64,000 bases of DNA from NCBI RefSeq assembly GCF_000697965.2, contig NZ_CP015880.1, positions 3,936,001-4,000,000 of the forward strand, written 5' to 3'. Every line of letters starts with the position of its first letter. The stretch's first letter is position 1. Of the stretch, positions 1 through 64,000 are shown in pieces. The translations under genes and the position numbers were made by a program. The notes beneath the pieces are model-generated. The model worked only from the letters and a program-made list of their open reading frames with translations, was not told where the DNA came from and did not search any database. Source of the stretch: Ensifer adhaerens. Lineage in GTDB: Bacteria > Pseudomonadota > Alphaproteobacteria > Rhizobiales > Rhizobiaceae.

Positions 1-141
1 TTCTTCGTGCAGATACCGGCTCAGGCTGGCTATTTGCGCGAAATTAGGGTAGTGGCGGCGCGAAATCCTTCTTTCCGCGTCCTTCAGGGCCCGTGTTTCC
101 GGCCCGCGGTGTCGCGCATACCTCTGTTACAAGGAAGACTA

Positions 142-711
142 ATGGTCAAGGTCATCGCTTCATCTGTCCGTAAGGGCAACGTTCTCGACGTCGACGGCAA
201 GCTCTATGTCGTGCTTACCGCCCAGAACTTCCACCCGGGCAAGGGCACGCCGGTCACCCAGGTCGACATGCGCCGCATTTCCGACGGCGTGAAGGTCTCC
301 GAACGCTACCGCACGACCGAACAGGTCGAGCGCGCCTTCGTCGAAGACCGCGAGCACACCTTCCTCTATGAAGATGCCGAAGGCTTCCACTTCATGAACC
401 CGGAAAGCTATGACCAGCTGGTCATGACCACCGAGGACATCGGCGATCTCAAGGCCTACCTGCAGGAAGGCATGGCCGTCATTCTTTCGATCCACGAAGG
501 CCTGGCGATCGCCATCGACCTGCCGCGCCACGTGACGCTCGAAATCACCGAGACCGAGCCGGTCGTCAAGGGCCAGACGGCTTCGTCGTCCTACAAGCCG
601 GCCATTCTGTCGAACGGCGTCCGCACGCTGGTTCCGCCGCATATCCAGGCCGGCACCCGCGTCATCATCGCGACGGAAGACGGCTCCTACGTCGAGCGCG
701 CCAAGGACTGA
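142..711 (+). CDS. efp: Elongation factor P
   Basis: A 189-residue protein, the standard length for EF-P, which binds the ribosome between the P and E sites and relieves stalling at polyproline stretches. The N-terminal KOW-like domain carries the loop NFHPGKGTP with Lys34, the residue that is beta-lysylated in many bacteria; two OB domains follow, ending in [17 protein letters not shown]. The frame is open further upstream, but the ATG at 142 is preceded by AAGGAAG at 131-137 and gives the family N-terminus [14 protein letters not shown] strong hairpin terminator follows at 734. No EpmA-like lysyl ligase gene is visible nearby. Identification is certain. Confidence 0.97.
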
Positions 712-733
712 GGCATCGACCAGGTCAGTTTGG

Positions 734-768
734 ACGGGGACGGCAGCGAAGGTTGCCGTCCCCGTTTT
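734..768 (+). terminator. Rho-independent terminator after efp
   Basis: Perfect 12-base stem (734-745 with 754-765), 8-base loop, then a short T tract. It lies 23 bases after the efp stop codon, so efp is probably transcribed alone. Confidence 0.8.
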
Positions 769-871
769 CGTTTCGGGCAGACCGCATGAGCAACCAGAAA
801 TTTAAGGGGCGCATTTCGAAAAACGGGTGCTAGGATGCGGCGCCGATACGACGTGTCACGAGAGGGCCTGC

Positions 872-2113
872 ATGTTCCCATTGTCGCATATGATGAAGTC
901 GTTCATTCGCAAGGGTCGCCTGACGGTGATCGATGCCGATGGCAAGAGGCACGTTTATTCCGGGACGCCAGGACCGGAAGTGACGATGCGTCTCACCGAC
1001 AAGAAGCTTTATCGCAGCCTCGTCTTCAATGCCGAACTGGCCGCCGGCGAAGCCTATATGGACGGCACCATGCGCTTCGAGGAGGGCTCCACCCTCCGCG
1101 ATTTCCTGACGCTGTTTTCGATCAACCGCCTGTCGCTCGGCTCCTACCCGATCCAGAAGTTGCTGCGCGCGGTAAAAATGCGTTTCCGCAAGCGTCAGCA
1201 GGCCAACCCCAAGGGCAAGGCCCAGCAGAACGTCGCGCATCACTACGATCTCGGCAACGAGTTCTACAAGCTGTTCCTCGACGAGAACATGCTCTACTCC
1301 TGCGCCTACTTCCGCGAGCCCAACGAGACGCTCGAGACGGCGCAGCGCAACAAGCTGAGGTTGCTTGCCTCCAAGCTTTGCCTGGAGCCCGGCATGAAGG
1401 TGCTGGATATTGGCTGCGGCTGGGGCGATCTCGCGATGTACTTGGCGCAGCTGGCGGATGTTCAGGTGCTCGGCGTCACGCTTTCCAAGGAGCAGCAGGC
1501 GCTTGCCACCGAACGGGCGCGCAAGGCGGGCCTGTCGGACCGGGTGCGTTTCGAGCTCAAGGACTATCGCGATGTGCAGGGGCCGTTCGACCGCATCGTC
1601 TCGGTCGGGATGTTCGAACATGTCGGCGTCCATCACTATGACGAGTTCTTCAAGAAGCTGAACGCGCTGATGCCGGACGACGGCCTGGCGGTGCTGCATT
1701 CGATCGGCCACATGAGCCCGCCCGGCATGGCGAGCTCGTGGCTTCGCAAGTACATCTTCCCGGGCGCCTATTCGCCGGCACTGTCGGAGGTCTTCGAGGT
1801 CGTCGAGCGCAACAGCCTCTGGGTCAGCGATCTCGAATTCCTGCGGGTGCACTACGCGACGACGCTTGCCCATTGGGGCGCGCGCTTCGACGCGAACCGC
1901 GACAAGGTGATCGCGCTATACGACGAGCGCTTTGCCCGCATGTGGGAGTTCTATCTGATCAGTGCCGAGATGATGTTCCGCACCGGCAGCCAGCTTGTCT
2001 TCCACATGCAGCTGTCGCGCTCGCGTGATGCGGCGCCGATCGTTCGCGATTACATCACCGACCGCCAGCGCGATTACATGGCCCGCGAACAGGCGCTCGC
2101 TCTCAACCTTTGA
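872..2113 (+). CDS. cfa: Cyclopropane-fatty-acyl-phospholipid synthase
   Basis: A 413-residue SAM-dependent enzyme that adds a methylene bridge to unsaturated acyl chains of membrane phospholipids. The N-terminal region (about 1-120) is followed by the Cfa core: HHYDLGNEFYKLFLD, the NMLYSCAYF substrate-site segment, the SAM-binding loop VLDIGCGWGD, and MFEHVGVHHYDEFF. The start at 872 is chosen because AGAGGG at 861-866 sits 5 bases upstream; an in-frame ATG at 827 lacks a ribosome site. The 3' end overlaps the convergent gene at 2103 by 11 bases. Rhizobia usually carry more than one cfa paralogue, so which one this is cannot be decided here. Confidence 0.93.
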   Translation: MFPLSHMMKSFIRKGRLTVIDADGKRHVYSGTPGPEVTMRLTDKKLYRSLVFNAELAAGEAYMDGTMRFEEGSTLRDFLTLFSINRLSLGSYPIQKLLRAVKMRFRKRQQANPKGKAQQNVAHHYDLGNEFYKLFLDENMLYSCAYFREPNETLETAQRNKLRLLASKLCLEPGMKVLDIGCGWGDLAMYLAQLADVQVLGVTLSKEQQALATERARKAGLSDRVRFELKDYRDVQGPFDRIVSVGMFEHVGVHHYDEFFKKLNALMPDDGLAVLHSIGHMSPPGMASSWLRKYIFPGAYSPALSEVFEVVERNSLWVSDLEFLRVHYATTLAHWGARFDANRDKVIALYDERFARMWEFYLISAEMMFRTGSQLVFHMQLSRSRDAAPIVRDYITDRQRDYMAREQALALNL

Positions 2114-2933
2114 ACGGGTGTTCTCCGTCACCTTGCCAGAGTAATCGCTTGTAGTCGAAGCCGAACTCCAGCGTCGGCTTGACGATCGCGAAGAACGGCG
2201 AGAGGTCGAAATCCCTGGGCGTGTAGAGCGAATGATGGCGGATATGCAGGATCTCCTCGCGTGAATAGGTCGAGGTCGCGGACGCCCGTCCGGGCGCGCG
2301 GGTAACCTCGGGCAGGATCGGATAGCGGATCTGCTCGAAGGCGGCCGCAATCAGCGTCGAGCAGATCGCGCGCGTCGGGTCGCCGGAACCGAAGGCAAGC
2401 AGGCGCCGCCGCCAGCGCACCGGAACCGGCGGCGTCGGCATGAAATAGCGCAGCATGTCCAAAATGTTCTTCAGGTCGTATTTCATCCCGAGCCTCGAGA
2501 TCATGAAGCCGACGAGTGCTGTGCGATCATCCGGCGTCAGCGCGATAGGCCGGCAGATGCGGGTGTTGAACGAGGCGTATTTCTTCAACGGCACGGCAAC
2601 GCAGCCCTCGCCGATGTTTACCTCGATCAGTTGCGGCCGCTCGATGACGGGTAGTGTCGCCTGATCGAGCGTCAGCGGCATCTGGTCACCGGCAAAGAAG
2701 GCGGCATGCGACCAGGTCGATTGCGTCAGATACTTGATCGCTGCCGAAACCTTCTGGTTGCCTTCGATCAGGAGAATGTCGCCCGGGCGCAGCGTGCGCG
2801 CCAGCGTTTCCTGATCGGATGGCGTGTAGGGCTCGTAGCCCGACGTCTGCGCCTGCAGGCGTGCGGCGAGCCTGGCGCCGAGACGATCGAGCAGCGTGTC
2901 CTTGCTTTCGGAAAGTGGATAGATGGTCCTCAT
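2103..2933 (-). CDS. Permuted NlpC/P60 (YiiX/YebB-like) family protein
   Basis: A 276-residue protein with the signature of permuted papain-like amidases of the YiiX/C92 group: RPGDILLIEG at about 50-59, the catalytic His76 in STWSHAAFF, and the nucleophile Cys191 in RAICSTLIAAAF. In this family the His precedes the Cys, the reverse of ordinary NlpC/P60 peptidases. Likely substrates are amide or ester bonds in peptidoglycan or lipids; the real substrate is unknown. No signal peptide is obvious, so a cytoplasmic role is plausible. It converges on cfa with an 11-base overlap, and the mbfA promoter region lies behind its start. Confidence 0.8.
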   Translation of the reverse strand: MRTIYPLSESKDTLLDRLGARLAARLQAQTSGYEPYTPSDQETLARTLRPGDILLIEGNQKVSAAIKYLTQSTWSHAAFFAGDQMPLTLDQATLPVIERPQLIEVNIGEGCVAVPLKKYASFNTRICRPIALTPDDRTALVGFMISRLGMKYDLKNILDMLRYFMPTPPVPVRWRRRLLAFGSGDPTRAICSTLIAAAFEQIRYPILPEVTRAPGRASATSTYSREEILHIRHHSLYTPRDFDLSPFFAIVKPTLEFGFDYKRLLWQGDGEHPFKG

Positions 2934-3066
2934 CGAGGCGATCGCTCCGGGGAGGGGATGGGGATTCGAAACTGGCGGGCATGGTGGCCGAGCCGCGACA
3001 CTCTGTCGAGTGATTGTTACATGATTGCATAGCTTTGGGCTTGACGGTGCGATCCTGCATTTCTAT

Positions 3067-3083
3067 TTTAGAATTATTCTAAA
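3067..3083 (+). promoter_or_regulatory. Irr box (iron control element) upstream of mbfA
   Basis: TTTAGAA-TTA-TTCTAAA, a perfect 7+7 dyad with a 3-base centre, matches the rhizobial Irr/ICE consensus. It ends 15 bases before the mbfA ATG, overlapping the expected transcription or translation start, which suits repression by Irr when iron is low. Confidence 0.85.
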
Positions 3084-3098
3084 GAAGGTTTCCTCCCA

Positions 3099-4082
3099 AT
3101 GTTTTCCCGTCTCTTCTCCCGTTCCAAACGCCCGTTTTTGTCTCTCAGCGAACAGGAAATCCTGGCGCTCGCCATCTCCTCCGAGGAGGACGACGGGCGC
3201 ATCTATCTCGCCTATGCCGATGCGCTTCGGGCACAGTATCCCCACTCGGCAAAAGTGTTCGAGGAGATGGCGGAGGAGGAAAGCCACCACAGGCAATGGT
3301 TGATCGATCTGCACGTCCAGCGCTTCGGCAACCGCATTCCGCTGATCCGGCGCGAACATGTGCGCGACTTCCCCGAGCGCAAGCCTGACTGGCTGATTGC
3401 CGAAATGCCGATCGAAAAGGCGCGCGAGGAGGCCGAAGCGATGGAGGAGGCGGCGCACCGCTTCTATGTCGAGGCCGCCACCAGAACCCAGGATGCCGCC
3501 ACCCGCAAACTGCTCGGCGATCTCGCGATCGCCGAAAAGTCGCATGAATCGCTCGCCCGTCGGCTTGGCGAAGAGCATACGCCTGAGGACGTGCGCGCCG
3601 AGGAGGACCAGACCGCGCGCCGCCAGTTCATCCTCACTTACGTTCAGCCCGGTCTCGCCGGCCTGATGGACGGCTCGGTCTCGACGCTGGCCCCGATCTT
3701 CGCCGCTGCCTTCGCCACCCAGGATACCTGGCAGACCTTCCTTGTCGGTCTCTCGGCCTCCGTCGGCGCTGGCATCTCCATGGGCTTCACCGAAGCCGCC
3801 CATGATGACGGCAAGCTTTCCGGTCGCGGCTCACCGATCAAGCGCGGCCTTGCCTCCGGCATCATGACCGCGCTCGGCGGTCTCGGCCATGCGCTGCCCT
3901 ATCTGATCCCGCATTTCTGGACGGCGACCGCGACTGCAGCGGTAATCGTCTTCGTCGAGCTTTGGGCGATCGCCTTCATCCAGAACCGCTACATGGAAAC
4001 GCCGTTCCTCAGGGCCGCATTCCAGGTGGTGCTCGGCGGCGGTCTGGTGCTCGCGGCCGGCATCCTGATCGGCAACGCCTGA
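3099..4082 (+). CDS. mbfA: Membrane-bound ferritin MbfA (erythrin-Vit1 type iron exporter)
   Basis: A 327-residue fusion of an N-terminal ferritin-like four-helix domain (about 15-165) and a C-terminal VIT1/CCC1-like membrane domain (about 180-327). The ferritin half has Glu/His-rich metal sites, including EEMAEEESHHRQ near 55-66 and AIAEKSHESLARR near 144-154. The membrane half begins YVQPGLAGLMDGSVSTLAP and has several hydrophobic helices. In Bradyrhizobium and Agrobacterium, MbfA exports iron and protects against iron and peroxide stress and is repressed by Irr. The perfect Irr box just upstream supports the same control here. A strong hairpin terminator follows the stop. Confidence 0.95.
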   Translation: MFSRLFSRSKRPFLSLSEQEILALAISSEEDDGRIYLAYADALRAQYPHSAKVFEEMAEEESHHRQWLIDLHVQRFGNRIPLIRREHVRDFPERKPDWLIAEMPIEKAREEAEAMEEAAHRFYVEAATRTQDAATRKLLGDLAIAEKSHESLARRLGEEHTPEDVRAEEDQTARRQFILTYVQPGLAGLMDGSVSTLAPIFAAAFATQDTWQTFLVGLSASVGAGISMGFTEAAHDDGKLSGRGSPIKRGLASGIMTALGGLGHALPYLIPHFWTATATAAVIVFVELWAIAFIQNRYMETPFLRAAFQVVLGGGLVLAAGILIGNA

Positions 4083-4101
4083 CGGGCGAGCGGGAGATAC
4101 G

Positions 4102-4131
4102 AAAAAGGGCCGGTTCGACCGGCCCTTTTTT
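4102..4131. terminator. Bidirectional terminator between mbfA and the BTLCP gene
   Basis: AAAAA, then an 8-base GC stem (4107-4114 with 4118-4125), loop TCG, then TTTTTT. A-T pairs flank the stem on both sides, so it can serve both convergent genes. Confidence 0.9.
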
Positions 4132-4154
4132 GAAACTCTTCTGTCGCCTTGAGG

Positions 4155-4775
4155 TCAGTTGCCGACCGAGCCGACGAGGACTTCCGCGCCGTTCTGGATG
4201 GTGACCCAGCGGCCGCTGTGGTTCGACGCCTGGCGCTTCAGGTAGCGGTAGGGCGTGTTGGTCCAGAGCTTGACGCCGTTTTCGAGGTTATCGAGGATGA
4301 AGTCGCCCTGCGAGGTGCGAACGGTCAGAACCGCATGGCCTTCGCCGTCAGGCTTGCGCACCACGGTGATCAACAGGTCGCTTGCCGAGAAGCCCCTGCT
4401 CATCAGGCGCTTGCGCTTTTCGAGCACGAAGTCTTCGCAGTCGCCGGCGCCGTCCGGATAGGACCAGACTTCGTCCCGGCCGTGCAGTTCCAGGTCGGTC
4501 ATCGGCGTGATCTCGCGGTTGACCGCCGCGTTCACCTGCCGGATCGTTGCCCAGCCTCGTTCGGTCACGCGCGCAGCGACGGTTCCCTTGGAGCGTACGT
4601 TGCACTCGCTCTTGTACTTCTGGCAGAATTCGTAGTGGCCGATCGGCTGCGAGGTCGCGGAGCCGGTCTGCATCCAGGGAGGCGATCCCGCCTGCGCGGG
4701 GATTGCCGTGTTTGCTGAAATGAAAAGTGCGCAGAACGCCGCGATACTTCCCTTAACCCCAGTCCAAGACGCCAT
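4155..4775 (-). CDS. Bacterial transglutaminase-like cysteine peptidase (BTLCP family)
   Basis: A 206-residue exported protein. A hydrophobic signal (GSIAAFCALFISANTAIPAQA) is followed by the transglutaminase-like core with Cys in GAGDCEDFVLEKR, His in GEGHAVLTVRT and Asp in FILDNLENG. The family (formerly DUF920) is frequent in rhizobia and Pseudomonas; the best studied member, LapG, cleaves a surface adhesin, but most rhizobial members have no known substrate. ATG at 4775 is preceded by AGGGGA, and a longer in-frame start at 4832 is not supported. A CtrA-type motif lies about 110 bases upstream at 4885. Confidence 0.88.
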   Translation of the reverse strand: MASWTGVKGSIAAFCALFISANTAIPAQAGSPPWMQTGSATSQPIGHYEFCQKYKSECNVRSKGTVAARVTERGWATIRQVNAAVNREITPMTDLELHGRDEVWSYPDGAGDCEDFVLEKRKRLMSRGFSASDLLITVVRKPDGEGHAVLTVRTSQGDFILDNLENGVKLWTNTPYRYLKRQASNHSGRWVTIQNGAEVLVGSVGN

Positions 4776-4884
4776 ACAAGTCCCCTGCGGCGCGGTATGC
4801 CGGACGCTCTTTGTCCGGACGCATTCGCGCAATCCTGAGTTGAAGGCAGCTTGTTTAGGTTCGTCCCCGGCGCTGCTCTAATCG

Positions 4885-4899
4885 TTAATAAAGAGTTAA
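4885..4899. promoter_or_regulatory. Candidate CtrA binding site
   Basis: TTAA-N7-TTAA, the full CtrA consensus, in the 289-base gap upstream of the BTLCP gene. No other gene start is close, so that gene is the likely target. Inference from motif only. Confidence 0.45.
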
Positions 4900-5064
4900 T
4901 AACGTCGGGGCTGCGGAGTCAATCTCCGGAATCGGGGCATCGGACTTTATGGTTAAAACCGGAACCGGGCGCACGCGAACGGTTGCGCCGCAGGGGATCT
5001 GCGGCACGGGACGGGTTTTGTCCTTGGGATTCGGTCGAAAAGGGAGGGCTATTCCGGCATGGGC

Positions 5065-5868
5065 TCAGGCGAGCATCGTGCCGATCGCCTGTTTCATTTT
5101 AGCAATGTCTTCTTCACGCGAGAGGCGATGGTCGCCGTCGCGAATGAGCGTCATGACGACGTCGTCGGCGGGTAGGTGCTCCATCAGCCGCAGGGCGTGG
5201 GAGTAGGGGACATCGGGGTCGCGCATGCCCTGCAGGATGTGCACCGGGCAGCCGGTGGAGATCGTGCCGTCGAGCACCCGGTTGGCCCGGCCGTCCTCGA
5301 TGAGCGCGCGGGTAAAGATGTTCGGCTCGGGGCTGTATTCGGAAGGCTCCTCGAAATAGCCGCGTTCTAAAAGCGAGGCCCGCTCGGCCTCCGTCAGGTT
5401 GGGCTCGATCAGTTCGGCGGTAAAGTCGGGTGCCGGCGCGATCAGGACGAGACCGGCGAGCCGGTTTCCGTCGCCCCGGCGCCTGAGCTCCTGGATGACC
5501 CGCAAGGCAATCCAGCCGCCCATCGACGAACCGATCAGCACCACGCGCCCCGGTGCCGCCTGATCGATGACGGCGAGGCTTTCTTCCAGCCAGCGCGAGA
5601 TCGTGCCGTCGGTGAAGGCGCCGCCGGAGGAGCCATGGCCGGAATAATCGAAGCGCACGCAGCTAGCCCCCCGTTCCATGGCATAGCGCTCGACTTCGAC
5701 CGCCTTGGTGCCGGTCATGTCCGAGCGGTAGCCGCCGAGCCAGACCAGCGTCGGCTGTCCATCCGTCGGCTTGTCGGCGTGCCGCACGCGCATCGCGATC
5801 TTGCGCGCGGCCTCCGCTGCGCCGACCTCGATGAAGCTGATTTCCGTCTCTGCTGGCGTATTCTGCAT
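5065..5868 (-). CDS. Alpha/beta hydrolase (ABHD10-like)
   Basis: A 267-residue alpha/beta hydrolase. It has the oxyanion region LVWLGGYRSDM, a DYSGHGSSGG strand-turn, the nucleophile elbow GSSMGGWIA (Ser), and a C-terminal GDHRLSR that supplies the catalytic His. A GMRDPDVPY segment gives the likely Asp. The pattern resembles the ABHD10/carboxylesterase group, whose members hydrolyse thioesters or glucuronide esters; the substrate here is unknown. ATG at 5868 has GGAGAG 8 bases upstream and is preferred over the one at 5883. It is divergent from infC. Confidence 0.85.
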   Translation of the reverse strand: MQNTPAETEISFIEVGAAEAARKIAMRVRHADKPTDGQPTLVWLGGYRSDMTGTKAVEVERYAMERGASCVRFDYSGHGSSGGAFTDGTISRWLEESLAVIDQAAPGRVVLIGSSMGGWIALRVIQELRRRGDGNRLAGLVLIAPAPDFTAELIEPNLTEAERASLLERGYFEEPSEYSPEPNIFTRALIEDGRANRVLDGTISTGCPVHILQGMRDPDVPYSHALRLMEHLPADDVVMTLIRDGDHRLSREEDIAKMKQAIGTMLA

Positions 5869-6073
5869 GCAAATTCTCTCCAAGGGCCCGTTTCGCTGGC
5901 GATTTTCTTTCTAAAACAGATTCGTCTTGCTATCGACAGGTGGTGATTTTCCTTGCAAGCCGTGCTATTGACTCTCCCGTCGCAATTCACACATTGCCGT
6001 CGGTGACAGATTCAGGCGCTTCGTTTGGGATCGCGCCGGCGAACGAATTAAACAACATTTTTCGAAATAGCTC

Positions 6074-6080
6074 GAGGAGA
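6074..6080 (+). promoter_or_regulatory. Ribosome binding site fixing the ATT start of infC
   Basis: GAGGAGA ends 8 bases before an in-frame ATT at 6089. No ATG or better-placed GTG exists at the family N-terminus. Confidence 0.75.
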
Positions 6081-6088
6081 GTACGACC

Positions 6089-6625
6089 ATTCGCAGACCG
6101 TTCAAAGCGGACGCCCCCGTCAAGGAGGGGCCGCGCTCAAACAAGGAAATCCGGGTGCCCCGGGTTCAGCTTATCGACGCCGAAGGCCAGAACATCGGCG
6201 CCGTCCCGATCGACCAGGCGCTCCGTATGGCGGAGGAAGCCGGTCTTGATCTGGTGGAAATCGCGCCGAACTCCGAACCGCCGGTGTGCAAGATCCTCGA
6301 TCTTGGCAAGCTGAAGTTCGCCAACCAGAAGAAGGCGGCCGAAGCGCGCAAGAAACAGAAGATCGTCGAAATCAAAGAAATCAAGATGCGTCCCAACATC
6401 GACACGCACGATTATGACGTGAAGATGCGGGCGATGAACCGGTTCTTCGAGGACGGCGACAAGGTCAAGGTCACGCTGAAGTTCCGCGGTCGCGAAATGG
6501 CCCACCAGGAACTCGGCATGAAGCTTCTGCTGCAGGTCAAGGACGACACCCAGGCGATTGCCAAGGTGGAAGCCGAGCCGAAGCTCGAAGGCCGCCAGAT
6601 GATGATGGTTCTCGCGCCGCGCTAA
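6089..6625 (+). CDS. infC: Translation initiation factor IF-3 (ATT start)
   Basis: A 178-residue IF-3, which binds the 30S subunit, blocks 50S joining and proofreads the start codon. The N-domain has [18 protein letters not shown] and [17 protein letters not shown]; the basic linker [11 protein letters not shown] and the C-domain [19 protein letters not shown] follow. The reading frame reaches back without ATG to ATT at 6089, preceded by GAGGAGA, giving [14 protein letters not shown] (first residue read as Met). A GTG at 6155 would delete the conserved N-terminal segment. AUU starts on infC are known and let IF-3 limit its own synthesis. Unusually, rpmI-rplT do not follow directly but lie about 3.7 kb downstream. 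Confidence 0.94.
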
Positions 6626-6654
6626 GCGCGTGCCGCCCATCCGTCGAGATTACG

Positions 6655-6679
6655 AAAGCCGCCTCCGGGCGGCTTTTTT
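6655..6679 (+). terminator. Rho-independent terminator after infC
   Basis: Perfect 9-base stem (6655-6663 with 6668-6676), TCCG tetraloop, then a T tract to 6679. It isolates infC from the following cassette. Confidence 0.9.
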
Positions 6680-6702
6680 CGTTTGCGGGATCCTTCGGGC
6701 TT

Positions 6703-6721
6703 TGCTGACAGAATGCTGACA
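6703..6721 (+). promoter_or_regulatory. Tandem direct repeat, candidate OmpR-family response regulator site
   Basis: TGCTGACA occurs at 6703-6710 and again at 6714-6721, an 11-base period (one helical turn), as in PhoB/OmpR-type sites. It is 73 bases upstream of the first aspartate-rich gene, and an OmpR-family regulator is encoded in the same cassette. Confidence 0.5.
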
Positions 6722-6793
6722 ATCGCCCTCAGCGAGCTGTCAGGCGTCCCGTGCCATTCTCTCCGCATCGCATCGGGAGAAGGAGCCGAGATC

Positions 6794-7318
6794 ATGACTT
6801 CAGTACTGCGCAAGGCCTTGCTCGTTTCTACGGTCGCCGTCTGCGGCCTCGTTTCGGCGCCGATTGGCGCTTCCCTCGTTGCCACCGGAGCGTCGCATCC
6901 CTTCTCGACCATGGCGCTCGCCGACGATGACGATGACGGTGACGATAACGGCGGTCGTGGTGGCGGCAATGACGACCGCGACGACGATCGGGACGACGGT
7001 CGTCACAACGATCGAGACGATGACGATGATCGTGGCCCCGGTCATCGCGACGACGATGATGATGACCGCTTCGACGACATCGACGACGACTTCGACGATG
7101 CCCGAGATGATCATGAGATTGAACTGCGGGTGACCGACGAAAATCTCCGGGGCCTGCGCAATGGTTCGCTGGTTGCCGTCGACAATCTCGGCCGGGTGCT
7201 CGAGGTCGAGGTGGAATACGAACATGGCGTTCGCGTCGTGACGGTCGAGCCGCACGACAGCGATATCCGCCGCAATCCGGGACCGGTCGGCAGCGTCTCC
7301 ATCCGGCCGGCATTCTGA
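6794..7318 (+). CDS. Secreted aspartate-rich protein
   Basis: A 174-residue protein of unrecognised family. Residues 1-43 look like a signal peptide ending SHPFSTMALA. Residues 44-107 are low complexity with about 35 Asp plus Arg, Gly, His and Asn, broken by short basic steps. The C-terminal 65 residues are ordinary sequence (ELRVTDENLRGLRNGSLVAV, then VLEVEVEYEHGVRVVTVEP) that looks like a small beta-rich domain. Such an acidic stretch could bind divalent or trivalent cations in the periplasm, but that is inference. The start is fixed by GGGAGAAGGAG just upstream. It heads the cassette with the PepSY-type protein and the two-component pair. Confidence 0.8.
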   Translation: MTSVLRKALLVSTVAVCGLVSAPIGASLVATGASHPFSTMALADDDDDGDDNGGRGGGNDDRDDDRDDGRHNDRDDDDDRGPGHRDDDDDDRFDDIDDDFDDARDDHEIELRVTDENLRGLRNGSLVAVDNLGRVLEVEVEYEHGVRVVTVEPHDSDIRRNPGPVGSVSIRPAF

Positions 7319-7411
7319 TCAGGTCACAATTTGCCCGGCGCATTCGCCCCACACCATGCGCCGGAGCGATGGTCGGCCGTCACCAGCCCGCCCGGCGGCC
7401 CGACCCGGCAA

Positions 7412-7453
7412 GCGCATGCCCCCTGTGCCCGAAACGGCGCCGGGGGCATGCGC
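7412..7453 (+). promoter_or_regulatory. Strong hairpin between the two aspartate-rich genes
   Basis: Perfect 12-base arms (7412-7423 and 7442-7453) around an 18-base loop, with no T tract. It lies in the 280-base gap between the two genes and could be an attenuator, an mRNA stability element or a protein-bound operator. Confidence 0.5.
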
Positions 7454-7598
7454 GTCGCTGGCGTTCTCGTCAAGGCTGGCATAGGCTCGCCCCGAACGAT
7501 GCCCGCGGCGTCGCCGCAGACGAAGCACCTGGCGGATGCTTGCGCAAGCGCATTTGGAAGGACCCGACGCTGAGGAGCAGTTGCGACAGGATGAAGCC

Positions 7599-8066
7599 AT
7601 GGCGATGACACGACGAGACCTGATCGCGCTCTTCTGCTGCTCGCTCCTGCTTTCGCTCGCGCCGCAGCCCGGCGGCATGGCGGCTCTCGCCAAGGATGAC
7701 GACGACGATGATGACGGTGGCTCGCATGGCGGTGGCGGGCACGGCAACGACGATGACGACGATGATGACGAAGACGATGATGATGATGATGACGACGAAG
7801 ACCTAGGGCCGGATGATGCCGGCGGTATCCGTCGAAGCGATCAGGAGCGGGCGCGCGACGGCGTCGAAAAGGGCGACATCCTGCCGCTGAAGGAGGTTCT
7901 CCGGCTGGTCGACGAAGACAGATACGGCCAGGTCATTGCGGTCGATCTCAAGCGATCGGGTGGCAGCGAGATTTACCGGCTCCGCACCCGCGACGAGCAG
8001 GGCACGATCCGCAACCTGCGCATCAATGCTCGAACCGGCAAGTTCGTGAACATTTTCGGGTTCTAG
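7599..8066 (+). CDS. Secreted poly-aspartate protein with PepSY-like C-terminal domain
   Basis: A 155-residue protein. Residues 1-31 form a signal peptide with an N-terminal TRRD and hydrophobic core LIALFCCSLLLSLAP. Residues 33-69 are almost pure Asp with a Gly/His-rich insert, including runs of seven or eight Asp. The last 65 residues resemble a PepSY domain: GDILPLKEVLRLVDEDRYGQ, then IYRLRTRDEQGTIRNLRINA and TGKFVNIFGF. PepSY proteins often adjoin PhoP/PhoQ-type pairs and may modulate the sensor. The stop is 9 bases before the response regulator, so the three genes are probably one transcript. GAT/GAC repeats code the acidic run and may vary in length. Confidence 0.82.
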   Translation: MAMTRRDLIALFCCSLLLSLAPQPGGMAALAKDDDDDDDGGSHGGGGHGNDDDDDDDEDDDDDDDDEDLGPDDAGGIRRSDQERARDGVEKGDILPLKEVLRLVDEDRYGQVIAVDLKRSGGSEIYRLRTRDEQGTIRNLRINARTGKFVNIFGF

Positions 8067-8075
8067 AGGAACGAC

Positions 8076-8741
8076 ATGCGGATTCTTCTGGCGGAGGACG
8101 ATCCCAACATCGCGGCCCATGTGGCAAGCCGGCTGGAGGCGGAAGGCTACGGCGTCGATACGCTCACCCATGGCCCGGATGTCTGGGAGCAAGGGGAGAG
8201 CGGTAACTACGCCCTGGTCATCCTCGATCTCGGCCTGCCGGGCATGGACGGGCTGTCGATCCTGAAGCGTTGGCGGCAGGCGGGGCTGGAGACGCCGGTT
8301 CTGGTTCTGACGGCGCGCGGCTCTTGGATGGAGCGCGTCGACGGTTTCGATGCCGGGGCGGACGACTATCTGCCGAAACCCTTTCGGGCCGAGGAGCTTC
8401 TGGCGCGGCTGCGCGCCCTTCTGCGGCGCGCCGGTCCGCGTGTTGCGTCGGTGCGTGCTGCCGGACGCTTCACCCTCGACGAGGCGGGGCGCCGGGTGAC
8501 CTTCGACGGGCTGCCGCTCGACCTCAGCCCGCTCGAATACCGCATGCTTGCACTGTTCGTGGAGCGCAAGGGGCAGGTTGTCACGCCGCTCGAGCTGGCA
8601 AGCCACGTTCAGGGCCGCGACGATGATGCCGCCAAGAACGCAGTGGAAGCGATGATTGCCCGTCTGCGCAAGAAGACGGAGAGCGGTGCGATCGAAACGC
8701 GGCGTGGATTTGGCTATGTCCTGCCGGACGGTGGCGCATGA
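8076..8741 (+). CDS. OmpR/PhoP-family response regulator
   Basis: A 221-residue two-domain regulator. The receiver domain (1-120) has acidic residues near position 8, the phosphorylated Asp51 in VILDLGLPGMDG, Thr79 in VLTARG and Lys101 in YLPKPF. The C-terminal winged helix (about 125-221) has GLPLDLSPLEYRMLALF and TRRGFGYVLP. It closely resembles PhoP/FeuP-type regulators. Its stop overlaps the start of the kinase by four bases (ATGA), so the pair is translationally coupled. Candidate target: the 11-base-period direct repeat upstream of the first Asp-rich gene. Confidence 0.93.
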   Translation: MRILLAEDDPNIAAHVASRLEAEGYGVDTLTHGPDVWEQGESGNYALVILDLGLPGMDGLSILKRWRQAGLETPVLVLTARGSWMERVDGFDAGADDYLPKPFRAEELLARLRALLRRAGPRVASVRAAGRFTLDEAGRRVTFDGLPLDLSPLEYRMLALFVERKGQVVTPLELASHVQGRDDDAAKNAVEAMIARLRKKTESGAIETRRGFGYVLPDGGA

Positions 8742-10105
8742 TCCGCTCGTTGCGGCTGAGGCTGGCAATCGGCGCATCGGTCGCCATCTGCCTGGTTCTG
8801 CTGGTGGTCTGGCTCTCCTTGAGCCGGCTTTTTACCGACTACGTTGCCGGGCGCTACCGCGCCGAAATGGCAACGCTCGTCGATACGGTTGCCGCCCAGG
8901 TGCGGGTGCGCAACGGTGAATTGGTGCTGCCGCGCGCGCCGGCCGATCCGCGCCTGAGCCTGCCGGCCGGCGGCCGCTACTGGCAACTCAACCGCGACGG
9001 CGGCACTCCTTTGCGTTCGCGCTCCCTGTGGGACACGGTGATCGATGCCGATCGACCGTCGGCGCCGCACCACCTGGGCTTCCTCGAAGCGGAGGGGCCG
9101 GACGGCGCGCCGATCCTTGTCTACCGCCAGGCCCTGACGCTTGGCGAAGGCGCGGATGCCAGGCAGTTCGCGGTTACTGCCGGCTTTGCGCGCAGCGAAC
9201 TCGATGACGCTCTTTCCGCCTTTCACGGCCGTATCCGGCTGATGCTGCTGGCGACGGCCGTCGTGCTTGCCGGCGCCGCATTCCTGCAGGGTGCCCTCGG
9301 CCTTCTGCCACTGGTGCGGCTGCGGGAACGAGCCGCCCGCGTCCGGTCGGGCGAGGAGAAGGATTTTGGCCTGGCCGGGCCGCGCGAGGTGCAGCCGCTC
9401 GTCAGCGAAATCAATCTACTGCTTGCGGAGCGCGCGACCGCGCTGGCGCAAGCCCGGGCGCGCGCCAGCGACCTCGCCCACGGGCTGAAGACGCCGCTGA
9501 CGGTGCTGGCGCAACTCGCCGAAGGCCTGCCGAAACACCAGCGCGACATCGCGCTCGAACAGGTCGACCTCGTACGCCAGCGAGCCGACCGCCAGCTTCA
9601 GGCGGCCCGCATGGGCGTCGAGCGCATGGCAACGACCTTGCTCGCCGATCTCGGCAACAAGCTGGTCAGCGTCCTGCGTCCCGTGACCGCGGAGCGCGAC
9701 GTCGTCTGGGAGGTCGACATCGATCCGTCGATTTCACTCGACGTCGACCCGGCCGACCTTGCCGAATGTCTCGGCAATCTGCTCGACAATGCCGCCAAAT
9801 GGGCGCGGGCACGGATCCGCCTATCGGCCGAGGTGGTCGACGGGCGCGTGCGGATCACGGTCGGTGACGATGGGCCGGGGGTTGCCGAGGGCGACCGCGA
9901 GCAGGCGATGCGCCGCGGGGGGCATAGTGCCAATGCAGCGCCGGGCCACGCCTCCGGCAATGGCCTGGGGCTTGCGATCAGCGCCGATATAGCGGAGGCC
10001 TATGGCGCGACCATGTCGCTCGGGCAGTCGGCCCTGGGCGGTCTCGAGGTCGCACTGATCTTCGACGTCGGCGGCGGCAGCCGGCGCCCGCGCGATCCGA
10101 CCTGA
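8738..10105 (+). CDS. PhoQ-like sensor histidine kinase
   Basis: A 455-residue inner-membrane kinase. TM1 is about 8-30, the periplasmic sensor domain about 31-165, and TM2 about 167-193. The dimerisation helix carries the phospho-accepting His248 in the PhoQ-type motif DLAHGLKTPL. The ATPase domain has the N box ECLGNLLDNAAKWA, the G1 box GDDGPGVAEGD and a G2-type GNGLGLAISADIAEAYG. In PhoQ the sensor domain responds to divalent cations through an acidic patch. Here the partners encoded upstream are themselves acidic secreted proteins, suggesting cation or envelope-stress sensing, which is inference. Confidence 0.92.
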   Translation: MIRSLRLRLAIGASVAICLVLLVVWLSLSRLFTDYVAGRYRAEMATLVDTVAAQVRVRNGELVLPRAPADPRLSLPAGGRYWQLNRDGGTPLRSRSLWDTVIDADRPSAPHHLGFLEAEGPDGAPILVYRQALTLGEGADARQFAVTAGFARSELDDALSAFHGRIRLMLLATAVVLAGAAFLQGALGLLPLVRLRERAARVRSGEEKDFGLAGPREVQPLVSEINLLLAERATALAQARARASDLAHGLKTPLTVLAQLAEGLPKHQRDIALEQVDLVRQRADRQLQAARMGVERMATTLLADLGNKLVSVLRPVTAERDVVWEVDIDPSISLDVDPADLAECLGNLLDNAAKWARARIRLSAEVVDGRVRITVGDDGPGVAEGDREQAMRRGGHSANAAPGHASGNGLGLAISADIAEAYGATMSLGQSALGGLEVALIFDVGGGSRRPRDPT

Positions 10106-10195
10106 GGCGCAATGCGTCGTCGCAAAAAAAAGCGGCATGCGCAGGCGGCGAGGGCACTGGATCGCCGCTTGCAGCCCGCTCTTTCGATTCCCCAG

Positions 10196-10223
10196 TTGCG
10201 CTTTTCGGGATGTGCGGTTATAA
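10196..10223 (+). promoter_or_regulatory. Candidate sigma-70 promoter for rpmI-rplT
   Basis: TTGCGC (10196-10201) and TTATAA (10218-10223) with 16 bases between. About 100 bases of leader follow before rpmI, room for an L20-type autoregulatory RNA, which was not resolved. Confidence 0.4.
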
Positions 10224-10326
10224 GCCCCCGTCCGAACGGTCCGGCAGGGCATGCCGTGGCCGTTCTTAACGCTGGAAATGGACCTCGTCTGTCCGTTTCG
10301 ATTCTTAAGAACAATGGAGTAGCAAA

Positions 10327-10530
10327 ATGCCCAAGATGAAGACGAAATCGTCTGCCAAGAAGCGGTTCAAGATCACCGCGACCGGCAAGGTTCGTGCAGC
10401 AGCTGCTGGCAAGCGCCACGGCATGATCAAGCGTTCCAACAAGTTCATCCGCGACGCACGTGGAACCATGGTTCTCGCGGAGCCTGATGGCAAGAAGGTC
10501 ATCAAGAACTACCTGCCCAACGGTCTCTAA
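10327..10530 (+). CDS. rpmI: 50S ribosomal protein bL35
   Basis: A 67-residue basic protein with the bL35 signature [40 protein letters not shown] and a C-terminal [10 protein letters not shown]. It is a late-assembling component of the large subunit. ATG at 10327 is preceded by a weak GGAG (10316-10319). It is followed 39 bases later by rplT, the conserved order. In most bacteria infC is directly upstream, but here the Asp-rich/two-component cassette intervenes and a separate promoter is likely. Confidence 0.97.
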
Positions 10531-10569
10531 GACTTTCAGGCATATTGGACACGTTAAGGAGATCATGAC

Positions 10570-10974
10570 ATGGCACGTGTAAAACGCGGCGTAACCGCTC
10601 ACGCCAAGCACAAGAAGACGCTCAAGGCAGCCAAGGGCTTCTATGGCCGTCGCAAGAACACCATCCGCGCCGCCAAGGCAGCGGTTGACCGTTCGAAGCA
10701 GTTCGCTTACCGCGACCGCAAGGTCAACAAGCGCAACTTCCGCGCTCTCTGGATCCAGCGTATCAACGCTGCCGTCCGCGAATTCGGCCTGACCTACGGC
10801 CGCTTCATCGACGGCCTGAACAAGGCTGGCATCGAAGTTGACCGCAAGGTTCTGTCCGACATGGCTATCCATGAGCCGGCAGCATTCGGCGCCCTCGTCG
10901 AAGCTTCCAAGAAGGCGCTCGCCTATCTCAAGGAAGCCGGCACGGCAAACGAGTTTGAAAGCGCTGTTCGTTAA
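10570..10974 (+). CDS. rplT: 50S ribosomal protein bL20
   Basis: A 134-residue protein matching bL20: [39 protein letters not shown], and [20 protein letters not shown]. bL20 nucleates assembly of the large subunit by binding 23S rRNA and in several bacteria represses its own operon by binding the leader. The extension after residue 115 ([20 protein letters not shown]) is usual in alphaproteobacteria. AAGGAG lies upstream of the ATG. A terminator hairpin follows about 40 bases after the stop. Confidence 0.97.
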
Positions 10975-11013
10975 GCCAGCGTTTTCCCAAAATCGTTTTT
11001 GAAATTAGTTGGG

Positions 11014-11046
11014 AAACCCGCGCTGGCAGGGCTGGCGCGGGTTTTT
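11014..11046 (+). terminator. Rho-independent terminator after rplT
   Basis: Perfect 10-base stem AAACCCGCGC (11014-11023) with its complement (11035-11044), 11-base loop, then a T tract. Confidence 0.85.
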
Positions 11047-11119
11047 CTTGTTTTACGGGACGAAAGTGTACCACGATCGAAGGGGACCATGCGCGGTCCC
11101 GGAGCTTGATGACGACGAT

Positions 11120-11893
11120 ATGACGTCTCTGCTGGCAGCGCTTGCAGCCGGCCGGGAGCGCGTTGAGCGCTGCGAGCTCAAGGATCGTATGGTCTGGATC
11201 AAGCGCTATCGTCGTCAGGGCCCTCGTCTTTGGCTGCGCACGCAAGCCTTTGTCGCGCGGATTTGTGGCCTTCCGGTGCTGTTGCCGTCCCCGCTTCTCG
11301 ACATCGAGGGCATGATCGAGCGCGAAGTTCGCCAGATCGCGACCTTCTCCGCGGCCGGTTTCATGACGCCCGAGGTCGTCTACCGTGGGCCGAAGGTGCT
11401 GGTTCTCTCCCATCTTGGTCTGCCGGTCAGCAAGCATATGGGGCCGCTGCGCAACAGCGACGCCGCCGCGCACGATCAGCTGCTGGTGCGCTGCGCTGCG
11501 GAACTCGGGCGCCTGCACCGCGCAGGTCTCTGCCACGGACGTCCGCATCCGCGCGATTTCATCATCGACAACGGCGAATTCGGCTTCCTTGATTTCGAGG
11601 AGGTGCCTGCGAGCGTCATGCCGCTGGCGACCGCCCAGGCGCGCGACCTCTGGCTCCTGTTCCTGCAGGTGGCGAGCCGGGCCGTGCAGCCGGAAACCCC
11701 GGCCGCGGCCTTTGCCGCCTGGAGGCGCGCAGCGCCGGCGGAAGCCAGCCGGGCGCTCACCGAAATCATGCCGCTCTTCATCCGCTTCCTGCCGCTGGCG
11801 CGCTTCGTCCTGCGCTTCCGCAAGGGCAACGATATCATCCGTTTCATCGCTGCGACGGACTATCTGGCGGGTGCAACGCGATCACATTCCTGA
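11120..11893 (+). CDS. Small RIO/LPS-kinase-like protein
   Basis: A protein of about 257 residues related to the small Kdo/RIO-type kinases. The catalytic segment is [14 protein letters not shown] followed by FGFLDFEE, matching the HGxxHPxDxxxxxG...DFE pattern. An N-lobe Lys is plausible in [13 protein letters not shown], and a glycine loop is not obvious. Substrates in the family include lipopolysaccharide core sugars, but the target here is unknown. ATG at 11120 is chosen tentatively; an in-frame GTG at 11066 behind GGGACGAAA is an alternative. It lies between rplT and pheS, 52 bases before pheS, and may share its transcript. Confidence 0.72.
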
Positions 11894-11945
11894 AGACAAG
11901 AACCGATATAGAACCGAACCCATTCCCGCATCGAGGCAGGACAGA

Positions 11946-13028
11946 ATGAGCGAACTGGAAACACTGGAACGGACACTCCTGGCGGACATCGACGCCGCCG
12001 GCGACGAAGGATCGATCGAGGCGGTGCGCGTCAACGCGCTCGGCAAGAAGGGCTCGATCTCCGAGCTCCTGAAGACGCTCGGCACCATGACGCCGGAAGA
12101 GCGCCAGACCCGCGGCGCGCAGATCAACGCGCTGAAGAACACGGTCGCCGAAGCGATCGCCGCCCGCAAGTCGGCGCTGAAGGACCAGGCGATCGCCGAG
12201 CGCCTGGCGCGCGAGACTGTCGATATCAGCCTGCCGGTCCGCTCCTCGCCGGCCGAGCGCGGCCGCATCCACCCGATCAGCCAGATCGTCGACGAGATCA
12301 CCGCGATCTTCGGCGACATGAGCTTCTCGATCGCCGAAGGTCCGGACATCGAGACCGATTACTACAACTTCACGGCGCTGAACTTCCCCGAAGGTCATCC
12401 GGCCCGCGAGATGCACGATACGTTCTTCTTCAACCCGGATGAGAACGGCGATCGCAAGGTGCTGCGCACGCACACCTCGCCGGTGCAGATCCGCACGATG
12501 GAAGCGCAGAAGCCGCCGATCCGCATCATCATCCCCGGCAAGACCTACCGCCAGGATTCGGACGCGACCCACTCGCCGATGTTCCATCAGGTCGAAGGCC
12601 TGGTCATCGACAAGGCGGCCAACGTCGCCAATATGCGCTGGGTGCTGGAAGAATTCTGCAAGGCCTTCTTCGAGGTGGACCAGGTGACGATGCGCTTCCG
12701 CCCGTCCTTCTTCCCCTTCACCGAGCCGTCCTTCGAGGTCGACATCCAGTGCGACCGCTCCGGCCCGATCGTGAAGTTCGGCGAAGGCACCGACTGGATG
12801 GAGATCCTCGGCTGCGGCATGGTGCACCCGAACGTGCTGCGCTCGGGCGGGCTCGATCCGGACGAGTACCAGGGCTTCGCCTGGGGCATGGGCCTCGATC
12901 GCATCGCCATGCTGAAATACGGCATGCCGGACCTGCGCGACTTCTTCAACGCCGACGTTCGCTGGATGACCCATTACGGCTTCCGCCCGCTGGACATGCC
13001 GACGCTGTTCGGCGGTCTCTCGGCCTGA
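11946..13028 (+). CDS. pheS: Phenylalanine-tRNA ligase alpha subunit
   Basis: A 360-residue class II synthetase subunit that, with PheT as an alpha2-beta2 complex, attaches phenylalanine to tRNA-Phe. An N-terminal coiled-coil (about 1-90) contacts the tRNA. The catalytic core has [28 protein letters not shown], and the motif 3 segment [16 protein letters not shown]. The ATG at 11946 follows AGGACAGA. pheT begins 33 bases after the stop, the usual pheST pair. Confidence 0.97.
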
Positions 13029-13061
13029 TCGCGCGTAGATATTTAGGACACAGGTGAAATC

Positions 13062-15488
13062 ATGAAATTCACGCTTTCCTGGCTCAAGGACCACCTTGAA
13101 ACCGACGCTTCGCTGGAAGACATCTGCGCGCGCCTGACGATGATCGGGCTCGAAGTGGAAGACGTCGACGACAAGGCCGCCTTCAAGCCCTTCGTCATCG
13201 CCAAGGTCGTTTCGGCCGAGCAGCATCCGAACGCCGACAAGCTGCGGGTACTGATGGTCGACACCGGCGCCGGCGCTCCGATCCAGGTCGTCTGCGGCGC
13301 ACCGAATGCGCGCGCCGGCCTTATCGGCGCCTTTGCAGCCCCCGGTACCTATGTTCCCGGCATCGACGTGACGCTCGCCGTCGGCACCATCCGTGGCGTC
13401 GAAAGCCGCGGCATGATGTGCTCGGAAAAGGAACTGCAGATCTCCGAGGACCACAACGGCATCATCGACCTTCCGGCCGACGCACCCGTTGGCACCAGCT
13501 ATGCGGCCTATGCCGGCCTCGACGATCCGATGATTGAGATCAACCTGACGCCGAACCGGCCGGATTGCACCAGCGTCTACGGCATTGCCCGTGACCTCGC
13601 CGCTTCCGGCCTCGGCACCTTGAAGGCGCGCAAGGCGCCGGCCTTCAAGGTGGAAGGCGACACGCCTACCAAGCTGACGCTCGATCTCGGCGAAGACAGG
13701 CATCTCTGCCCGGGCTTCTCGCTGCGCCTGGTGCGCGGCGTCAAGAACGGCCCGTCGCCGAAGTGGATGCAGCAGCGCCTGCTGGCAATTGGCCTCCGCC
13801 CGATCAATGCGCTGGTCGACATCACCAACTACATGACCTTCGACCAGGGCCGGCCGATGCACGTCTTCGACGCCGCCAAGGTCGAGGGCAACCTGACGGT
13901 CCGCCGCGCCAAGGACGGCGAGACGGTGCTGGCGCTTGACCAGCGCGAATATAAGCTCGGTCCCAACAACGTGGTCATCGCCGACGAAAAGGCGATCGAG
14001 TCGATCGGCGGCGTCATGGGCGGCGAACATTCCGGCTGCGACGAGAACACCACCGACGTCCTGATCGAATCGGCTCTCTGGGACCCGATGAACATCGCCA
14101 AGACCGGCCGCACGCTCGGCATCATCACCGATGCGCGCTACCGCTTCGAGCGTGGCGTCGACCCGGAATATATGGTGCCCGGTCTCGAGCGCACCACCGA
14201 ACTGGTGCTCGAGCTTTGCGGTGGCACCGCCGCCAAGGCGGAAGTGGTCGGTTATGCCGGCCATGAGCCGAAGATCGTCGACTTCCCGGTTTCCGAAGTG
14301 AAGCGCCTGACGGGCCTTGAGGTTTCCTCCGAGGAAAGCGTCTCGATCCTGAAAAAGCTCGGCTTCGGCGTGGAAGGTTCTGGCGACCGCTTCAAGGTGT
14401 CGGTTCCTTCCTGGCGTCCCGATGTCGACGGCAAGGCCGATCTCGTCGAAGAGGTCATGCGCATCCACGGCGTCGACAACATCGTTGCTGCCCCGCTGCC
14501 GAGCCATGGTACCGTCAACGGCAAGATCCTGACGACGCTGCAGATCCGCACGCGCCTTGCCAAGCGCGCGCTTGCCAGCCGCGGCATGCTCGAAGCCGTT
14601 ACCTGGTCGTTCATCTCCGAAGAGCAGGCAAAGCTCTTTGGCGGCGGCGCACCGGCACTGAAGCTTGCGAACCCGATTGCCTCCGACATGTCGGACATGC
14701 GCCCGTCGCTGCTGCCGGGCCTTTTGACGGCTGCCCAGCGCAATGCCGACAAGGGTTTCGGCGACGTCGCGATCTTCGAAGTCTCCGGCACCTATGAAGG
14801 CGATACGGCGGACGCGCAGCGCCGCGTAGCCGGCGGCATTCGTCGCGGCACGGCTTCCTTGAACGGTGCAGGTCGTCTCTGGTCGAACGCCGCCAAGGGC
14901 GGCGGCAAGCCGGTCGACGTGTTCGACGCCAAGGCCGACGCGATTGCCGTGCTCGAAGCCTGCGGCGTGCCGATGGGCAACGTCCAGTTCGAGCCGGGCG
15001 GTCCCGCTTGGTATCATCCGGGCCGCTCCGGCACGATCAAGCTCGGCCCGAAGATCATTCTCGGCACCTTCGGCGAGTTCCATCCGAAGACGCTGGAAGC
15101 GCTCGACGTCTCCGGCGCACTCTGCGGCTTCGAGATCTATGTCGATGCCATGCCGGAGCCGAAGAAGAAGGCGACCCGCACCAAGCCGGCGCTCGATCTC
15201 TCGCCGTTCCAGGCGGTCAAGCGCGACTTCGCCTTCGTTGTCGACAAGGCGGTGGAAGCCGGCGCAATCCTGCGCGCCGCTTCGGGTGCCGACCGCAAGC
15301 TGGTGACCGGCGTCAGCGTCTTCGACGTCTTCGAGGGTTCGTCGCTCGGCGAAGGCAAGAAGTCGATCGCCATCGAGGTGACCATCCAGCCGGTCGAGCG
15401 TACGCTCACCGACGAGGATTTCGAGGCGCTCACCGCCAAGATCGTCGCCAATGTGACGAAGACGACCGGCGGCGTACTGCGCGCCTGA
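13062..15488 (+). CDS. pheT: Phenylalanine-tRNA ligase beta subunit
   Basis: An 808-residue beta subunit. In order: the EMAP/OB-type tRNA-binding domain (about 40-150, [19 protein letters not shown]), the B3/B4 editing domain that hydrolyses mis-charged Tyr-tRNA (about 210-385), the B5 domain, a catalytic-core-like region (about 480-690) and the C-terminal anticodon-binding FDX-ACB domain (about 715-808, ending [14 protein letters not shown]). Length and order are normal for the long bacterial form. A GGxG-type pair of hairpin and T tract terminates the operon at 15512. Confidence 0.97.
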
Positions 15489-15511
15489 TCCGATCGACAA
15501 AACGGATACCG

Positions 15512-15543
15512 AAAGGGCCGCTGCCACCGCAGCGGCCCTTTTC
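15512..15543. terminator. Terminator between pheT and the convergent VOC gene
   Basis: Perfect 12-base stem (15512-15523 with 15530-15541), 6-base loop, T-rich end on the plus strand and A-rich start, so it may act in both directions. Confidence 0.85.
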
Positions 15544-15551
15544 GTTGCGGC

Positions 15552-15950
15552 CTATTGCGCGCGCTGCATCAACTCGATGCGGTTGCCGAACGGGTCGTTG
15601 ACATAACATCTGCGGTAGCCGGCAAGCGGCTCGTCCTCGGCGATCGTCACGCCGCCGGCTTCGAGCCTGAGGATCATCCGCTCGAGATCGTCGACCAAAA
15701 AGGCCGGATGGGCCTTGCGCGCCGGCACGAAATCCTGGTCGATGCCGAGGTGCAGGCGGATGCTGCCCCGCTCGAACCAGCAGCCGCCACGGCCAAGCAG
15801 ATTGGCGGGCTTGGCGACCTCCGTCAGCCCGAGCAACCCGCCATAGAAGCCGCGCGCCAAGTCTTCGCCGCCTTCCGGTATCGCAAGCTGCACATGGTCG
15901 ATGGCAAGCAGCCGGCCGGTCGATGTGGACTCGGGTCCGCCGTCCGTCAC
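15552..15950 (-). CDS. VOC (glyoxalase/bleomycin resistance fold) family protein
   Basis: A 132-residue single VOC module. It begins with the typical strand AIDHVQLAIP, followed by FYGGLLGLTEV, IRLHLGIDQDF, AHPAFLVDDLERMILRLEAGG, and ends DPFGNRIELMQRA. Family members are metal-dependent dioxygenases, glyoxalases or binding proteins, and the substrate is not evident. A GTG at 15950 is proposed as the start because it overlaps the TGA of the upstream NTF2-like gene (GTGA); an ATG at 15989 would overlap by 43 bases. The two genes are likely cotranscribed. Confidence 0.78.
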   Translation of the reverse strand: MTDGGPESTSTGRLLAIDHVQLAIPEGGEDLARGFYGGLLGLTEVAKPANLLGRGGCWFERGSIRLHLGIDQDFVPARKAHPAFLVDDLERMILRLEAGGVTIAEDEPLAGYRRCYVNDPFGNRIELMQRAQ

Positions 15951-16309
15951 TGCGCGTGCAGGTGATAGATCTTGTTGACGATCAGCCAACGGCCGTCGAT
16001 CTTCACCAGCGACAGGTAATCGGAGAAGCGCTCTCCGGCGAAGCTGTCGATGACCTTCACCGTGGCGGCGTCGCCGGTGATGTCGATCATCTGCACGTCC
16101 ATTTCCGGCTGTGTTCCGGGTGGTGCCGCACCGGTATCGAGGATCGCCTTGATGAAGCCGTCACGCGTCATCCATTCGAGCGCGCCCTGGTAGTTGCCGA
16201 TGATCGCCGCATCGGGATGGAACGCCTTGCGCAGCGCCCCTTCGTTGGCAAATGCCATGCCGTCCACATAGAGGTGCACCACTGCACTGATCGCCTGCTC
16301 GTCGGACAT
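15947..16309 (-). CDS. NTF2-like family protein (lumazine-binding-like)
   Basis: A 120-residue cone-fold protein of the NTF2-like/SnoaL superfamily: MSDEQAISAVVHLYVDGMAF, AFHPDAAIIGNYQG, AATVKVIDSFAG, YLSLVKIDGRWLIVNKIYH. Members are small enzymes or ligand-binding proteins; no catalytic residues can be assigned. The ATG has GGGGAGGAG upstream. Its stop is coupled to the VOC gene by a GTGA overlap, suggesting a shared role in handling one small molecule. Confidence 0.8.
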   Translation of the reverse strand: MSDEQAISAVVHLYVDGMAFANEGALRKAFHPDAAIIGNYQGALEWMTRDGFIKAILDTGAAPPGTQPEMDVQMIDITGDAATVKVIDSFAGERFSDYLSLVKIDGRWLIVNKIYHLHAQ

Positions 16310-16407
16310 CCCGCTCCTCCCCAGTTGCTTGTTGCTCAGAGGTAGTGCGTTCAGCGGGAATTTCGATGGGCATTCTCTCCGCTGCGGGAGCGGAGAGAAA
16401 TTTTGGC

Positions 16408-17403
<996 letters not shown>

Positions 17404-17652
17404 GTCGTGTCCTTTATGGCTGCCATGCGTCGGAGCTAGCGCGTTGGGAGCGCACGTCTATCGTCCGAGGCATGAAATGGTGGGTGGCACCGCCGCCCAC
17501 GCCCTTTTGTGGCGGCGCGACGGGTTCCTCTGCCTCATCGCCAGACGAGCTCCTCGCTTCGTCCTGACGCTGGCGACATGTGAAGAATAGGGCTCGATGG
17601 GGCGGCTGAAAATCACTGTCAATTCTCACGGGCTGTTCTATTATTTCGATCA

Positions 17653-18543
17653 ATGAACAGAACACAGCTCTCCCAACTCGCGGTATTGGCCGCCGTCGCC
17701 GCCCACGGCAGCTTTCGTGGTGCCGCGCGCGAACTGGGCGTCGCACCTTCGGCCGTCAGCCACGCCGTCGGCAGCCTCGAGGCGAGCCTCGGCATTCGTC
17801 TGCTTGCCCGCACCACCCGCAGCGTCGCCCCGACGGAGGAGGGGCGCCGGCTGCTCGAACGGTTGGCGCCGGCGCTCGACGAGATCGCCCATGCACTGGA
17901 GGCAGCCGCCGACGCCCGCGAGCGCCCGGCCGGCAATCTGCGCATCACCGCACCGCGGTTCGCTGCCGATCTGATCCTGGCGCCGCGCCTGGGCGCCTTC
18001 CTGGATCGGTATCCCGAGATCGTGCTCGAAATCGCCAACGAGGACGGCTTCACCGATATCGTCGAAGAAGGTTTCGACGCCGGCATCCGGCTCGGCGAGA
18101 GCCTGGAGGCCGACATGATCGCGGTGAAGGTCGGCCCGGAGCTGGAAAGCGCCGTCGTCGCGTCTCCCGAATATTTCCAACGCTATGGCCGGCCGCAGCA
18201 CCCGCGCGACCTCGCGCAGCATCGCTGCATCCGCCGGCGCTTCTCCAACGGCACGCTCTATCGCTGGGAATTCGAGAAGCATGGCGAGGAATTGACGGTA
18301 TCGGTCGAGGGACCGCTGATCCTTGGCGAGGACCGGCCGATCATCAAGGCGACAATGGGCGGCGCCGGTCTCGCCTATCTCTTCCTCTCACGGGTCGAGA
18401 CCGCGATTGCCGAAGGGAAGCTGGTGCGCGTCATGGAGGACTGGTGCGCGCCCTATGCCGGCCCCTATCTCTACTATCCGAGCCGCCGGCAGATGCGGCC
18501 GGCACTGCGCGCTTTCATCGACTTCTTCCGGCACAGCGGATAG
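17653..18543 (+). CDS. LysR family transcriptional regulator
   Basis: A 296-residue regulator with the N-terminal winged helix-turn-helix (LAVLAAVAAHGSFRGAAREL through LGIRLLARTTRSVAPTEEG) and a C-terminal LysR substrate domain beginning near 92 (GNLRITAPRFAADLILAPRL). It is of the type found next to oxidoreductases in proteobacteria and probably controls the divergent aldo/keto reductase and itself. The inducer is unknown. Confidence 0.92.
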   Translation: MNRTQLSQLAVLAAVAAHGSFRGAARELGVAPSAVSHAVGSLEASLGIRLLARTTRSVAPTEEGRRLLERLAPALDEIAHALEAAADARERPAGNLRITAPRFAADLILAPRLGAFLDRYPEIVLEIANEDGFTDIVEEGFDAGIRLGESLEADMIAVKVGPELESAVVASPEYFQRYGRPQHPRDLAQHRCIRRRFSNGTLYRWEFEKHGEELTVSVEGPLILGEDRPIIKATMGGAGLAYLFLSRVETAIAEGKLVRVMEDWCAPYAGPYLYYPSRRQMRPALRAFIDFFRHSG

Positions 18544-18623
18544 CAGCCGGCGCAAAATCGGGTGGCGGGACGGGACCGGATCTGGAATGCCATTGGTTTC
18601 GTGTCTTGATGAGAGGAAGGCCT

Positions 18624-19259
18624 ATGAAAAAGCCCGGTTCGATGAAGGGTCTTGAAGATCTCGGCCGGGTGCGGCTTTCTCGAAACTTCTTCTTTCGCGA
18701 TTTCCTGCATTCGGAAATCGCCGACTTCTACCGTATCCCGAACATTCCCGATGATCCGGATCTGGCGATCGAGGCCGGGCGGCGTCTCTGCGAGGAACTG
18801 CTGGAACCGCTGGAAGCGACCTTCGGCCGCCTCGTCATCCGCTCGGGCTACCGCAACCGCGCCGTCAACGGCTTCGGCAATGCCAATGGGCTCAACTGCT
18901 CGACCAATGCGGCCTCTGCCGCCGACCACATCTGGGACATGCGCGATGCCGACGGGTGCATCGGCGCCACCGCCTGCATCGTCATTCCCTGGGTCTGGGA
19001 TCGACGCGGCGAGATCGGCGGCTGGCAGTCGATCGCCTGGTGGATCCACGACCATCTGCCCTACGCCTCGCTCTGCTTTTTCCCAAAGCTATGGGCTTTC
19101 AACATCCAGTGGCACGAGCGGCCGGCGCGCCGGATCATGAGCTTCGTCGAGCCGCGCGGTGTCCTGACCAAGGCCGGCATGGAGAACCAGGCCGGCCGCC
19201 ACGCCGAGGCCTATGCCGGGTTTCCGGATTTGAGGGCCGCGCCGATATTCACCTTGTAG
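18624..19259 (+). CDS. Peptidase M15-like protein
   Basis: A 211-residue protein resembling the peptidase M15/D-Ala-D-Ala carboxypeptidase fold. RNFFFRDFLHSEIADFYRIP and EPLEATFGRLVIRSGYRNR match the N-terminal part, SAADHIWDMRDADG the first metal-ligand motif (His and Asp) and WWIHDHLPY plus NIQWHERP later His candidates. No signal peptide is seen, which is odd for a cell-wall enzyme, so it may be phage-derived or act in the cytoplasm. ATG at 18624 follows GAGGAAGG. Its end overlaps the convergent GNAT gene by 49 bases. Confidence 0.65.
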   Translation: MKKPGSMKGLEDLGRVRLSRNFFFRDFLHSEIADFYRIPNIPDDPDLAIEAGRRLCEELLEPLEATFGRLVIRSGYRNRAVNGFGNANGLNCSTNAASAADHIWDMRDADGCIGATACIVIPWVWDRRGEIGGWQSIAWWIHDHLPYASLCFFPKLWAFNIQWHERPARRIMSFVEPRGVLTKAGMENQAGRHAEAYAGFPDLRAAPIFTL

Positions 19260-19684
19260 CGCACGTGCTCGTCGGTGCCGGAGTAGCGGTCATAGAGCCG
19301 CCGCGCCGTCGCATTGTCGGCCTCGGTGTACCAGTAGAGCCGGTCCCAGCCCTTCTCCTCGCAATGCGCAATGAGACCGTCGATCATCGCCCGCGCCACG
19401 CCCTGGCCGCGCGCTGCAGGATCGACATAGAGATCCTCGATGTAGCATATCGACCGGCGAAAGAAGGTGGCGAGCTGCTCCTGGCAGATCGCAAAGCCGA
19501 CCACCTGCCCGTCGAGCATCGCCAGCCGCGCAAAGAGCGGTGCGGCGGGATCCATAAGCCTCTTCCAGGTGAGGTCGATGATGTCTTCGGCGAGATCGGT
19601 GCCGGAAAAGGCGACATAGCCAGCCCAGAGGCGGCGCCAGTCCGCCTCGTCGCCGCCAGTCGCGGCGCGTATCGTCAATGCCAT
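19211..19684 (-). CDS. GNAT family N-acetyltransferase
   Basis: A 157-residue acetyltransferase with the GNAT core: LTIRAATGGDEADWRRLW at the N-terminus, ICYIEDLYVDPAARGQGVA (the RxxGxG/A acetyl-CoA motif), and WDRLYWYTEADNATARRLYD. The acceptor is unknown. The start at 19684 excludes an upstream in-frame extension that overlaps the aldo/keto reductase gene antisense-free but lacks family similarity. It lies 19 bases after the reductase stop, so the two are probably cotranscribed. Confidence 0.87.
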   Translation of the reverse strand: MALTIRAATGGDEADWRRLWAGYVAFSGTDLAEDIIDLTWKRLMDPAAPLFARLAMLDGQVVGFAICQEQLATFFRRSICYIEDLYVDPAARGQGVARAMIDGLIAHCEEKGWDRLYWYTEADNATARRLYDRYSGTDEHVRYKVNIGAALKSGNPA

Positions 19685-19703
19685 TGTGTGGTTTTTGCTC
19701 CCG

Positions 19704-20654
19704 TCACTCACCGACGTCGTTGAGTTTTTGCACCGCCTCGTCCGACAACTTGAGTTCCGCGGAGCGAATGAGGCTTTGCAATTGCTCAAGGCTGGTGGCG
19801 CTGGCGATCGGCGCTGTGACGCCCTTGCGTGTCCGGATCCAGGCGAGCGCGATTTCCGCCTGGGTCGCGCCCGTGTCGGCCGCGATGTCGTCGAGAACGC
19901 CAAGGATGCGCATGCCGCGTCCGTCGAGATATTTCTCGACTCCGCTGCCGCGCACGGAGCCTTCGAGGTCCTTGTGGGTGCGGTATTTCCCCGAAAGGAA
20001 GCCCCGCGCCAGCCCGAAATAGCTGATGACGCCGATCTCCTCGGCGATGCAGAGGTCGCGCAGCGGTCCTTCGAATGCGTCGCGGTCGTAGAGATTGTAT
20101 TCCGGCTGCAGCACCTGATAGCGGGGCAGGCCCTGGTTGGCGGACACGTCGAGCGCCTCGCGCAGTTGCAGCGAGTTCAGGTTGGAGGCGCCGATCGCCC
20201 GCACCTTGCCTTCGGACAGCAGCTGGTCGTAGGCCGCAAGCGTCTCCTCGTAAGGCGTGTCGGGGTCTGGCCAGTGCGAGAGATAAAGATCGATATGGTC
20301 GGTCTGTAGCCGCTTCAGCGAATCTTCGACCGCCTGCAGGATCCAGCGGCGCGAAAGCCCCTTGCGGTCGGGGCCGAGCTCCGAGCCGACCTTGGTGACG
20401 ATGACGGCCTTGTCGCGCGACCGGCCCGACTGTTTCAGCCACTTGCCGATGATCGTTTCGGACTCGCCGCCCTGATTGCCGGGCGCCCAGGAGGAATAGA
20501 CATCGGCGGTGTCGATGGCATTGAAGCCGGCATCGAAAAAGGTGTCGAGCAGCGCGAAAGAGGTCTTCTCGTCGGCGGTCCAGCCGAAGACATTGCCGCC
20601 GAAGACGAGGGGCGCGATTGTCAGGTCGGTGCGGCCAAGTCTCAGTTTTTCCAT
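19704..20654 (-). CDS. Aldo/keto reductase
   Basis: A 316-residue TIM-barrel reductase beginning MEKLRLGRTDLTIAP. Catalytic residues are visible in NAIDTADVYSSW (Asp, Tyr), VIVTKVGSELG (Lys) and LYLSHWPDPDTPYEE (His); the cofactor end is TAPIASATSLEQLQSLIRS. It is only distantly like the reductase at 16408 and has a shorter N-terminus. It is divergent from the Gfo/Idh oxidoreductase at 20854 and is followed by the GNAT gene. The substrate is not known; sugar or aldehyde reduction is typical. Confidence 0.9.
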   Translation of the reverse strand: MEKLRLGRTDLTIAPLVFGGNVFGWTADEKTSFALLDTFFDAGFNAIDTADVYSSWAPGNQGGESETIIGKWLKQSGRSRDKAVIVTKVGSELGPDRKGLSRRWILQAVEDSLKRLQTDHIDLYLSHWPDPDTPYEETLAAYDQLLSEGKVRAIGASNLNSLQLREALDVSANQGLPRYQVLQPEYNLYDRDAFEGPLRDLCIAEEIGVISYFGLARGFLSGKYRTHKDLEGSVRGSGVEKYLDGRGMRILGVLDDIAADTGATQAEIALAWIRTRKGVTAPIASATSLEQLQSLIRSAELKLSDEAVQKLNDVGE

Positions 20655-20853
20655 GGTTTCGCTCCATTGGACTGGATGAGGGCATGTTGCGATCGGGAGG
20701 ATTGCGAAGGAAAGATAGGGCAGAAAAGCTGACATTGTCACCCGCCTTTCGGCAATTTTCTGCACGTCGTACTTCTTCGCCAAACCGCTCACTGCCGCTT
20801 GCTAGGTACGTACCTCGGCGCTAGTCTCTGCCACCAAATCAGGGAGCCTTGTC

Positions 20854-21840
20854 ATGTTACGTTTCGGAATTCTGTCCACGGCCAGGATCGGCCGCGACCT
20901 CGTCGTGCCGGCCATTCAGGATGCGGAAAACGCCGTCGTCTCGGCTGTCGCCAGCCGCGACTTCGCCAAGGCCCGGGCAATGGCCGATCGCTTCTCCGCG
21001 CCGCACGCCTTCGGTTCCTACGAAGAGATGCTCGCTTCCGATGTCATCGATGCGGTCTACATTCCGCTGCCGACGGCGCAACATGTGGAATGGTCGGTCA
21101 AGGCCGCCAATGCCGGCAAGCATGTGCTTTGCGAAAAGCCGATTGCCCTGCGCGCCTCTGAGATCGACCAGCTCATCGCCGCACGTGACCGCAACGGCGT
21201 CGTAATCGCCGAAGCCTTCATGGTCACCTATAGCCCGGTCTGGCGAAAGGTCCGCTCCCTAATCGCCGAAGGCGCGATCGGCCGGCTGCGCCACGTCCAG
21301 GGCGCTTTCACCTATTTCAACCGCGACCCCAACAACATGCGCAACATCCCGGCGCTCGGTGGCGGCGGCCTGCCGGATATCGGCGTATACCCGACGATCA
21401 CCACCCGCTTCGTCACGGCCAAGGAGCCGGTGCGCGTTCAGGCAAACACCGATCGCGATCCGGAATTCGGCACGGATATCTATTCGAGCGTGCGCGCCGA
21501 TTTCGGCGACTTCGAGCTGAGCTTCTACATCTCCACCCAGTTGGCGGCCCGCCAGGTCATGGTCTTCCATGGCGACAAGGGCTTCATCGAGGTGAAGTCG
21601 CCCTTCAACGCTGACCGCTATGGCCGCGAGGAAGTGGAGTTGACGAACCAGAACCACGCCCAATCCCAGCTTTTCCGCTTCCAGGACGCGCGCCAGTACA
21701 AGCTCCAGGCGGAGGCTTTCGCCCGCGCGGCCAAGGGCGAGGACGAGGAAGTGGTGACGCTGGAAAACTCCCGCCTCAATCAGAAATTCATCGACGCGAT
21801 CTACCGCGCCAGCGCCAAGGACGGTTGGGAGACCATCTGA
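20854..21840 (+). CDS. Gfo/Idh/MocA family oxidoreductase
   Basis: A 328-residue NAD(P)-dependent oxidoreductase. The Rossmann domain starts [20 protein letters not shown], and the family motif CEKPIA with its Lys is near residues 91-96. The C-terminal beta-sheet domain contains [20 protein letters not shown] and [12 protein letters not shown]. Members oxidise or reduce sugars, inositols or related diols. GGGAG lies before the ATG. It sits next to a divergent aldo/keto reductase, hinting at a common carbohydrate substrate. Confidence 0.9.
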
Positions 21841-21906
21841 TCAACGGAAAGGGCCCGCTGGTTTTGCCGGCAGGCCCCTTCCTCTTCATCTCCAGCGATC
21901 ATCCCG

Positions 21907-22311
21907 TCAGGCAATCGCTGCCTGTTCCCGCGCAAGGCCGCGCAGCTTGAAGATCAGAAAGTCGGCGACCGTGATCAGGCCGATGACGATGAAGCCGATA
22001 CCCGCGACAGTGAGGAACGGGTAAGCCGCGACCAGCAGTGCTACGCTTGCCACCTGCCAAAGGATGTCGCCAGCGATGCTGACGCGTGCCGCTGCTGCGA
22101 CCGGCCCGCCGTTGCGCGCCGCGGCAAGGTGGAAGATCCCCCAAAATACCAACCCGACGCCGAGGATCTTCATCATCGGCGCTGTCGCGGCGGGGCTGAA
22201 GAGCGAAGCAAGCGGGGCGGCAAAAAGGATCAGCACGGCGCCGACGGCAAGAGAGTAGACGCCGTCGGCAAGGAAGGTCTTGTTGAGCAGGCTGCGGTTC
22301 GAGAGGTTCAT
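21907..22311 (-). CDS. Four-helix integral membrane protein
   Basis: A 134-residue protein of no recognised function with four hydrophobic helices (around 15-35, 45-65, 75-95, 100-122). It begins MNLSNRSLLNKTFLADGVY, and the last helix is followed by a short basic tail. GGAG 7 bases upstream supports ATG at 22311 over 22323. It is divergent from an XRE/MmyB-type regulator with a perfect 17-base palindrome between them, so it is probably that regulator's target. Confidence 0.75.
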   Translation of the reverse strand: MNLSNRSLLNKTFLADGVYSLAVGAVLILFAAPLASLFSPAATAPMMKILGVGLVFWGIFHLAAARNGGPVAAAARVSIAGDILWQVASVALLVAAYPFLTVAGIGFIVIGLITVADFLIFKLRGLAREQAAIA

Positions 22312-22369
22312 CGTCGGCTCCATCGGTTTGTCGATGACCGGAGATTGCCGGTTCGGTGTCATCAAACCA

Positions 22370-22386
22370 ATTACCTCTGAGGTAAT
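22370..22386. promoter_or_regulatory. Perfect palindrome, likely operator of the XRE regulator
   Basis: ATTACCTC-T-GAGGTAAT in the 128-base divergent gap, 59 bases from one start codon and 54 from the other. Confidence 0.65.
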
Positions 22387-22439
22387 GGATTTTACGACCG
22401 GCGCGCGCCACTCTCCGGCAGAACGGAGAATCACGATCC

Positions 22440-23219
22440 ATGCAGTTTGGTGAACATCTGAAGGAATGGCGCGGGCATCGCCGCATGAGCCAGCTTGATC
22501 TTGCGGTTGCCGCCGGCATCTCGGCGCGCCACCTGTCCTTTCTCGAAACCGGCCGCTCGAAACCGTCGGAGGGCATGATCCTGCGGCTGGCCTCCGTGCT
22601 GGAAGTCCCCGCTCGCGACCAGGGCACGCTGTTTTCGGCAGCCGGCTATCGACCGCGCATGGCGACGCGGCCCGCCGCCGGGCTGGACGCCATGCCGCCG
22701 GTCGTTGCCAATGCCATCAGGCTGATCCTGGCGCGCCACGATCCCTATCCGGGGCTGGTGCTCGATCACGAGTATACGCTGCTGGTCGTTAATCCGGCGC
22801 TGGCGAGCTTGGCGGTTGCCGCCGACATTCCGTTCCAGCCCGGCGAGAACTTTCTCGACACGTTTCTCGGTGACGACAATGTGCGCAAGCTGGTCGTCAA
22901 CTGGGAGGCCGCGGCCGCCGATCTGGTGCAGCGGGTCAGAACCGAAGCCTGGCTGCAGGGTCCCCGCAGCCGCCTCGGCAAGCGCCTGGAAAAAGCGGCG
23001 TCCAATCCGGCCGTGGCGCGTGCGACCGAAAACCATCCGGACACTGACCGGTTGCCGGTGCTGCCGATCGAGCTCGACATCGGCGGCTTGCGCTTAAGCT
23101 TCATCACCACGCTTCAGACCTTCGGCTCGACCCAGGATGCGCTGGTCGAGGGGGTGCTGATCGAATCCTTCTTTCCGGCCGACGAGGAGACCAGGGCGTT
23201 TTTCGAACGCAAGGGATGA
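22440..23219 (+). CDS. XRE-family regulator with MmyB-like ligand-binding domain
   Basis: A 259-residue regulator. Residues 1-65 form a helix-turn-helix (WRGHRRMSQLDLAVAAGISA, HLSFLETGRSKPS). The rest is the MmyB/PAS-like domain, DPYPGLVLDHEYTLLVVNPA through LELDIGGLRLSFITTLQTFG-type strands. Streptomyces and proteobacterial relatives bind fatty acids or other small ligands. It probably controls the divergent membrane protein through the palindrome at 22370. Confidence 0.88.
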   Translation: MQFGEHLKEWRGHRRMSQLDLAVAAGISARHLSFLETGRSKPSEGMILRLASVLEVPARDQGTLFSAAGYRPRMATRPAAGLDAMPPVVANAIRLILARHDPYPGLVLDHEYTLLVVNPALASLAVAADIPFQPGENFLDTFLGDDNVRKLVVNWEAAAADLVQRVRTEAWLQGPRSRLGKRLEKAASNPAVARATENHPDTDRLPVLPIELDIGGLRLSFITTLQTFGSTQDALVEGVLIESFFPADEETRAFFERKG

Positions 23220-23223
23220 TCGG

Positions 23224-23433
23224 CTATCGGTCGCGCTCCAGGCCGATGGCAATCGCGCCGCAAATCATCAGCGCGACGCCCATGTTGTAAGCGCCGATCG
23301 CTGCCGCCGCCTGGATCCAGTCGCCGTTTGCGCCGGCAAGCGCCAGCAGCCCCGTGCCGGCGAACAGGCAGGCGCGGGCGGATTTGAGGCCGCATACGGC
23401 AATGCCGAGGACGAAGGATGCGGTGACGATCAT
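23224..23433 (-). CDS. Small two-helix membrane protein
   Basis: A 69-residue protein with two hydrophobic helices separated by ANGDWIQAA. No family is recognised. The ATG at 23433 lies 17 bases after the stop of the SMR-like transporter, and codon use matches neighbours, so it is likely the last gene of the glycosyltransferase operon. Confidence 0.55.
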   Translation of the reverse strand: MIVTASFVLGIAVCGLKSARACLFAGTGLLALAGANGDWIQAAAAIGAYNMGVALMICGAIAIGLERDR

Positions 23434-23450
23434 GAGGCCCGCTTATCCCC

Positions 23451-23819
23451 TTAGGAGTTGATGATGATCATGCCGCTGATGATCAGCGCGGCGCCGAAGG
23501 CGTAGCGCAGCGTCACCGCCTCGCCGAGAAAGACGGCGGCAAGCAGCGGCACGATGCAGAAGGTAAGCGCCATGAAGGAATAGGCGATCGTCAGTGGCAC
23601 CGACTTGATCGTGAAGATCCAGATGATCGTGCCGATGCCATAGACGGCGAGCGCAATCAGCAGGGTGGGGCTGAGGGCCAGAGCCAGGAGCCCCTGGGCA
23701 CTGGCATTCCCGGTCTTCGCGCTTGTCAGCTTGAAGAGGATCTGCCCGGCCGAGATCAGCACCGGCGTGAAGAACAGCCCGAACCAGACGGTGGGCGTGA
23801 GATTGAGGTTCATCGCCAT
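23451..23819 (-). CDS. SMR/EamA-like small membrane transporter
   Basis: A 122-residue four-helix protein of the drug/metabolite transporter superfamily. Segments ILISAGQILFK-like (SAGQILFKLTSAKTG), YGIGTIIWIFTIKSVPLTIA and FLGEAVTLRYAFGAALIISG match half-size EamA/ArnE proteins, which flip lipid-linked sugars. Its start is 3 bases from the methyltransferase stop, so it is cotranscribed. A flippase role for a polyprenyl-phosphate sugar is inference from context. Confidence 0.8.
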   Translation of the reverse strand: MAMNLNLTPTVWFGLFFTPVLISAGQILFKLTSAKTGNASAQGLLALALSPTLLIALAVYGIGTIIWIFTIKSVPLTIAYSFMALTFCIVPLLAAVFLGEAVTLRYAFGAALIISGMIIINS

Positions 23820-23822
23820 GCC

Positions 23823-24530
23823 TCACTCCGCCGCGGCAGTTCTGTCTTCGCAATAGAAGATATCGCGGCCGATATCGACGCATGTGTGCTCGGCCGGAAC
23901 GGGATGCATCGCCCGCAGGAAGGAGTGGGTATAGGGAAAGAAATTGAAGTGCGGATTGAAGGTGTAGCGGTACTCGCGCTCGCGCGGCACGACGATGATC
24001 AGGCGCCGGCGAGTGACCCGGCGAAGCTCGGCGATCGCCTTGCGGTAGTCGAGAATGTGCTCGATCACATGCGTGCAAACGACCGTGTCGAATTCGCCGT
24101 CCGCAAAGGGCACGTCCTCGATCATCGCGGCGTGATATTCGATGCCTTCGATCCGGGCCGCATCGTCGATGGCGAAGTCGACACCGGCGAGGCGTTTAAG
24201 GTCGGGCTTGGCTTCCCGGATACGCTTCAACAGAACGCCGGTGCCGCAACCGACGTCGCAGACGCTGTCGCCGACGACGCTTGCCGCGATCTTGCGCACG
24301 CAGGCTTCGGAATTGTCCGTTCCCTCGTGCACTCTTGGGTGCTGCCGGTAGAGGTCCTCGTACTCGTTCGCCGACAGGAACGGCGCCCGTGCGCGAAAGT
24401 CGGCGAGATGGGCGATGTGCTTGCCCCAGGCGAGGCTCGCCATACCCTTGAACAGGCGCGAATCCCTGAGGATCGGCGGCATGACGTCTTCGATCAGGAA
24501 GCGTATGCGGTTGGTCGTTTCCCGGTTCAT
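23823..24530 (-). CDS. Class I SAM-dependent methyltransferase
   Basis: A 235-residue methyltransferase. Motif I is DSVCDVGCGTGVLLKRI; the acidic post-I region is LAGVDFAIDDAARIEG, motif II is FDTVVCTHVIEHILD and the post region RRLIIVVPRERE. This is the Methyltransf_11/UbiE-like type with the NVIEH-like HVIEH segment, common in surface-sugar clusters. Its ATG overlaps the stop of the glycosyltransferase (ATGA), indicating coupling. The substrate is possibly a lipid-linked sugar. Confidence 0.87.
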   Translation of the reverse strand: MNRETTNRIRFLIEDVMPPILRDSRLFKGMASLAWGKHIAHLADFRARAPFLSANEYEDLYRQHPRVHEGTDNSEACVRKIAASVVGDSVCDVGCGTGVLLKRIREAKPDLKRLAGVDFAIDDAARIEGIEYHAAMIEDVPFADGEFDTVVCTHVIEHILDYRKAIAELRRVTRRRLIIVVPREREYRYTFNPHFNFFPYTHSFLRAMHPVPAEHTCVDIGRDIFYCEDRTAAAE

Positions 24531-25555
24531 CCGCGGCGCTCCCGCACAATGCGTGGTGCCGACTGCAAGCCGGCTTCCTGGTCCTCGCCCCGGGGCAGAG
24601 CGACGCCGCTATCGACCTTCTCCAGCGGCGCAGCCCGTACCGGTGTCGCGATGTAGTGCAGCCGGAGCTGCTCGGTGCGGGCGCGCGAGACCGAATCGAG
24701 GATCAGGCCTGCGGTGAACATGATGATCGACATCATCAGCATGGCCAGCGCGAGGACCCAGGTCGGCATGCGCGGCACGAGGCCTGTGGCGAAATATTCG
24801 AGCAAGACAGGCATCATGAAGCCGATGCTCGTCGCAAAGAACGCCATGGCGATCACGCCGAAGAACGTGAAGGGCCGCGTTTCTTTCATGAGCATGGCGA
24901 AGGTCCAGAGGATCTTGGCGCCATCCTTGTACGTCGACAGCTTGGAATGGGAACCTTCCGGGCGCCGGCCATAGTCCAGTTCAAGCTCCGCGACCGGCAG
25001 TTTGAGACGCGAGGCATGGACGGACATCTCCGTTTCGATTTCAAAGCCGTTGGAAATCGCCGGGAAGCTCTTGGCGAAGCGGCGCGAGAGCACGCGGTAA
25101 CCGGAGAAGATGTCGTTGAAATCGGTACCGAAAATTTCCCGGTACAGAATGTTGAAAAGCCTGTTGCCGAAGGCGTGACCCTGCCTGCCGGCATCGTCGT
25201 GAACGCCGCGCCGCGTGCCGACGACCATGTCGGCGCGCTCGGTGATCAAGGTGCGGATCAGGTCTTCCGCATCGGTCGGGCAATAGGTGCTGTCGCCGTC
25301 GGCCATGACATAGATGTCGGCGTCGATATCGGCGAGCATGCGGCGCACCACGTGCCCCTTGCCCTGCCGGCGTTCACGTACGACGGTCGCGCCGGCAAGC
25401 ATCGCCTTCAACGCCGTGCCGTCGGTCGAGTTGTTGTCGTAGACGTAAATTCGCGCCGTCGGCAGTGCCGTCTGGAAACCCTCGACCACCTGTCCGATGG
25501 TCGATGCTTCGTTGTAGCAAGGCAGGAGAACGGCGATGTTGAAGCGGTCGAACAT
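24527..25555 (-). CDS. Family 2 glycosyltransferase with C-terminal membrane anchor
   Basis: A 342-residue GT2 enzyme (354 if the ATG at 25591 is used). The GT-A domain starts IAVLLPCYNEASTIGQVVEG, with the DNNSTDGT nucleotide site, VMADGDSTYCPTDAED (the DxD-like catalytic acid pair) and NDIFSGYRVLSRRFA. Two hydrophobic helices lie near 238-265 and 270-300. This is the architecture of polyprenyl-phosphate glycosyltransferases such as ArnC/DPM1-like enzymes. It leads the operon with the methyltransferase and SMR-like transporter and is divergent from the STT3-like protein at 25725. Confidence 0.87.
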   Translation of the reverse strand: MFDRFNIAVLLPCYNEASTIGQVVEGFQTALPTARIYVYDNNSTDGTALKAMLAGATVVRERRQGKGHVVRRMLADIDADIYVMADGDSTYCPTDAEDLIRTLITERADMVVGTRRGVHDDAGRQGHAFGNRLFNILYREIFGTDFNDIFSGYRVLSRRFAKSFPAISNGFEIETEMSVHASRLKLPVAELELDYGRRPEGSHSKLSTYKDGAKILWTFAMLMKETRPFTFFGVIAMAFFATSIGFMMPVLLEYFATGLVPRMPTWVLALAMLMMSIIMFTAGLILDSVSRARTEQLRLHYIATPVRAAPLEKVDSGVALPRGEDQEAGLQSAPRIVRERRG

Positions 25556-25724
25556 CAAGGTGGCTCGGTTGCTGTTGGATCGCGCCATCATAGGATCAGG
25601 GTGTTAACAAGACGCCAAGGTGCGCCGCGCGGGCCGGTCGAAGCGACCGGCCTCGCCGCCGCGCGCTTTACGCTTTCTTGATCGCAGGGACGTAAGATCC
25701 ACGCGATCTAGTGGGCGGGAACCT

Positions 25725-27545
25725 ATGTCGAGCGGAATGGCGGCACTACCGGAAATGGCGACTACGCCCAGGCAGCGGCGGCTCTCGTCGAGCCTGCTTG
25801 GGATGGTGCTCGCCTATGGCGTGCCCACGGTTCTTTTCCTCGTCACCCAGTTCATGCGGGCGCCGGATTATCTCGGCCGCGACAATGACGATGCCATGCG
25901 CCTGGTCGAGGTGCGCGACCTCCTCGCCGGACAGAGCTGGTTCGACCTCACCCAGCCCCGCCTGGGGCTCGAGGGCGGAACGCTGATGCACTGGTCGCGC
26001 CTGATCGATCTGCCGATCGCCGGGCTCATGTCGATTTTTCGGCCTTTTGTCGGCGTGGAGCAGGCGGAAGTCCTGGCGCTTGCGATCTGGCCGATGGCGC
26101 TCGCGGTCGGGCTGCTTGCGGCGATGGGGCTCGCCGGACGCCGTGCCGGCGGCACGGTCGCCATGCATTTCTGCCTGGGGCTGACCGCGATCTTCATCGC
26201 CACCTCGAACCGTTTCCTCGGGGGCGCCATCGATCACCACAATGTGCAACTGGTGCTGGCCGCGGTCATGGCGGCGATGCTCGTCGATCGACGGTATCGT
26301 GCCCTAAATTATGCGCTTGCGGGAGCGGCGGCCGCACTCGCGATCGCCGTAGGTGCCGAAACCACGCCACTCGTGGCGGTCGTCTGCGCAATCGTTGCCT
26401 GCCAGTGGCTCTGGGCCGGCCAGACGGCCGCGCGTTCGACCGTCGCCTTCGGCCTGTCGCTGACAGCCGGCCTCAGCGTCATCTTCTTTTCGACCGTGCC
26501 GCCGCGCCTCTATTTCGTCGCGACCTGCGACAATCTCTCGATCGCCTTCTATTCGCTGGCGCTGACGGGAGGCGTCCTCCTCGCGCTCGCCGCCGCCACT
26601 GTCAGCCACCGCGCGCCAGCGCTGCGCTTCGGCGCGCTCGCTCTCTGCGGTCTCGTCGTCGCCGCGGTCGCCCTGTCTGTGGCGCCGCAATGCCTCGGCA
26701 ATCCACTGGCCGGTCTCGATCCGCTGCTCATCGAGCTCTGGCTCGACCATATCTCCGAAGCCCGTTCCGTCACGCTGATCGCTGTGCAGGAGCCGACCAA
26801 TACCGGCGCCTACTATTTCACCGGCGCCTTTGCCTCGGCCATCTGCCTCTGGCGCATCTTGCGTCGCGACCGGATCGATCTCCATCTGGTGCTCCTTGCC
26901 TTGGTGCTTTCGAGCCTGGCGATCGCCCTCGTCCAGGTCCGCGGCATGGCATTTTCCAACCTGCTCGCCATCGTGCCGATGGCCCTGCTGCTTACCGACC
27001 TGCGTGCGCGGTCGAGCGGCGGAACGGCTGGCGCCCGCGCCTCCCTTCTCTATGTCGGAGCACTGCTCGTTTCCGTTCCGGCGATGTGGGCCGTTGCCGG
27101 AACGCTTGCGGAAAAGGGGATCAGCGGGTTTGCTGCCGCGGAAGCAGCGGTCACGAACGGCGAGGCGTGCCTGACCGACGCCGCCCTTGCCGATATTGGG
27201 CGGCTGGCGCCGTCGCTGGTCGTCGGACCGTCGGATATCGGCGCGACGCTGCTTCGCCGCACCGAACACCGCGTGCTCAGCGCGCCCTATCATCGCAATG
27301 CCGCCGGCATGCTCCGCGAGCTGAAGATCGGCCTGGCCGAGCCTGGAGCCGCCGCCGTTCTGTTGCGCCAGCTCGGGCAGCCAGTGCTCGCCTTCTGCGC
27401 CGTTGACGCTCAAACGCAGGTCATAGCTGCCCGCGCTCCGCGTGGTCTCTATGCGGATCTCGCCGCCGGGCGCGTGCCGGCATTCCTGTCGCCCCTGCCG
27501 GTTTCGGAAGGCTCGCCCATCCGGCTCTATATGCTTGCGCCTTGA
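25725..27545 (+). CDS. Large GT-C/STT3-like membrane protein
   Basis: A 606-residue protein with a long first external loop, about ten or more hydrophobic helices and a soluble C-terminal domain. The first loop has YLGRDNDDAMRLVEVRDLL and LMHWSRLIDLP, and a later loop has GGAIDHHNVQLVL. This resembles the DxD and DHH features of STT3/AglB oligosaccharyltransferases, but the WWDYG motif is absent. The fold assignment is inference. It may transfer a lipid-linked sugar made by the divergent GT2 operon. ATG at 25725 follows GGCGGGA; an in-frame start at 25620 is unlikely. xseA follows 73 bases later. Confidence 0.72.
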   Translation: MSSGMAALPEMATTPRQRRLSSSLLGMVLAYGVPTVLFLVTQFMRAPDYLGRDNDDAMRLVEVRDLLAGQSWFDLTQPRLGLEGGTLMHWSRLIDLPIAGLMSIFRPFVGVEQAEVLALAIWPMALAVGLLAAMGLAGRRAGGTVAMHFCLGLTAIFIATSNRFLGGAIDHHNVQLVLAAVMAAMLVDRRYRALNYALAGAAAALAIAVGAETTPLVAVVCAIVACQWLWAGQTAARSTVAFGLSLTAGLSVIFFSTVPPRLYFVATCDNLSIAFYSLALTGGVLLALAAATVSHRAPALRFGALALCGLVVAAVALSVAPQCLGNPLAGLDPLLIELWLDHISEARSVTLIAVQEPTNTGAYYFTGAFASAICLWRILRRDRIDLHLVLLALVLSSLAIALVQVRGMAFSNLLAIVPMALLLTDLRARSSGGTAGARASLLYVGALLVSVPAMWAVAGTLAEKGISGFAAAEAAVTNGEACLTDAALADIGRLAPSLVVGPSDIGATLLRRTEHRVLSAPYHRNAAGMLRELKIGLAEPGAAAVLLRQLGQPVLAFCAVDAQTQVIAARAPRGLYADLAAGRVPAFLSPLPVSEGSPIRLYMLAP

Positions 27546-27618
27546 GCGCCACGCCCCTGGCGCGTGGAAAGCGTGAGGGATGTGCTGGCCTTCGGCGAAG
27601 GGTGCGGTAAAAGAGGCG

Positions 27619-29223
27619 ATGGCCTCTTTCTTCGACAGCGATTCTCCGAGCAACCTCACCGAATACTCGGTGTCCGAGCTTTCGGGCTCGATCAAGCGAA
27701 CGGTCGAACAGGCCTTCGACCAGGTGCGCGTGCGCGGCGAAATCTCCGGCTATCGCGGCCCTCATTCGTCGGGCCACGCCTATTTCGCGCTCAAGGACGA
27801 TCGGGCGCGCATCGATGCAGTCATCTGGAAGGGTACCTTCTCGCGCCTGCGCTTCCGTCCGGAAGAGGGCATGGAGGTGATCGCGACCGGCAAGGTCACG
27901 ACCTTCCCGGGCTCGTCGAAGTATCAGATCGTCATCGAGATGATGGAACCGGCCGGCGCCGGCGCGCTGATGGCGCTGCTCGAAGAGCGCAAGCGCAAGC
28001 TCGCCGCCGAAGGGCTGTTCGACGCCAATCGCAAGCGGCAGCTGCCCTATATGCCCAAGGTGATCGGTGTCGTGACGTCGCCGACCGGTGCCGTCATCCG
28101 CGACATCCTGCACCGCATCGCCGACCGCTTTCCCGTCCATGTCGTCGTCTGGCCGGTTCGCGTGCAGGGCGATGGCTCGGGTGACGAGGTTGCAGCGGCG
28201 ATCCGCGGCTTCAACGCGATCGAGCCCGGCGGGCCGATTGCGCGGCCGGATGTCCTGATCGTCGCGCGTGGCGGCGGCAGCCTCGAAGACCTCTGGGGCT
28301 TCAACGACGAGGCCGTCGTGCGCGCCGCCGCCGCCTCCGGGATCCCGCTGATTTCGGCCGTCGGTCACGAGACCGACTGGACGCTGATCGACTATGCCGC
28401 CGACCAGCGCGCGCCGACGCCGACGGGTGCAGCGGAAATGGCGGTGCCGGTCAGGGCCGATCTCGAAGCCGGTCTCTCCGGCCTGTCGGCACGCCTCAAG
28501 TCGGCTGTCGGACGCCAGATGGACAATCGCCGCCAGGCGGTGCGGTCTCTGGCGCGGGCGCTGCCGTCGCTCGACCAGTTGCTGGCGCTGCCGCGCCGCC
28601 GTTTCGACGAGGCTGCACTCGGGCTCGGGCGCGGGCTCACGATGAACACGGCCAACAAGCGCCGTCAGTTCGAACGCGTGTCTGCCGAGCTGCGTGCCGA
28701 CCTTCTCAAGGGCAAGCTTTCCGAGCGTCGCCAGCGCCTGGTCGACGCCATGAACAAGGCCGACCGCATCGTCGAGCGGCAAGTCCATCGCGGCGAGGCG
28801 CGGGTTTCTGCGGCCGACGCTGCGCTGCGCGCCTTACCCTCGCGCCTCATCGGCCAGATCCATCGGGCATCCGATCGCGTCGCCGGGCTTGCTGCCCGGT
28901 CCGATGCGGCCGTGCGCGCAGACGTGCGACGCCTGCGCAGCGTCATCGTCGCCCAGGATCGCATCCTGCAGTCGCTTTCCTATCGCAACGTCCTGCAGCG
29001 CGGATTTGCGCTGGTGCGCGATGCCGAAGGCGGGCCGGTGCGCCAGGCTGCATCCGTCTCGGTCGGCATGACGCTCAGCCTGGAATTTGCCGACGGTCGC
29101 GTGTCGGCGATTGCCGGCGACGGGGAGGGCGAGCCAGGTTCTCCGCCGACGGCGCCCCGCAAGAAGCAGCCGAAGCCCGCAGACCCGGCGGGAGAGCCGC
29201 CGAAACAGGGTAACCTGTTCTAG
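27619..29223 (+). CDS. xseA: Exodeoxyribonuclease VII large subunit
   Basis: A 534-residue subunit that with XseB degrades single-stranded DNA from both ends. The N-terminal OB domain (to about 105) has [19 protein letters not shown] and [12 protein letters not shown]; the catalytic domain has [31 protein letters not shown] ([17 protein letters not shown]) and [18 protein letters not shown] long coiled-coil follows, ending in a low-complexity Pro/Lys tail typical of rhizobia. GAGG lies before the chosen ATG. xseB is not in the window. Confidence 0.95.
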
Positions 29224-29289
29224 CGCGTCATCCCGCTGTCATGCCGACGACGTAGCGCCAGCGTTCGCAAGAGAGTGACGGAGCCCGGC

Positions 29290-29874
29290 ATGGTCGAGCG
29301 AGCCAAGATTATCTTCATCCACGGCGCTTCCAGCAGCGGGAAATCGACGCTGGCGCGGGCGGTCCAGGCGCAGATCGGCGCGCCGTTCTGGCATGTTTCG
29401 ATCGACCATCTTCGCGATTCGGGGATGGTGCCAATGGAACGGTTCCGCCGCGGCGATTTTCGTTGGAAGGAACACCGGGCGCGCTTCTTCGACGGTTTTC
29501 ACCGCTCGCTGGTCGCCTATGCGTCAGCCGGCAACAATCTCCTGCTGGAGCACATTCTCGAAGAGCCCGGCTGGGCGTCTGAGCTCGCGGTGATGCTTCA
29601 GCCGTTCGATGTGTTTTTTGTCGCGCTTCACTGTGAACTCGACGAACTGGTCCGGCGCGAACGGCTTCGCGCCGACCGGCCGATCGGCAGCGCCGCAGAT
29701 GATTTTCACCGCATTCACGTCGGACAGTGTTACGATCTGGAGCTTGGTTCGGGACAGGCCGCCGATGACGCCGCCGCGCAGTTGATTTCCGCATGGTCGG
29801 TGCGCCGCTCGCCCTCCGTCTTTGACACACTGGCGCTGGAAGCCCGGCCAGGATCGGGCAAATCCCCGTTCTGA
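29290..29874 (+). CDS. Chloramphenicol phosphotransferase-like P-loop protein
   Basis: A 194-residue kinase-like protein with Walker A IFIHGASSSGKSTLARAVQ, the segment FWHVSIDHLRDSG, and ALHCELDELVRRERLRADRP (Arg-rich lid), as in the CPT/AAA_33 group. Members phosphorylate small molecules or are of unknown role. The last residues PGSGKSPF also resemble a P-loop by chance. ATG at 29290 has GGAG 8 bases upstream and is preferred over an in-frame GTG at 29275. It follows xseA by 66 bases. Confidence 0.8.
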   Translation: MVERAKIIFIHGASSSGKSTLARAVQAQIGAPFWHVSIDHLRDSGMVPMERFRRGDFRWKEHRARFFDGFHRSLVAYASAGNNLLLEHILEEPGWASELAVMLQPFDVFFVALHCELDELVRRERLRADRPIGSAADDFHRIHVGQCYDLELGSGQAADDAAAQLISAWSVRRSPSVFDTLALEARPGSGKSPF

Positions 29875-30039
29875 AGAAGGCGGCTGCTGGCGGTCTAGGG
29901 AGCGAGCGTGTCCGCTCGCATGACTGCCTCCTCGGCGCGGCCTGACGGTCGCGAAAAACGGCATTGTATTCGGTTGATTTTTAAGCTCATTTTCCCGGCG
30001 ACGGATCTTGATTCCAGATCGATATGTTAGGAACACCGC

Positions 30040-30630
30040 ATGCGCATCCTGCTCGTGCTTGCCCACCCGCTCGAAGACAGTTTTGCCGCGAACGTGGCGC
30101 GTGAGGCGCGCGCCGCCTTGGAGGCGAGCGGACATTCGGTCGACTTGCTCGATCTCTATCGCGAGGATTTCGATCCGCGCCTCAGCGTCGCCGAGCGCGG
30201 CAGTTACTTCTCCGACACCTATGATCGGTCAGGCGCGGCAGACTGGATCGGCCGGCTGCAGGCGGCCGATGGGCTGGTGCTCGTCTTCCCGCAATGGTGG
30301 TTCAATTTTCCGGCGATCCTGAAGGGCTTCTTCGATCGCGTCTTTGCGCCGGGCATCGCCTTCGACAACGACCCGGCCGGCGGCCGCATCATCCCGCGGC
30401 TCCACAATATCAAGCTCTTCTGGGCGCTGACGACGACCGGCTCGCCCTGGTGGGTGGTGCATCTCTACATGGGCAATCCGGTGAAGCGGCTCTTGAAGCG
30501 CGGCATCGCCGCCTTCTGCGCCAAGGGACTGAACTTCCGCATGCTCGCGCTGCACGACATGGACCGGGCGACCGACGCCAAGCGCAAGGCGCATCTGCAG
30601 CGTGTCCGTCGGCTTGCCTCCAGTTTGTGA
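30040..30630 (+). CDS. NAD(P)H dehydrogenase (quinone) / flavodoxin-like protein
   Basis: A 196-residue protein of the NQO1/MdaB/KefF flavodoxin-like fold. The phosphate-binding start is MRILLVLAHPLEDSFAANVA, and the signature VFPQWWFNFPAILKGFFDRVF plus LTTTGSPWW supply the FMN/FAD site. Members reduce quinones or act as regulatory subunits of K+ efflux systems. The ATG follows AGGA. Convergent with a MarR gene. Confidence 0.88.
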   Translation: MRILLVLAHPLEDSFAANVAREARAALEASGHSVDLLDLYREDFDPRLSVAERGSYFSDTYDRSGAADWIGRLQAADGLVLVFPQWWFNFPAILKGFFDRVFAPGIAFDNDPAGGRIIPRLHNIKLFWALTTTGSPWWVVHLYMGNPVKRLLKRGIAAFCAKGLNFRMLALHDMDRATDAKRKAHLQRVRRLASSL

Positions 30631-30636
30631 TCGCGG

Positions 30637-31119
30637 CTACTCGAAGGTCGCGAGATATTTGCGCAGCAGTGCGTTGAGCACCACGCGTTCCTCGGGCGAC
30701 AGCGCGGAAACGACGCGATGCTGGTTGGCCACATGCGCGGTCGCGGCCTCGTCGACACGGCGCAAGCCCTCGTCCGTCAAGGCGATGATCACCCCCCGCC
30801 TGTCCTCGGGATTGGCGATCCGTTCGACGAGCCCGGCCTTTTCAAGCTGGTCGATGCGGTTGGTCATGGTGCCGGAGCTGACCATGGTCGTATCCAAAAG
30901 GTCTCCGGGCGAAAGCCGATAGGGCGGTCCGGACCGACGAAGCGTCGCGAGCACGTCGAAGCTCGACGCATTCAATCCGCGCTCGGAAAACGACTTCTCG
31001 ATTTCCCGGGCGATATGTGTCGAAACCCGTGAGAGCCGGCCAAGCAGGCCCATGGCCGAAACATCGAGGTCCGGCCGCTCCCGGTGCCATTGGGCCAAAA
31101 TCCTGTCGACGCGATCCAT
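30637..31119 (-). CDS. MarR family regulator
   Basis: A 160-residue winged-helix regulator. The fold runs from LLGRLSRVSTHIAREIEKSF through the DNA-binding helix LLDTTMVSSGTMTNRIDQLE and the wing LVERIANPEDRRGVIIALT. GGAGGG 5 bases upstream fixes ATG at 31119. It is divergent from an EamA transporter, and three similar palindromic boxes lie in the gap, so it probably represses that transporter and itself. Confidence 0.88.
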   Translation of the reverse strand: MDRVDRILAQWHRERPDLDVSAMGLLGRLSRVSTHIAREIEKSFSERGLNASSFDVLATLRRSGPPYRLSPGDLLDTTMVSSGTMTNRIDQLEKAGLVERIANPEDRRGVIIALTDEGLRRVDEAATAHVANQHRVVSALSPEERVVLNALLRKYLATFE

Positions 31120-31136
31120 CAAACCCTCCATGCATT

Positions 31137-31206
31137 TATCTCAGCATAGAGTATCTTGACTTAGAGATAAACCGCGTTATCCTCATTTTATCTTGATATA
31201 GAGATT
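31137..31206. promoter_or_regulatory. Three related operator boxes between MarR and EamA genes
   Basis: Imperfect dyads TATCTC...AGAGTA (31137-31153), TATCTTGAC-TTAGAGATA (31152-31169) and TATCTTGATATAGAGATT (31189-31206). The shared core is TATCT-N8-AGAKW. They fill the divergent gap. Confidence 0.6.
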
Positions 31207-31220
31207 CTTGAGGTAAAGAT

Positions 31221-32099
31221 ATGAGTTCGAGCCGCACCGTCGACCTTGCCTTGACCGCGCTGGCACCGGCCATCTGGGGCAGCACCTATCTTGTCACCAC
31301 AGAGTACCTGCCGTCTGGCTATCCGTTGACGGTCGCCATGCTGCGGGCGCTGCCGGCGGGGTTGCTCCTGCTCTTGATTGTGCGGCGCCTGCCGGACGGT
31401 ATCTGGTGGCCGCGGACCTTCGTGCTCGGCGCGCTCAACTTCTCCTTCTTCTGGGCCATGCTGTTCGTTTCCGCTTACAGGCTGCCAGGCGGCGTCGCCG
31501 CAACCGTCGGTGCCGTTCAGCCGCTGATCGTCATCCTGTTGTCGCGCGTCTTCCTGGGCTCGCCGATCCGCCTGCTCAGCGTGGTTGCCGGCCTTGCGGG
31601 CATTGCCGGCGTCGCCCTGCTGGTGTTGACGCCGGGCGCCGCGCTCGATCCGCTCGGGGTGCTCGCTGGTCTCGCCGGAGCCGTCTCCATGGCCTTCGGC
31701 ACGGTGCTGAGCCGCCACTGGGCGCCGCCGGTTCCGCCGCTCACCTTCACTGCCTGGCAATTGGCCGCCGGTGGCCTCATGCTCGTGCCGGCGGCGCTGT
31801 TCTTCGAGCCGTCGCTGCCGCCGCTGACCACCGCCAACGTCCTCGGTCTCGCCTATCTCGGCCTGGTCGGCGCCGCCTTCACCTATCTGCTCTGGTTCCG
31901 CGGCCTGTCGCGCCTCGAACCTTCTGCCGTCTCGCCGCTCGGTTTCCTGAGCCCGGTCGTTGCCATCCTGCTCGGCTGGGGCGTGCTCGGCGAGCAACTG
32001 ACGCCGGTGCAGGCGCTCGGCATCCTTGTCGTCTTCGTCAGCGTCTGGCTCAGCCAGCGCGCGCAACTCGCCCCCAAGGTGCGACCGGCGCGGGCCTGA
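31221..32099 (+). CDS. EamA-family transporter
   Basis: A 292-residue ten-helix drug/metabolite transporter with two EamA repeats. The first begins LALTALAPAIWGSTYLVTTE, with AALPAGLLLLLI-type (RALPAGLLLLLIVRRLP) and LPGGVAATVGAVQPLIVIL; the second has LEPSAVSPLGFLSPVVAILL. It most resembles YedA/RhaT-type exporters of amino acids or aromatic compounds. It starts behind the cluster of MarR boxes and is divergent from the MarR gene. Confidence 0.9.
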   Translation: MSSSRTVDLALTALAPAIWGSTYLVTTEYLPSGYPLTVAMLRALPAGLLLLLIVRRLPDGIWWPRTFVLGALNFSFFWAMLFVSAYRLPGGVAATVGAVQPLIVILLSRVFLGSPIRLLSVVAGLAGIAGVALLVLTPGAALDPLGVLAGLAGAVSMAFGTVLSRHWAPPVPPLTFTAWQLAAGGLMLVPAALFFEPSLPPLTTANVLGLAYLGLVGAAFTYLLWFRGLSRLEPSAVSPLGFLSPVVAILLGWGVLGEQLTPVQALGILVVFVSVWLSQRAQLAPKVRPARA

Positions 32100-32174
32100 A
32101 AGCAGGGCTTGCAACCACAGCGCATGCGCTTCACATTGCCGGCAACGTCAATCCTCAAAGAAGCGCACGCCCTG

Positions 32175-32804
32175 ATGACCGAGCATCTGACGCCAGCGCT
32201 CTATTCCGATCTCCTCCGTTTCGCGAGGCGGCAAAGCCGCCGTGCGGCCGAAGCGGAGGATTTGCTGCATGAGGCGCTGATCGTCGCGCTCAAGGCAGGG
32301 CGTTTTCCAACCGGCGGCGATCGCGCCTGGTTCTGCGGTGTTCTCCGCAAGCTCGCAGCGATGCAGGCGCGCACCGCTGCTCGCCGTTTGCGCCGGGAGC
32401 TGCAAGCGGACGTTTCCGAAGCGGAAGAGCGGCGCTCTGGCGATCCGCTGGCCTTCGCCGTCACGCTTTCCCCGAGCCTCAGGATCGTGATGCTGCTGGC
32501 GATCGGCGGCCACAATCGCCTCGAAATCCGTCATCTCCTCGGCATTTCCGATGAAGCGCTGCGCCAGCGCATCCTGATGCTGCGCCGGGCCTGGCGCGAT
32601 GCCGGCCATGTCGAGACCAATCTGGAGTTGACCGGACTTCGCTATCCGCTCGAAAGCGGCCGTATTCGTCAGGCCCTGCTGCCGGTCACCCGCGGCGGCC
32701 GCGCCGCCTTTGCCAGCCACGATCCGGACGGCCATCTCTTCGCGATCAATTTTTCGCCGCGCGTGTCTCACGAAACGGCAACCGGCGGCAACAAGCCGGC
32801 GTAA
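32175..32804 (+). CDS. ECF-type RNA polymerase sigma factor
   Basis: A protein of about 209 residues with a sigma-70 region 2 (ARRQSRRAAEAEDLLHEALI) and a region 4 helix-turn-helix (IRHLLGISDEALRQRILMLR). The C-terminal 70 residues are an extension not typical of short ECF factors. No anti-sigma gene is visible beside it. The start is uncertain: an in-frame ATG at 32124 or TTG at 32109 are alternatives. It is followed 21 bases later by a VOC protein, as in several ECF-linked VOC families. Confidence 0.75.
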   Translation: MTEHLTPALYSDLLRFARRQSRRAAEAEDLLHEALIVALKAGRFPTGGDRAWFCGVLRKLAAMQARTAARRLRRELQADVSEAEERRSGDPLAFAVTLSPSLRIVMLLAIGGHNRLEIRHLLGISDEALRQRILMLRRAWRDAGHVETNLELTGLRYPLESGRIRQALLPVTRGGRAAFASHDPDGHLFAINFSPRVSHETATGGNKPA

Positions 32805-32825
32805 CAAACACAAGGGAAGCAACCA

Positions 32826-33224
32826 ATGTTGTCGAAACCACGTATCGGGGCCATCTGCTACTTCGTCTCGGATCTCACCCGCACCGAAGCCTTCTACCGT
32901 GATGTTCTGGGTCTCAACGTCCAGCGCATGGAGGACGACGAAGCCGGCTCCTGGCTGATGGCGAAGATAGAAGACGAGGTCGAGTTGATCTTCTTCGTCG
33001 TGGAGAGCAAGCCGGGCAACACACCGATCGTTGTGTTCGATCTCGCCGAGGGCGGCATCGACGATGTGGTCGCGGGCCTCGCTGAAAAGGGAACCACCAT
33101 CGTCACGCCGGTGAGCCATGCGCCCGGCGGCTGGTCGGCAGAATTCGCCGATCCCGATGGCCACGTGCTGTCCCTCTACCAATCGGCGGAGATGCCGCGT
33201 CTGAAGCGGGCTGCCAACGGCTGA
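32826..33224 (+). CDS. VOC (glyoxalase fold) family protein
   Basis: A 132-residue VOC module: IGAICYFVSDLTRTEAFYRD, MEDDEAGSWLMAKIED, VFDLAEGGIDDVVAGLAEKG and FADPDGHVLSLYQ. Putative metal ligands (Glu, His) are in the last strands. GGGAAG precedes the ATG. It is probably cotranscribed with the sigma factor. Function unknown. Confidence 0.85.
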   Translation: MLSKPRIGAICYFVSDLTRTEAFYRDVLGLNVQRMEDDEAGSWLMAKIEDEVELIFFVVESKPGNTPIVVFDLAEGGIDDVVAGLAEKGTTIVTPVSHAPGGWSAEFADPDGHVLSLYQSAEMPRLKRAANG

Positions 33225-33242
33225 AGGGGCAATTTCCCCAAT

Positions 33243-33273
33243 AGAAAAGGCCGCCGCATGTGTTGCGGCGGCC
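33243..33273 (-). terminator. Terminator of the M29 aminopeptidase gene
   Basis: Perfect 10-base stem GGCCGCCGCA (33249-33258) with its complement (33264-33273), 5-base loop. On the minus strand it is followed by TTTTC. Confidence 0.75.
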
Positions 33274-33314
33274 ACAAGCCTTTCAGGTCGGACGAGACCG
33301 GGGAGGGGCCGTGA

Positions 33315-34568
33315 TCAGGCCCATTCACCCTTTCGCATGACCGGAACGCGGCTACCATCGGCGCGCACGCCGTCGATGTCGACCTGGCCCGAACCGATCA
33401 TCCAGTCGATGTGGATCAGGCTGGAATTGCCGCCCTGGGCGCGGATCTGTTCCGGCGTCAGCTTGGTGTCGTCGACGAAGCAGCCGGAATAGCACTGGCC
33501 GAGCGCGATGTGGCACGAGGCGTTTTCGTCAAACAGCGTGTTGTAGAACAGGATGCCGCTTGCCGAGATCGGCGAGGAATGCGGCACCAGAGCCACTTCG
33601 CCGAGCCGGCGCGCGCCCTCGTCGGTGTCGAGCACCTTGTTCAGTACTTCCTCGCCGCGCGATGCCTTGGCTTCGACGATCCGGCCGCCCTCGAAACGCA
33701 CCTGGATGTTGTCGATCAGCGTGCCCTGGTGCGACAGCGGCTTGGTCGAGGAGACATGGCCTTCGACGCGCAGCGCATGCGGCGTCGTGAACACTTCCTC
33801 GGTCGGGATGTTCGGGTTGCAGGTGACGCCGTTCTTGGCCTCCGATGCGCCGCCGCACCAGAGATGGCCATCGGCAAGCCCGACGGTCAGATCGGTGCCC
33901 GGGCCGGTAAAGTGCAACGCGGCAAAGCGCTCGCCGTTCAGCCAGGCCGAGCGCCGGGCGAGGTTGGCGTTGTGCTCCTTCCAGGCGGCCACCGGATCGG
34001 CGACATCGACGCGCGAGGCGGCGAAGATGGCGTTGGCGAGCTTCTCGACGGCAACCTCTTCCGGGTCGTTCGGGAAGACGAGCTTCGCCCAGGACGGGTT
34101 CGGGTAGGAAACGATGTTCCAGTTGATGTCGAAGTTCGAGATCTTTTCGAGCGCCGGCTTATAGGCAATGGAATTTGCCTTGTTGGCCCGCGCCACCTTG
34201 GCCGGATCCTGCGCCGAAAGCATCATCGGGTTGTCGCCGGAGATCGCAAGCCGCGCTGCACCACCGGCGAAAGCTTCGGCCATGCCCTTGAACAGCCAGT
34301 CGCTTGCCCGGTCGAAGCTCTCGTCCGGTGCATAGGCATAACGCGAAAGCGTCGTGTCCTCGTCCGAATAGAGAGTCGTCACGAGGCCTGCACCGGCCTT
34401 GTAGGCGTGCTTGGTGATAAGGCGAACAAGCGGCATCGCCGCGACCGGCGCAGTCATGACAAGGTCCTGACCGCGCTGAAGCTGCAGGCCGACCTGGATC
34501 GCGACTTCCGCGAGCTTGTCGAGTTTCACCGGGTCGATCGGATCGGGCGTATTGGCGGGAAAGGTCAT
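33315..34568 (-). CDS. M29 family aminopeptidase
   Basis: A 417-residue metallo-aminopeptidase of the AmpS/thermophilic M29 type, which uses a two-metal site to remove N-terminal residues. Visible are MPLVRLITKHAYKAGAGLV, the central GTDLTVGLADGHLWCGG and NIPTEEVFTTPHALRVEGHV, and the C-terminal metal ligands in LGEVALVPHSSPIS, NASCHIALGQCYSGC and LIHIDWMIGSGQVDIDG. The length and motif order are normal. A clear minus-strand terminator follows. Confidence 0.93.
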   Translation of the reverse strand: MTFPANTPDPIDPVKLDKLAEVAIQVGLQLQRGQDLVMTAPVAAMPLVRLITKHAYKAGAGLVTTLYSDEDTTLSRYAYAPDESFDRASDWLFKGMAEAFAGGAARLAISGDNPMMLSAQDPAKVARANKANSIAYKPALEKISNFDINWNIVSYPNPSWAKLVFPNDPEEVAVEKLANAIFAASRVDVADPVAAWKEHNANLARRSAWLNGERFAALHFTGPGTDLTVGLADGHLWCGGASEAKNGVTCNPNIPTEEVFTTPHALRVEGHVSSTKPLSHQGTLIDNIQVRFEGGRIVEAKASRGEEVLNKVLDTDEGARRLGEVALVPHSSPISASGILFYNTLFDENASCHIALGQCYSGCFVDDTKLTPEQIRAQGGNSSLIHIDWMIGSGQVDIDGVRADGSRVPVMRKGEWA

Positions 34569-34656
34569 GATCTACCTGTCTTTCTGAAATCGGAAGAAGA
34601 AGACTTAGAGCGCTTTGCGGCGAAAATGAAGGCTGAGCCCGGGAGGTTTAGTGCAA

Positions 34657-35544
34657 TCAGCGCGCGCCGAGCCCCGCACGCACCCGCTCGACATTGCTCC
34701 TGTGCACAGCCTCATAAGGCGCGAAATAGAGGATCGCGCCGGAGGCGATATCCTCGGCGGCGAATTCCTTGAGTGCGCCGATGGCAGCACCGGTCGCGAT
34801 CGCGCGGGTCAGCCGCTCGAGATAGCCGCGATTGGCATCGATCAGTTTCGGTCCGTAGCCGCCGCTGGCGATGCGTTCGCGGTCGCCATGGGCGGGTAGA
34901 ATCCGAGCAATCGGCCATTGCCGCAGGCGCTTGAGTTCCGCGATGTGCGTCGCCGTCTGATCAGCCTCGCTGATGAAGGTCGTCGTATCCTCGAGCGTAT
35001 CGCCCGCCAGCAGCAACTTCTCCTCGGGCAGCCAGATCACGTTGCCGTCGGCGCTATGGATGGCGAAGTGATGCAGTTCGACCCGGCGTGCGCCGACGGT
35101 CAGTGCAAGCGTCTCGTCGAACAGGCGGTTCGGCATCACGAGGGGCTGGATCGGCGGCGTCGCCGTTTCGATCTTCTCGCGGTTTTCTTCAAGTTTCGCT
35201 GCCGTCAGCTTGAGGGCGATGATCTCGCAATCGGCAAAGACCGCATTTCCGGCCACATGGTCCTTATGCCAATGGCTGAGCACGACGCGGATCGCGGTGA
35301 CGCCAAGGCTTTCGAGATGGTTGCGGATCGCCCGGGCGTGATCGAGCGAGATATGCGTGTCGTAGACCAGCGCTTGCGTGCCGTCGACGATGGCATAGGA
35401 GGCGACGCCGAGTTCGTAGGCGCCGTCATCGAGCCAGTTCGCCGCCTGCGAATAGAGCCGCACTCCGGCAACGCGCCCGTCATAGTAGGCATAGACGCCG
35501 GGATAGGGCTCAAGAACCGTAAGGGTCGAGATCATGTCGGTCAC
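34657..35544 (-). CDS. Metallo-beta-lactamase fold hydrolase
   Basis: A 295-residue MBL-fold protein. Metal ligands are in VVLSHWHKDHVAGN (HxHxDH), LHHFAIHSADGN (third His), LLAGDTLEDTTT (bridging Asp) and ARILPAHGDRERI (last His). The family is broad, covering lactonases, glyoxalase II-like and other hydrolases, and the substrate is unknown. A GTG at 35544 with GGAGGAG 6 bases upstream is preferred; ATGs at 35535 and 35562 are alternatives. Confidence 0.85.
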   Translation of the reverse strand: MTDMISTLTVLEPYPGVYAYYDGRVAGVRLYSQAANWLDDGAYELGVASYAIVDGTQALVYDTHISLDHARAIRNHLESLGVTAIRVVLSHWHKDHVAGNAVFADCEIIALKLTAAKLEENREKIETATPPIQPLVMPNRLFDETLALTVGARRVELHHFAIHSADGNVIWLPEEKLLLAGDTLEDTTTFISEADQTATHIAELKRLRQWPIARILPAHGDRERIASGGYGPKLIDANRGYLERLTRAIATGAAIGALKEFAAEDIASGAILYFAPYEAVHRSNVERVRAGLGAR

Positions 35545-35628
35545 AAGGCGCTCCTCCAGCATGGCTTGCGCCCTGTCATAGAGCAGGCGCGCGCCAAACT
35601 GAAGGACGGCGTGATCTCGCGCTCTTCG

Positions 35629-36300
35629 CTATGCCTGTCCGGCGCGCAGCAGGTAGGCGTCGTGCTCCCTGAGGAAGGTCATCAGCCGCTCACCGTAATC
35701 CGGCGTCACGGCCGCCTTGACGCTCGGCCGCTCGGCGAGCGCCTTGCGCCAGGCGCCGACACGATCGAGTCCGTCGAAAATGCCGTGATCTGCAAGCGTG
35801 TCGAAGAGATCGAAGTAACGGAAGATCGGTGCGAAGACCGCATCGACGAGCGAAAATTGTGTACCGGCAAAGTAGGGACCTTCGCCAAGTGCCGCTTCCA
35901 TGGTCACAAGTTTGCCGGCCACCGCCTGGCGTTTCTGTTCGTAGGTTTCCCGGTCCTGAGCAGTCTCGAAGCCCCAGAGATCCGAAAGGATCGACGAGCC
36001 GAATTCCATCCAGCCGCGATGACGGGCGCGCTCCAGCGCATCTTCGGGGTGAAGCTTCGGGCCGGCTTGGCTTTCCTCGACATATTCGGCGATGACGGAG
36101 CTTTCAAACAGTACCTTTTCGCCGCTCTGCTGCGGCACCTGCAACAGCGGCACCTTGCCGAGCGGCGAGATTTTCAGGAACCAGTAGGGCTTGGCCTTGA
36201 GGTCGATATAGGTCCGCTCGAAGCGAACGCCTTTTTCGTCGAGCGCGATCGAGGCACGCTGCACATAGGGGCAGAGATGGTGGCTGACGAGGGTAAGCAT
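35629..36300 (-). CDS. Glutathione S-transferase
   Basis: A 223-residue GST. The thioredoxin-like half has LTLVSHHLCPYVQRASIALD with a catalytic Cys-Pro-Tyr segment (Omega/beta-like, using Cys), ISPLGKVPLLQVP (cis-Pro) and VLFESSVIAEYVEE. The C-terminal helical half contains GTQFSLVDAVFAPIFRYFD. GGAGA supports ATG at 36300. It is divergent from a MarR regulator with two palindromes between them. Cys-type GSTs often act as reductases or deglutathionylases. Confidence 0.9.
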   Translation of the reverse strand: MLTLVSHHLCPYVQRASIALDEKGVRFERTYIDLKAKPYWFLKISPLGKVPLLQVPQQSGEKVLFESSVIAEYVEESQAGPKLHPEDALERARHRGWMEFGSSILSDLWGFETAQDRETYEQKRQAVAGKLVTMEAALGEGPYFAGTQFSLVDAVFAPIFRYFDLFDTLADHGIFDGLDRVGAWRKALAERPSVKAAVTPDYGERLMTFLREHDAYLLRAGQA

Positions 36301-36327
36301 GGCAATCTCCCGGTTGAGGTAAAGTAG

Positions 36328-36383
36328 ATGCATATGCATGTATGTGGGCTTGCTTCGACTTTCAAGATGGATGTAATTGCATC
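36328..36383. promoter_or_regulatory. Two palindromic operators between GST and MarR genes
   Basis: Site 1 ATGCATATGCAT (36328-36339, perfect) and site 2 GATGTAATTGCATC (36370-36383, near-perfect), centres 43 bases apart, about four helical turns. Site 2 abuts the proposed MarR start. Confidence 0.6.
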
Positions 36384-36384
36384 T

Positions 36385-36840
36385 ATGAGCAAAGAGACGA
36401 AAATCGACGAGAAGGGCCCTGGCCCCGAAACGACCGCGGCCTGGATCGGCCTGATGCGCGCACGGGAATGCGTGCTTGCTCGGATCGAGGCCGATTTCAA
36501 GGGGGCCAGCCTGCCACCGCTTGGCTGGTACGACGTGTTGTGGGAACTGGTTCAGGCCGAAGACGGCCGGCTGCGGCCCTTCGAGATCGAGGCGCGCACC
36601 TTGCTCGCGCAGTATAACTTGTCGCGCCTGATCGATCGCCTGGTCAAAGAGGGGTTGGTCCGTCGCGAAGCCTTCGACGCCGACGGTCGCGGCCAATGGG
36701 TTGTCGTCACCGAGGCCGGAAGGGCGCTGCGCGTGCGCATGTGGCAGACTTATGGGCCTTCGATAGAGGCCCATGTCGGCGCCCGGCTGACAGAAGCGGA
36801 GGCGCGGCAGCTCGCGGGGCTGCTGGCGAAGCTCAGGTAG
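36385..36840 (+). CDS. MarR family regulator
   Basis: A 151-residue winged-helix regulator: AAWIGLMRARECVLARIEAD, LGWYDVLWELVQAEDGRLRP, the recognition region ARTLLAQYNLSRLIDRLVKE, and wing REAFDADGRGQWVVVTEAGR. The start at 36385 is tentative, as no Shine-Dalgarno is visible and ATGs at 36328 and 36367 are in frame. It probably represses the divergent GST gene. Confidence 0.83.
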   Translation: MSKETKIDEKGPGPETTAAWIGLMRARECVLARIEADFKGASLPPLGWYDVLWELVQAEDGRLRPFEIEARTLLAQYNLSRLIDRLVKEGLVRREAFDADGRGQWVVVTEAGRALRVRMWQTYGPSIEAHVGARLTEAEARQLAGLLAKLR

Positions 36841-36898
36841 AGCACGTCAGTTCTCAAACAGGGTACCGGCGAACGATCGGGTAGCGCCTTCCAGGCAA

Positions 36899-37083
36899 GT
36901 TACCCCTCACCTTAGCGCTCTTCCTGCAGGGGGGAGAGGGGGCGTGCTGGCGTGCTGTTCGTAGCGCCGCCGACCGGAGCCGTCACAGGAGAGGGAGGTC
37001 GTCGTTGCTGAGACGAACGGGACCATGCGTCTCCTTCGCCCCGCTCGCGGGGAGAAGGTGGCCGGCAGGCCGGATGAGGGACC
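36899..37083. repeat. Intergenic mosaic palindromic repeat (RIME-like)
   Basis: Fills most of a 281-base gap between MarR and phosphatase genes. It has an outer left part with CCCCTCACC...GGGGAGAGGG and a right part (37030-37080) with a stem of CCTTCGCCCCGC/CGGGGAGAAGG and GGCCGGCAGGCCGG, ending GGATGAGGG. The pattern of stacked palindromes ending in CCCTCA/TGAGGG resembles mosaic elements reported in rhizobial intergenic regions. Copy number was not tested. Confidence 0.55.
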
Positions 37084-37121
37084 CCGACGGAACGAGCGTC
37101 AATCTAGGACGCCGTCGTCGC

Positions 37122-37709
37122 CTAGCTGCTCAGCCCGAACGACTTCTCCAGCGCTTCCCAGGTCTCGTCCATGGCGAAGGTGCCGGAGAGATAGGGAATG
37201 GCCACGTGTCCATAGAGCGGCGAAAGCTGCCACTCGGCCGTTTCCTCGTCGACCCCTGCGATCTGCTGCAGGTAGATCGTCGAGACGAGGCCGGTGCGGT
37301 CGGCGCCGGCCTTGCAGTGGATCAGAAGCGGCTTTGGCGCGTCCCTGAGGATCGCCATCAGCGCGTCGGTTTCCTTGCGGTCGATCTCGGCCGAAGCGGA
37401 CATGGGGAAGTTGATGAGCCGGATACCGTTGCGCTCGGCGGCGGCAACCTCATCGCGATACCAGCGCTCGTCCGGCTTTTCGCCGCGCAGGTTGAGAATG
37501 GTGCGGATGCCGTAGGCCTTGGAATAGGCGGCGATCGCCTCCGGCGTCGGCTGTGCCGAACGGTAGACCTCACCGGCCACGAGCGTATGGAAATTGCCGG
37601 TCCACTGAAGACCGACGAGGTAGATGACCAGGGCCGCGACGAGCGCAGCCGTGCCGACGGCGAGGCGCTTCAAAAGACGCTTCGCGCTGGGAAATCTTGC
37701 AAATGCCAT
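37122..37709 (-). CDS. Membrane-anchored dual-specificity tyrosine phosphatase
   Basis: A 195-residue protein. One hydrophobic helix near 15-37 (AVGTAALVAALVIYLVGLQW) is followed by a tyrosine/dual-specificity phosphatase domain: GEVYRSAQPTPEAIAAYSK, GIRTILNLRGEKPDE, and the P-loop LIHCKAGADRTGLVS with catalytic Cys and Arg. It resembles bacterial DSP-like phosphatases that act on phosphoinositides or proteins. Being anchored in the inner membrane, it may face the periplasm. The mosaic repeat lies just downstream. Confidence 0.87.
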   Translation of the reverse strand: MAFARFPSAKRLLKRLAVGTAALVAALVIYLVGLQWTGNFHTLVAGEVYRSAQPTPEAIAAYSKAYGIRTILNLRGEKPDERWYRDEVAAAERNGIRLINFPMSASAEIDRKETDALMAILRDAPKPLLIHCKAGADRTGLVSTIYLQQIAGVDEETAEWQLSPLYGHVAIPYLSGTFAMDETWEALEKSFGLSS

Positions 37710-37818
37710 GTGAGAGACCCGACGCCGTTCGAAGGCGGGCGTGCATGCAAAAATTGCACATTTCGTCCCCGCATCAGCGGCTCGTATAAGGCATCTGTGA
37801 TATTTTGATGGCAGCGCC

Positions 37819-38292
37819 TCAGGCGATGAGCGGTGCGGCGATCGCCTTTAGCGTGGCCTGGGCGTCGCGGGGTGCAAGCCGCACCTGCAGACCGCGCTGT
37901 CCGCCATTGATGTAGACCTGCACTTCGGCAAGTGCGGCCTCCTCGATTGCCGTCGGCACGTGTTTTTTCTGGCCGAACGGGCTGATGCCGCCGACATGGT
38001 AACCGGTCAGCCGCTCGGCATCCGCCGGCTTCATCATCGCCGCCGACTTGCCGCCGAAGGCGGCGGCGAGCTTCTTCATGCTGACCTCACGATCCGAGGG
38101 AACGACGCAGCAGACCGGCTTGCCGTCGACTTCAGCCATCAGCGTCTTCAGCACCCGGCTCGGATCCTCGCCGAGCGCCTCGGCCGCCTGCAGGCCGACG
38201 CGCTCCGCATTGGGATCATAGTCATAGGCATGCACGCTGAAGGTGACACCGGCCTTCGAAAGCATCTGCGTGGCGCGCGTGGTCTTCGACAT
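37819..38292 (-). CDS. ybaK: Cys-tRNA(Pro)/Cys-tRNA(Cys) deacylase YbaK
   Basis: A 157-residue YbaK/EbsC-type deacylase that removes cysteine mis-attached to tRNA-Pro. The family segments are ATQMLSKAGVTFSVHAYDY, GEDPSRVLKTLMAEVDG, CCVVPSDREVSMKKLAAAFG, TGYHVGGISPFGQKKHVPT and VYINGGQRGLQVRLAP. A conserved Lys (in VLKTLM) is the usual catalytic residue. The next gene, an ArsC-like protein, starts 22 bases upstream in the same orientation, so they may be one transcript. Confidence 0.93.
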   Translation of the reverse strand: MSKTTRATQMLSKAGVTFSVHAYDYDPNAERVGLQAAEALGEDPSRVLKTLMAEVDGKPVCCVVPSDREVSMKKLAAAFGGKSAAMMKPADAERLTGYHVGGISPFGQKKHVPTAIEEAALAEVQVYINGGQRGLQVRLAPRDAQATLKAIAAPLIA

Positions 38293-38313
38293 CGTCGTCG
38301 CTCCAAATGGGGG

Positions 38314-38667
38314 TCAGGCTTTGGCGAGTACGGCCTCGTAGAGGTCCGGCTTGAAGCCGATCAGCAGATTGCCGTCCGCTTCGAGCACCGGACGCTTGAT
38401 CATCGAGGGCTGGGCGAGCATCAGCGCAATCGCCTTCTGTTCGTCGAGGCCCTGCCTGTCGGCCTCGTCGAGCTTGCGGAAAGTCGTGCCGGCGCGGTTC
38501 AGCACCGTTTCCCATCCGGCCTCCTTGCACCAGCGCTCGAGATGCGGGCGGTCGATGGCCTCGGCCTTATAGTCGTGGAAGCGATAGGCGATGCCCCGGC
38601 CGTCGAGCCAGGTGCGGGCCTTCTTCATCGTGTCGCAGTTCTTGATGCCGTAAATCGTAACCGTCAT
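38314..38667 (-). CDS. ArsC/Spx-family (YffB-like) protein
   Basis: A 117-residue thioredoxin-fold protein: VTIYGIKNCDTMKKARTWLD with a single Cys, then YRFHDYKAEAIDRPHLERWC and PSMIKRPVLEADGNLLIGFK. This matches YffB, a glutathione-dependent ArsC-like protein of unknown in vivo role, and the lone CxxxK rather than CxxC active site distinguishes it from classic Spx. GGAG with a 7-8 base spacing favours ATG at 38667 over 38673. Confidence 0.87.
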   Translation of the reverse strand: MTVTIYGIKNCDTMKKARTWLDGRGIAYRFHDYKAEAIDRPHLERWCKEAGWETVLNRAGTTFRKLDEADRQGLDEQKAIALMLAQPSMIKRPVLEADGNLLIGFKPDLYEAVLAKA

Positions 38668-38788
38668 TCCCATGCTCCAGCCGCAGCGAGCAATTCCGAA
38701 CGGCCGCGCCGCTGGGAATCGCGCAATTTCAAAGCGTGGCAGGAGTGATAGCCGCCCGATGCGCGGGAGGGAAGACCGAGACCTTGCG

Positions 38789-39424
38789 TCAGGTCACGCC
38801 GGCGTAGCGTCCCGGCTTGTGATTGATCGCCAGCGTCATGTTGACGACAGCGGCCCCGATCACCGAGAGCACCAGGTTCGATGGCGGCAACACGAAGAAG
38901 GCGGCAGCCAGAATGGTGAGATCGACCGCCAGCTGGAAATAGCCGGCACGGACGCCGAACCTTTCCTGGAGATAGATCGCGACGATGTTGATGCCGCCAA
39001 GCCCGGTGCGATGGCGAAAGAGGATCAACAGGCCCATGCCCATCAGCCCGCCGCCGACAACCGCCGCATAGATCGGGTCAAGCCGGGCGATCTCCACCCA
39101 GCCGGCCGTCAGCCGAGAAAACAGCGAGACGAGGCTGACGGCGATGAAGGTGCGCAGTGCAAACATCCAGCCGAGCCGTTTGACCGCCAGGACGTAGAAG
39201 GGCAGGTTGACGAGCGAAAAGACCAGCCAGAACTCGGCGCCGGTCGCATATTGCAGAAGCAGTGCCAGGCCCGACGTGCTGCCCGTGAGCAGCATCGCCT
39301 TGCTGTAGATGATGATGCCGAGCGACATGATCAGCGTGCCCGTCAGGATCGCCAGCGCATCCTCGTAGAGGCGATGGCGTTCAGTCGGGGTTTCTGTCGC
39401 GTCGATGCTGTGCTCGGCCATCAT
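38789..39424 (-). CDS. YitT-family membrane protein (DUF161)
   Basis: A 211-residue protein with five or six hydrophobic helices beginning LAILTGTLIMSLGIIIYSKA, plus GSTSGLALLLQYATG, GGGLMGMGLLILFRHRTGLG and the C-terminal helix. The pattern is that of YitT/YczE-like transporters of unknown substrate. Its start lies 5 bases from the stop of the aminotransferase at 39430, so the two are probably cotranscribed. Confidence 0.85.
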   Translation of the reverse strand: MMAEHSIDATETPTERHRLYEDALAILTGTLIMSLGIIIYSKAMLLTGSTSGLALLLQYATGAEFWLVFSLVNLPFYVLAVKRLGWMFALRTFIAVSLVSLFSRLTAGWVEIARLDPIYAAVVGGGLMGMGLLILFRHRTGLGGINIVAIYLQERFGVRAGYFQLAVDLTILAAAFFVLPPSNLVLSVIGAAVVNMTLAINHKPGRYAGVT

Positions 39425-39429
39425 GGTCC

Positions 39430-40599
39430 TCAGAGGTTCTTGAAGTTGGCGATGACGCCGTCGACTTCCGCCGTCTTCAGGCCGGCAATGTTGATGCGGC
39501 CGGAACCGGGCATGTAGATGCCGTGCTCGTTCCGAAGCCGCATGACGTCGGCCTCGGCAAGCGGAAGCAGCGAGAACATGCCTTCCTGGCTGGCGACGGC
39601 GCCGAGCGCCTGCCAGCGATCGCGCAAGCCTTCGGCGAGCGCGCGGCGGATGTTGGTGATGCGCAGCCGCATGGTTTCGAGTTCTGCTTGCCAGTCACGC
39701 TTGAGCTCGGCGTCGGAAAGGATCATCCGCACGATTGCAGCACCGTGATCCGGCGGCATCGAGTAGCTGGTGCGGGCAAGGCCGGCGAGGTTGGAGCGGA
39801 CCGTATCGGCCGAAGACGAGGAGGCCGTCACCGCGAAGATCGCGCCGGCGCGCTCGCGATAGAGCCCGAAGGACTTGGAGCAGGAAACGGCAACCAGCGC
39901 TTCCGGAACGACGCCGATCAGGTGGCGGAGACCGGCGACATCCTCGTCGAGACCGCGGCCGAAGCCCTGGTAGGCAAGGTCGACGAGCGGCAGCAGGCCG
40001 CGCTCGGCGATGACGGCGGCAAGCTCCATCCACTGCGCTTGCGTGATGACGCCGCCCGTCGGGTTGTGGCAGCTCGCATGCAGCAGCACGGCGTCGCCGG
40101 CGGCAGCGCTCTGGAGCGCCGTTATCATGGTGTCGAAGAGCACGGTTTGCGTCGGCACGTCGAAGAACGGGTAACCGGCGGGCTCAAGGCCAGCGGTCTT
40201 GAAGATGCTGGCATGGTTTGGCCAGCTCGGCAGCCCGATCCAGATGCGCTTGCCGCCCATCTGGTGGATAAGGTCGGCCGCGAGCCGGAGAGCGCCGGAA
40301 CCGCCCGGCGTCTGCACGCCGGCGATATGGCTGCGATCGATGGTATCGCCACCGACCAGCGTCCAGAGATGATCGATAAAGACGAGATCGCCCTCGGGGC
40401 CGACATAGGACTTGCTGTCCTGCGTTTCGAGCAGGCGCTTCTCCGCTGCCTTGACGGCGCGAAAGATCGGGGTGTGGCCGGTTTCGTCGCGGTAGACGCC
40501 GACGCCGAGATCGACCTTTCCGGGGCGCTCGTCCTTGCGGTAAAGCCCGATCAGGGCCAGCAACGGATCATCGGGTTGGCGGGTCAGAGCGTCGAACAT
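39430..40599 (-). CDS. Aromatic/aspartate aminotransferase
   Basis: A 389-residue class I PLP enzyme. Visible are RPGKVDLGVGVYRDETGHTP, the substrate region QTPGGSGALRLAADLIHQMG, the segment LLHASCHNPTGGVITQAQW, VDLAYQGFGRGLDEDVAGLR and the Schiff-base Lys in VAVSCSKSFGLYRERAG. It resembles TyrB/AspC-type enzymes that transaminate tyrosine, phenylalanine and aspartate. It is divergent from an Lrp/AsnC regulator, which probably controls it in response to amino acids. Confidence 0.92.
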   Translation of the reverse strand: MFDALTRQPDDPLLALIGLYRKDERPGKVDLGVGVYRDETGHTPIFRAVKAAEKRLLETQDSKSYVGPEGDLVFIDHLWTLVGGDTIDRSHIAGVQTPGGSGALRLAADLIHQMGGKRIWIGLPSWPNHASIFKTAGLEPAGYPFFDVPTQTVLFDTMITALQSAAAGDAVLLHASCHNPTGGVITQAQWMELAAVIAERGLLPLVDLAYQGFGRGLDEDVAGLRHLIGVVPEALVAVSCSKSFGLYRERAGAIFAVTASSSSADTVRSNLAGLARTSYSMPPDHGAAIVRMILSDAELKRDWQAELETMRLRITNIRRALAEGLRDRWQALGAVASQEGMFSLLPLAEADVMRLRNEHGIYMPGSGRINIAGLKTAEVDGVIANFKNL

Positions 40600-40755
40600 G
40601 CCGGAAATTCCCCCTTGAGTGGCAGCGATGCGTTATCGGTCGAGAAAGCCTGCCGGCCGCCGTTCCTCCGGCTGCCCTGCGGCTTTCTTCTTAAGTCAGC
40701 GCAAGCGCAAAATCGATGCGATATTTGCCACAGAGACAATATCGACAGCGTGCTA

Positions 40756-40765
40756 TTTGCGCAAA
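40756..40765. promoter_or_regulatory. Palindrome in the Lrp/aminotransferase gap
   Basis: TTTGCGCAAA with flanking AT-rich sequence (ATTTGCGCAAAAT), similar to Lrp/AsnC operator cores, 73 bases before the Lrp-type gene. Confidence 0.4.
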
Positions 40766-40840
40766 ATTCTGCAATTCATTTGCTGATTTGCGTGCTGCGG
40801 CATATTTCCTGAAGCCGAAATCGAAGCGTTGGGGGCGATG

Positions 40841-41314
40841 ATGGTCGAGAAGATGGCGGTGGAACTGGATCAGATCGACCGGCGGATCATCCGCCTTCTG
40901 GTGGAGGATGCATCGCTCAGCAACAACGCGCTGGCGGCGAGAGTCGGGCTCTCGCCGGCGCCGTTGTCGCGCCGCCTTGCCCGGCTCTATGCGGCCGGCG
41001 TCATCCGCCAGACGGTGGTCGTCGATCCGAAGGCAGCCGGCATCGGCTTCCAGGCCTTCGTCGAGGTGACGCTGGAGCGCACCGCAAGCAAGGTCGGCCA
41101 GCGCTTCATCGAGCTGGTGTCGCGCATGCCGGAGGTGGTGGAATGCCACACGGTCGCCGGCGATTTCGATTTTCTTCTGAAGATCGCGGTGCGCGACGTC
41201 GCGGATTACAAACGCCTGCTCTGGAGCGAATTCGAGCAGATCGCCGAGATCAAGACGTTGCGCTCGACCATTCTGCTCGACAGCCCAAAGATGACGGCCG
41301 CCACGGGGGCGTGA
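40841..41314 (+). CDS. Lrp/AsnC family regulator
   Basis: A protein of about 157 residues. The helix-turn-helix is LDQIDRRIIRLLVEDASLSN through LAARVGLSPAPLSRRLARLY, and the RAM effector domain has VEVTLERTASKVGQRFIELV, VVECHTVAGDFDFLLKIAVR and IKTLRSTILLDSPK. Lrp-type regulators bind amino acids. A GGGGGC ribosome site precedes either ATG at 40838 or 40841. Confidence 0.9.
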   Translation: MVEKMAVELDQIDRRIIRLLVEDASLSNNALAARVGLSPAPLSRRLARLYAAGVIRQTVVVDPKAAGIGFQAFVEVTLERTASKVGQRFIELVSRMPEVVECHTVAGDFDFLLKIAVRDVADYKRLLWSEFEQIAEIKTLRSTILLDSPKMTAATGA

Positions 41315-41342
41315 CGGCCGCTTGAACATTCAATCCCAAGTC

Positions 41343-42401
41343 CTAGGCTTCGAGCGACCCGGGTTTGCGCCCGGCGCTCGACGGCGCAGCGCAGGCGATC
41401 TTCATCAAGTCCGAGCGCCGGCGTGCAAGGCGGGTCGAGACGCGGGTGACAATCAGCCCGTCCTGCGGCGCGCGCACCTCGAGGGCGCCGTCCGCCTGGC
41501 CGGGGCGCGTAAGGATCGTTGCGAGCAGATCGCCCGCCTTCACGCTCTCGCCGATATCCCGGTGGAACAGGATGGCGCCGGCCTCAGGGGCCCGGATCAT
41601 CTCGATGTTGTCGAGCGGTGCGATGATGCCAGCGAAGGGTGCAATTGTTTCTTCGTCACCGGTAATGACGCCGCGGGCGACGAGGAAGCGGAAGACCCCT
41701 ACGGCATCCTTGCGAGCAAGCTCCGGATAGACGTCGCGCGTGCCGCGAAGCTCGACCGTCACCGAGAGGCGTCCCGGCAGGCGTGTCTTCTTCTGCCCGG
41801 TTTCGTATTTCCAGGCATAGGCGACAGCCTCCTCGAAGGCGGAGCTTTCGCCGTCCGAAAGGAAGACCGCCTCCATATCGAGCGCCGAGGCGAGGTCGCC
41901 CGCTTCCGGCCAGAAGGCGTCGTCGATATAGGCGTATTGCAGCGCCTCGTCGTCGCAATGAAGATCGAGCATCAGGTCGGCGCCGAGCGCCATATGCAGC
42001 AGCTGCCGTTTCAGCCGATCCGTCGCCGAGTAGCGGTCGAGATCGTCGATCAGCCGGTCACGGTCGCCAAGCGTGATCAGCGGAAAATCACGGTTGAAGT
42101 TCGTGCGTGAGCCGAGGTCGAAGCGGCCCTGCAACTCGCCGAAATGCGACTGCGCGGTGCCGATCGGATTTGCCTGGGGCACGACGGTGATGTCGCCGAG
42201 GATGGCGCCGTCTTTCTCCGCCTGCTGCAGCCGCTGCAGCAGGAAATGGGCAAGTGCGGTGCCCGGCAGTTCGTTGGCGTGCAGCGCCGCCTGGATGTAG
42301 GTCTTCGGTGCAGCGGCCGTTCTGCCCTTGAAACGGAAAACCGGCAGGCGCCATTCGATACCGGGCGTATCGCCGGCGATGATGATTTCGGAAACGTCCA
42401 T
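41343..42401 (-). CDS. Succinylglutamate desuccinylase/aspartoacylase family protein
   Basis: A 352-residue zinc amidohydrolase of the M14-like AstE/AspA clan. Metal ligands are visible in AALHANELPGTALAHF (His, Glu) and the catalytic region LMLDLHCDDEALQYAY (His); the C-terminal beta domain includes SVKAGDLLATILTRPGQA. Substrates in the clan are N-acyl amino acids. The family, common next to aminotransferases, fits amino-acid salvage. GGAGGAG precedes the ATG. Confidence 0.87.
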   Translation of the reverse strand: MDVSEIIIAGDTPGIEWRLPVFRFKGRTAAAPKTYIQAALHANELPGTALAHFLLQRLQQAEKDGAILGDITVVPQANPIGTAQSHFGELQGRFDLGSRTNFNRDFPLITLGDRDRLIDDLDRYSATDRLKRQLLHMALGADLMLDLHCDDEALQYAYIDDAFWPEAGDLASALDMEAVFLSDGESSAFEEAVAYAWKYETGQKKTRLPGRLSVTVELRGTRDVYPELARKDAVGVFRFLVARGVITGDEETIAPFAGIIAPLDNIEMIRAPEAGAILFHRDIGESVKAGDLLATILTRPGQADGALEVRAPQDGLIVTRVSTRLARRRSDLMKIACAAPSSAGRKPGSLEA

Positions 42402-42572
42402 GGGCTCCTCCCGTATCGTTCGTTGGTCGCGCTTATCGGCATTCCCAAGGCGCTCCGCAAGTCGCTAAGAACTAGGGTGCGGTTTCGGGTTGCGCCGACG
42501 TCGCTCTGGCTTTGACATGATCGGCAGGCCTATTGTTCCGTGAAGCATCCAGCACAGGTGGGAGACAGCAAG

Positions 42573-43199
42573 ATGATCCTGATCGGCCAATATGACTCCC
42601 CCTTCGTGCGACGCGTGGGCATCGCGCTCAGCCTTTACGACATCCCGTTCGAACACCGTCCCTGGTCGTCCTTCGGCAATGCCGACGAGCTTCGGGCCTA
42701 CAATCCGCTGACGCGCGTGCCGACGCTGGTGCTGGACGATGGGACGGTGCTTACCGACAGCCATATCATTCTCGATTATCTCGACAGTCTCGTTTCCGAC
42801 GACCGGGTCCTGTTCCCGCGAACGGAACCGGCGCGCCACCGGGTGCTGAGAATCGCGACGCTTGCCACGGGCCTCGGCGACAAGGCCGTCAGCCTGTTCT
42901 ACGAGAAGCGGTTGCACGGGGCGGTCTCGGCACTCTGGGTCGACCGCTGCCGCCGCCAGATCGAAGAGACGCTTCAAGTGCTCGAAACGAGCCGCGCGCA
43001 AAGCACGGGCGCCTATTGGTTCGGCGAGCGCATCGGCCATGTGGATATCGCCGTTGCGGCCGTGTTGCGCTTCCTCAAGGAGGTGCATCCCGATCTGGTC
43101 GCGATGGGGCGCTATCCGCGTCTGCAGGCGCATGCGGACATGCTTGAAGCGCTTCCGGTGTTCCAGACGATCAGCCAGCCCTTCATTCCGCCCGCGTAA
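42573..43199 (+). CDS. Glutathione S-transferase
   Basis: A 208-residue GST. The N-domain has MILIGQYDSPFVRRVGIALS with a Ser that suits the theta/zeta type, RVPTLVLDDGTVLTDSHII (cis-Pro and GSH site), and the C-domain HVDIAVAAVLRFLKEVHPDL. GGGAGACAGCAAG upstream of the ATG at 42573 fixes the start. It is divergent from the AstE-like gene. This GST differs from those at 35629 and 62778. Confidence 0.89.
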   Translation: MILIGQYDSPFVRRVGIALSLYDIPFEHRPWSSFGNADELRAYNPLTRVPTLVLDDGTVLTDSHIILDYLDSLVSDDRVLFPRTEPARHRVLRIATLATGLGDKAVSLFYEKRLHGAVSALWVDRCRRQIEETLQVLETSRAQSTGAYWFGERIGHVDIAVAAVLRFLKEVHPDLVAMGRYPRLQAHADMLEALPVFQTISQPFIPPA

Positions 43200-43265
43200 G
43201 GGGGGCTCCCCGTCGGAGCCGGGCTGGCACATCACCAAGGTGTACGGCTACCTTCCGCCTGGACT

Positions 43266-43838
43266 TCAGCGCGACGGCAATAGCGGCCAGCGGGCGAGGA
43301 TCTTCGTAGAGCCCGCCCCCTGGCGGGCATGGATCAGAACGAGTTCGCGCGCCACCCAGGAGACCGGTTCGGAAACGCGGAGATCCGGCGCGACCCGATC
43401 GTTCCGGTAGAGCGTCATATGGGGGATTGCCATGAGCGGGCGTTTGAGCGCCTCGATCTGCCGGACCAGCGCGCTGAAGCCCGGCGCGGCGTCGCGCGTC
43501 GTCAGGGCGCGCGGCCGGTCGCGGCCATTGCCGTTGCTGACCAACCTGTCGAGGCGGATCTCGACCGCTGGCACGTCGACGCGGTCACCCTGCCGCAGCG
43601 CATCCGCAACCGCGAAGTCGGGCAAGCCGCGGCCCTGCCAACGCTTGTCGACAGAGACGTGCAGGCGATCGGGCCGATAGATGAAGCCATCCGCCATCTG
43701 GTCGGCGAAATCCCTTTCGGCAATCGCCAGTGCCTTCGTGGCAGCCGGCTCGTCCGGAAGCAGCGCGAAGTAGAGGATGTCGATTGCCGGCGCTGGCTGG
43801 GGACAGCCGAGATCGAATGCGAATTGGTTCGACGACAT
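43266..43838 (-). CDS. 2H phosphoesterase (2'-5' RNA ligase family)
   Basis: A 190-residue protein with the two HxS/TxL motifs of the 2H superfamily: RLHVSVDKRW and AIPHMTLYRNDRV. Members cleave cyclic phosphodiesters in RNA or nucleotides. The N-terminus DILYFALLPDEPAATKAL is typical. GGAGGG lies before the ATG at 43838. It is not in an obvious operon, and the next gene is a GFA-type protein on the same strand. Confidence 0.83.
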   Translation of the reverse strand: MSSNQFAFDLGCPQPAPAIDILYFALLPDEPAATKALAIAERDFADQMADGFIYRPDRLHVSVDKRWQGRGLPDFAVADALRQGDRVDVPAVEIRLDRLVSNGNGRDRPRALTTRDAAPGFSALVRQIEALKRPLMAIPHMTLYRNDRVAPDLRVSEPVSWVARELVLIHARQGAGSTKILARWPLLPSR

Positions 43839-43970
43839 GGTACCCTCCGCCGCCCGGGTCGCGCGCCACGACATGTGGTCTCGACCGGAGATGGGGATGC
43901 CGGCTGACAATGCCAAGGACATCCGGCGGGGAATGGAAGACTTCACCCGTTGGCTGACGCTGTTGTTTCG

Positions 43971-44384
43971 CTACTCCGTCGGCATCCGGCCAAATTTCTG
44001 CAAATTCGGATCGAGGCGGTCCCAGGCAAGGCCGCGCACGGCGTAGGTCACCGCTTGCGGTCTGTAACGGCTGGGATCGTCGAGGCTTGCAGCGCGAACG
44101 CTGAAGAACTCCGGCATGGCTGAGAAGGTCATGTAGACCGGAGAGCCGCAGCTGGGGCAGAAGCCGCGCGTCTTCACATGGCCGCTGTCGGCGACCATGT
44201 CCCAATGCGAGGCCTGACCTTCGAGCTTCACGCCCTCGCGGCGGAACGTCATATGCGATCCGTGCCCGGTCCCGCTTTCGTGCTGGCAATCACGGCACTG
44301 GCAGTCGTTGGAGAAGACCGGTTCTCCTGAGATCTCGTAGCGGATCGCGCCGCAGGCGCATCCGCCGATATAGGACTTGCTCAT
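43971..44384 (-). CDS. GFA family protein (glutathione-dependent formaldehyde-activating type)
   Basis: A 137-residue zinc protein with the GFA/CENP-V fold. Zinc ligands are Cys pairs in GGCACGAIRY, CQCRDCQHESG and GFCPSCGSPVY. Only some members handle S-hydroxymethylglutathione, so the role here is uncertain. It lies downstream of nothing obvious and is 132 bases before the 2H gene. Confidence 0.88.
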   Translation of the reverse strand: MSKSYIGGCACGAIRYEISGEPVFSNDCQCRDCQHESGTGHGSHMTFRREGVKLEGQASHWDMVADSGHVKTRGFCPSCGSPVYMTFSAMPEFFSVRAASLDDPSRYRPQAVTYAVRGLAWDRLDPNLQKFGRMPTE

Positions 44385-44501
44385 ACATTCGCTCCAGTCT
44401 CGGGCACGGCAAAGCCTTTCGCGTGGCTGCGAGGGCGACGCCGACCAATCACTTTGCCTGTTTCGGGGGGGCCGGATCGCTATGGCGACCCGGCCTGGGC
44501 T

Positions 44502-44969
44502 TCAATGCTGTTCGTCGGTAATGGTGCCGAGCCGCGACAGGACCTTCGGCCAGCCATTGCTCATGTTGGCATAGGCGCTGTCGTTCTTCGGCGTGACGAA
44601 GCCGGAATGAACGAGCCGGAGGCGGGTGCCGTTGTCGACCTTCGTCAGCGTCCAGGTGACGACCGTATCGAGACGCGAGCCATAGCCGCTGTTGCCTTCG
44701 TCGCCACCTTTCCAGGAGTAGACGAAACGCTCATGCGGGCGCACCTCCAGCACCTGGCAACGGATGGTCCCGTCCCATGCGCCGGCGGGCGTCGTCCGGA
44801 AGGTGAAATGGGTGCCTTCCACCGGTTGGAAACCGGTCGGCGGCATGATCCATCGGCCCATCAATTCGCCGTTGGTCAGTGTCCTCCAGATCGTCTCGGG
44901 CGTATGCGGAAAGACCTCGTCGACGACGATATCCTGGGTCTCGAGTTTCAAGGCTGCTGCGTCGGTCAT
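44502..44969 (-). CDS. SRPBCC/AHSA1-like protein
   Basis: A 155-residue helix-grip protein of the AHSA1/CalC type: DIVVDEVFPHTPETIWRTLT, RWIMPPTGFQPVEGTHFTF, RFVYSWKGGDEG, and VTWTLTKVDNGTRLRLVHSG. Such proteins bind hydrophobic ligands and are often encoded next to an ArsR regulator. Its ATG overlaps the stop of that regulator gene by four bases, so it is coupled. Confidence 0.9.
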   Translation of the reverse strand: MTDAAALKLETQDIVVDEVFPHTPETIWRTLTNGELMGRWIMPPTGFQPVEGTHFTFRTTPAGAWDGTIRCQVLEVRPHERFVYSWKGGDEGNSGYGSRLDTVVTWTLTKVDNGTRLRLVHSGFVTPKNDSAYANMSNGWPKVLSRLGTITDEQH

Positions 44970-45298
44970 GGATCGATCTCCTTGAGAAGGGTGCGCAGAT
45001 TGGCGAAGCGGTCACGCCAGAAGGTGCCGTAGTGGCTCATCCAGTCGACGAGCGGCGCCAGGCCCTCGGGCTCGGCGCGGTAATAGACGTTGCGGCCCTC
45101 CGGACGCTCGGCGACGAGACCCGCCTGTTTCAGCGACTTGAGGTGCTGCGAAACCGCGCCCTGCGTCACGCCGCTGCCGCGCGTCAGTTCAACGACGGTG
45201 ATCTCGTCGGCATTGGCGATGCGCTCGAACACGGCGCGCCTGGTCGGATCGGCAAGGGCGCGCATGACGGCGGTGATGGGAGCGGTTTCGATCATCAT
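44966..45298 (-). CDS. ArsR family regulator
   Basis: A 110-residue winged helix: MRALADPTRRAVFERIANAD, LTRGSGVTQGAVSQHLKSLK and LVAERPEGRNVYYRAEPEG. The CxC metal site of classic ArsR is absent, so it is the non-metal type common upstream of SRPBCC proteins. The start is one of two adjacent ATGs. A long symmetric dyad lies directly upstream at 45308-45341, likely its operator. Confidence 0.9.
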   Translation of the reverse strand: MMIETAPITAVMRALADPTRRAVFERIANADEITVVELTRGSGVTQGAVSQHLKSLKQAGLVAERPEGRNVYYRAEPEGLAPLVDWMSHYGTFWRDRFANLRTLLKEIDP

Positions 45299-45307
45299 GG
45301 ATAAATA

Positions 45308-45341
45308 AATAGCGGATACTAATTGATTAGTCAACGCTATT
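45308..45341. promoter_or_regulatory. 34-base composite dyad upstream of the ArsR gene
   Basis: Inner arms ACTAAT (45318-45323) and ATTAGT (45326-45331), outer arms AATAGCG (45308-45314) and CGCTATT (45335-45341), symmetric about 45324.5, with three-base spacers GAT and CAA. Two half-sites per side suggests two regulator dimers. Confidence 0.7.
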
Positions 45342-45364
45342 GATTTGAATGCTGCTGCAGAACG

Positions 45365-45389
45365 AAAAGGCACGCTCGAGGCGTGCCTT
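45365..45389 (-). terminator. Terminator of the SDR gene
   Basis: Perfect 9-base stem AAGGCACGC (45367-45375) with GCGTGCCTT (45381-45389), 5-base loop, followed on the minus strand by TTTTCGTT. Confidence 0.7.
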
Positions 45390-45419
45390 CAGTCGCTTTG
45401 ATCCCCGGAGCACATTGCC

Positions 45420-46154
45420 TCAATGCGGGCTCGCCGTCGGGCGCACGATGATCTCGCTGACGTCGACATCGTCGGGCTGTCCGATGGCGTAGGCGATCGA
45501 CGACGCGATGGCGTCAGGACTGATGCAGACGGCCCGCCATTCCTTCATGGTTTCTCGTGCGGTCAAATCGCTGATCGTATAGGCGAGTTCGGAGGTCGTC
45601 GTTCCGGGCGAGATGACGGTAACGCGGATGCGGTCGGTCTCCTGCCTCAGGCCGTCCGAGATCGCCCGGACGGCGAACTTGGTGGCGCAATAGACGGCGG
45701 CCGTCGGCGACACGGAATGGCCGCCGATCGAGGAGATGTTGATGATCTGCCCGTCCCCTTGCGCGCTCATGATCGGCAGGGCCGCGGCGATACCGTAGAG
45801 CACACCCTTGATGTTCACGTCGACCATGCGGTCCCACTCGTCGACCTTGAGCGCTGCCAGCGGCGACAGCGGCATCACGCCGGCATTGTTGACGATGACA
45901 TCGAGGCGGCCGAATTCGGCCTGGGCAAAGCGGGCGAAGGCGGCGACGTCGCCGCGGTCGGTAACGTCGAGCACGCGAAAGCGGACCTCGCCGCCGGCGC
46001 CGGCGATTTCGCCGGCGATGCGTTCCAGCCGGTCGGACCGGCGTGCGCCAATCACGACCTTGGCTCCGGCAGCCGCCAGCAGCTTCGCAGCGGCTTCGCC
46101 GATGCCGCTGCTTGCGCCGGTCACGGCCACGACTTTTCCGTGAACATTTTCCAT
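45420..46154 (-). CDS. Short-chain dehydrogenase/reductase
   Basis: A 244-residue SDR. The cofactor loop is AVTGASSGIGEAAAKLLAA, followed by ADVTD-like VLDVTDRGDV, NNAGVM, the catalytic Ser in INISSIGGHS and YxxxK in AAVYCATKFAVRAIS. An Arg-rich GARRSDR suggests NADP. It is of the broad classical type with unknown substrate. Preceded by a 265-base gap with no recognised gene. Confidence 0.9.
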   Translation of the reverse strand: MENVHGKVVAVTGASSGIGEAAAKLLAAAGAKVVIGARRSDRLERIAGEIAGAGGEVRFRVLDVTDRGDVAAFARFAQAEFGRLDVIVNNAGVMPLSPLAALKVDEWDRMVDVNIKGVLYGIAAALPIMSAQGDGQIINISSIGGHSVSPTAAVYCATKFAVRAISDGLRQETDRIRVTVISPGTTTSELAYTISDLTARETMKEWRAVCISPDAIASSIAYAIGQPDDVDVSEIIVRPTASPH

Positions 46155-46363
46155 GGATATGCCCTTTCGAAAGGTGCGTTTCTGTTTGAGTCCGGCTCGG
46201 GCGTTGGGCCTGAGCGCCGGTGAGACAGAAGATAGAAAGGGCGACCCGTTCGATCGAGGTGCCGATCGAGCATGGGGCGGTCAGAAATTCTAACCAAAGA
46301 TCTGGCGGCAACAGGGCCGGCAATGGCGTCCACCAGGATCTTCCGGATTGTCTTCGGGACAAG

Positions 46364-46396
46364 CAAAAGGGCGACGCGTCGCGCTTCGCCCTTTTG
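46364..46396 (-). terminator. Terminator after the secreted alpha/beta hydrolase
   Basis: CAAAAGGGCGA (46364-46374) pairs with TCGCCCTTTTG (46386-46396), 11-base loop; reading on the minus strand ends in TTTTG. Confidence 0.75.
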
Positions 46397-46419
46397 CCTT
46401 CGTTGCCGGTTGATATCGC

Positions 46420-47178
46420 TTATTCGCTCGCCTGCGCTGCCTGCTCGATCAGCTTGGCGACCGCTTCCGGCTTCGAGACGTAGATGGCGTGGCTGCCGGA
46501 TGTTTCGACCACGGTGGAGCCCGCGCGTTTTGCCATCTGGCGCTGGGCGGCCGGCGGGATCATGTGGTCGTCGGTCGCGACCAGATAGAAGCTCGGCTTC
46601 TCCTTCCAGGCCGGAGCGGTGACGGCGCCGGCTGCCGCTTCGACGCCCCACGGGACCTGGGAGTCGGCCATGAAGGCGGCAATCTCAGGATCGACATCGG
46701 CCGCGAAGGCGGCGGCGAACTTTTCCTTGTCGAGCGAGAGGAAACCATCGACCGGCGGCAGGATCGGCGGAACGGGCGCGCCGGCCGGCGGGTTGGCGAT
46801 GAGCGAGGAAACGGACTCGCCCTTATCCGGCGCGAAGGCGGCGATGTAGACGACAGACTTCACCTTCTCATCGGTGCCGGCTTCCGAAACGACCACGCCG
46901 CCATAGGAGTGGCCGACGAGCACGATCGGGCCGTCCTGAGCGGCGATCGCACGCTTGGTGGCCGCGACGTCGCCGGCAAGCGTCAGGGTCGGGTTCTGTA
47001 CGATGGTGACGTTGTAGCCGTCCTTCTTCAGGATGTTGTAGACGCCCTGCCAGCCGGAGCCGTCGGCAAAGGCGCCGTGAACGAGCACGACATTCTTGGT
47101 GGCGGGGGCGGCCTGGGCCGGCGTCAGCGCGCTTGCGGAGAGGGCGAAAGCGGCGGCGGTGATGAGGGACTTGAGCAT
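46420..47178 (-). CDS. Secreted alpha/beta hydrolase
   Basis: A 252-residue protein with a signal peptide (LKSLITAAAFALSASALTPAQA). The hydrolase core has VVLVHGAFADGSGWQGVYN, nucleophile elbow IVLVGHSYGGVVVSEAG, and a C-terminal His in SGSHAIYVSKPEAV. It resembles the EstC/MekB-like esterase group. It is divergent from an OhrR-type regulator and behind its operators, so it is likely a peroxide- or oxidant-induced gene. Confidence 0.88.
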   Translation of the reverse strand: MLKSLITAAAFALSASALTPAQAAPATKNVVLVHGAFADGSGWQGVYNILKKDGYNVTIVQNPTLTLAGDVAATKRAIAAQDGPIVLVGHSYGGVVVSEAGTDEKVKSVVYIAAFAPDKGESVSSLIANPPAGAPVPPILPPVDGFLSLDKEKFAAAFAADVDPEIAAFMADSQVPWGVEAAAGAVTAPAWKEKPSFYLVATDDHMIPPAAQRQMAKRAGSTVVETSGSHAIYVSKPEAVAKLIEQAAQASE

Positions 47179-47206
47179 TTCGGGTCTCCTTCGTTGAGTT
47201 GTTTTG

Positions 47207-47229
47207 CGCGATATTCATTATCGCGATAA
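47207..47229. promoter_or_regulatory. Operator 1 of the OhrR-like regulator
   Basis: CGCGATA-TTCAT-TATCGCG (47207-47225, 7-base perfect arms), overlapping a second palindrome TTATCGCGATAA (47218-47229). About 30 bases from the hydrolase start. Confidence 0.65.
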
Positions 47230-47262
47230 CAATCATATACGGCGACTCCGATTTCTTGTAAA

Positions 47263-47283
47263 GATATTAATTATCGCGATATC
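47263..47283. promoter_or_regulatory. Operator 2 of the OhrR-like regulator
   Basis: GATATTAATTATCGCGATATC repeats the layout of operator 1 (GATA-TTMAT-TATCGCGATA), 53 bases away. Confidence 0.6.
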
Positions 47284-47326
47284 TATTTTCGCGGCAGAAG
47301 CCGCAAAGCGCCACAAGGAGGTTGGA

Positions 47327-47773
47327 ATGCCTGACGAACCGACAACGCTGCCGCTCGACAGCCAGCTCTGTTTTTCGATCTACTCGGCGTCGATCGCCAT
47401 CAACCGCGTCTACAAGCCGATGCTCGATGCGCTCGGTGTGACCTACACGCAGTATCTCGTCCTGAGCACGCTTTGGGAGAGGGATGGGTTGACGATCTCG
47501 GCGATTGCCGATCGGCTGGGTCTGGAATCGAGCACGATCACGCCGGCTGTGAAGCGGCTCGAAGCTGCCGGCTTCCTGGGGCGGCATCGCAGCGTCACCG
47601 ACGAGCGGCAGGTCGAGGTCCACCTCACCGCGAAAGGGCGCGGCCTCCACGTGAAGACCGGCTGCCTGACCGATGCGCTTCTGGAAAACTCCGGCTTCAC
47701 GGTGCCGGAAATGATCGATTTGAACGAGCGGGTGCGGAAACTCCGCGATGGCATGCGCGACGCGGTGAAGTAG
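47327..47773 (+). CDS. ohrR: OhrR-like MarR family regulator
   Basis: A 148-residue regulator matching OhrR: SQLCFSIYSASIAINRVYKP, with the peroxide-sensing Cys15, and LGVTYTQYLVLSTLWERDGL. The winged helix is ADRLGLESSTITPAVKRLEA, with wing TDERQVEVHL. A second Cys at 113 suggests the two-Cys type that forms a disulfide after organic hydroperoxide oxidation. AAGGAGG precedes the ATG at 47327. The usual partner, ohr, is absent here. A secreted hydrolase is divergent instead. Confidence 0.85.
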   Translation: MPDEPTTLPLDSQLCFSIYSASIAINRVYKPMLDALGVTYTQYLVLSTLWERDGLTISAIADRLGLESSTITPAVKRLEAAGFLGRHRSVTDERQVEVHLTAKGRGLHVKTGCLTDALLENSGFTVPEMIDLNERVRKLRDGMRDAVK

Positions 47774-47808
47774 CGCTGCACCCGGGCCGCGACTGTGCCG
47801 GGAAGCAA

Positions 47809-47834
47809 AAAGGGCGCGCCGAAGCACGCCCTTT
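47809..47834. terminator. Terminator between ohrR-like gene and guaA
   Basis: AAAGGGCGCGC (47809-47819) pairs with GCACGCCCTTT (47824-47834) with one mismatch, 4-base loop, T-rich tail; it can serve both convergent genes. Confidence 0.65.
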
Positions 47835-47874
47835 AACATTTTTTATCACCGACGCAGCAGATGCGTCCGCGCGT

Positions 47875-49437
<1,563 letters not shown>

Positions 49438-49534
49438 TGGGTGCCTTCAAACAAGCTTGATCATGGCGAGCCTTTAATGAAAGCCCGCCATCGACGCAAC
49501 GATTCAATTGCACCCGGACAATTCCGGGGTTTTG

Positions 49535-49582
49535 GAGCGGGATGAGGAAAAGTGCGTGCGGTTTTCCGCCCGCATCCCGCTC
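49535..49582. repeat. Palindromic intergenic repeat, copy 1
   Basis: GAGCGGGATG (49535-49544) pairs with CATCCCGCTC (49573-49582), with inner GGAAAA/TTTTCC arms. A second, inverted copy of the same element is at 54267-54312. Confidence 0.7.
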
Positions 49583-49607
49583 TGACTTGTGAGCATCGAT
49601 CACGTTT

Positions 49608-49638
49608 ATGGCTTTGGGTCGACCAGACCCGAAGCCAT
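49608..49638. repeat. Second hairpin of the guaA-mtnN gap
   Basis: 13-base arms (49608-49620 and 49626-49638) with a single G-T mismatch, 5-base loop. It is followed by TCTAGAGCGGGAT, an edge sequence of the repeat, which also encodes the end of the nucleosidase gene. Confidence 0.55.
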
Positions 49639-49644
49639 CGGGGT

Positions 49645-50283
49645 CTAGAGCGGGATCACGCCGCTCGAAACCGCATTCTCCAACCGGTCGATCACGCTTG
49701 CAAGCTTCTCGTCGATGACGTGAAGATACTCCGTCCAGTCGTTGACGTGCTTCAGTTCGGCCTTGCCGTCGGAAATGCCGCGAAGCGCAATCAAAGGAAT
49801 GCCGAAGGACTGGCAGGCGCGCAGCACCGCGAAGGTCTCCATCTCGACCATGTCGGCGTCGATCGTCTCATAGGCAGCGCCCGAGACGATGTTGGCGCCG
49901 GTCGAAAGCCGCGCTTCCGGAACGCCGGGGATGCGTAGCGGCAGCGGCACCACGGCCGGAAGGTCGAGAAACGGCGTTGCGCCCTTCTCGAAGCCGAGCG
50001 GCGAGGCATCCATGTCGCGGTAGCCGACGGAAACCGCCTGGTAAACTTCGGTCTGTTCGAGCGTGGCGGCACCCGCCGAGCCGAGCGAAACGACGAGATC
50101 GGGCAGGGCCCGCTCGGCGGTGAGTTCGGCAAGCGTGCGCGTCAACACGACGGCCGCCTCGACCGGCCCGACGCCGGTCATCAGCGGCTTGATCCGGCCT
50201 TTCAGGTGCGGACCGTACTCGGCATCCACGGCCATGACGTAGAGCACCTTGTGTCCGGCAACGTCCTTGACGGCAAAACTCAT
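49645..50283 (-). CDS. mtnN: 5'-methylthioadenosine/S-adenosylhomocysteine nucleosidase
   Basis: A 212-residue phosphorylase-fold nucleosidase. Visible are VMAVDAEYGPHLKG, TGVGPVEAAVVLTR, VVSLGSAGAATLEQ, YETIDADMVEMETFAVLRAC (catalytic Glu pair) and IALRGISDGKAEL (Asp). It clears MTA and SAH from SAM metabolism. The last codons lie in a repeat edge. Its start overlaps the stop of the PaaI-like gene by four bases (ATGA). Confidence 0.9.
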   Translation of the reverse strand: MSFAVKDVAGHKVLYVMAVDAEYGPHLKGRIKPLMTGVGPVEAAVVLTRTLAELTAERALPDLVVSLGSAGAATLEQTEVYQAVSVGYRDMDASPLGFEKGATPFLDLPAVVPLPLRIPGVPEARLSTGANIVSGAAYETIDADMVEMETFAVLRACQSFGIPLIALRGISDGKAELKHVNDWTEYLHVIDEKLASVIDRLENAVSSGVIPL

Positions 50284-50732
50284 CCTTCGATCCCTTCGCG
50301 TCCGCGCACAACCATCATCGTTCCGGTCATCGAGGCGATCAGCTTTGCCGGTCCGTCGGAGCGGATCGCATAGCCGCGACCGTCGGAAACGATGATCGTC
50401 GATCCGGGCTTTGTCACCTCGCCGCGGAAGAGGAAGCGTTCGCCGCGCCCGGGCGAAAGCAGGTTGACCTTGAACTCGATCGTCAGGATCGAGGCATCCG
50501 GGTCGATCACCGAATAGGCCGCATAGGTGCCGGCTGAATCGAGCGCCGCGGAGATCACGCCGGCATGCAGGAAGCCGTGCTGCTGCGTCAGCTTGTCGTC
50601 GAAGGGCAGCTCGATTTCGACCGTGCCTTGCTCGACAAGTGTCAGTTCGGCTCCGATCGTGCGCATTGCCGCCTGCCGCGCGAAGCTCTCGCGAATGCGC
50701 TTCCGGAAATCGGGGGGATCACGGTCGTCCAT
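50280..50732 (-). CDS. PaaI family thioesterase
   Basis: A hotdog-fold thioesterase of about 150 residues. The catalytic segment is QQHGFLHAGVISAALDSAGT, with the Asp near ASILTIEFKVNLLSPGRGE and a YAIRSDGPAKLIASMTGTM end. It probably hydrolyses an acyl-CoA. ATG at 50732 is used; an in-frame ATG at 50765 is possible. It is coupled to mtnN. Confidence 0.85.
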   Translation of the reverse strand: MDDRDPPDFRKRIRESFARQAAMRTIGAELTLVEQGTVEIELPFDDKLTQQHGFLHAGVISAALDSAGTYAAYSVIDPDASILTIEFKVNLLSPGRGERFLFRGEVTKPGSTIIVSDGRGYAIRSDGPAKLIASMTGTMMVVRGREGIEG

Positions 50733-50808
50733 CAGTCCATGGGCCTTTGTGTCGGGCGGCATCATTATGACCGCGGGACAGTGGCACGGTCGTGAAGGTC
50801 GGACAAGT

Positions 50809-51261
50809 TCAATTCATGAGCAAAATCGCGCTGTTGAGCGCCGTCGCAAACGCAACCCAGGCGAGATAGGGAAGGAACAGCAGGGCTGAAATGCGATCCC
50901 GTTGCCAACTTGCGACGACGAAGCCGGCAACCGCGATCACGAGCGCGATGATCACGATCAGCGCCGACGCTATATCCTGCATGCCAAAGAACAGTGGCGA
51001 CCAGAGGAAGTTGAGGATCATCTGCGCCAGCCACAGGCGCATGGCGGCGCTGCGCCGATGATCGAGAAACATGCGGGCGCCGACAACGCCGATCATCACG
51101 TAGAGGATCGACCAGACCGGCGCGAAGATCCAGTCCGGTGGATTGAAGGCTGGCTTTGCCAGCGACCGGTACCATTCGCCGGGGATGTTGTTGGTGCCGA
51201 TGAGAAGGCCGAGGCCGAGAACGGCGGCGATGAAGACTACGTATAAGATGGTTCTGTTCAT
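50809..51261 (-). CDS. tspO: TspO/MBR family protein
   Basis: A 150-residue five-helix protein with the TspO features: LAKPAFNPPDWIFAPVWSIL (the WxPPxxxFxPVW motif), MIGVVGARMFL, MRLWLAQMILNFLWSPLFFG and LFLPYLAWVAFATALNSAIL. TspO binds tetrapyrroles and in Sinorhizobium influences nutrient-responsive genes. ATG at 51261 is the natural start. Divergent from a GNAT gene. Confidence 0.93.
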   Translation of the reverse strand: MNRTILYVVFIAAVLGLGLLIGTNNIPGEWYRSLAKPAFNPPDWIFAPVWSILYVMIGVVGARMFLDHRRSAAMRLWLAQMILNFLWSPLFFGMQDIASALIVIIALVIAVAGFVVASWQRDRISALLFLPYLAWVAFATALNSAILLMN

Positions 51262-51345
51262 GATCTCGCCAGATAGAACAGACTTTCCGTCTTTCCAGCG
51301 GGGCCGCCGTTTTGAAGCCATCATGCACCACCTATATGAGCTGCC

Positions 51346-51900
51346 ATGAAGACCTTCCGACGTATCGACATCCGGCCGGCCGGCCCGGATGACATCATGA
51401 TGATCGCCTCCGTTATCGTCGAAACCTGGCGATCGACCTTCCGCGGGCTGATTTCCGATGCCTTTCTCGACGCCATGAGCATCGAGGAACAGGCGTTGCG
51501 CCACGCAAGACGCATGCGCATCGCCGACGTCTTCCATCTGGTTGCGGTTGACGTGAGCACGAACAAGGTGATCGGCTTTGCCAATTACGGCAAGGCGCGC
51601 TCGATGCCGCCGCGGTTCGACCGCGAGCTCTATGCGCTTTACATCCTGAAAGAGTTCCAGGGCGCGGGCATCGGCTCGGCACTGGTGCGCAGCGTCGCCG
51701 GTCACTGCCGGGAGCTTGGCGGCAAGTCGCTCTTTGCCTGGGTGCTTTCCAGCAACCCGAATCGGGGCTTCTACGAGCATCTCGGCGCCATTGCCGTTGG
51801 CCAGGGCCAGGTGAGCCTCGGCGGCGAAAACCACGACCAGACCGCCTATCGTTGGAACGATCTGGCAAAACTCTCCGGCGACGGCCGTTTTTCGGCCTGA
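51346..51900 (+). CDS. GNAT family N-acetyltransferase
   Basis: A 184-residue acetyltransferase: IDIRPAGPDDIMMIASVIVE, LYALYILKEFQGAGIGSALV (acetyl-CoA binding Q/RxxGxG/A) and NPNRGFYEHLGAIAVGQGQV. The acceptor is unknown. Its end lies 14 bases from the convergent DUF1513 gene. Confidence 0.88.
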   Translation: MKTFRRIDIRPAGPDDIMMIASVIVETWRSTFRGLISDAFLDAMSIEEQALRHARRMRIADVFHLVAVDVSTNKVIGFANYGKARSMPPRFDRELYALYILKEFQGAGIGSALVRSVAGHCRELGGKSLFAWVLSSNPNRGFYEHLGAIAVGQGQVSLGGENHDQTAYRWNDLAKLSGDGRFSA

Positions 51901-51913
51901 GATCGTCTTAGGC

Positions 51914-53029
51914 CTAAGCCAACCGCACGATGTGCTGGTCCCAGGCCACTCGGCTCTTGTTAGCCTTGAAGTGGCCGTCATAGGAGGAAACGGCAAAGCC
52001 GTGGTCGGCACTGGCGACCCCCGCCGCATCGGCGACGCGCTCTTCCTTCAGCACGGTACCGGTTCGTGCATCGAGCATCACCGCCACGCCGCCCTTCGGC
52101 GAAGTCAGTCCGATCAGCCCCTCGTTCCGGTTGACGGCGATGGCGCCGACATAGTTCGCCAGCGCTTCCGTCGTGCGCTCGGGCAGAGACAGGAACTTCA
52201 GGTCTTCGCCCTGGGAAAACGAGCCGACGAGCGGCGGCAGGTCGCTGCGCGCACCCTCATACTGGCAGGCAAACCAGATCTCGCCCTTCGGACCGATATC
52301 GACATGCCGGGTCGACAGGCGGCTCAGATCATCCGGCAGACCGTGCTTCTGTACGAGCGCGCCGGTTCGCGTATCGACCAGCGTCAGGCTCGGCTCCATA
52401 TGGTCGAGATTGAGCTTGGTGCGGCCAAAATCCGGATGGGTCTCGATGCCGCCATTTGCAATCGCCAGCAGTTTCCCGTCGGCGCTCAGCGTCATGTCGT
52501 GTGGGCCGATGCCGTAGGTCGGGAATTCGCCGATGCGGGTGAAGTGGTCGCTGCCGTCATAGATGCCGACCATGCCGCGATTGGCGGCAAAGTCGTTCTC
52601 GGTGGCGTAGAGCAGCTTGCCGTCTGCCGAGAAGCAGCCATGGCCGTAGAAATGCCGGCCGTCGGCAGCGGTGATCACGATCGGCTCGGCCGTGCCGTCG
52701 GTTGCAAGGATCATCGCATAGGTGCCCGGCCTGCGGGCAAAGGCGACGATGCGGCGGCTGACGGGCGAATAGGCCATGCCGTGTGCACGGGCCGGCAGCG
52801 CCGTGCGGTCGATGATCTCGCCCGCTTCCGTCAGCGTCGCGACGCCATAGCTGCCGTCCGGCGCCATGAAGGCCGAGGCAAAGACGGCGTCGGCCCTGGT
52901 CAGGGCGAAGGCTCGCTCAGGCGCGAGGCTCGCCACCCAGGCCGCGCCCGCCATCCTCAGGAAACTGCGCCGGTCGATCAGGCCCGTGGCGGCTGTCATG
53001 CCATCCTCGCTCGTCATGGAAATTTGCAA
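51914..53029 (-). CDS. DUF1513 protein, Tat-exported beta-propeller
   Basis: A 371-residue protein with a twin-arginine signal (LIDRRSFLRMAGAAWVASLA) and beta-propeller repeats such as DGRHFYGHGCFSADGKLLYA, GPHDMTLSADGKLLAIANGG and TRHVDIGPKGEIWFACQYEG. DUF1513 proteins regularly follow the imelysin/di-haem oxidoreductase genes found at 54310-58284 in rhizobia, so a periplasmic role in the same iron-linked pathway is likely. A possible start at the second ATG (52999) also exists. Confidence 0.85.
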   Translation of the reverse strand: MQISMTSEDGMTAATGLIDRRSFLRMAGAAWVASLAPERAFALTRADAVFASAFMAPDGSYGVATLTEAGEIIDRTALPARAHGMAYSPVSRRIVAFARRPGTYAMILATDGTAEPIVITAADGRHFYGHGCFSADGKLLYATENDFAANRGMVGIYDGSDHFTRIGEFPTYGIGPHDMTLSADGKLLAIANGGIETHPDFGRTKLNLDHMEPSLTLVDTRTGALVQKHGLPDDLSRLSTRHVDIGPKGEIWFACQYEGARSDLPPLVGSFSQGEDLKFLSLPERTTEALANYVGAIAVNRNEGLIGLTSPKGGVAVMLDARTGTVLKEERVADAAGVASADHGFAVSSYDGHFKANKSRVAWDQHIVRLA

Positions 53030-53078
53030 GCCCTGGGCGGAGTGCCCGCTCAGGGCTGCGATGCAGCAGGTTGCGCGC

Positions 53079-54068
53079 TCAGAGCCAGCCGCGCCGCTTG
53101 AAGTAAAAATAGGGCACGATCGCCGAGATCACCATCAGCATCAGTGCCGCAGGGTAGCCGAATTCCCATTGCAGTTCCGGCATCACCCCGAAGTTCATGC
53201 CGTAGATCGAGGCGACCAGCGTCGGCGGCAGGAAGACGACGGCGGCAACCGAGAAGATCTTGATGATTTGGTTCTGCTCGAGGTTGATGAGGCCAAGCGT
53301 CGCGTCGAGCAGGAAATTGATCTTGTTCGACAGGAACAGCGCGTGATCACCAAGCGACGTCGCGTCCCGCTGGATCAGCTTGATCCGCTGCCGGCTTTCC
53401 TTGCCTGCCTTGCGCGGCCCCATGCCTTCGAGCGCCACATGATAGGCGACGAGCCGGCCGATGCTGACCAGGCTTTCGCGGATGACCGTCAAAAGGTCGC
53501 CCTTCTGGCCGATCTGCTCGATCAGCGACTGCAGGTCGCGCGTCTTCTTGGTGGCGCTGGCATTGGTCTTGCGGAACACATCCCGCGAAATTCCGTCGAC
53601 CTCGCTGCCGGCGCGCTCCAGCGCATCCGCCGTACGGTCGATGATCGCCTCAAGCAGCCCGAGCATCACCAGTTCGCCGCTTTCGCAGATCTGGCCGTTG
53701 GCCTTCTGGATGCGGTTGGAAAAATTCTGGAACGGCTTCGGGTCCGCGTGGCGCACGGTAACCAGCGTCGCGCCCTTGAGAATGAAGGTCACCGGCACCT
53801 TGACCGGATAATCGCTGTCGAGCTTGGCGGCGGCCGTCATCGTCATGAATTCGGCGCCGGCCTCCTGGTAGAGGCGGTCGGAAAGCTCGATCTCCTGCAT
53901 CTCGTCGCGGGTCGGGATCTCGATGCCGAGCTGGCCTTCGACGAGCCGCGTTTCCTCGGCCGATGGATTGTAGAGGTCGTACCAGATTGCCGGCGTCGGC
54001 AGGGCGATGCCGTCGATCATGTCGACAAGCACGAGGTGGCTGTTCTGGCTTTTGTAGATGCGCAGCAT
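53079..54068 (-). CDS. corA: CorA-type magnesium/cobalt transporter
   Basis: A 329-residue CorA. The N-terminal cytoplasmic domain runs to about 265, and two C-terminal helices carry the signature IYGMNFGVMPEL in the loop, between VFLPPTLVASIYGMNF and the last helix. The last residues FYFKRRGWL are typical. ATG at 54068 follows GGAGCCCAAT. It separates the DUF1513 gene from the rest of the imelysin cluster. Confidence 0.93.
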   Translation of the reverse strand: MLRIYKSQNSHLVLVDMIDGIALPTPAIWYDLYNPSAEETRLVEGQLGIEIPTRDEMQEIELSDRLYQEAGAEFMTMTAAAKLDSDYPVKVPVTFILKGATLVTVRHADPKPFQNFSNRIQKANGQICESGELVMLGLLEAIIDRTADALERAGSEVDGISRDVFRKTNASATKKTRDLQSLIEQIGQKGDLLTVIRESLVSIGRLVAYHVALEGMGPRKAGKESRQRIKLIQRDATSLGDHALFLSNKINFLLDATLGLINLEQNQIIKIFSVAAVVFLPPTLVASIYGMNFGVMPELQWEFGYPAALMLMVISAIVPYFYFKRRGWL

Positions 54069-54266
54069 ATTGGGCTCCATAGGGCGAGTCATCCGACCGC
54101 CTGAAGCCCTGATCAATCAGGACCGGACGGCCGTGAGCGTGAAGGCTCGACTTCGACTGTCGGGGTTCATTGGGAGTTGGTCCTTGTGGTGAAACGTGCC
54201 CGCGAGAGCGGACACGGGAAGCGCTTTGCGCCCAAAAACCTTGATTGTCAACACTCGGCGCTCAAC

Positions 54267-54312
54267 CGGGATGCGGGCGGAAACCGCGCACATGTTTCCT
54301 CATCCCGCTCTA
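54267..54312. repeat. Palindromic intergenic repeat, copy 2 (inverted)
   Basis: CGGGATG (54267-54273) pairs with CATCCCG (54301-54307), inner GGAAA/TTTCC arms. It is the reverse orientation of copy 1 (49535-49582). Its right edge CTCTAG supplies the TAG stop of the second imelysin gene. Confidence 0.7.
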
Positions 54313-55425
54313 GTCGCCGTCGGCGAAGGAGAAGCCGGCGCCAAGCCCGATCGCGCCGCCGAAATCCTTGTTCAGCCGATCGAGAAGGTCGTTGGTATTG
54401 AGCGACAGGAAGGCGAGCTTGGCCCGTTTGTCCTTGTCCTCGAGCGCCTGATCGATCGGTCCGTCGATGTTGCCGGCCATGCCGATCACCGACTTGAAGA
54501 CGAAGTCGGCTGAACCCGCGACCGAGCGGCTGTCTTCCGGCAAAAGGCTCTGCATGTCGGCAACGTCGAACAGTGTCTTCAGGCCTCGCACGTTGGCGGC
54601 GATCGACGGCATGGTGTTGCCGGAGCGCCAGTAGATCGCGAGCTTCGGATGTCCCTTGTCGTCCTTGCTCTCGTAGAACGGCTTCAGCCGCTGGTCCTTC
54701 ACCGTCTCGACGCCATGGACGAGAATGCCGAGCAGTTCTGTTGCCGCTTCGCGGTTGTCGCGGAACTCGGGATTGTCAGGGCCCGGATGTTTCCAGGCCG
54801 CCTGAATGCCATCGGGCTTCTGCCATGCGGCCAGGAACTCGTTGGCGATCGTGTCGAGGTTCTTGGTGATCGCCAGGCCGTAGCGGCAGCGGAAATCGCC
54901 ATCCTTGTTCAGAAGTGACTCGGCGCCCGTGCCATAGAGCACGTATTCGAGCGCGCCGAGCCCTTGTGCGGCGACGCTCTTGCCCTTGAGTTTGGCCTCG
55001 TCCGTTGCGCTTTCATCGTGCTTCGAAACGATCGCCTGCACCTGCTTCAGGCCCGTGCTCTTGCGGTCGGGGTAGAACAGGAACCGCTCGAAGCGGTTCT
55101 GCTCAAGTGCCGGACCAAGCCTCACCACCTCGATCGCCGACCAGGCGCCAACCATCTCGGAAAAGGCAACGCGAGCGCCATCGACCGTCGCCTGCGACGG
55201 CGCCGCGCAGAGCTTGGCCGTGGCCTGCGTGGCGGCAGCGGTCTTTTCCGTGAGGTTGCGATAGCCGGGGATGATGAAGTCGTCGACGGCTTTGGCCATG
55301 ACCGCCGGCACGGCCGCCTCGTTGACGACGCGCGGCGAGAGCGCGCTTCCTTCCTGGGCCACCGCCGGGAAAACGGCCGTCAAGGTCAGGGCAAAAGCGA
55401 GAGTAAGCGTATGCGTGCGGGGCAT
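54310..55425 (-). CDS. Imelysin family protein (second)
   Basis: A 371-residue periplasmic protein with a signal peptide (LTLAFALTLTAVFPAVAQEG). It has two helical repeats of the imelysin/M75 fold, with GALEYVLYGTGAESLL and GYRNLTEKTAAATQATAKL. In rhizobia such proteins are thought to take part in iron uptake rather than proteolysis. Its start overlaps the stop of the di-haem oxidoreductase by one base (TGATG), so it is coupled. The stop comes from the repeat edge. Confidence 0.88.
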   Translation of the reverse strand: MPRTHTLTLAFALTLTAVFPAVAQEGSALSPRVVNEAAVPAVMAKAVDDFIIPGYRNLTEKTAAATQATAKLCAAPSQATVDGARVAFSEMVGAWSAIEVVRLGPALEQNRFERFLFYPDRKSTGLKQVQAIVSKHDESATDEAKLKGKSVAAQGLGALEYVLYGTGAESLLNKDGDFRCRYGLAITKNLDTIANEFLAAWQKPDGIQAAWKHPGPDNPEFRDNREAATELLGILVHGVETVKDQRLKPFYESKDDKGHPKLAIYWRSGNTMPSIAANVRGLKTLFDVADMQSLLPEDSRSVAGSADFVFKSVIGMAGNIDGPIDQALEDKDKRAKLAFLSLNTNDLLDRLNKDFGGAIGLGAGFSFADGD

Positions 55426-56954
55426 CAGAGTGACTCCAGGAAGGCAAGGAGATCGCGGCGATCGCTTGCGGCAAGGGCGGCAAAGGCGTCACGGGCCTTC
55501 TGCCCTTCGCCGCCGTGCCAGAGGATCGCTTCGGTGAAATTGCGGGCGCGTCCGTCGTGGAGCAGGAAAGTGTGCCCACTGACGGTCTTCGTCAAGCCGA
55601 TGCCCCAAAGCGGCGGCGTGCGCCACTCGCGGCCGGTGGCCACACCCACCTGCTGTCCGTCGGCAAGACCCTCGCCCATGTCGTGCAGCAGGAAATCGGA
55701 ATAGGGCCAGATCAGCTGGAACGACTGCGCCTTGTTGGCCGCGTCCCGGCGGGTGACGAATTTCGGTGTGTGGCAACTGGTGCAGCCGAGTTCGTAGAAG
55801 ACCTTCTTGCCACGCAGTGTCTCCTCAAAGCTCGCCTTGCGCCGCGCCGGCACGGCCAGGTTCTCCGAATAGAAGGTCACGAGGTTGAGCACCGGGTCGG
55901 GCGCTTCTGTGGGGCCAAGGCGTGCCTGCTCGCCGGTCGGCATGGTCAGGCATTGTGCCTGGGCCGCGGTGCAGTCGCCATGCGGGCGGTCGGCGTCGGG
56001 TGAAGAGATGCCGATGTCGGTGGCGAAGGCATCGGCGCTCTGTTGCCGCACGGTGGCGTTCTGCGCCTTCCAGCCGAAGCGCCCGAGCATGAGCTTGCCG
56101 GTCCTGGCGTCGCGCGTCAGCGCCGGCCGTCCGCTGATGCCGTCGCCATCCCTATCGTCGGGGTCGGCAAGGGCGAGGATATCCGCCTCGTGGATCGCCT
56201 CGATCAGGCCGAGGCCGATCATCGGCTGCGCCACACGCGGCGAGAGCGTGGTTTCCGGATCGAGCGGGCCATAGGCGAGATCGGCCACCGAATAGCCTGG
56301 TCGGCGCAGAGAGGCCGTTTCGCCGTCGGGGAAAGTGAAGGGCTCCTCGGTGTAGCTGATCTTCAGATGGCCTTCGGCGGCAAGGCCGGGCACGGCGCTA
56401 TCCTGAAGCTGGGCGCCATAAACAGCGTCGCCGAAGTTCACCACCTCGTGCGCCGCAATCATCCGGCGCTCCTCGTCGTCGCGGGGCGGCCGCGCCAGGC
56501 GGAAGAACATCGAGGTTGTATCGACGGCACCTTCCGGCGGCCGGCCGCGTCCGTCCTTCAGGTGACAGCTCTGGCAGGCTCGGGCGTTGTAGAGTGGGCC
56601 GAGCCCGTCGGAGGCCTGTGTGGAGGAGGGGGAGGAAACCCAAAGCTTGCGAAAGAGCGCGTTGCCGAGCTTGAAGCCCTCTTCCTCCTGGAAGGTGAGA
56701 TTGGCCGAGAATTGCGAAAAACTGTCGGCATTGACGGGCGCGATCGAGGTCGCGGCACCGCCGGACATTGCTTCGAAGGTTTCTGCCTTGGAGAAATCGG
56801 TCGCAGGCCGCGTCACCGCCTGGACGCGCTGGCGGTCCTTGTCGTTGAGGTCGGAGCGTTCGGTCAAAAGGCCGTCGCCGGCGAAGGCGGGCAGGGCCGT
56901 GAAAAGCGCTTGAACGAGAACAAGCGCGCAAAGGCGGAAAGCGCCAGATTTCAT
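55425..56954 (-). CDS. Di-haem oxidoreductase family protein (DUF1111)
   Basis: A 509-residue exported protein: signal peptide LCALVLVQALFTALPAFA, two CxxCH haem sites, CQSCHLKDGRG and CTSCHTPKF, and the family segments YNARACQSC, GRFGWKAQNATVRQQSADAF and DMGEGLADGQQVG. The family resembles di-haem peroxidases/thiol oxidoreductases and is regularly coded between two imelysins. A ferric/ferrous redox step is plausible inference. ATG at 56954 is the natural start; a longer in-frame extension is not supported. Confidence 0.9.
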   Translation of the reverse strand: MKSGAFRLCALVLVQALFTALPAFAGDGLLTERSDLNDKDRQRVQAVTRPATDFSKAETFEAMSGGAATSIAPVNADSFSQFSANLTFQEEEGFKLGNALFRKLWVSSPSSTQASDGLGPLYNARACQSCHLKDGRGRPPEGAVDTTSMFFRLARPPRDDEERRMIAAHEVVNFGDAVYGAQLQDSAVPGLAAEGHLKISYTEEPFTFPDGETASLRRPGYSVADLAYGPLDPETTLSPRVAQPMIGLGLIEAIHEADILALADPDDRDGDGISGRPALTRDARTGKLMLGRFGWKAQNATVRQQSADAFATDIGISSPDADRPHGDCTAAQAQCLTMPTGEQARLGPTEAPDPVLNLVTFYSENLAVPARRKASFEETLRGKKVFYELGCTSCHTPKFVTRRDAANKAQSFQLIWPYSDFLLHDMGEGLADGQQVGVATGREWRTPPLWGIGLTKTVSGHTFLLHDGRARNFTEAILWHGGEGQKARDAFAALAASDRRDLLAFLESL

Positions 56955-57003
56955 CTCAGGAGGATCGGGCCGCGTCTTTGTCGATGCGGCCCGCCTTTTC
57001 AGC

Positions 57004-58284
57004 TTATTGGAAGACGGCGTTAGGATTATCCAGGCTGTCGGAACCTTCAAGCTCGACAGTGCCGAGATCCAGCGACGCAATGACGCGCTGTACGGTCTTT
57101 GCTTGGGCGATCAGGCCGTCGATCGCCGCCTGAACGGTGGCGTTGCCCTCGGCATTGCCTTCGCCGATCATCTGGTCGTAGGCCTCGGTCGTTTCCGCGC
57201 GCTTGGCCATCGCCTGCATCTTCTCGACCGTGGTCGAAAGGTTGCCGGCCATTTCCTTGTCGAGCGCTGCATCCTTGGCGGCGACGAGTTCGGACAGCGA
57301 CGGGCCGGTCATCTTCGTGCCGTCGACGCGGGTATATTCGCCGGTATAGGCCGACTGGATGCCGATCGCATCGTGCAGGTGCGAGTTGTGCGTGTTGTCG
57401 GAGAAGCAGTCATGCTCTTCTTCCGGATCGTGCAGTAGCAGGCCGAGCTTCATGCGCTCGCCCGCCAGTTCGCCATAGGAGAGCGAGCCCATGCCGGTGA
57501 GGATGGCGACGAGACCAGCCTTCGGATCGGCCTCGACCGCCTTGGTGGCGGCACCATCCGGCGTCCAGTTGGCAACCATCTCCTTGAGGTCGGAAACGAG
57601 CAGCTCGGTCGCAGCCTTCAGGTAGGCGGCGCGGCGGTCGCAATTTCCGCCGGTGCAGGCCTTGGTGTCGTAGTCGGTGTAGGGGCGGTTGCCGGCGCCG
57701 GCCTTGGTCCCGTTCAGGTCCTGGCCCCAGAGCAGGAACTCGATCGCGTGGTAGCCGGTCGCGACGTTCGCTTCGATGCCGCCGGCTTCCTGCAGCGTGC
57801 CCGCCAGGAATTCCGGCGTGATGTTGGAGGCGTCGACGTCCTTGCCGTCGATCTTGATCGTCTTGTTGGCGATGACATTGGCGGTGAACAGCGCGTTCTC
57901 GTCGCTCTCGGTGCCATAGCTCGGGTCGACATAGTCGATCAGGCCCTCGTCGAGCGGCCAGGCGTTTACCTTGCCTTCCCACTCGTCAACGATCGCATTG
58001 CCGAAGCGGTAGACTTCGGTTTCCTGGTAGGGGTTGCGGGCCTTCTTCCAGGCGTCGCGCGCGGCCTTCAGCGTTTCTTCGCTCGGCGTCGCGATCAGCG
58101 CGTCAACGGCCTTGTCGAGCGCTTCTGCGGTCGTCAGCGCGTCTTCGAACTTGGCGTGGGCGACGGCGGTGTAGTGCTTCACCACGGCGGCGGCATCGGT
58201 TGCGGCATGGGCCGGCTGCAGGGCCATCGCCGAGGTCGCCGTCATCAGCGCCAGCGCGGCGCCCCGGAAAAATTTCTTGGTCAT
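57004..58284 (-). CDS. irpA: Imelysin (IrpA-like, M75)
   Basis: A 426-residue periplasmic imelysin. Signal peptide LALMTATSAMALQPAHA, then two four-helix repeats with the GxHxxE motif in GYHAIEFLLWGQDL and a metal-type HDCFSDNTHNSHLHDAIGIQ. IrpA-like proteins bind iron and are induced under iron limitation. An Irr-like half-site is seen 140 bases upstream. ATG at 58284 is followed by MTKKFFRGAALALM, a good signal start. Confidence 0.92.
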   Translation of the reverse strand: MTKKFFRGAALALMTATSAMALQPAHAATDAAAVVKHYTAVAHAKFEDALTTAEALDKAVDALIATPSEETLKAARDAWKKARNPYQETEVYRFGNAIVDEWEGKVNAWPLDEGLIDYVDPSYGTESDENALFTANVIANKTIKIDGKDVDASNITPEFLAGTLQEAGGIEANVATGYHAIEFLLWGQDLNGTKAGAGNRPYTDYDTKACTGGNCDRRAAYLKAATELLVSDLKEMVANWTPDGAATKAVEADPKAGLVAILTGMGSLSYGELAGERMKLGLLLHDPEEEHDCFSDNTHNSHLHDAIGIQSAYTGEYTRVDGTKMTGPSLSELVAAKDAALDKEMAGNLSTTVEKMQAMAKRAETTEAYDQMIGEGNAEGNATVQAAIDGLIAQAKTVQRVIASLDLGTVELEGSDSLDNPNAVFQ

Positions 58285-58473
58285 GACCCTCTCCTGTTGC
58301 GTCCCCCGGCGCCGTCGAACGAGCCGCAAAACATGGCGTCGTTCAGCCGTCGAGCCATCAGAAAAGGCCCCGCCGAGCTCGCTTCTCATGAACCAAAAGC
58401 AAACTTGTGTCAAAGTGTATAGTTTAGAACGCTTTCAATCTGATGCGCGTCTTTTGCCGATCGTCAAACGGCG

Positions 58474-59760
58474 TTAACCCTTGCGTTGCATCAGGCAGAA
58501 GAAGAAGCCGTCCGTGCCGGTGGAAGCGGGTGTCAGCGTCACCGTCTTCATGTCCGCCGACCAGGGCTGCGGCTTGTCGGTGCCGAACAGCGTCGCCCAG
58601 ATATCGGCGGCCGACAGGATCTCGAATTCCGGATTGTCTTCGCAGAAGCCGTAGACCTGCGCCTCGTTTTCCTCAGGCAGTACCGAGCAGGTGACGTAGA
58701 TCAGATGGCCGCCGGGACGGACGAACTGGGCAGCGCTTGCCAGCGCTTCTTCCTGCTGGGAGATGCGCTCTTCGAGGTTCTTCTGGTTCAGCCGCCACTT
58801 GGTGTCCGGGCGACGGCGCCAGGTACCGGTGCCGGTGCAGGGCGCATCGACCAGCACGCGGTCGAAACGGCCGGCAAGCGGCGCGAGGCTGTCGGTGGAT
58901 TCATGCACCTGGACATTGCGGGTGCCGGCGCGCTTCAGCCGCTCGATGATCGGGGCTAGCCGCTTGCGGTCGGTGTCGTAGGCGTGCACCTGGCCCTTGT
59001 TGTTCATCGCCGCCGACATGGCGAGCGTCTTGCCGCCGCCGCCGGCGCAATAGTCGAGCACCTGTTCGCCTTCCTGCGGATAGGCGAGATCGGCGACGAT
59101 CTGCGAGCCCTCGTCCTGAACCTCGAACCAGCCCTTCTGGAAGGAAAGCTCGGCCGTGACGTTCGGCAGGCGCGAGGCGCCTTCGCCGGCGGGAATGCGG
59201 ATACCATTACGGGCGATCGTTGCGGCCTCGGCACCGCTACGCTCCAGTGCCTTCAGGACCTTGGCGCGCGACGCCTTCAGCGTGTTTGCGCGCAGGTCCA
59301 GCGTCGGCCGGCCGGCGAGCGCCTTGGCTTCTTCCAGCCAGTCGTCGGAAAAGTTCTCTTCAAAGGAGGCCTGGACCCATTCGGGGATGTCGCCCTGCAC
59401 ATGGGCCGGGGCGTCCTCGATCCGGCGCGACCTGAAGGCTTGAAGCTGTTCGGCCGGTGCCTCCGGCGCGAACTTGTCGCCATCGAGCTCGGCGGCCAGC
59501 GCCTCGGGCGAAAAGCCCCACTGGCGGTACATCACCGCGTGGCCGAGGGCCGAGGCGCTGTCGCTATCCATCAGGTAGGCGTGGGAGAGCTTCATGCGAA
59601 GGGCGTCGTAGACGATGTTGCCGATCGCCGAGCGATCGCCGGATCCGGCGAAACGGTGGCCAAGGCCCCAATCCTTGAGCGCGTCGGCGACCGGGCGCTT
59701 CCGCTTTTCGATATCCTCAAGAACCTCAATGGCTCCAGCGAGCCTGCCGCCCAAACGCAT
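58474..59760 (-). CDS. RsmB/NOP family rRNA methyltransferase
   Basis: A 428-residue m5C methyltransferase of the NOL1/NOP2/Sun family. After an N-terminal region, the SAM site is VLDYCAGGGGKTLAMSAAMN; motif IV is VLVDAPCTGTGTWRRRPDTK with PC, and motif VI VTCSVLPEENEAQVYGF with the nucleophile Cys. It probably methylates 16S or 23S rRNA cytosine. ATG at 59760. Next genes on the strand: RlpA-like protein upstream. Confidence 0.9.
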   Translation of the reverse strand: MRLGGRLAGAIEVLEDIEKRKRPVADALKDWGLGHRFAGSGDRSAIGNIVYDALRMKLSHAYLMDSDSASALGHAVMYRQWGFSPEALAAELDGDKFAPEAPAEQLQAFRSRRIEDAPAHVQGDIPEWVQASFEENFSDDWLEEAKALAGRPTLDLRANTLKASRAKVLKALERSGAEAATIARNGIRIPAGEGASRLPNVTAELSFQKGWFEVQDEGSQIVADLAYPQEGEQVLDYCAGGGGKTLAMSAAMNNKGQVHAYDTDRKRLAPIIERLKRAGTRNVQVHESTDSLAPLAGRFDRVLVDAPCTGTGTWRRRPDTKWRLNQKNLEERISQQEEALASAAQFVRPGGHLIYVTCSVLPEENEAQVYGFCEDNPEFEILSAADIWATLFGTDKPQPWSADMKTVTLTPASTGTDGFFFCLMQRKG

Positions 59761-59896
59761 CTTCGATCAACTCCTTTTTCGCCGTGGTAACGGCGATGGC
59801 ATCGAAGAGCAAGACGGCGGAGAAGATTAACCGCCGGGAACGGCCTTTAGCGAAGTAGATCCACCCGCCCGCAGGCCGGGTAGCAGTATTTCAAGA

Positions 59897-60292
59897 TCAG
59901 GAATTGACGACGCGATAGCAGACGCTGGCAGTGCCGGAGCGGACCATGCCGATCTGCGATGCTGCAGCCTTGGAAAGATCCATGACGCGACCGCGGATAA
60001 ACGGGCCACGATCGTTGATGCGAACGATAACGCTCTTGCCGTTGCGCTTGTTGGTGACCTGCACCTTGGTGCCGAATTTCAGGCTGCGATGGGCGGCCGT
60101 CAGGTGAGCGGCATTCATGCGCTCGCCGGAGGCGGTCTTGGAGCTCAGCGCATACCAGGATGCGCCGCCGCAGCCGGCGCCGGCTGCATGGCTATCGGAA
60201 ACGGAGACGAGACCGATAGTGGCCGTGAATAGCGCTGCAGCGGCAGCAGTCGTGATCTTCGCTGGCGTCAAACTGGCGATCCCCTCGGTCAA
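59897..60292 (-). CDS. RlpA-like lytic transglycosylase
   Basis: A 131-residue secreted protein: signal peptide [23 protein letters not shown], then a double-psi beta-barrel domain with [40 protein letters not shown] and [20 protein letters not shown]. It is the RlpA core without a SPOR domain, so it may be a small cell-wall hydrolase. It is followed upstream by a 439-base AT-rich gap. Confidence 0.88.
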
Positions 60293-60731
60293 AACACTTG
60301 GTTAAAAACTTCTGAGAACCGCTAATTGGGGCGAAAAATGGCAAAAACGTGCTTCAACCATTTACGCTCTATTAGGATTTATTAAAAAATGACGAAATTT
60401 CAAAAACGAAGATTGTTTGAAATAGTTTAAACGCAGACAGGAGTTCTTTGGAATCAGGGGTTGAGCGTTCGCCAGCCTCCGCACGCGAGCCGAACCCGCC
60501 CGTAATCGAAAAATTTCATTAAAAATTTCGAATTGGACCAATTTTCCGGAATCCGGATGGTCGAAAATTCGTTACTAGCGCGCAGGTTGTATGAAATTAA
60601 CCAAGTATCGAACGATTATCCAAAGAATGTCACAATTGCGGTGGCCCAGCCCTGGCCATTACTGACGGACTGACTATCGACGTTCTATAAGCATTACGGG
60701 TTATGCTATCTGGCGGGTGCCGTATTGCATT
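60293..60731. other. AT-rich intergenic region with palindromes
   Basis: No gene is seen. It contains inverted arms ATTTCAAA (60397-60404) and TTTGAAAT (60416-60423), the palindrome GAAATTTC (60394-60401), and AATTGG-A-CCAATT (60531-60543). A TTAACCAAG half-site of CtrA type is near 60597. It probably holds the promoters of the RlpA-like gene and an operator, but no promoter could be fixed. Confidence 0.5.
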
Positions 60732-61607
60732 TCACTGTCCGCGCCACGCGCCCGACTGCCAAAGCTGTGCAAGCGAGACGCGATAATCCGGAAAGGCAAA
60801 TTCAAAACCGGTTGCACGCATGCGGGCATTCGAAACCCGCTTGTTTTCTCCATAGAAAGTGCGGGCCATCGGTGACAGTTCGGCTTGCTCGAAGGGCGTT
60901 TCCGGCGGCGGCTCGACGCCCATCAGCCGGGCGGCTTCCGCGACCACGTCCTGCGGCGGCGCCGGCTCGTTGTCGGTGATGTTGAAGACGCCGCTGGTGC
61001 CATTGTTGGCGAGGAACAGCGCTGCGGCGCCGATATCCTCGACGCGGATTCGATTGAACACCTGGCCGGGCTTGACCAGCCGCCGTGCCGTGCCGTTTTC
61101 GAGATTGCAGAAGGCGTTGCGTCCGGGGCCGTAGATGCCGGAGAGCCTGAGCACCGCGACCGGAATATCCTGCTTCTTGCCGAAGGCGATCCAGGCGTCC
61201 TCCGCTTCCACGCGCTCGACAGAGCGGGCCGAGACCGGCTTGCGCAGCATGTCCTCGGTGACCCATTCGCCGCCATGGTCGCCATAGACGCCGACCGTTG
61301 AGAGATAACCGATCCATTCGAGGTTCGGTGCGATCTGCGTGAGGTCCGGGCTCGTGGTGCGGAACATGGGATCGCCATCGCGACCGGGCGCGATCGACTG
61401 GATCAGATGAGTTGCCTTGCCGAGGGCGGCGGCTAGGTCGTCGGAGATCGTCTCGCCGTCGAAGAGCACCGGGCGGAGGCCGGCCCTTTCGAGTTTTGCC
61501 GCCTTCTCCTCGCTCCGGGTGGTGCCGATAGCGCTTGTGGCCGTTGGGGCCATCGCTTTTGCGATTGCCGTACCGGAGTAACCGGCGCCAAGGATCAGGA
61601 CATGCAT
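60732..61607 (-). CDS. NAD-dependent epimerase/dehydratase-like protein (SDR)
   Basis: A 291-residue extended-SDR-like protein: [20 protein letters not shown] (cofactor loop), [15 protein letters not shown] and [17 protein letters not shown]. The YxxxK motif of classical SDRs is not seen, so it is similar to the atypical YeeZ/YbjT-type. Its start (61607) overlaps the queG stop by 13 bases, so it is in one operon with queG. Confidence 0.87.
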
Positions 61608-62797
61608 CGGCTCACTCCCGCGATCTGCCATTCGTTGAGGACGTCTTCGTCCGTCTCTGGCTCGCATTGTTCGGCAAATTCCGCAAGCGCCGCAGGCGCG
61701 ACCAATCGTGACAGCGCCCACACCGCCATCGCCCGCACCACGGCTGAGGTGTCGTTGACGCGGGCCTTGACTGCGGGCACCAGCGCCTGGCTGCCTGAAT
61801 TGCCGGCGGCGATCAGCACGTTCCGCACGAACCGGTCGCGACCGATGCGCTTGACCGGTGAGCCTGAGAACAGGCTGCGAAAGCTCGGATCATCGAGGTC
61901 AAGCAGGGTTTCGAGCGACGGCGCCTTCAGATCGTCGCGTGCTCTGAGCTTCATTTCCGAGGCTGCCTGCGCGAACTTGTTCCAGGGGCAGGCGGCAAGA
62001 CAGTCGTCGCAGCCATAGATGCGGTTGCCGATCAGCGGCCGGAATTCGGGATCGATCGGCCCCTTGTGCTCGATCGTGAGGTAAGAGATGCAACGTCGCG
62101 CGTCGATCCGGTAGGGCGCCGGGAAAGCGTCTGTCGGACAGGCATCGAGGCAGGCGCGGCAGGAGCCGCAATGGTCGCGCTCGGCTTCGTCGAAGGCGAG
62201 GTCCGCCGTCGTGAACAGGCTGCCGAGAAAAAGCCAGGAGCCGAATTCGCGGCTGACCAGATTGGTGTGCTTGCCCTGCCAGCCGAGGCCGGACTGCTCC
62301 GCCAGCGGCTTTTCCATCACCGGGGCGGTATCGACGAAGACCTTGACGTCCTCGCCAGCGCGCGCGGCAAAGCGGGTCGCGACTTCCTTGAGCTTGCCCT
62401 TGATGATGTCGTGGTAGTCGCGGTTCTGGGCATAGACCGAGATCGCACCGCGATCGGTCCGCTCAAGAATGCCACGCGGATCGTGTTCCGGGCCGTAGTT
62501 CATCGCGAACATGACGACGGAGCGCACCTCGCTCCAGAGCGTGCGCGGATCGGAACGGCGCTCGGCTGTCTCTTCGAGCCAGTCCATCGTGCCGTGAAAG
62601 CTCTCGTCGAGAAAGTCTCGAAGCCGGGCCGGTGCTTGCGGAATGGCATCCGGCCGGGTGATGCGACAGAGATCGAAGCCCTTGTCTGCCGCCTCTGCCT
62701 TCAGGAACGCCGTCAGCTTCAGCCGGCGCCGTTCCTCACTGTCTGCCTTGGCATCGATGCCGGGCACGGTATTCGCCTCAGAAGTCGAGATCCGCAT
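61595..62797 (-). CDS. queG: Epoxyqueuosine reductase QueG
   Basis: A 400-residue cobalamin-dependent iron-sulfur enzyme that performs the last step of queuosine synthesis on tRNA. Two ferredoxin-like clusters are visible: [17 protein letters not shown] and [15 protein letters not shown]. The N-terminal part has YQ-like [20 protein letters not shown], and the C-terminal third carries HEAT-like repeats. It overlaps the GST gene by 20 bases. ATG at 62797. Confidence 0.95.
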
Positions 62798-63470
62798 AGT
62801 GCGGAACGGGGGTGACGCCGCGCACGCGCTCGGCAAGCAGCGGCCGGAAGGAGGGGCGGGACTTCAGCCGCTGGTACCACTCCTTGGCGCTCGGGGCGTC
62901 CGACCAGTCGATTTCGCCGAGATAATCGAGCACGGACACCGTCGCGGCGGCGGCAAGATCGGCATAGGAAATCCGGTCGCCGGCAAGCCAGGTGCGCGTG
63001 CCCGCGAGCCAGGAGAGATACTTCATATGCTGGCGGATGTTGGCGCGCGAGGTCCGCAGGACCTTGCTGTCGGGTGCGCCGCCGCCCTGGTCCGGCGTCA
63101 TCTGCAGCTTGAAGATCCGCTCGCGCACCAGCGGCCGCGTCACATCGGCTTCCATCTTCTGCAGGAACCATTCGACCAGCCGGCGGATTTCCGCGCGCTG
63201 GAACGGATCCTCGGCCAGAAGGCGGCGATCCCGCTTCATGATGCCGTTCGTCTCGTCGAGATATTCCGAGATGATCGTCGCCCCACAGAGCGCCCTCATA
63301 CTGTCGTCAACATAGACCGGTAGCGTTCCGGCCGGGTTCAAAGCCAGGAAGTCGCGCCGGTTCTCCCAGGGCTGCTCGTCCGTCAATTCCGTCTGGTAGC
63401 CGTATTCCGAAAGGATCAGGCGAACGAAGCGTGAAGCGGCGGACATGGGGTGGTGATACAGTGTCGGCAT
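62778..63470 (-). CDS. Glutathione S-transferase
   Basis: A 230-residue GST. N-domain: [20 protein letters not shown] with a Ser-type active site, [17 protein letters not shown] and [11 protein letters not shown]-domain: [20 protein letters not shown]. The 3' end overlaps queG by 20 bases, and the three genes GST-queG-SDR form one operon. It is divergent from uppP. Confidence 0.9.
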
Positions 63471-63631
63471 CGATGATCTGGCTTCTCAGGGCTTTGGCTT
63501 GGGGGCGTCAGCGTGGCGGCGCAAGCGTCTGGCCACGGCTCATGTGTTAGAGCTATAGAAATTTGTGGTGGCAAACACAAGCGAATCAGCCTTTTCCTCC
63601 CACTCCAAAACTTGTCAGGAAATTCTCATAT

Positions 63632-64000
63632 ATGGCGGATCAATCGATCATCAGTGCGCTTGTCCTCGGTCTGATCGAGGGCCTGACGGAGTTCATCCCC
63701 GTCTCATCGACGGCGCACGTCCTTCTCGCCGGCCACTTCCTCGGCTTCAAGTCGCCGGGCAACACCTTCGCCGTCCTCATCCAGCTCGGCGCCATTCTGG
63801 CGATCCTGCTCGTCTATTTCCAGAAGCTTCTGTCGATCGCGCTGGCGTTGCCGACAAGCATCAAGGCGCGCCGCTTCGTCGTGTCAGTGCTGCTCGCCTT
63901 CCTGCCGGCGGCGGTCATCGGTGCCATTGCCCATGATTTCATCAAGACGGTGCTGTTCGAGACGCCTGTCCTGATCTGCGTCGTACTGATCGTCGGCGGC
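63632..64000 (+). CDS. uppP: Undecaprenyl-diphosphatase UppP (partial, cut by window end)
   Basis: The first 123 residues of BacA/UppP, the membrane phosphatase that recycles undecaprenyl pyrophosphate for peptidoglycan and other glycans. The signature [19 protein letters not shown] (the catalytic Glu-rich motif) follows [15 protein letters not shown]; helices then run through [27 protein letters not shown] and [11 protein letters not shown]. The reading frame is open to the window end. ATG at 63632 is the family start. Confidence 0.95.

Follow-up and report, generated by a model that had tools for sequence, protein, structure and literature searches.

A PepSY-type two-component cassette with Asp-rich genes and a conserved putative operator between infC and rpmI of Ensifer adhaerens

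Four genes run head to tail between infC and rpmI in the stretch of E. adhaerens DNA analysed here (64,000 nucleotides; "the window"). Two encode Asp-rich proteins with apparent signal peptides, one an OmpR-type regulator and one a PhoQ-like kinase; ORFs and profile matches confirm this arrangement, which had been described in an earlier note. The cassette is very probably a PepSY two-component module. Its PepSY-regulator-kinase core belongs to the DbfQRS/BqsPQRS type, a kind that has already been described; judged by sequence, what is new at the cassette is a conserved operator of four half-sites ahead of the first gene.

All features are on the forward strand. The borders, infC (6155-6625) and rpmI (10327-10530), are identified by their ORFs and by conserved order in relatives; rpmI is followed by the rplT ORF (10570-10974). 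The first cassette gene, asp1 (6794-7318, ATG start), encodes a 174-residue Asp-rich protein, Asp1, with a signal-peptide-like N-terminus. The second, an Asp-rich PepSY-like gene (7599-8066, ATG start), encodes 155 residues with a twin arginine ahead of a hydrophobic stretch. A gap of 9 bp separates it from the response regulator gene (8076-8741; PF00072, E 1.8e-25; PF00486, E 1.5e-16), which the ORF of the membrane histidine kinase (8738-10105) overlaps by 4 bp. A terminator-like hairpin lies 3' of infC (6654-6677); this is weak evidence by itself, because the four such sites in the region are close to the shuffle mean of 3.4.

The putative operator (6705-6743; CTGACA-N5-CTGACA-N7-TCAG-N5-TGTCAG) consists of two forward and two reverse half-sites in an 11-bp register and ends 50 bp ahead of asp1. 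The start of the cassette in the earlier note, 6703, coincides with this operator and not with a gene. A three-half-site pattern, from which the fourth half-site had been left out, occurs in 20 of 394 family genomes, once in each, and its reversed control in none. When up to one mismatch is allowed, the pattern is found in 34 of 394 family genomes and 51 of 397 order genomes (controls 0). The omitted half-site, TCAG, has precisely the expected spacing in 14 of the 19 distinct family sites and 31 of the 56 distinct order sites; at 15 other offsets it is present at only 0 to 1 sites.

The operator tends to accompany this class of module. Of the 70 operator sites fetched, 51 (42/56 in the first batch, 9/14 in the next) have a regulator of at least 42% identity within 1.5 kb (a 3-kb locus), while none of 14 control loci, which were single-repeat sites of the E. 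adhaerens genome, has one. Conversely, 34 of 39 cassette loci carry the double repeat ahead of the regulator gene; the other five lack it by the pattern used. Sites with no module part nearby number 8 of 56 in the first batch and 5 of 14 in the next. In the E. adhaerens genome the cassette site is the sole match at up to two mismatches. It is highly likely that the regulator controls its own operon through this operator, to which it would bind directly.

The kinase and regulator resemble PhoQ and PhoP only in part. The catalytic part of the kinase is PhoQ-like (NCBIfam E 4.5e-35; PDB 1id0, E 1.4e-18), and in these comparisons the likeness is limited to that part. At 121.3 bits the kinase is below the NCBIfam PhoQ equivalog cut-off of 497, and at 132.3 bits the regulator is below that of PhoP (336). 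The best family listed for the regulator is PmrA, again below cut-off (180 against 330 bits); among sequences of known structure, BasR/PmrA, PhoP and CarR are some of its closest. The periplasmic sensor domain of PhoQ carries an acidic patch. The earlier note had invoked cation sensing of this kind; such a patch was not found in residues 36-165 of the kinase, of which 16 are acidic and 15 are Lys or Arg, and no sensor-domain family is among the Pfam matches at E up to 1. An R-S-x-S-L-W-D motif is invariant in 12 aligned kinase orthologues.

The pairing of PepSY proteins with two-component systems, also raised in the earlier note, is a real and published one. According to passages of PMC12714742, PepSY-type modulators were introduced as a new class in 2025, DbfQ binds the sensor domain of DbfS, DbfQRS-like modules are spread across phyla, and the activating cue is still to be found. 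In DbfQRS of Vibrio cholerae, as in the cassette, the gene for a small PepSY protein, secreted in DbfQRS and presumably so here, is directly upstream of the regulator and kinase genes. A mark of DbfQRS-like modules is a PepSY gene at most four genes from a kinase or regulator gene; here the distance is the 9-bp gap, the PF03413 match of the E. adhaerens protein being weak. In such modules the PepSY protein also enters the periplasm by way of a signal peptide and, on binding the sensor domain, turns the kinase towards phosphatase activity. The cassette differs from DbfQRS in its extra leading gene, asp1, in the Asp tract of its PepSY protein, in its mostly fixed place between infC and rpmI and in its conserved operator.

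Two small proteins also precede the two-component pair in BqsPQRS/CarRS of Pseudomonas aeruginosa. Passages of PMC12666569 describe a Ca2+ response of that system, whereas BqsS itself responds to Fe2+ and not Ca2+; its authors propose that another bqsPQRS protein may sense Ca2+. A cation role for the cassette would be a further likeness. In contrast to BqsPQRS, the cassette has a first gene that is not PepSY by Pfam and a kinase without the ExxE Fe2+ motif. Further likenesses are to UipA and LanP, whose PepSY domains have acidic metal-binding residues (passages of the reviews PMC8963506 and PMC11845868), and to the Caulobacter system UzcRS, likewise alphaproteobacterial and, in the passages that describe it, responsive to metals. 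However, UipA and LanP have two PepSY domains, while the cassette protein has one PepSY-like domain and a low-complexity Asp tract, and the UzcRS motif, CATTAC-N6-TTAA, is unlike the cassette operator.

The Asp tracts of both proteins exceed chance. Their densest 30-residue segments hold 19 and 18 Asp; the next-densest among 248 ORFs of at least 90 residues in the window holds 10. Both Asp codons are used (24 GAC and 15 GAT in one gene, 18 and 15 in the other); the tracts are therefore not a simple DNA repeat. Asp1 is single-copy in its genome and has no family match in Pfam or NCBIfam. Its C-terminal domain (7109-7315), delimited by a 22-sequence alignment and with no Pfam match, is modelled as a small alpha/beta domain (pLDDT 85) with no confident fold match. 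The PepSY-like domain (7884-8051) matches PF03413 below cut-off in the window's protein (E 0.024), and a profile search of the genome at E 0.001 gave no match; the assignment is made because relatives match the profile (of 28 aligned orthologues, 23 do so with E values up to 0.1, the best being 2e-07). An RR dipeptide precedes the hydrophobic N-terminal stretch in 32 of 34 orthologues. Signal peptides of both proteins were assigned by eye; the proteins would presumably be secreted.

It is probable, by a small margin over even, that the cassette is an autoregulated PepSY-type envelope-sensing module in which secreted polyanions are both partner and output. The Asp-rich PepSY protein would modulate the kinase in the periplasm by contact, by analogy with DbfQ and DbfS. 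The phosphorylated regulator would bind the operator and drive its own operon, and induction would raise both Asp-rich proteins. Their ligand may be a cation, with Ca2+ the likeliest, and the feedback loop could be closed by cation buffering in the envelope or by altered PepSY-kinase contact. That Asp-rich proteins are output of the regulon, one of the suggestions of the earlier note, gains support, as the operator lies ahead of asp1 and, in relatives, apparently of other acidic or RTX genes.

Several observations count against this mechanism. Asp content is variable (2-28%), and no PhoQ-type acidic patch was found. The first gene is Gly/Ser/Thr-rich and not Asp-rich in S. saheli, Ensifer sp. 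BR816 and locus L041, and none was detected after the operator by the rules applied in L070, L075, L065, L058 and L033. Operator sites without a module exist, five of 39 loci are without the double repeat, the cassette is a minority trait in the family, and PF03413 is not significant in the E. adhaerens genome. No sigma-70-like promoter was found.

That the Asp-rich proteins act on cations has an even chance; that Ca2+ is the main one is a more tentative proposal. The operator borders RTX (PF00353) genes in three genomes (E 1.5e-51, 2.8e-19 and, for a piece of the third, 1.8e-29) and is followed by genes for acidic signal-peptide-like proteins in three others (L168, L169, L171). These RTX neighbours point to Ca2+: as the operator lies beside genes for calcium-binding proteins in a few relatives, the cassette may be a system for cell-surface control of calcium or other cations. 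Two points also weigh against the mechanism here. The module that the RTX gene faces in L148 and L248 is not the cassette proper, its regulator being 51% and 48% identical, respectively; and in E. adhaerens itself the operator has no RTX gene linked to it. PF00353 repeats are absent from both Asp-rich proteins by Pfam. A more specific and rather doubtful reading is that the secreted poly-aspartate proteins are the Ca2+ arm of the system, holding Ca2+ or presenting it to the PepSY-kinase complex under an operator shared with the RTX genes of relatives; if so, the cell may tune the Ca2+ capacity of its envelope by feedback.

Three other functions are each unlikely. The acidic tracts could be passive disordered spacers of drifting composition, function residing in the PepSY domain and the small domain of Asp1 alone. 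Asp contents of 2-26% among 35 PepSY proteins and 8-28% among 18 Asp1 proteins (approximate, as they are taken from the longest ORFs), the Gly/Ser/Thr-rich first genes and the good alignment of the C-terminal parts of both proteins suit this idea; however, Asp outnumbers Glu in most orthologues, and acidic or RTX genes come after four of the eight module-free operator sites of the first batch. It is similarly improbable that the module senses outer-membrane damage and that its polyanions are decoys which absorb cationic antimicrobial peptides, for instance plant-made ones, or polymyxin-like compounds. LPS defects and membrane-damaging antimicrobials activate DbfRS (passages of PMC12714742), BasR/PmrA and CarR are among the regulator's nearest solved relatives, and the products are rich in Asp and less so in Glu, but RTX calcium-binding genes share the operator and orthologues with just 2-8% Asp occur. 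There is likewise little probability that the signal is a different metal (Fe, lanthanide, uranyl, Al or Cu/Zn) with the PepSY protein as ligand. Binding of uranium and lanthanides is described for UipA and LanP, and BqsS senses Fe2+ through its ExxE motif, according to the passages cited above; against this, the window's kinase has no ExxE in residues 31-168, only four of 12 aligned orthologues carry one, and the RTX neighbours favour Ca2+.

The PepSY gene and the kinase are linked: the earlier note had proposed checking this, and among 16 congeneric genomes 14 have both genes, while searches of the remaining two yielded neither. The order of Asp-rich/PepSY, regulator and kinase genes is seen in Ensifer, Sinorhizobium, Ciceribacter, Peteryoungia, Rhizobium and other records. 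The note had also expected a lineage-specific insertion, and the cassette is indeed patchy (a kinase at least 42% identical in 12 of 199 family genomes), with a short infC-rpmI gap of 191-391 bp in 15 of 30 chosen genomes. Nevertheless, a recent mobile insertion that split the ribosomal operon is very improbable and is contradicted by three results: infC and rplT are both in place at 28 of 38 cassette loci, in many genera, Oricola and a distant MAG; kinase and regulator distances track those of infC, rplT and pheS (rho 0.73 over 27 loci, a value that none of 2000 permutations reached); and the cassette-free congener G204 retains a 3' remnant of the kinase gene as a scar.

A literature search of titles and passages, covering few subscription journals, found no paper on the cassette or operator, and passages of PMC12864828, PMC11481889, PMC12004947 and PMC11511026 make no mention of the cassette. 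With the operator, direct targets of one branch of PepSY modules can be sought by sequence throughout the order to which this genome belongs. Its RTX and acidic, apparently secreted, neighbours make it directly testable which protein in such modules deals with Ca2+. If the poly-aspartate proteins are a Ca2+ arm, they would provide the Ca2+-sensing partner still missing from BqsPQRS/CarRS-like systems.

The Ensifer adhaerens genome is 7.27 Mb in three contigs; the window covers positions 3936001-4000000 of contig 1. Between infC (6155-6625) and rpmI (from 10327) lies a cassette of two Asp-rich genes, Asp1 (6794-7318) and a PepSY gene (7599-8066), followed by an OmpR-family regulator (8076-8741) and a kinase (8738-10105); this arrangement, as the earlier note described it, is confirmed. 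The densest 30-residue windows of the two Asp-rich proteins hold 19 and 18 Asp, while the next ORF among the 248 in the window of at least 90 aa reaches 10. A terminator-like hairpin is found 3' of infC. The PepSY gene, regulator and kinase probably form a single transcript, because the kinase start overlaps the regulator stop and only 9 bp separate the PepSY gene from the regulator.

In the regulator, the receiver and winged-helix domains are both matched in full; its neighbours among solved sequences include BasR/PmrA, PhoP and CarR. The catalytic domain of the kinase is PhoQ-like, with a score far under the PhoQ equivalog cut-off; the earlier note's appeal to a PhoQ-type acidic patch is unsupported. 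Its periplasmic part carries R-S-x-S-L-W-D, which is invariant across 12 orthologues, and its best named relatives are two Ensifer adhaerens records (92% identity). The second Asp-rich protein has a PepSY-like C-terminal domain. The PF03413 match is weak in the window member, and a search of its genome at E 0.001 gives none; with the limit at E 0.1, 23 of 28 orthologues have one. By our rules, a PepSY ORF has its end beside the regulator in 35/39 loci. The unclassified C-terminal domain of Asp1 aligns in 22 orthologues and is modelled as strand-helix-three strands-helix-strand (pLDDT 85); the model has no confident match among known folds, and no second Asp1 copy was found in the genome. The first gene carries the Asp1 domain motif in 18 of 39 loci by rules and in four more by eye; in the remaining loci it is low-complexity without the motif, or none was found.

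The cassette is a variant of the PepSY-type two-component modules. Its core is of a known kind, since PepSY/two-component neighbourhoods are reported in PMC12714742 to be more than 60 times commoner than chance; the pairing of PepSY gene and two-component system was correctly identified. In DbfQRS of Vibrio cholerae, the secreted PepSY protein binds the sensor domain of the kinase, which then acts as a phosphatase (PMC12714742). The PepSY-regulator-kinase core is alike in both systems, whereas the Asp-rich load is the cassette's own variant.

What is new is a conserved, putative operator (6705-6743). CTGACA-N5-CTGACA, with A or G as the last base of each repeat and the first base free, lies upstream of the regulator and 5' of the first gene in 34/39 orthologous loci (33/37 minus two duplicate records). 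Past this double repeat the alignment shows TCAG, and 31 of these 34 loci also have GTCAG at a constant offset. Both are the half-site reversed; the element therefore has four half-sites 11 bp apart, two facing two. An exact search for three of the half-sites (18 bases) finds 20/394 family genomes, with a single site each, and none with the reversed pattern as control. Allowing one mismatch gives 34/394 family genomes (control 0), 51/397 order genomes (control 0) and 7/290 class genomes (control 1). The fourth half-site, which is outside the search pattern, has TCAG at the exact offset in 14/19 distinct family sites and 31/56 distinct order sites, counts that exclude reverse readings, repeated sites, the single family site of 38 bases and two sites of the order list that belong to the family; 15 other offsets give 0 to 1 each. 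In the window's own genome, only the cassette site appears at up to two mismatches; three mismatches add three sites, against two for the control.

The operator's usual company is the PepSY module. Among 56 fetched 3-kb loci, 42 have a regulator that shares 42% identity or more with the window's own (16/20, 21/30 and 5/6 in the subsets, the order loci being 30 fetched out of a longer list of places), and 48 have some part of the module. Such a regulator occurs in 9 of 14 further family loci, the other five having nothing, and in none of 14 control loci with a single repeat only, taken from the window's own genome. Some additional genes are acidic or calcium-binding. Eight of the 56 loci lack every part of the module. 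Downstream of the operator, L168, L169 and L171 encode acidic, signal-peptide-like proteins, and L162 has an RTX protein (PF00353, E 2.8e-19); no acidic or RTX-type gene was recognised in the other four, L170, L179, L180 and L231. An RTX gene lies opposite a PepSY module across the operator in L148 (PF00353, E 1.5e-51) and in L248, where the site has one mismatch and part of the gene scores 1.8e-29. In several order genomes the operator lies between the PepSY-regulator-kinase unit and a divergent small, signal-peptide-like PepSY_2-like protein (L147, L173, L181, L183, L185-L187, L190, L195); Pfam confirms PepSY_2 in L147 and L195, the two loci tested.

CTGACA-N5-CTGACA repeats also lie near genes that look TctC-like by eye, at G000:C2:1057405-1057421 (L132) in the window's own genome and in L179, where they fall between the TctC-like gene and a regulator gene. 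The half-site may be common to the TctD branch of regulators.

Kinase matches at E 1e-30 occur in 187/199 sampled family genomes; only 12/199 reach 42% identity, and the cassette is therefore a minority feature of the family. Within the genus, 14/16 genomes have the kinase, and the same 14 have the PepSY domain. Of 38 cassette loci, 28 have both infC and rplT, two infC only (one a short contig), one rplT only and seven neither (one a 4-kb contig). Carriers at the infC-rpmI site include Ensifer, Sinorhizobium shofinae, S. saheli, Ciceribacter, Peteryoungia, Rhizobium terricola, Allorhizobium taibaishanense, Agrobacterium vitis, A. albertimagni and Oricola. A distant Pseudomonadota MAG (L089) has PepSY-regulator-kinase at this site, and in two genomes from a different family within the order (L166, L167) the operator of a PepSY-type module lies right at the infC end. 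Distances computed from kinase plus regulator correlate with those from infC, rplT and pheS across the 27 loci with all five genes (Spearman 0.73; 0/2000 permutations as high); nearest neighbours agree in only 8/27.

The two congeners that lack the cassette differ in their infC-rpmI gaps: G204 retains about 130 bp, 75% identical to the kinase 3' end (L253:2796-3187), and G207 has no kinase remnant there. The remnant indicates that in G204 the cassette was formerly present and has since been lost. Together with the 28/38 loci in which infC and rplT are in place, this contradicts the proposal of a lineage-specific insertion.

The infC-rpmI junction seems tolerant of insertions. In 30 Rhizobiaceae genomes picked mostly for absence of a close kinase, the gap is 191-391 bp in 15 and 838-1415 bp in seven (L209, L213, L215-L217, L219, L220); rpmI is absent within 1.5 kb of infC in eight. 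By eye, L215, L217, L219 and L220 encode a membrane protein some 220-230 aa long in the gap, and L213 a protease-like ORF of 301 aa. Further downstream in the window, an ORF between rplT and pheS (11009-11893, plus strand) resembles the Kdo/WaaP family of lipopolysaccharide kinases weakly, below the cut-off (E 0.0027); several relatives have short matches only, or none.

By analogy with DbfQRS, the cassette's PepSY protein would tune the kinase, and the regulator would then activate its own operon via the four-site operator. The earlier proposal that the Asp-rich proteins are the regulon's output or a partner of the sensor is reasonable; the output role draws support from the operator 5' of the first gene and from its acidic and RTX neighbours in relatives. 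Ca2+ is our leading guess for the cation they would handle, and is preferred because RTX genes accompany the operator. Counting against it are the lack of an RTX gene under the operator in the window's own genome, the Asp content of 2-8% in some orthologues, and Gly/Ser/Thr-rich first genes in some loci. Possibly the module handles another metal, or the Asp-rich proteins are a decoy for cationic peptides; the tracts could also be a passive spacer. In Pseudomonas aeruginosa, BqsS is described in PMC12666569 as responding to Fe2+ and not Ca2+, and the authors propose another protein of bqsPQRS as a possible Ca2+ sensor. A Ca2+ role for the Asp-rich proteins would touch this question of which BqsPQRS protein senses Ca2+ (PMC12666569).
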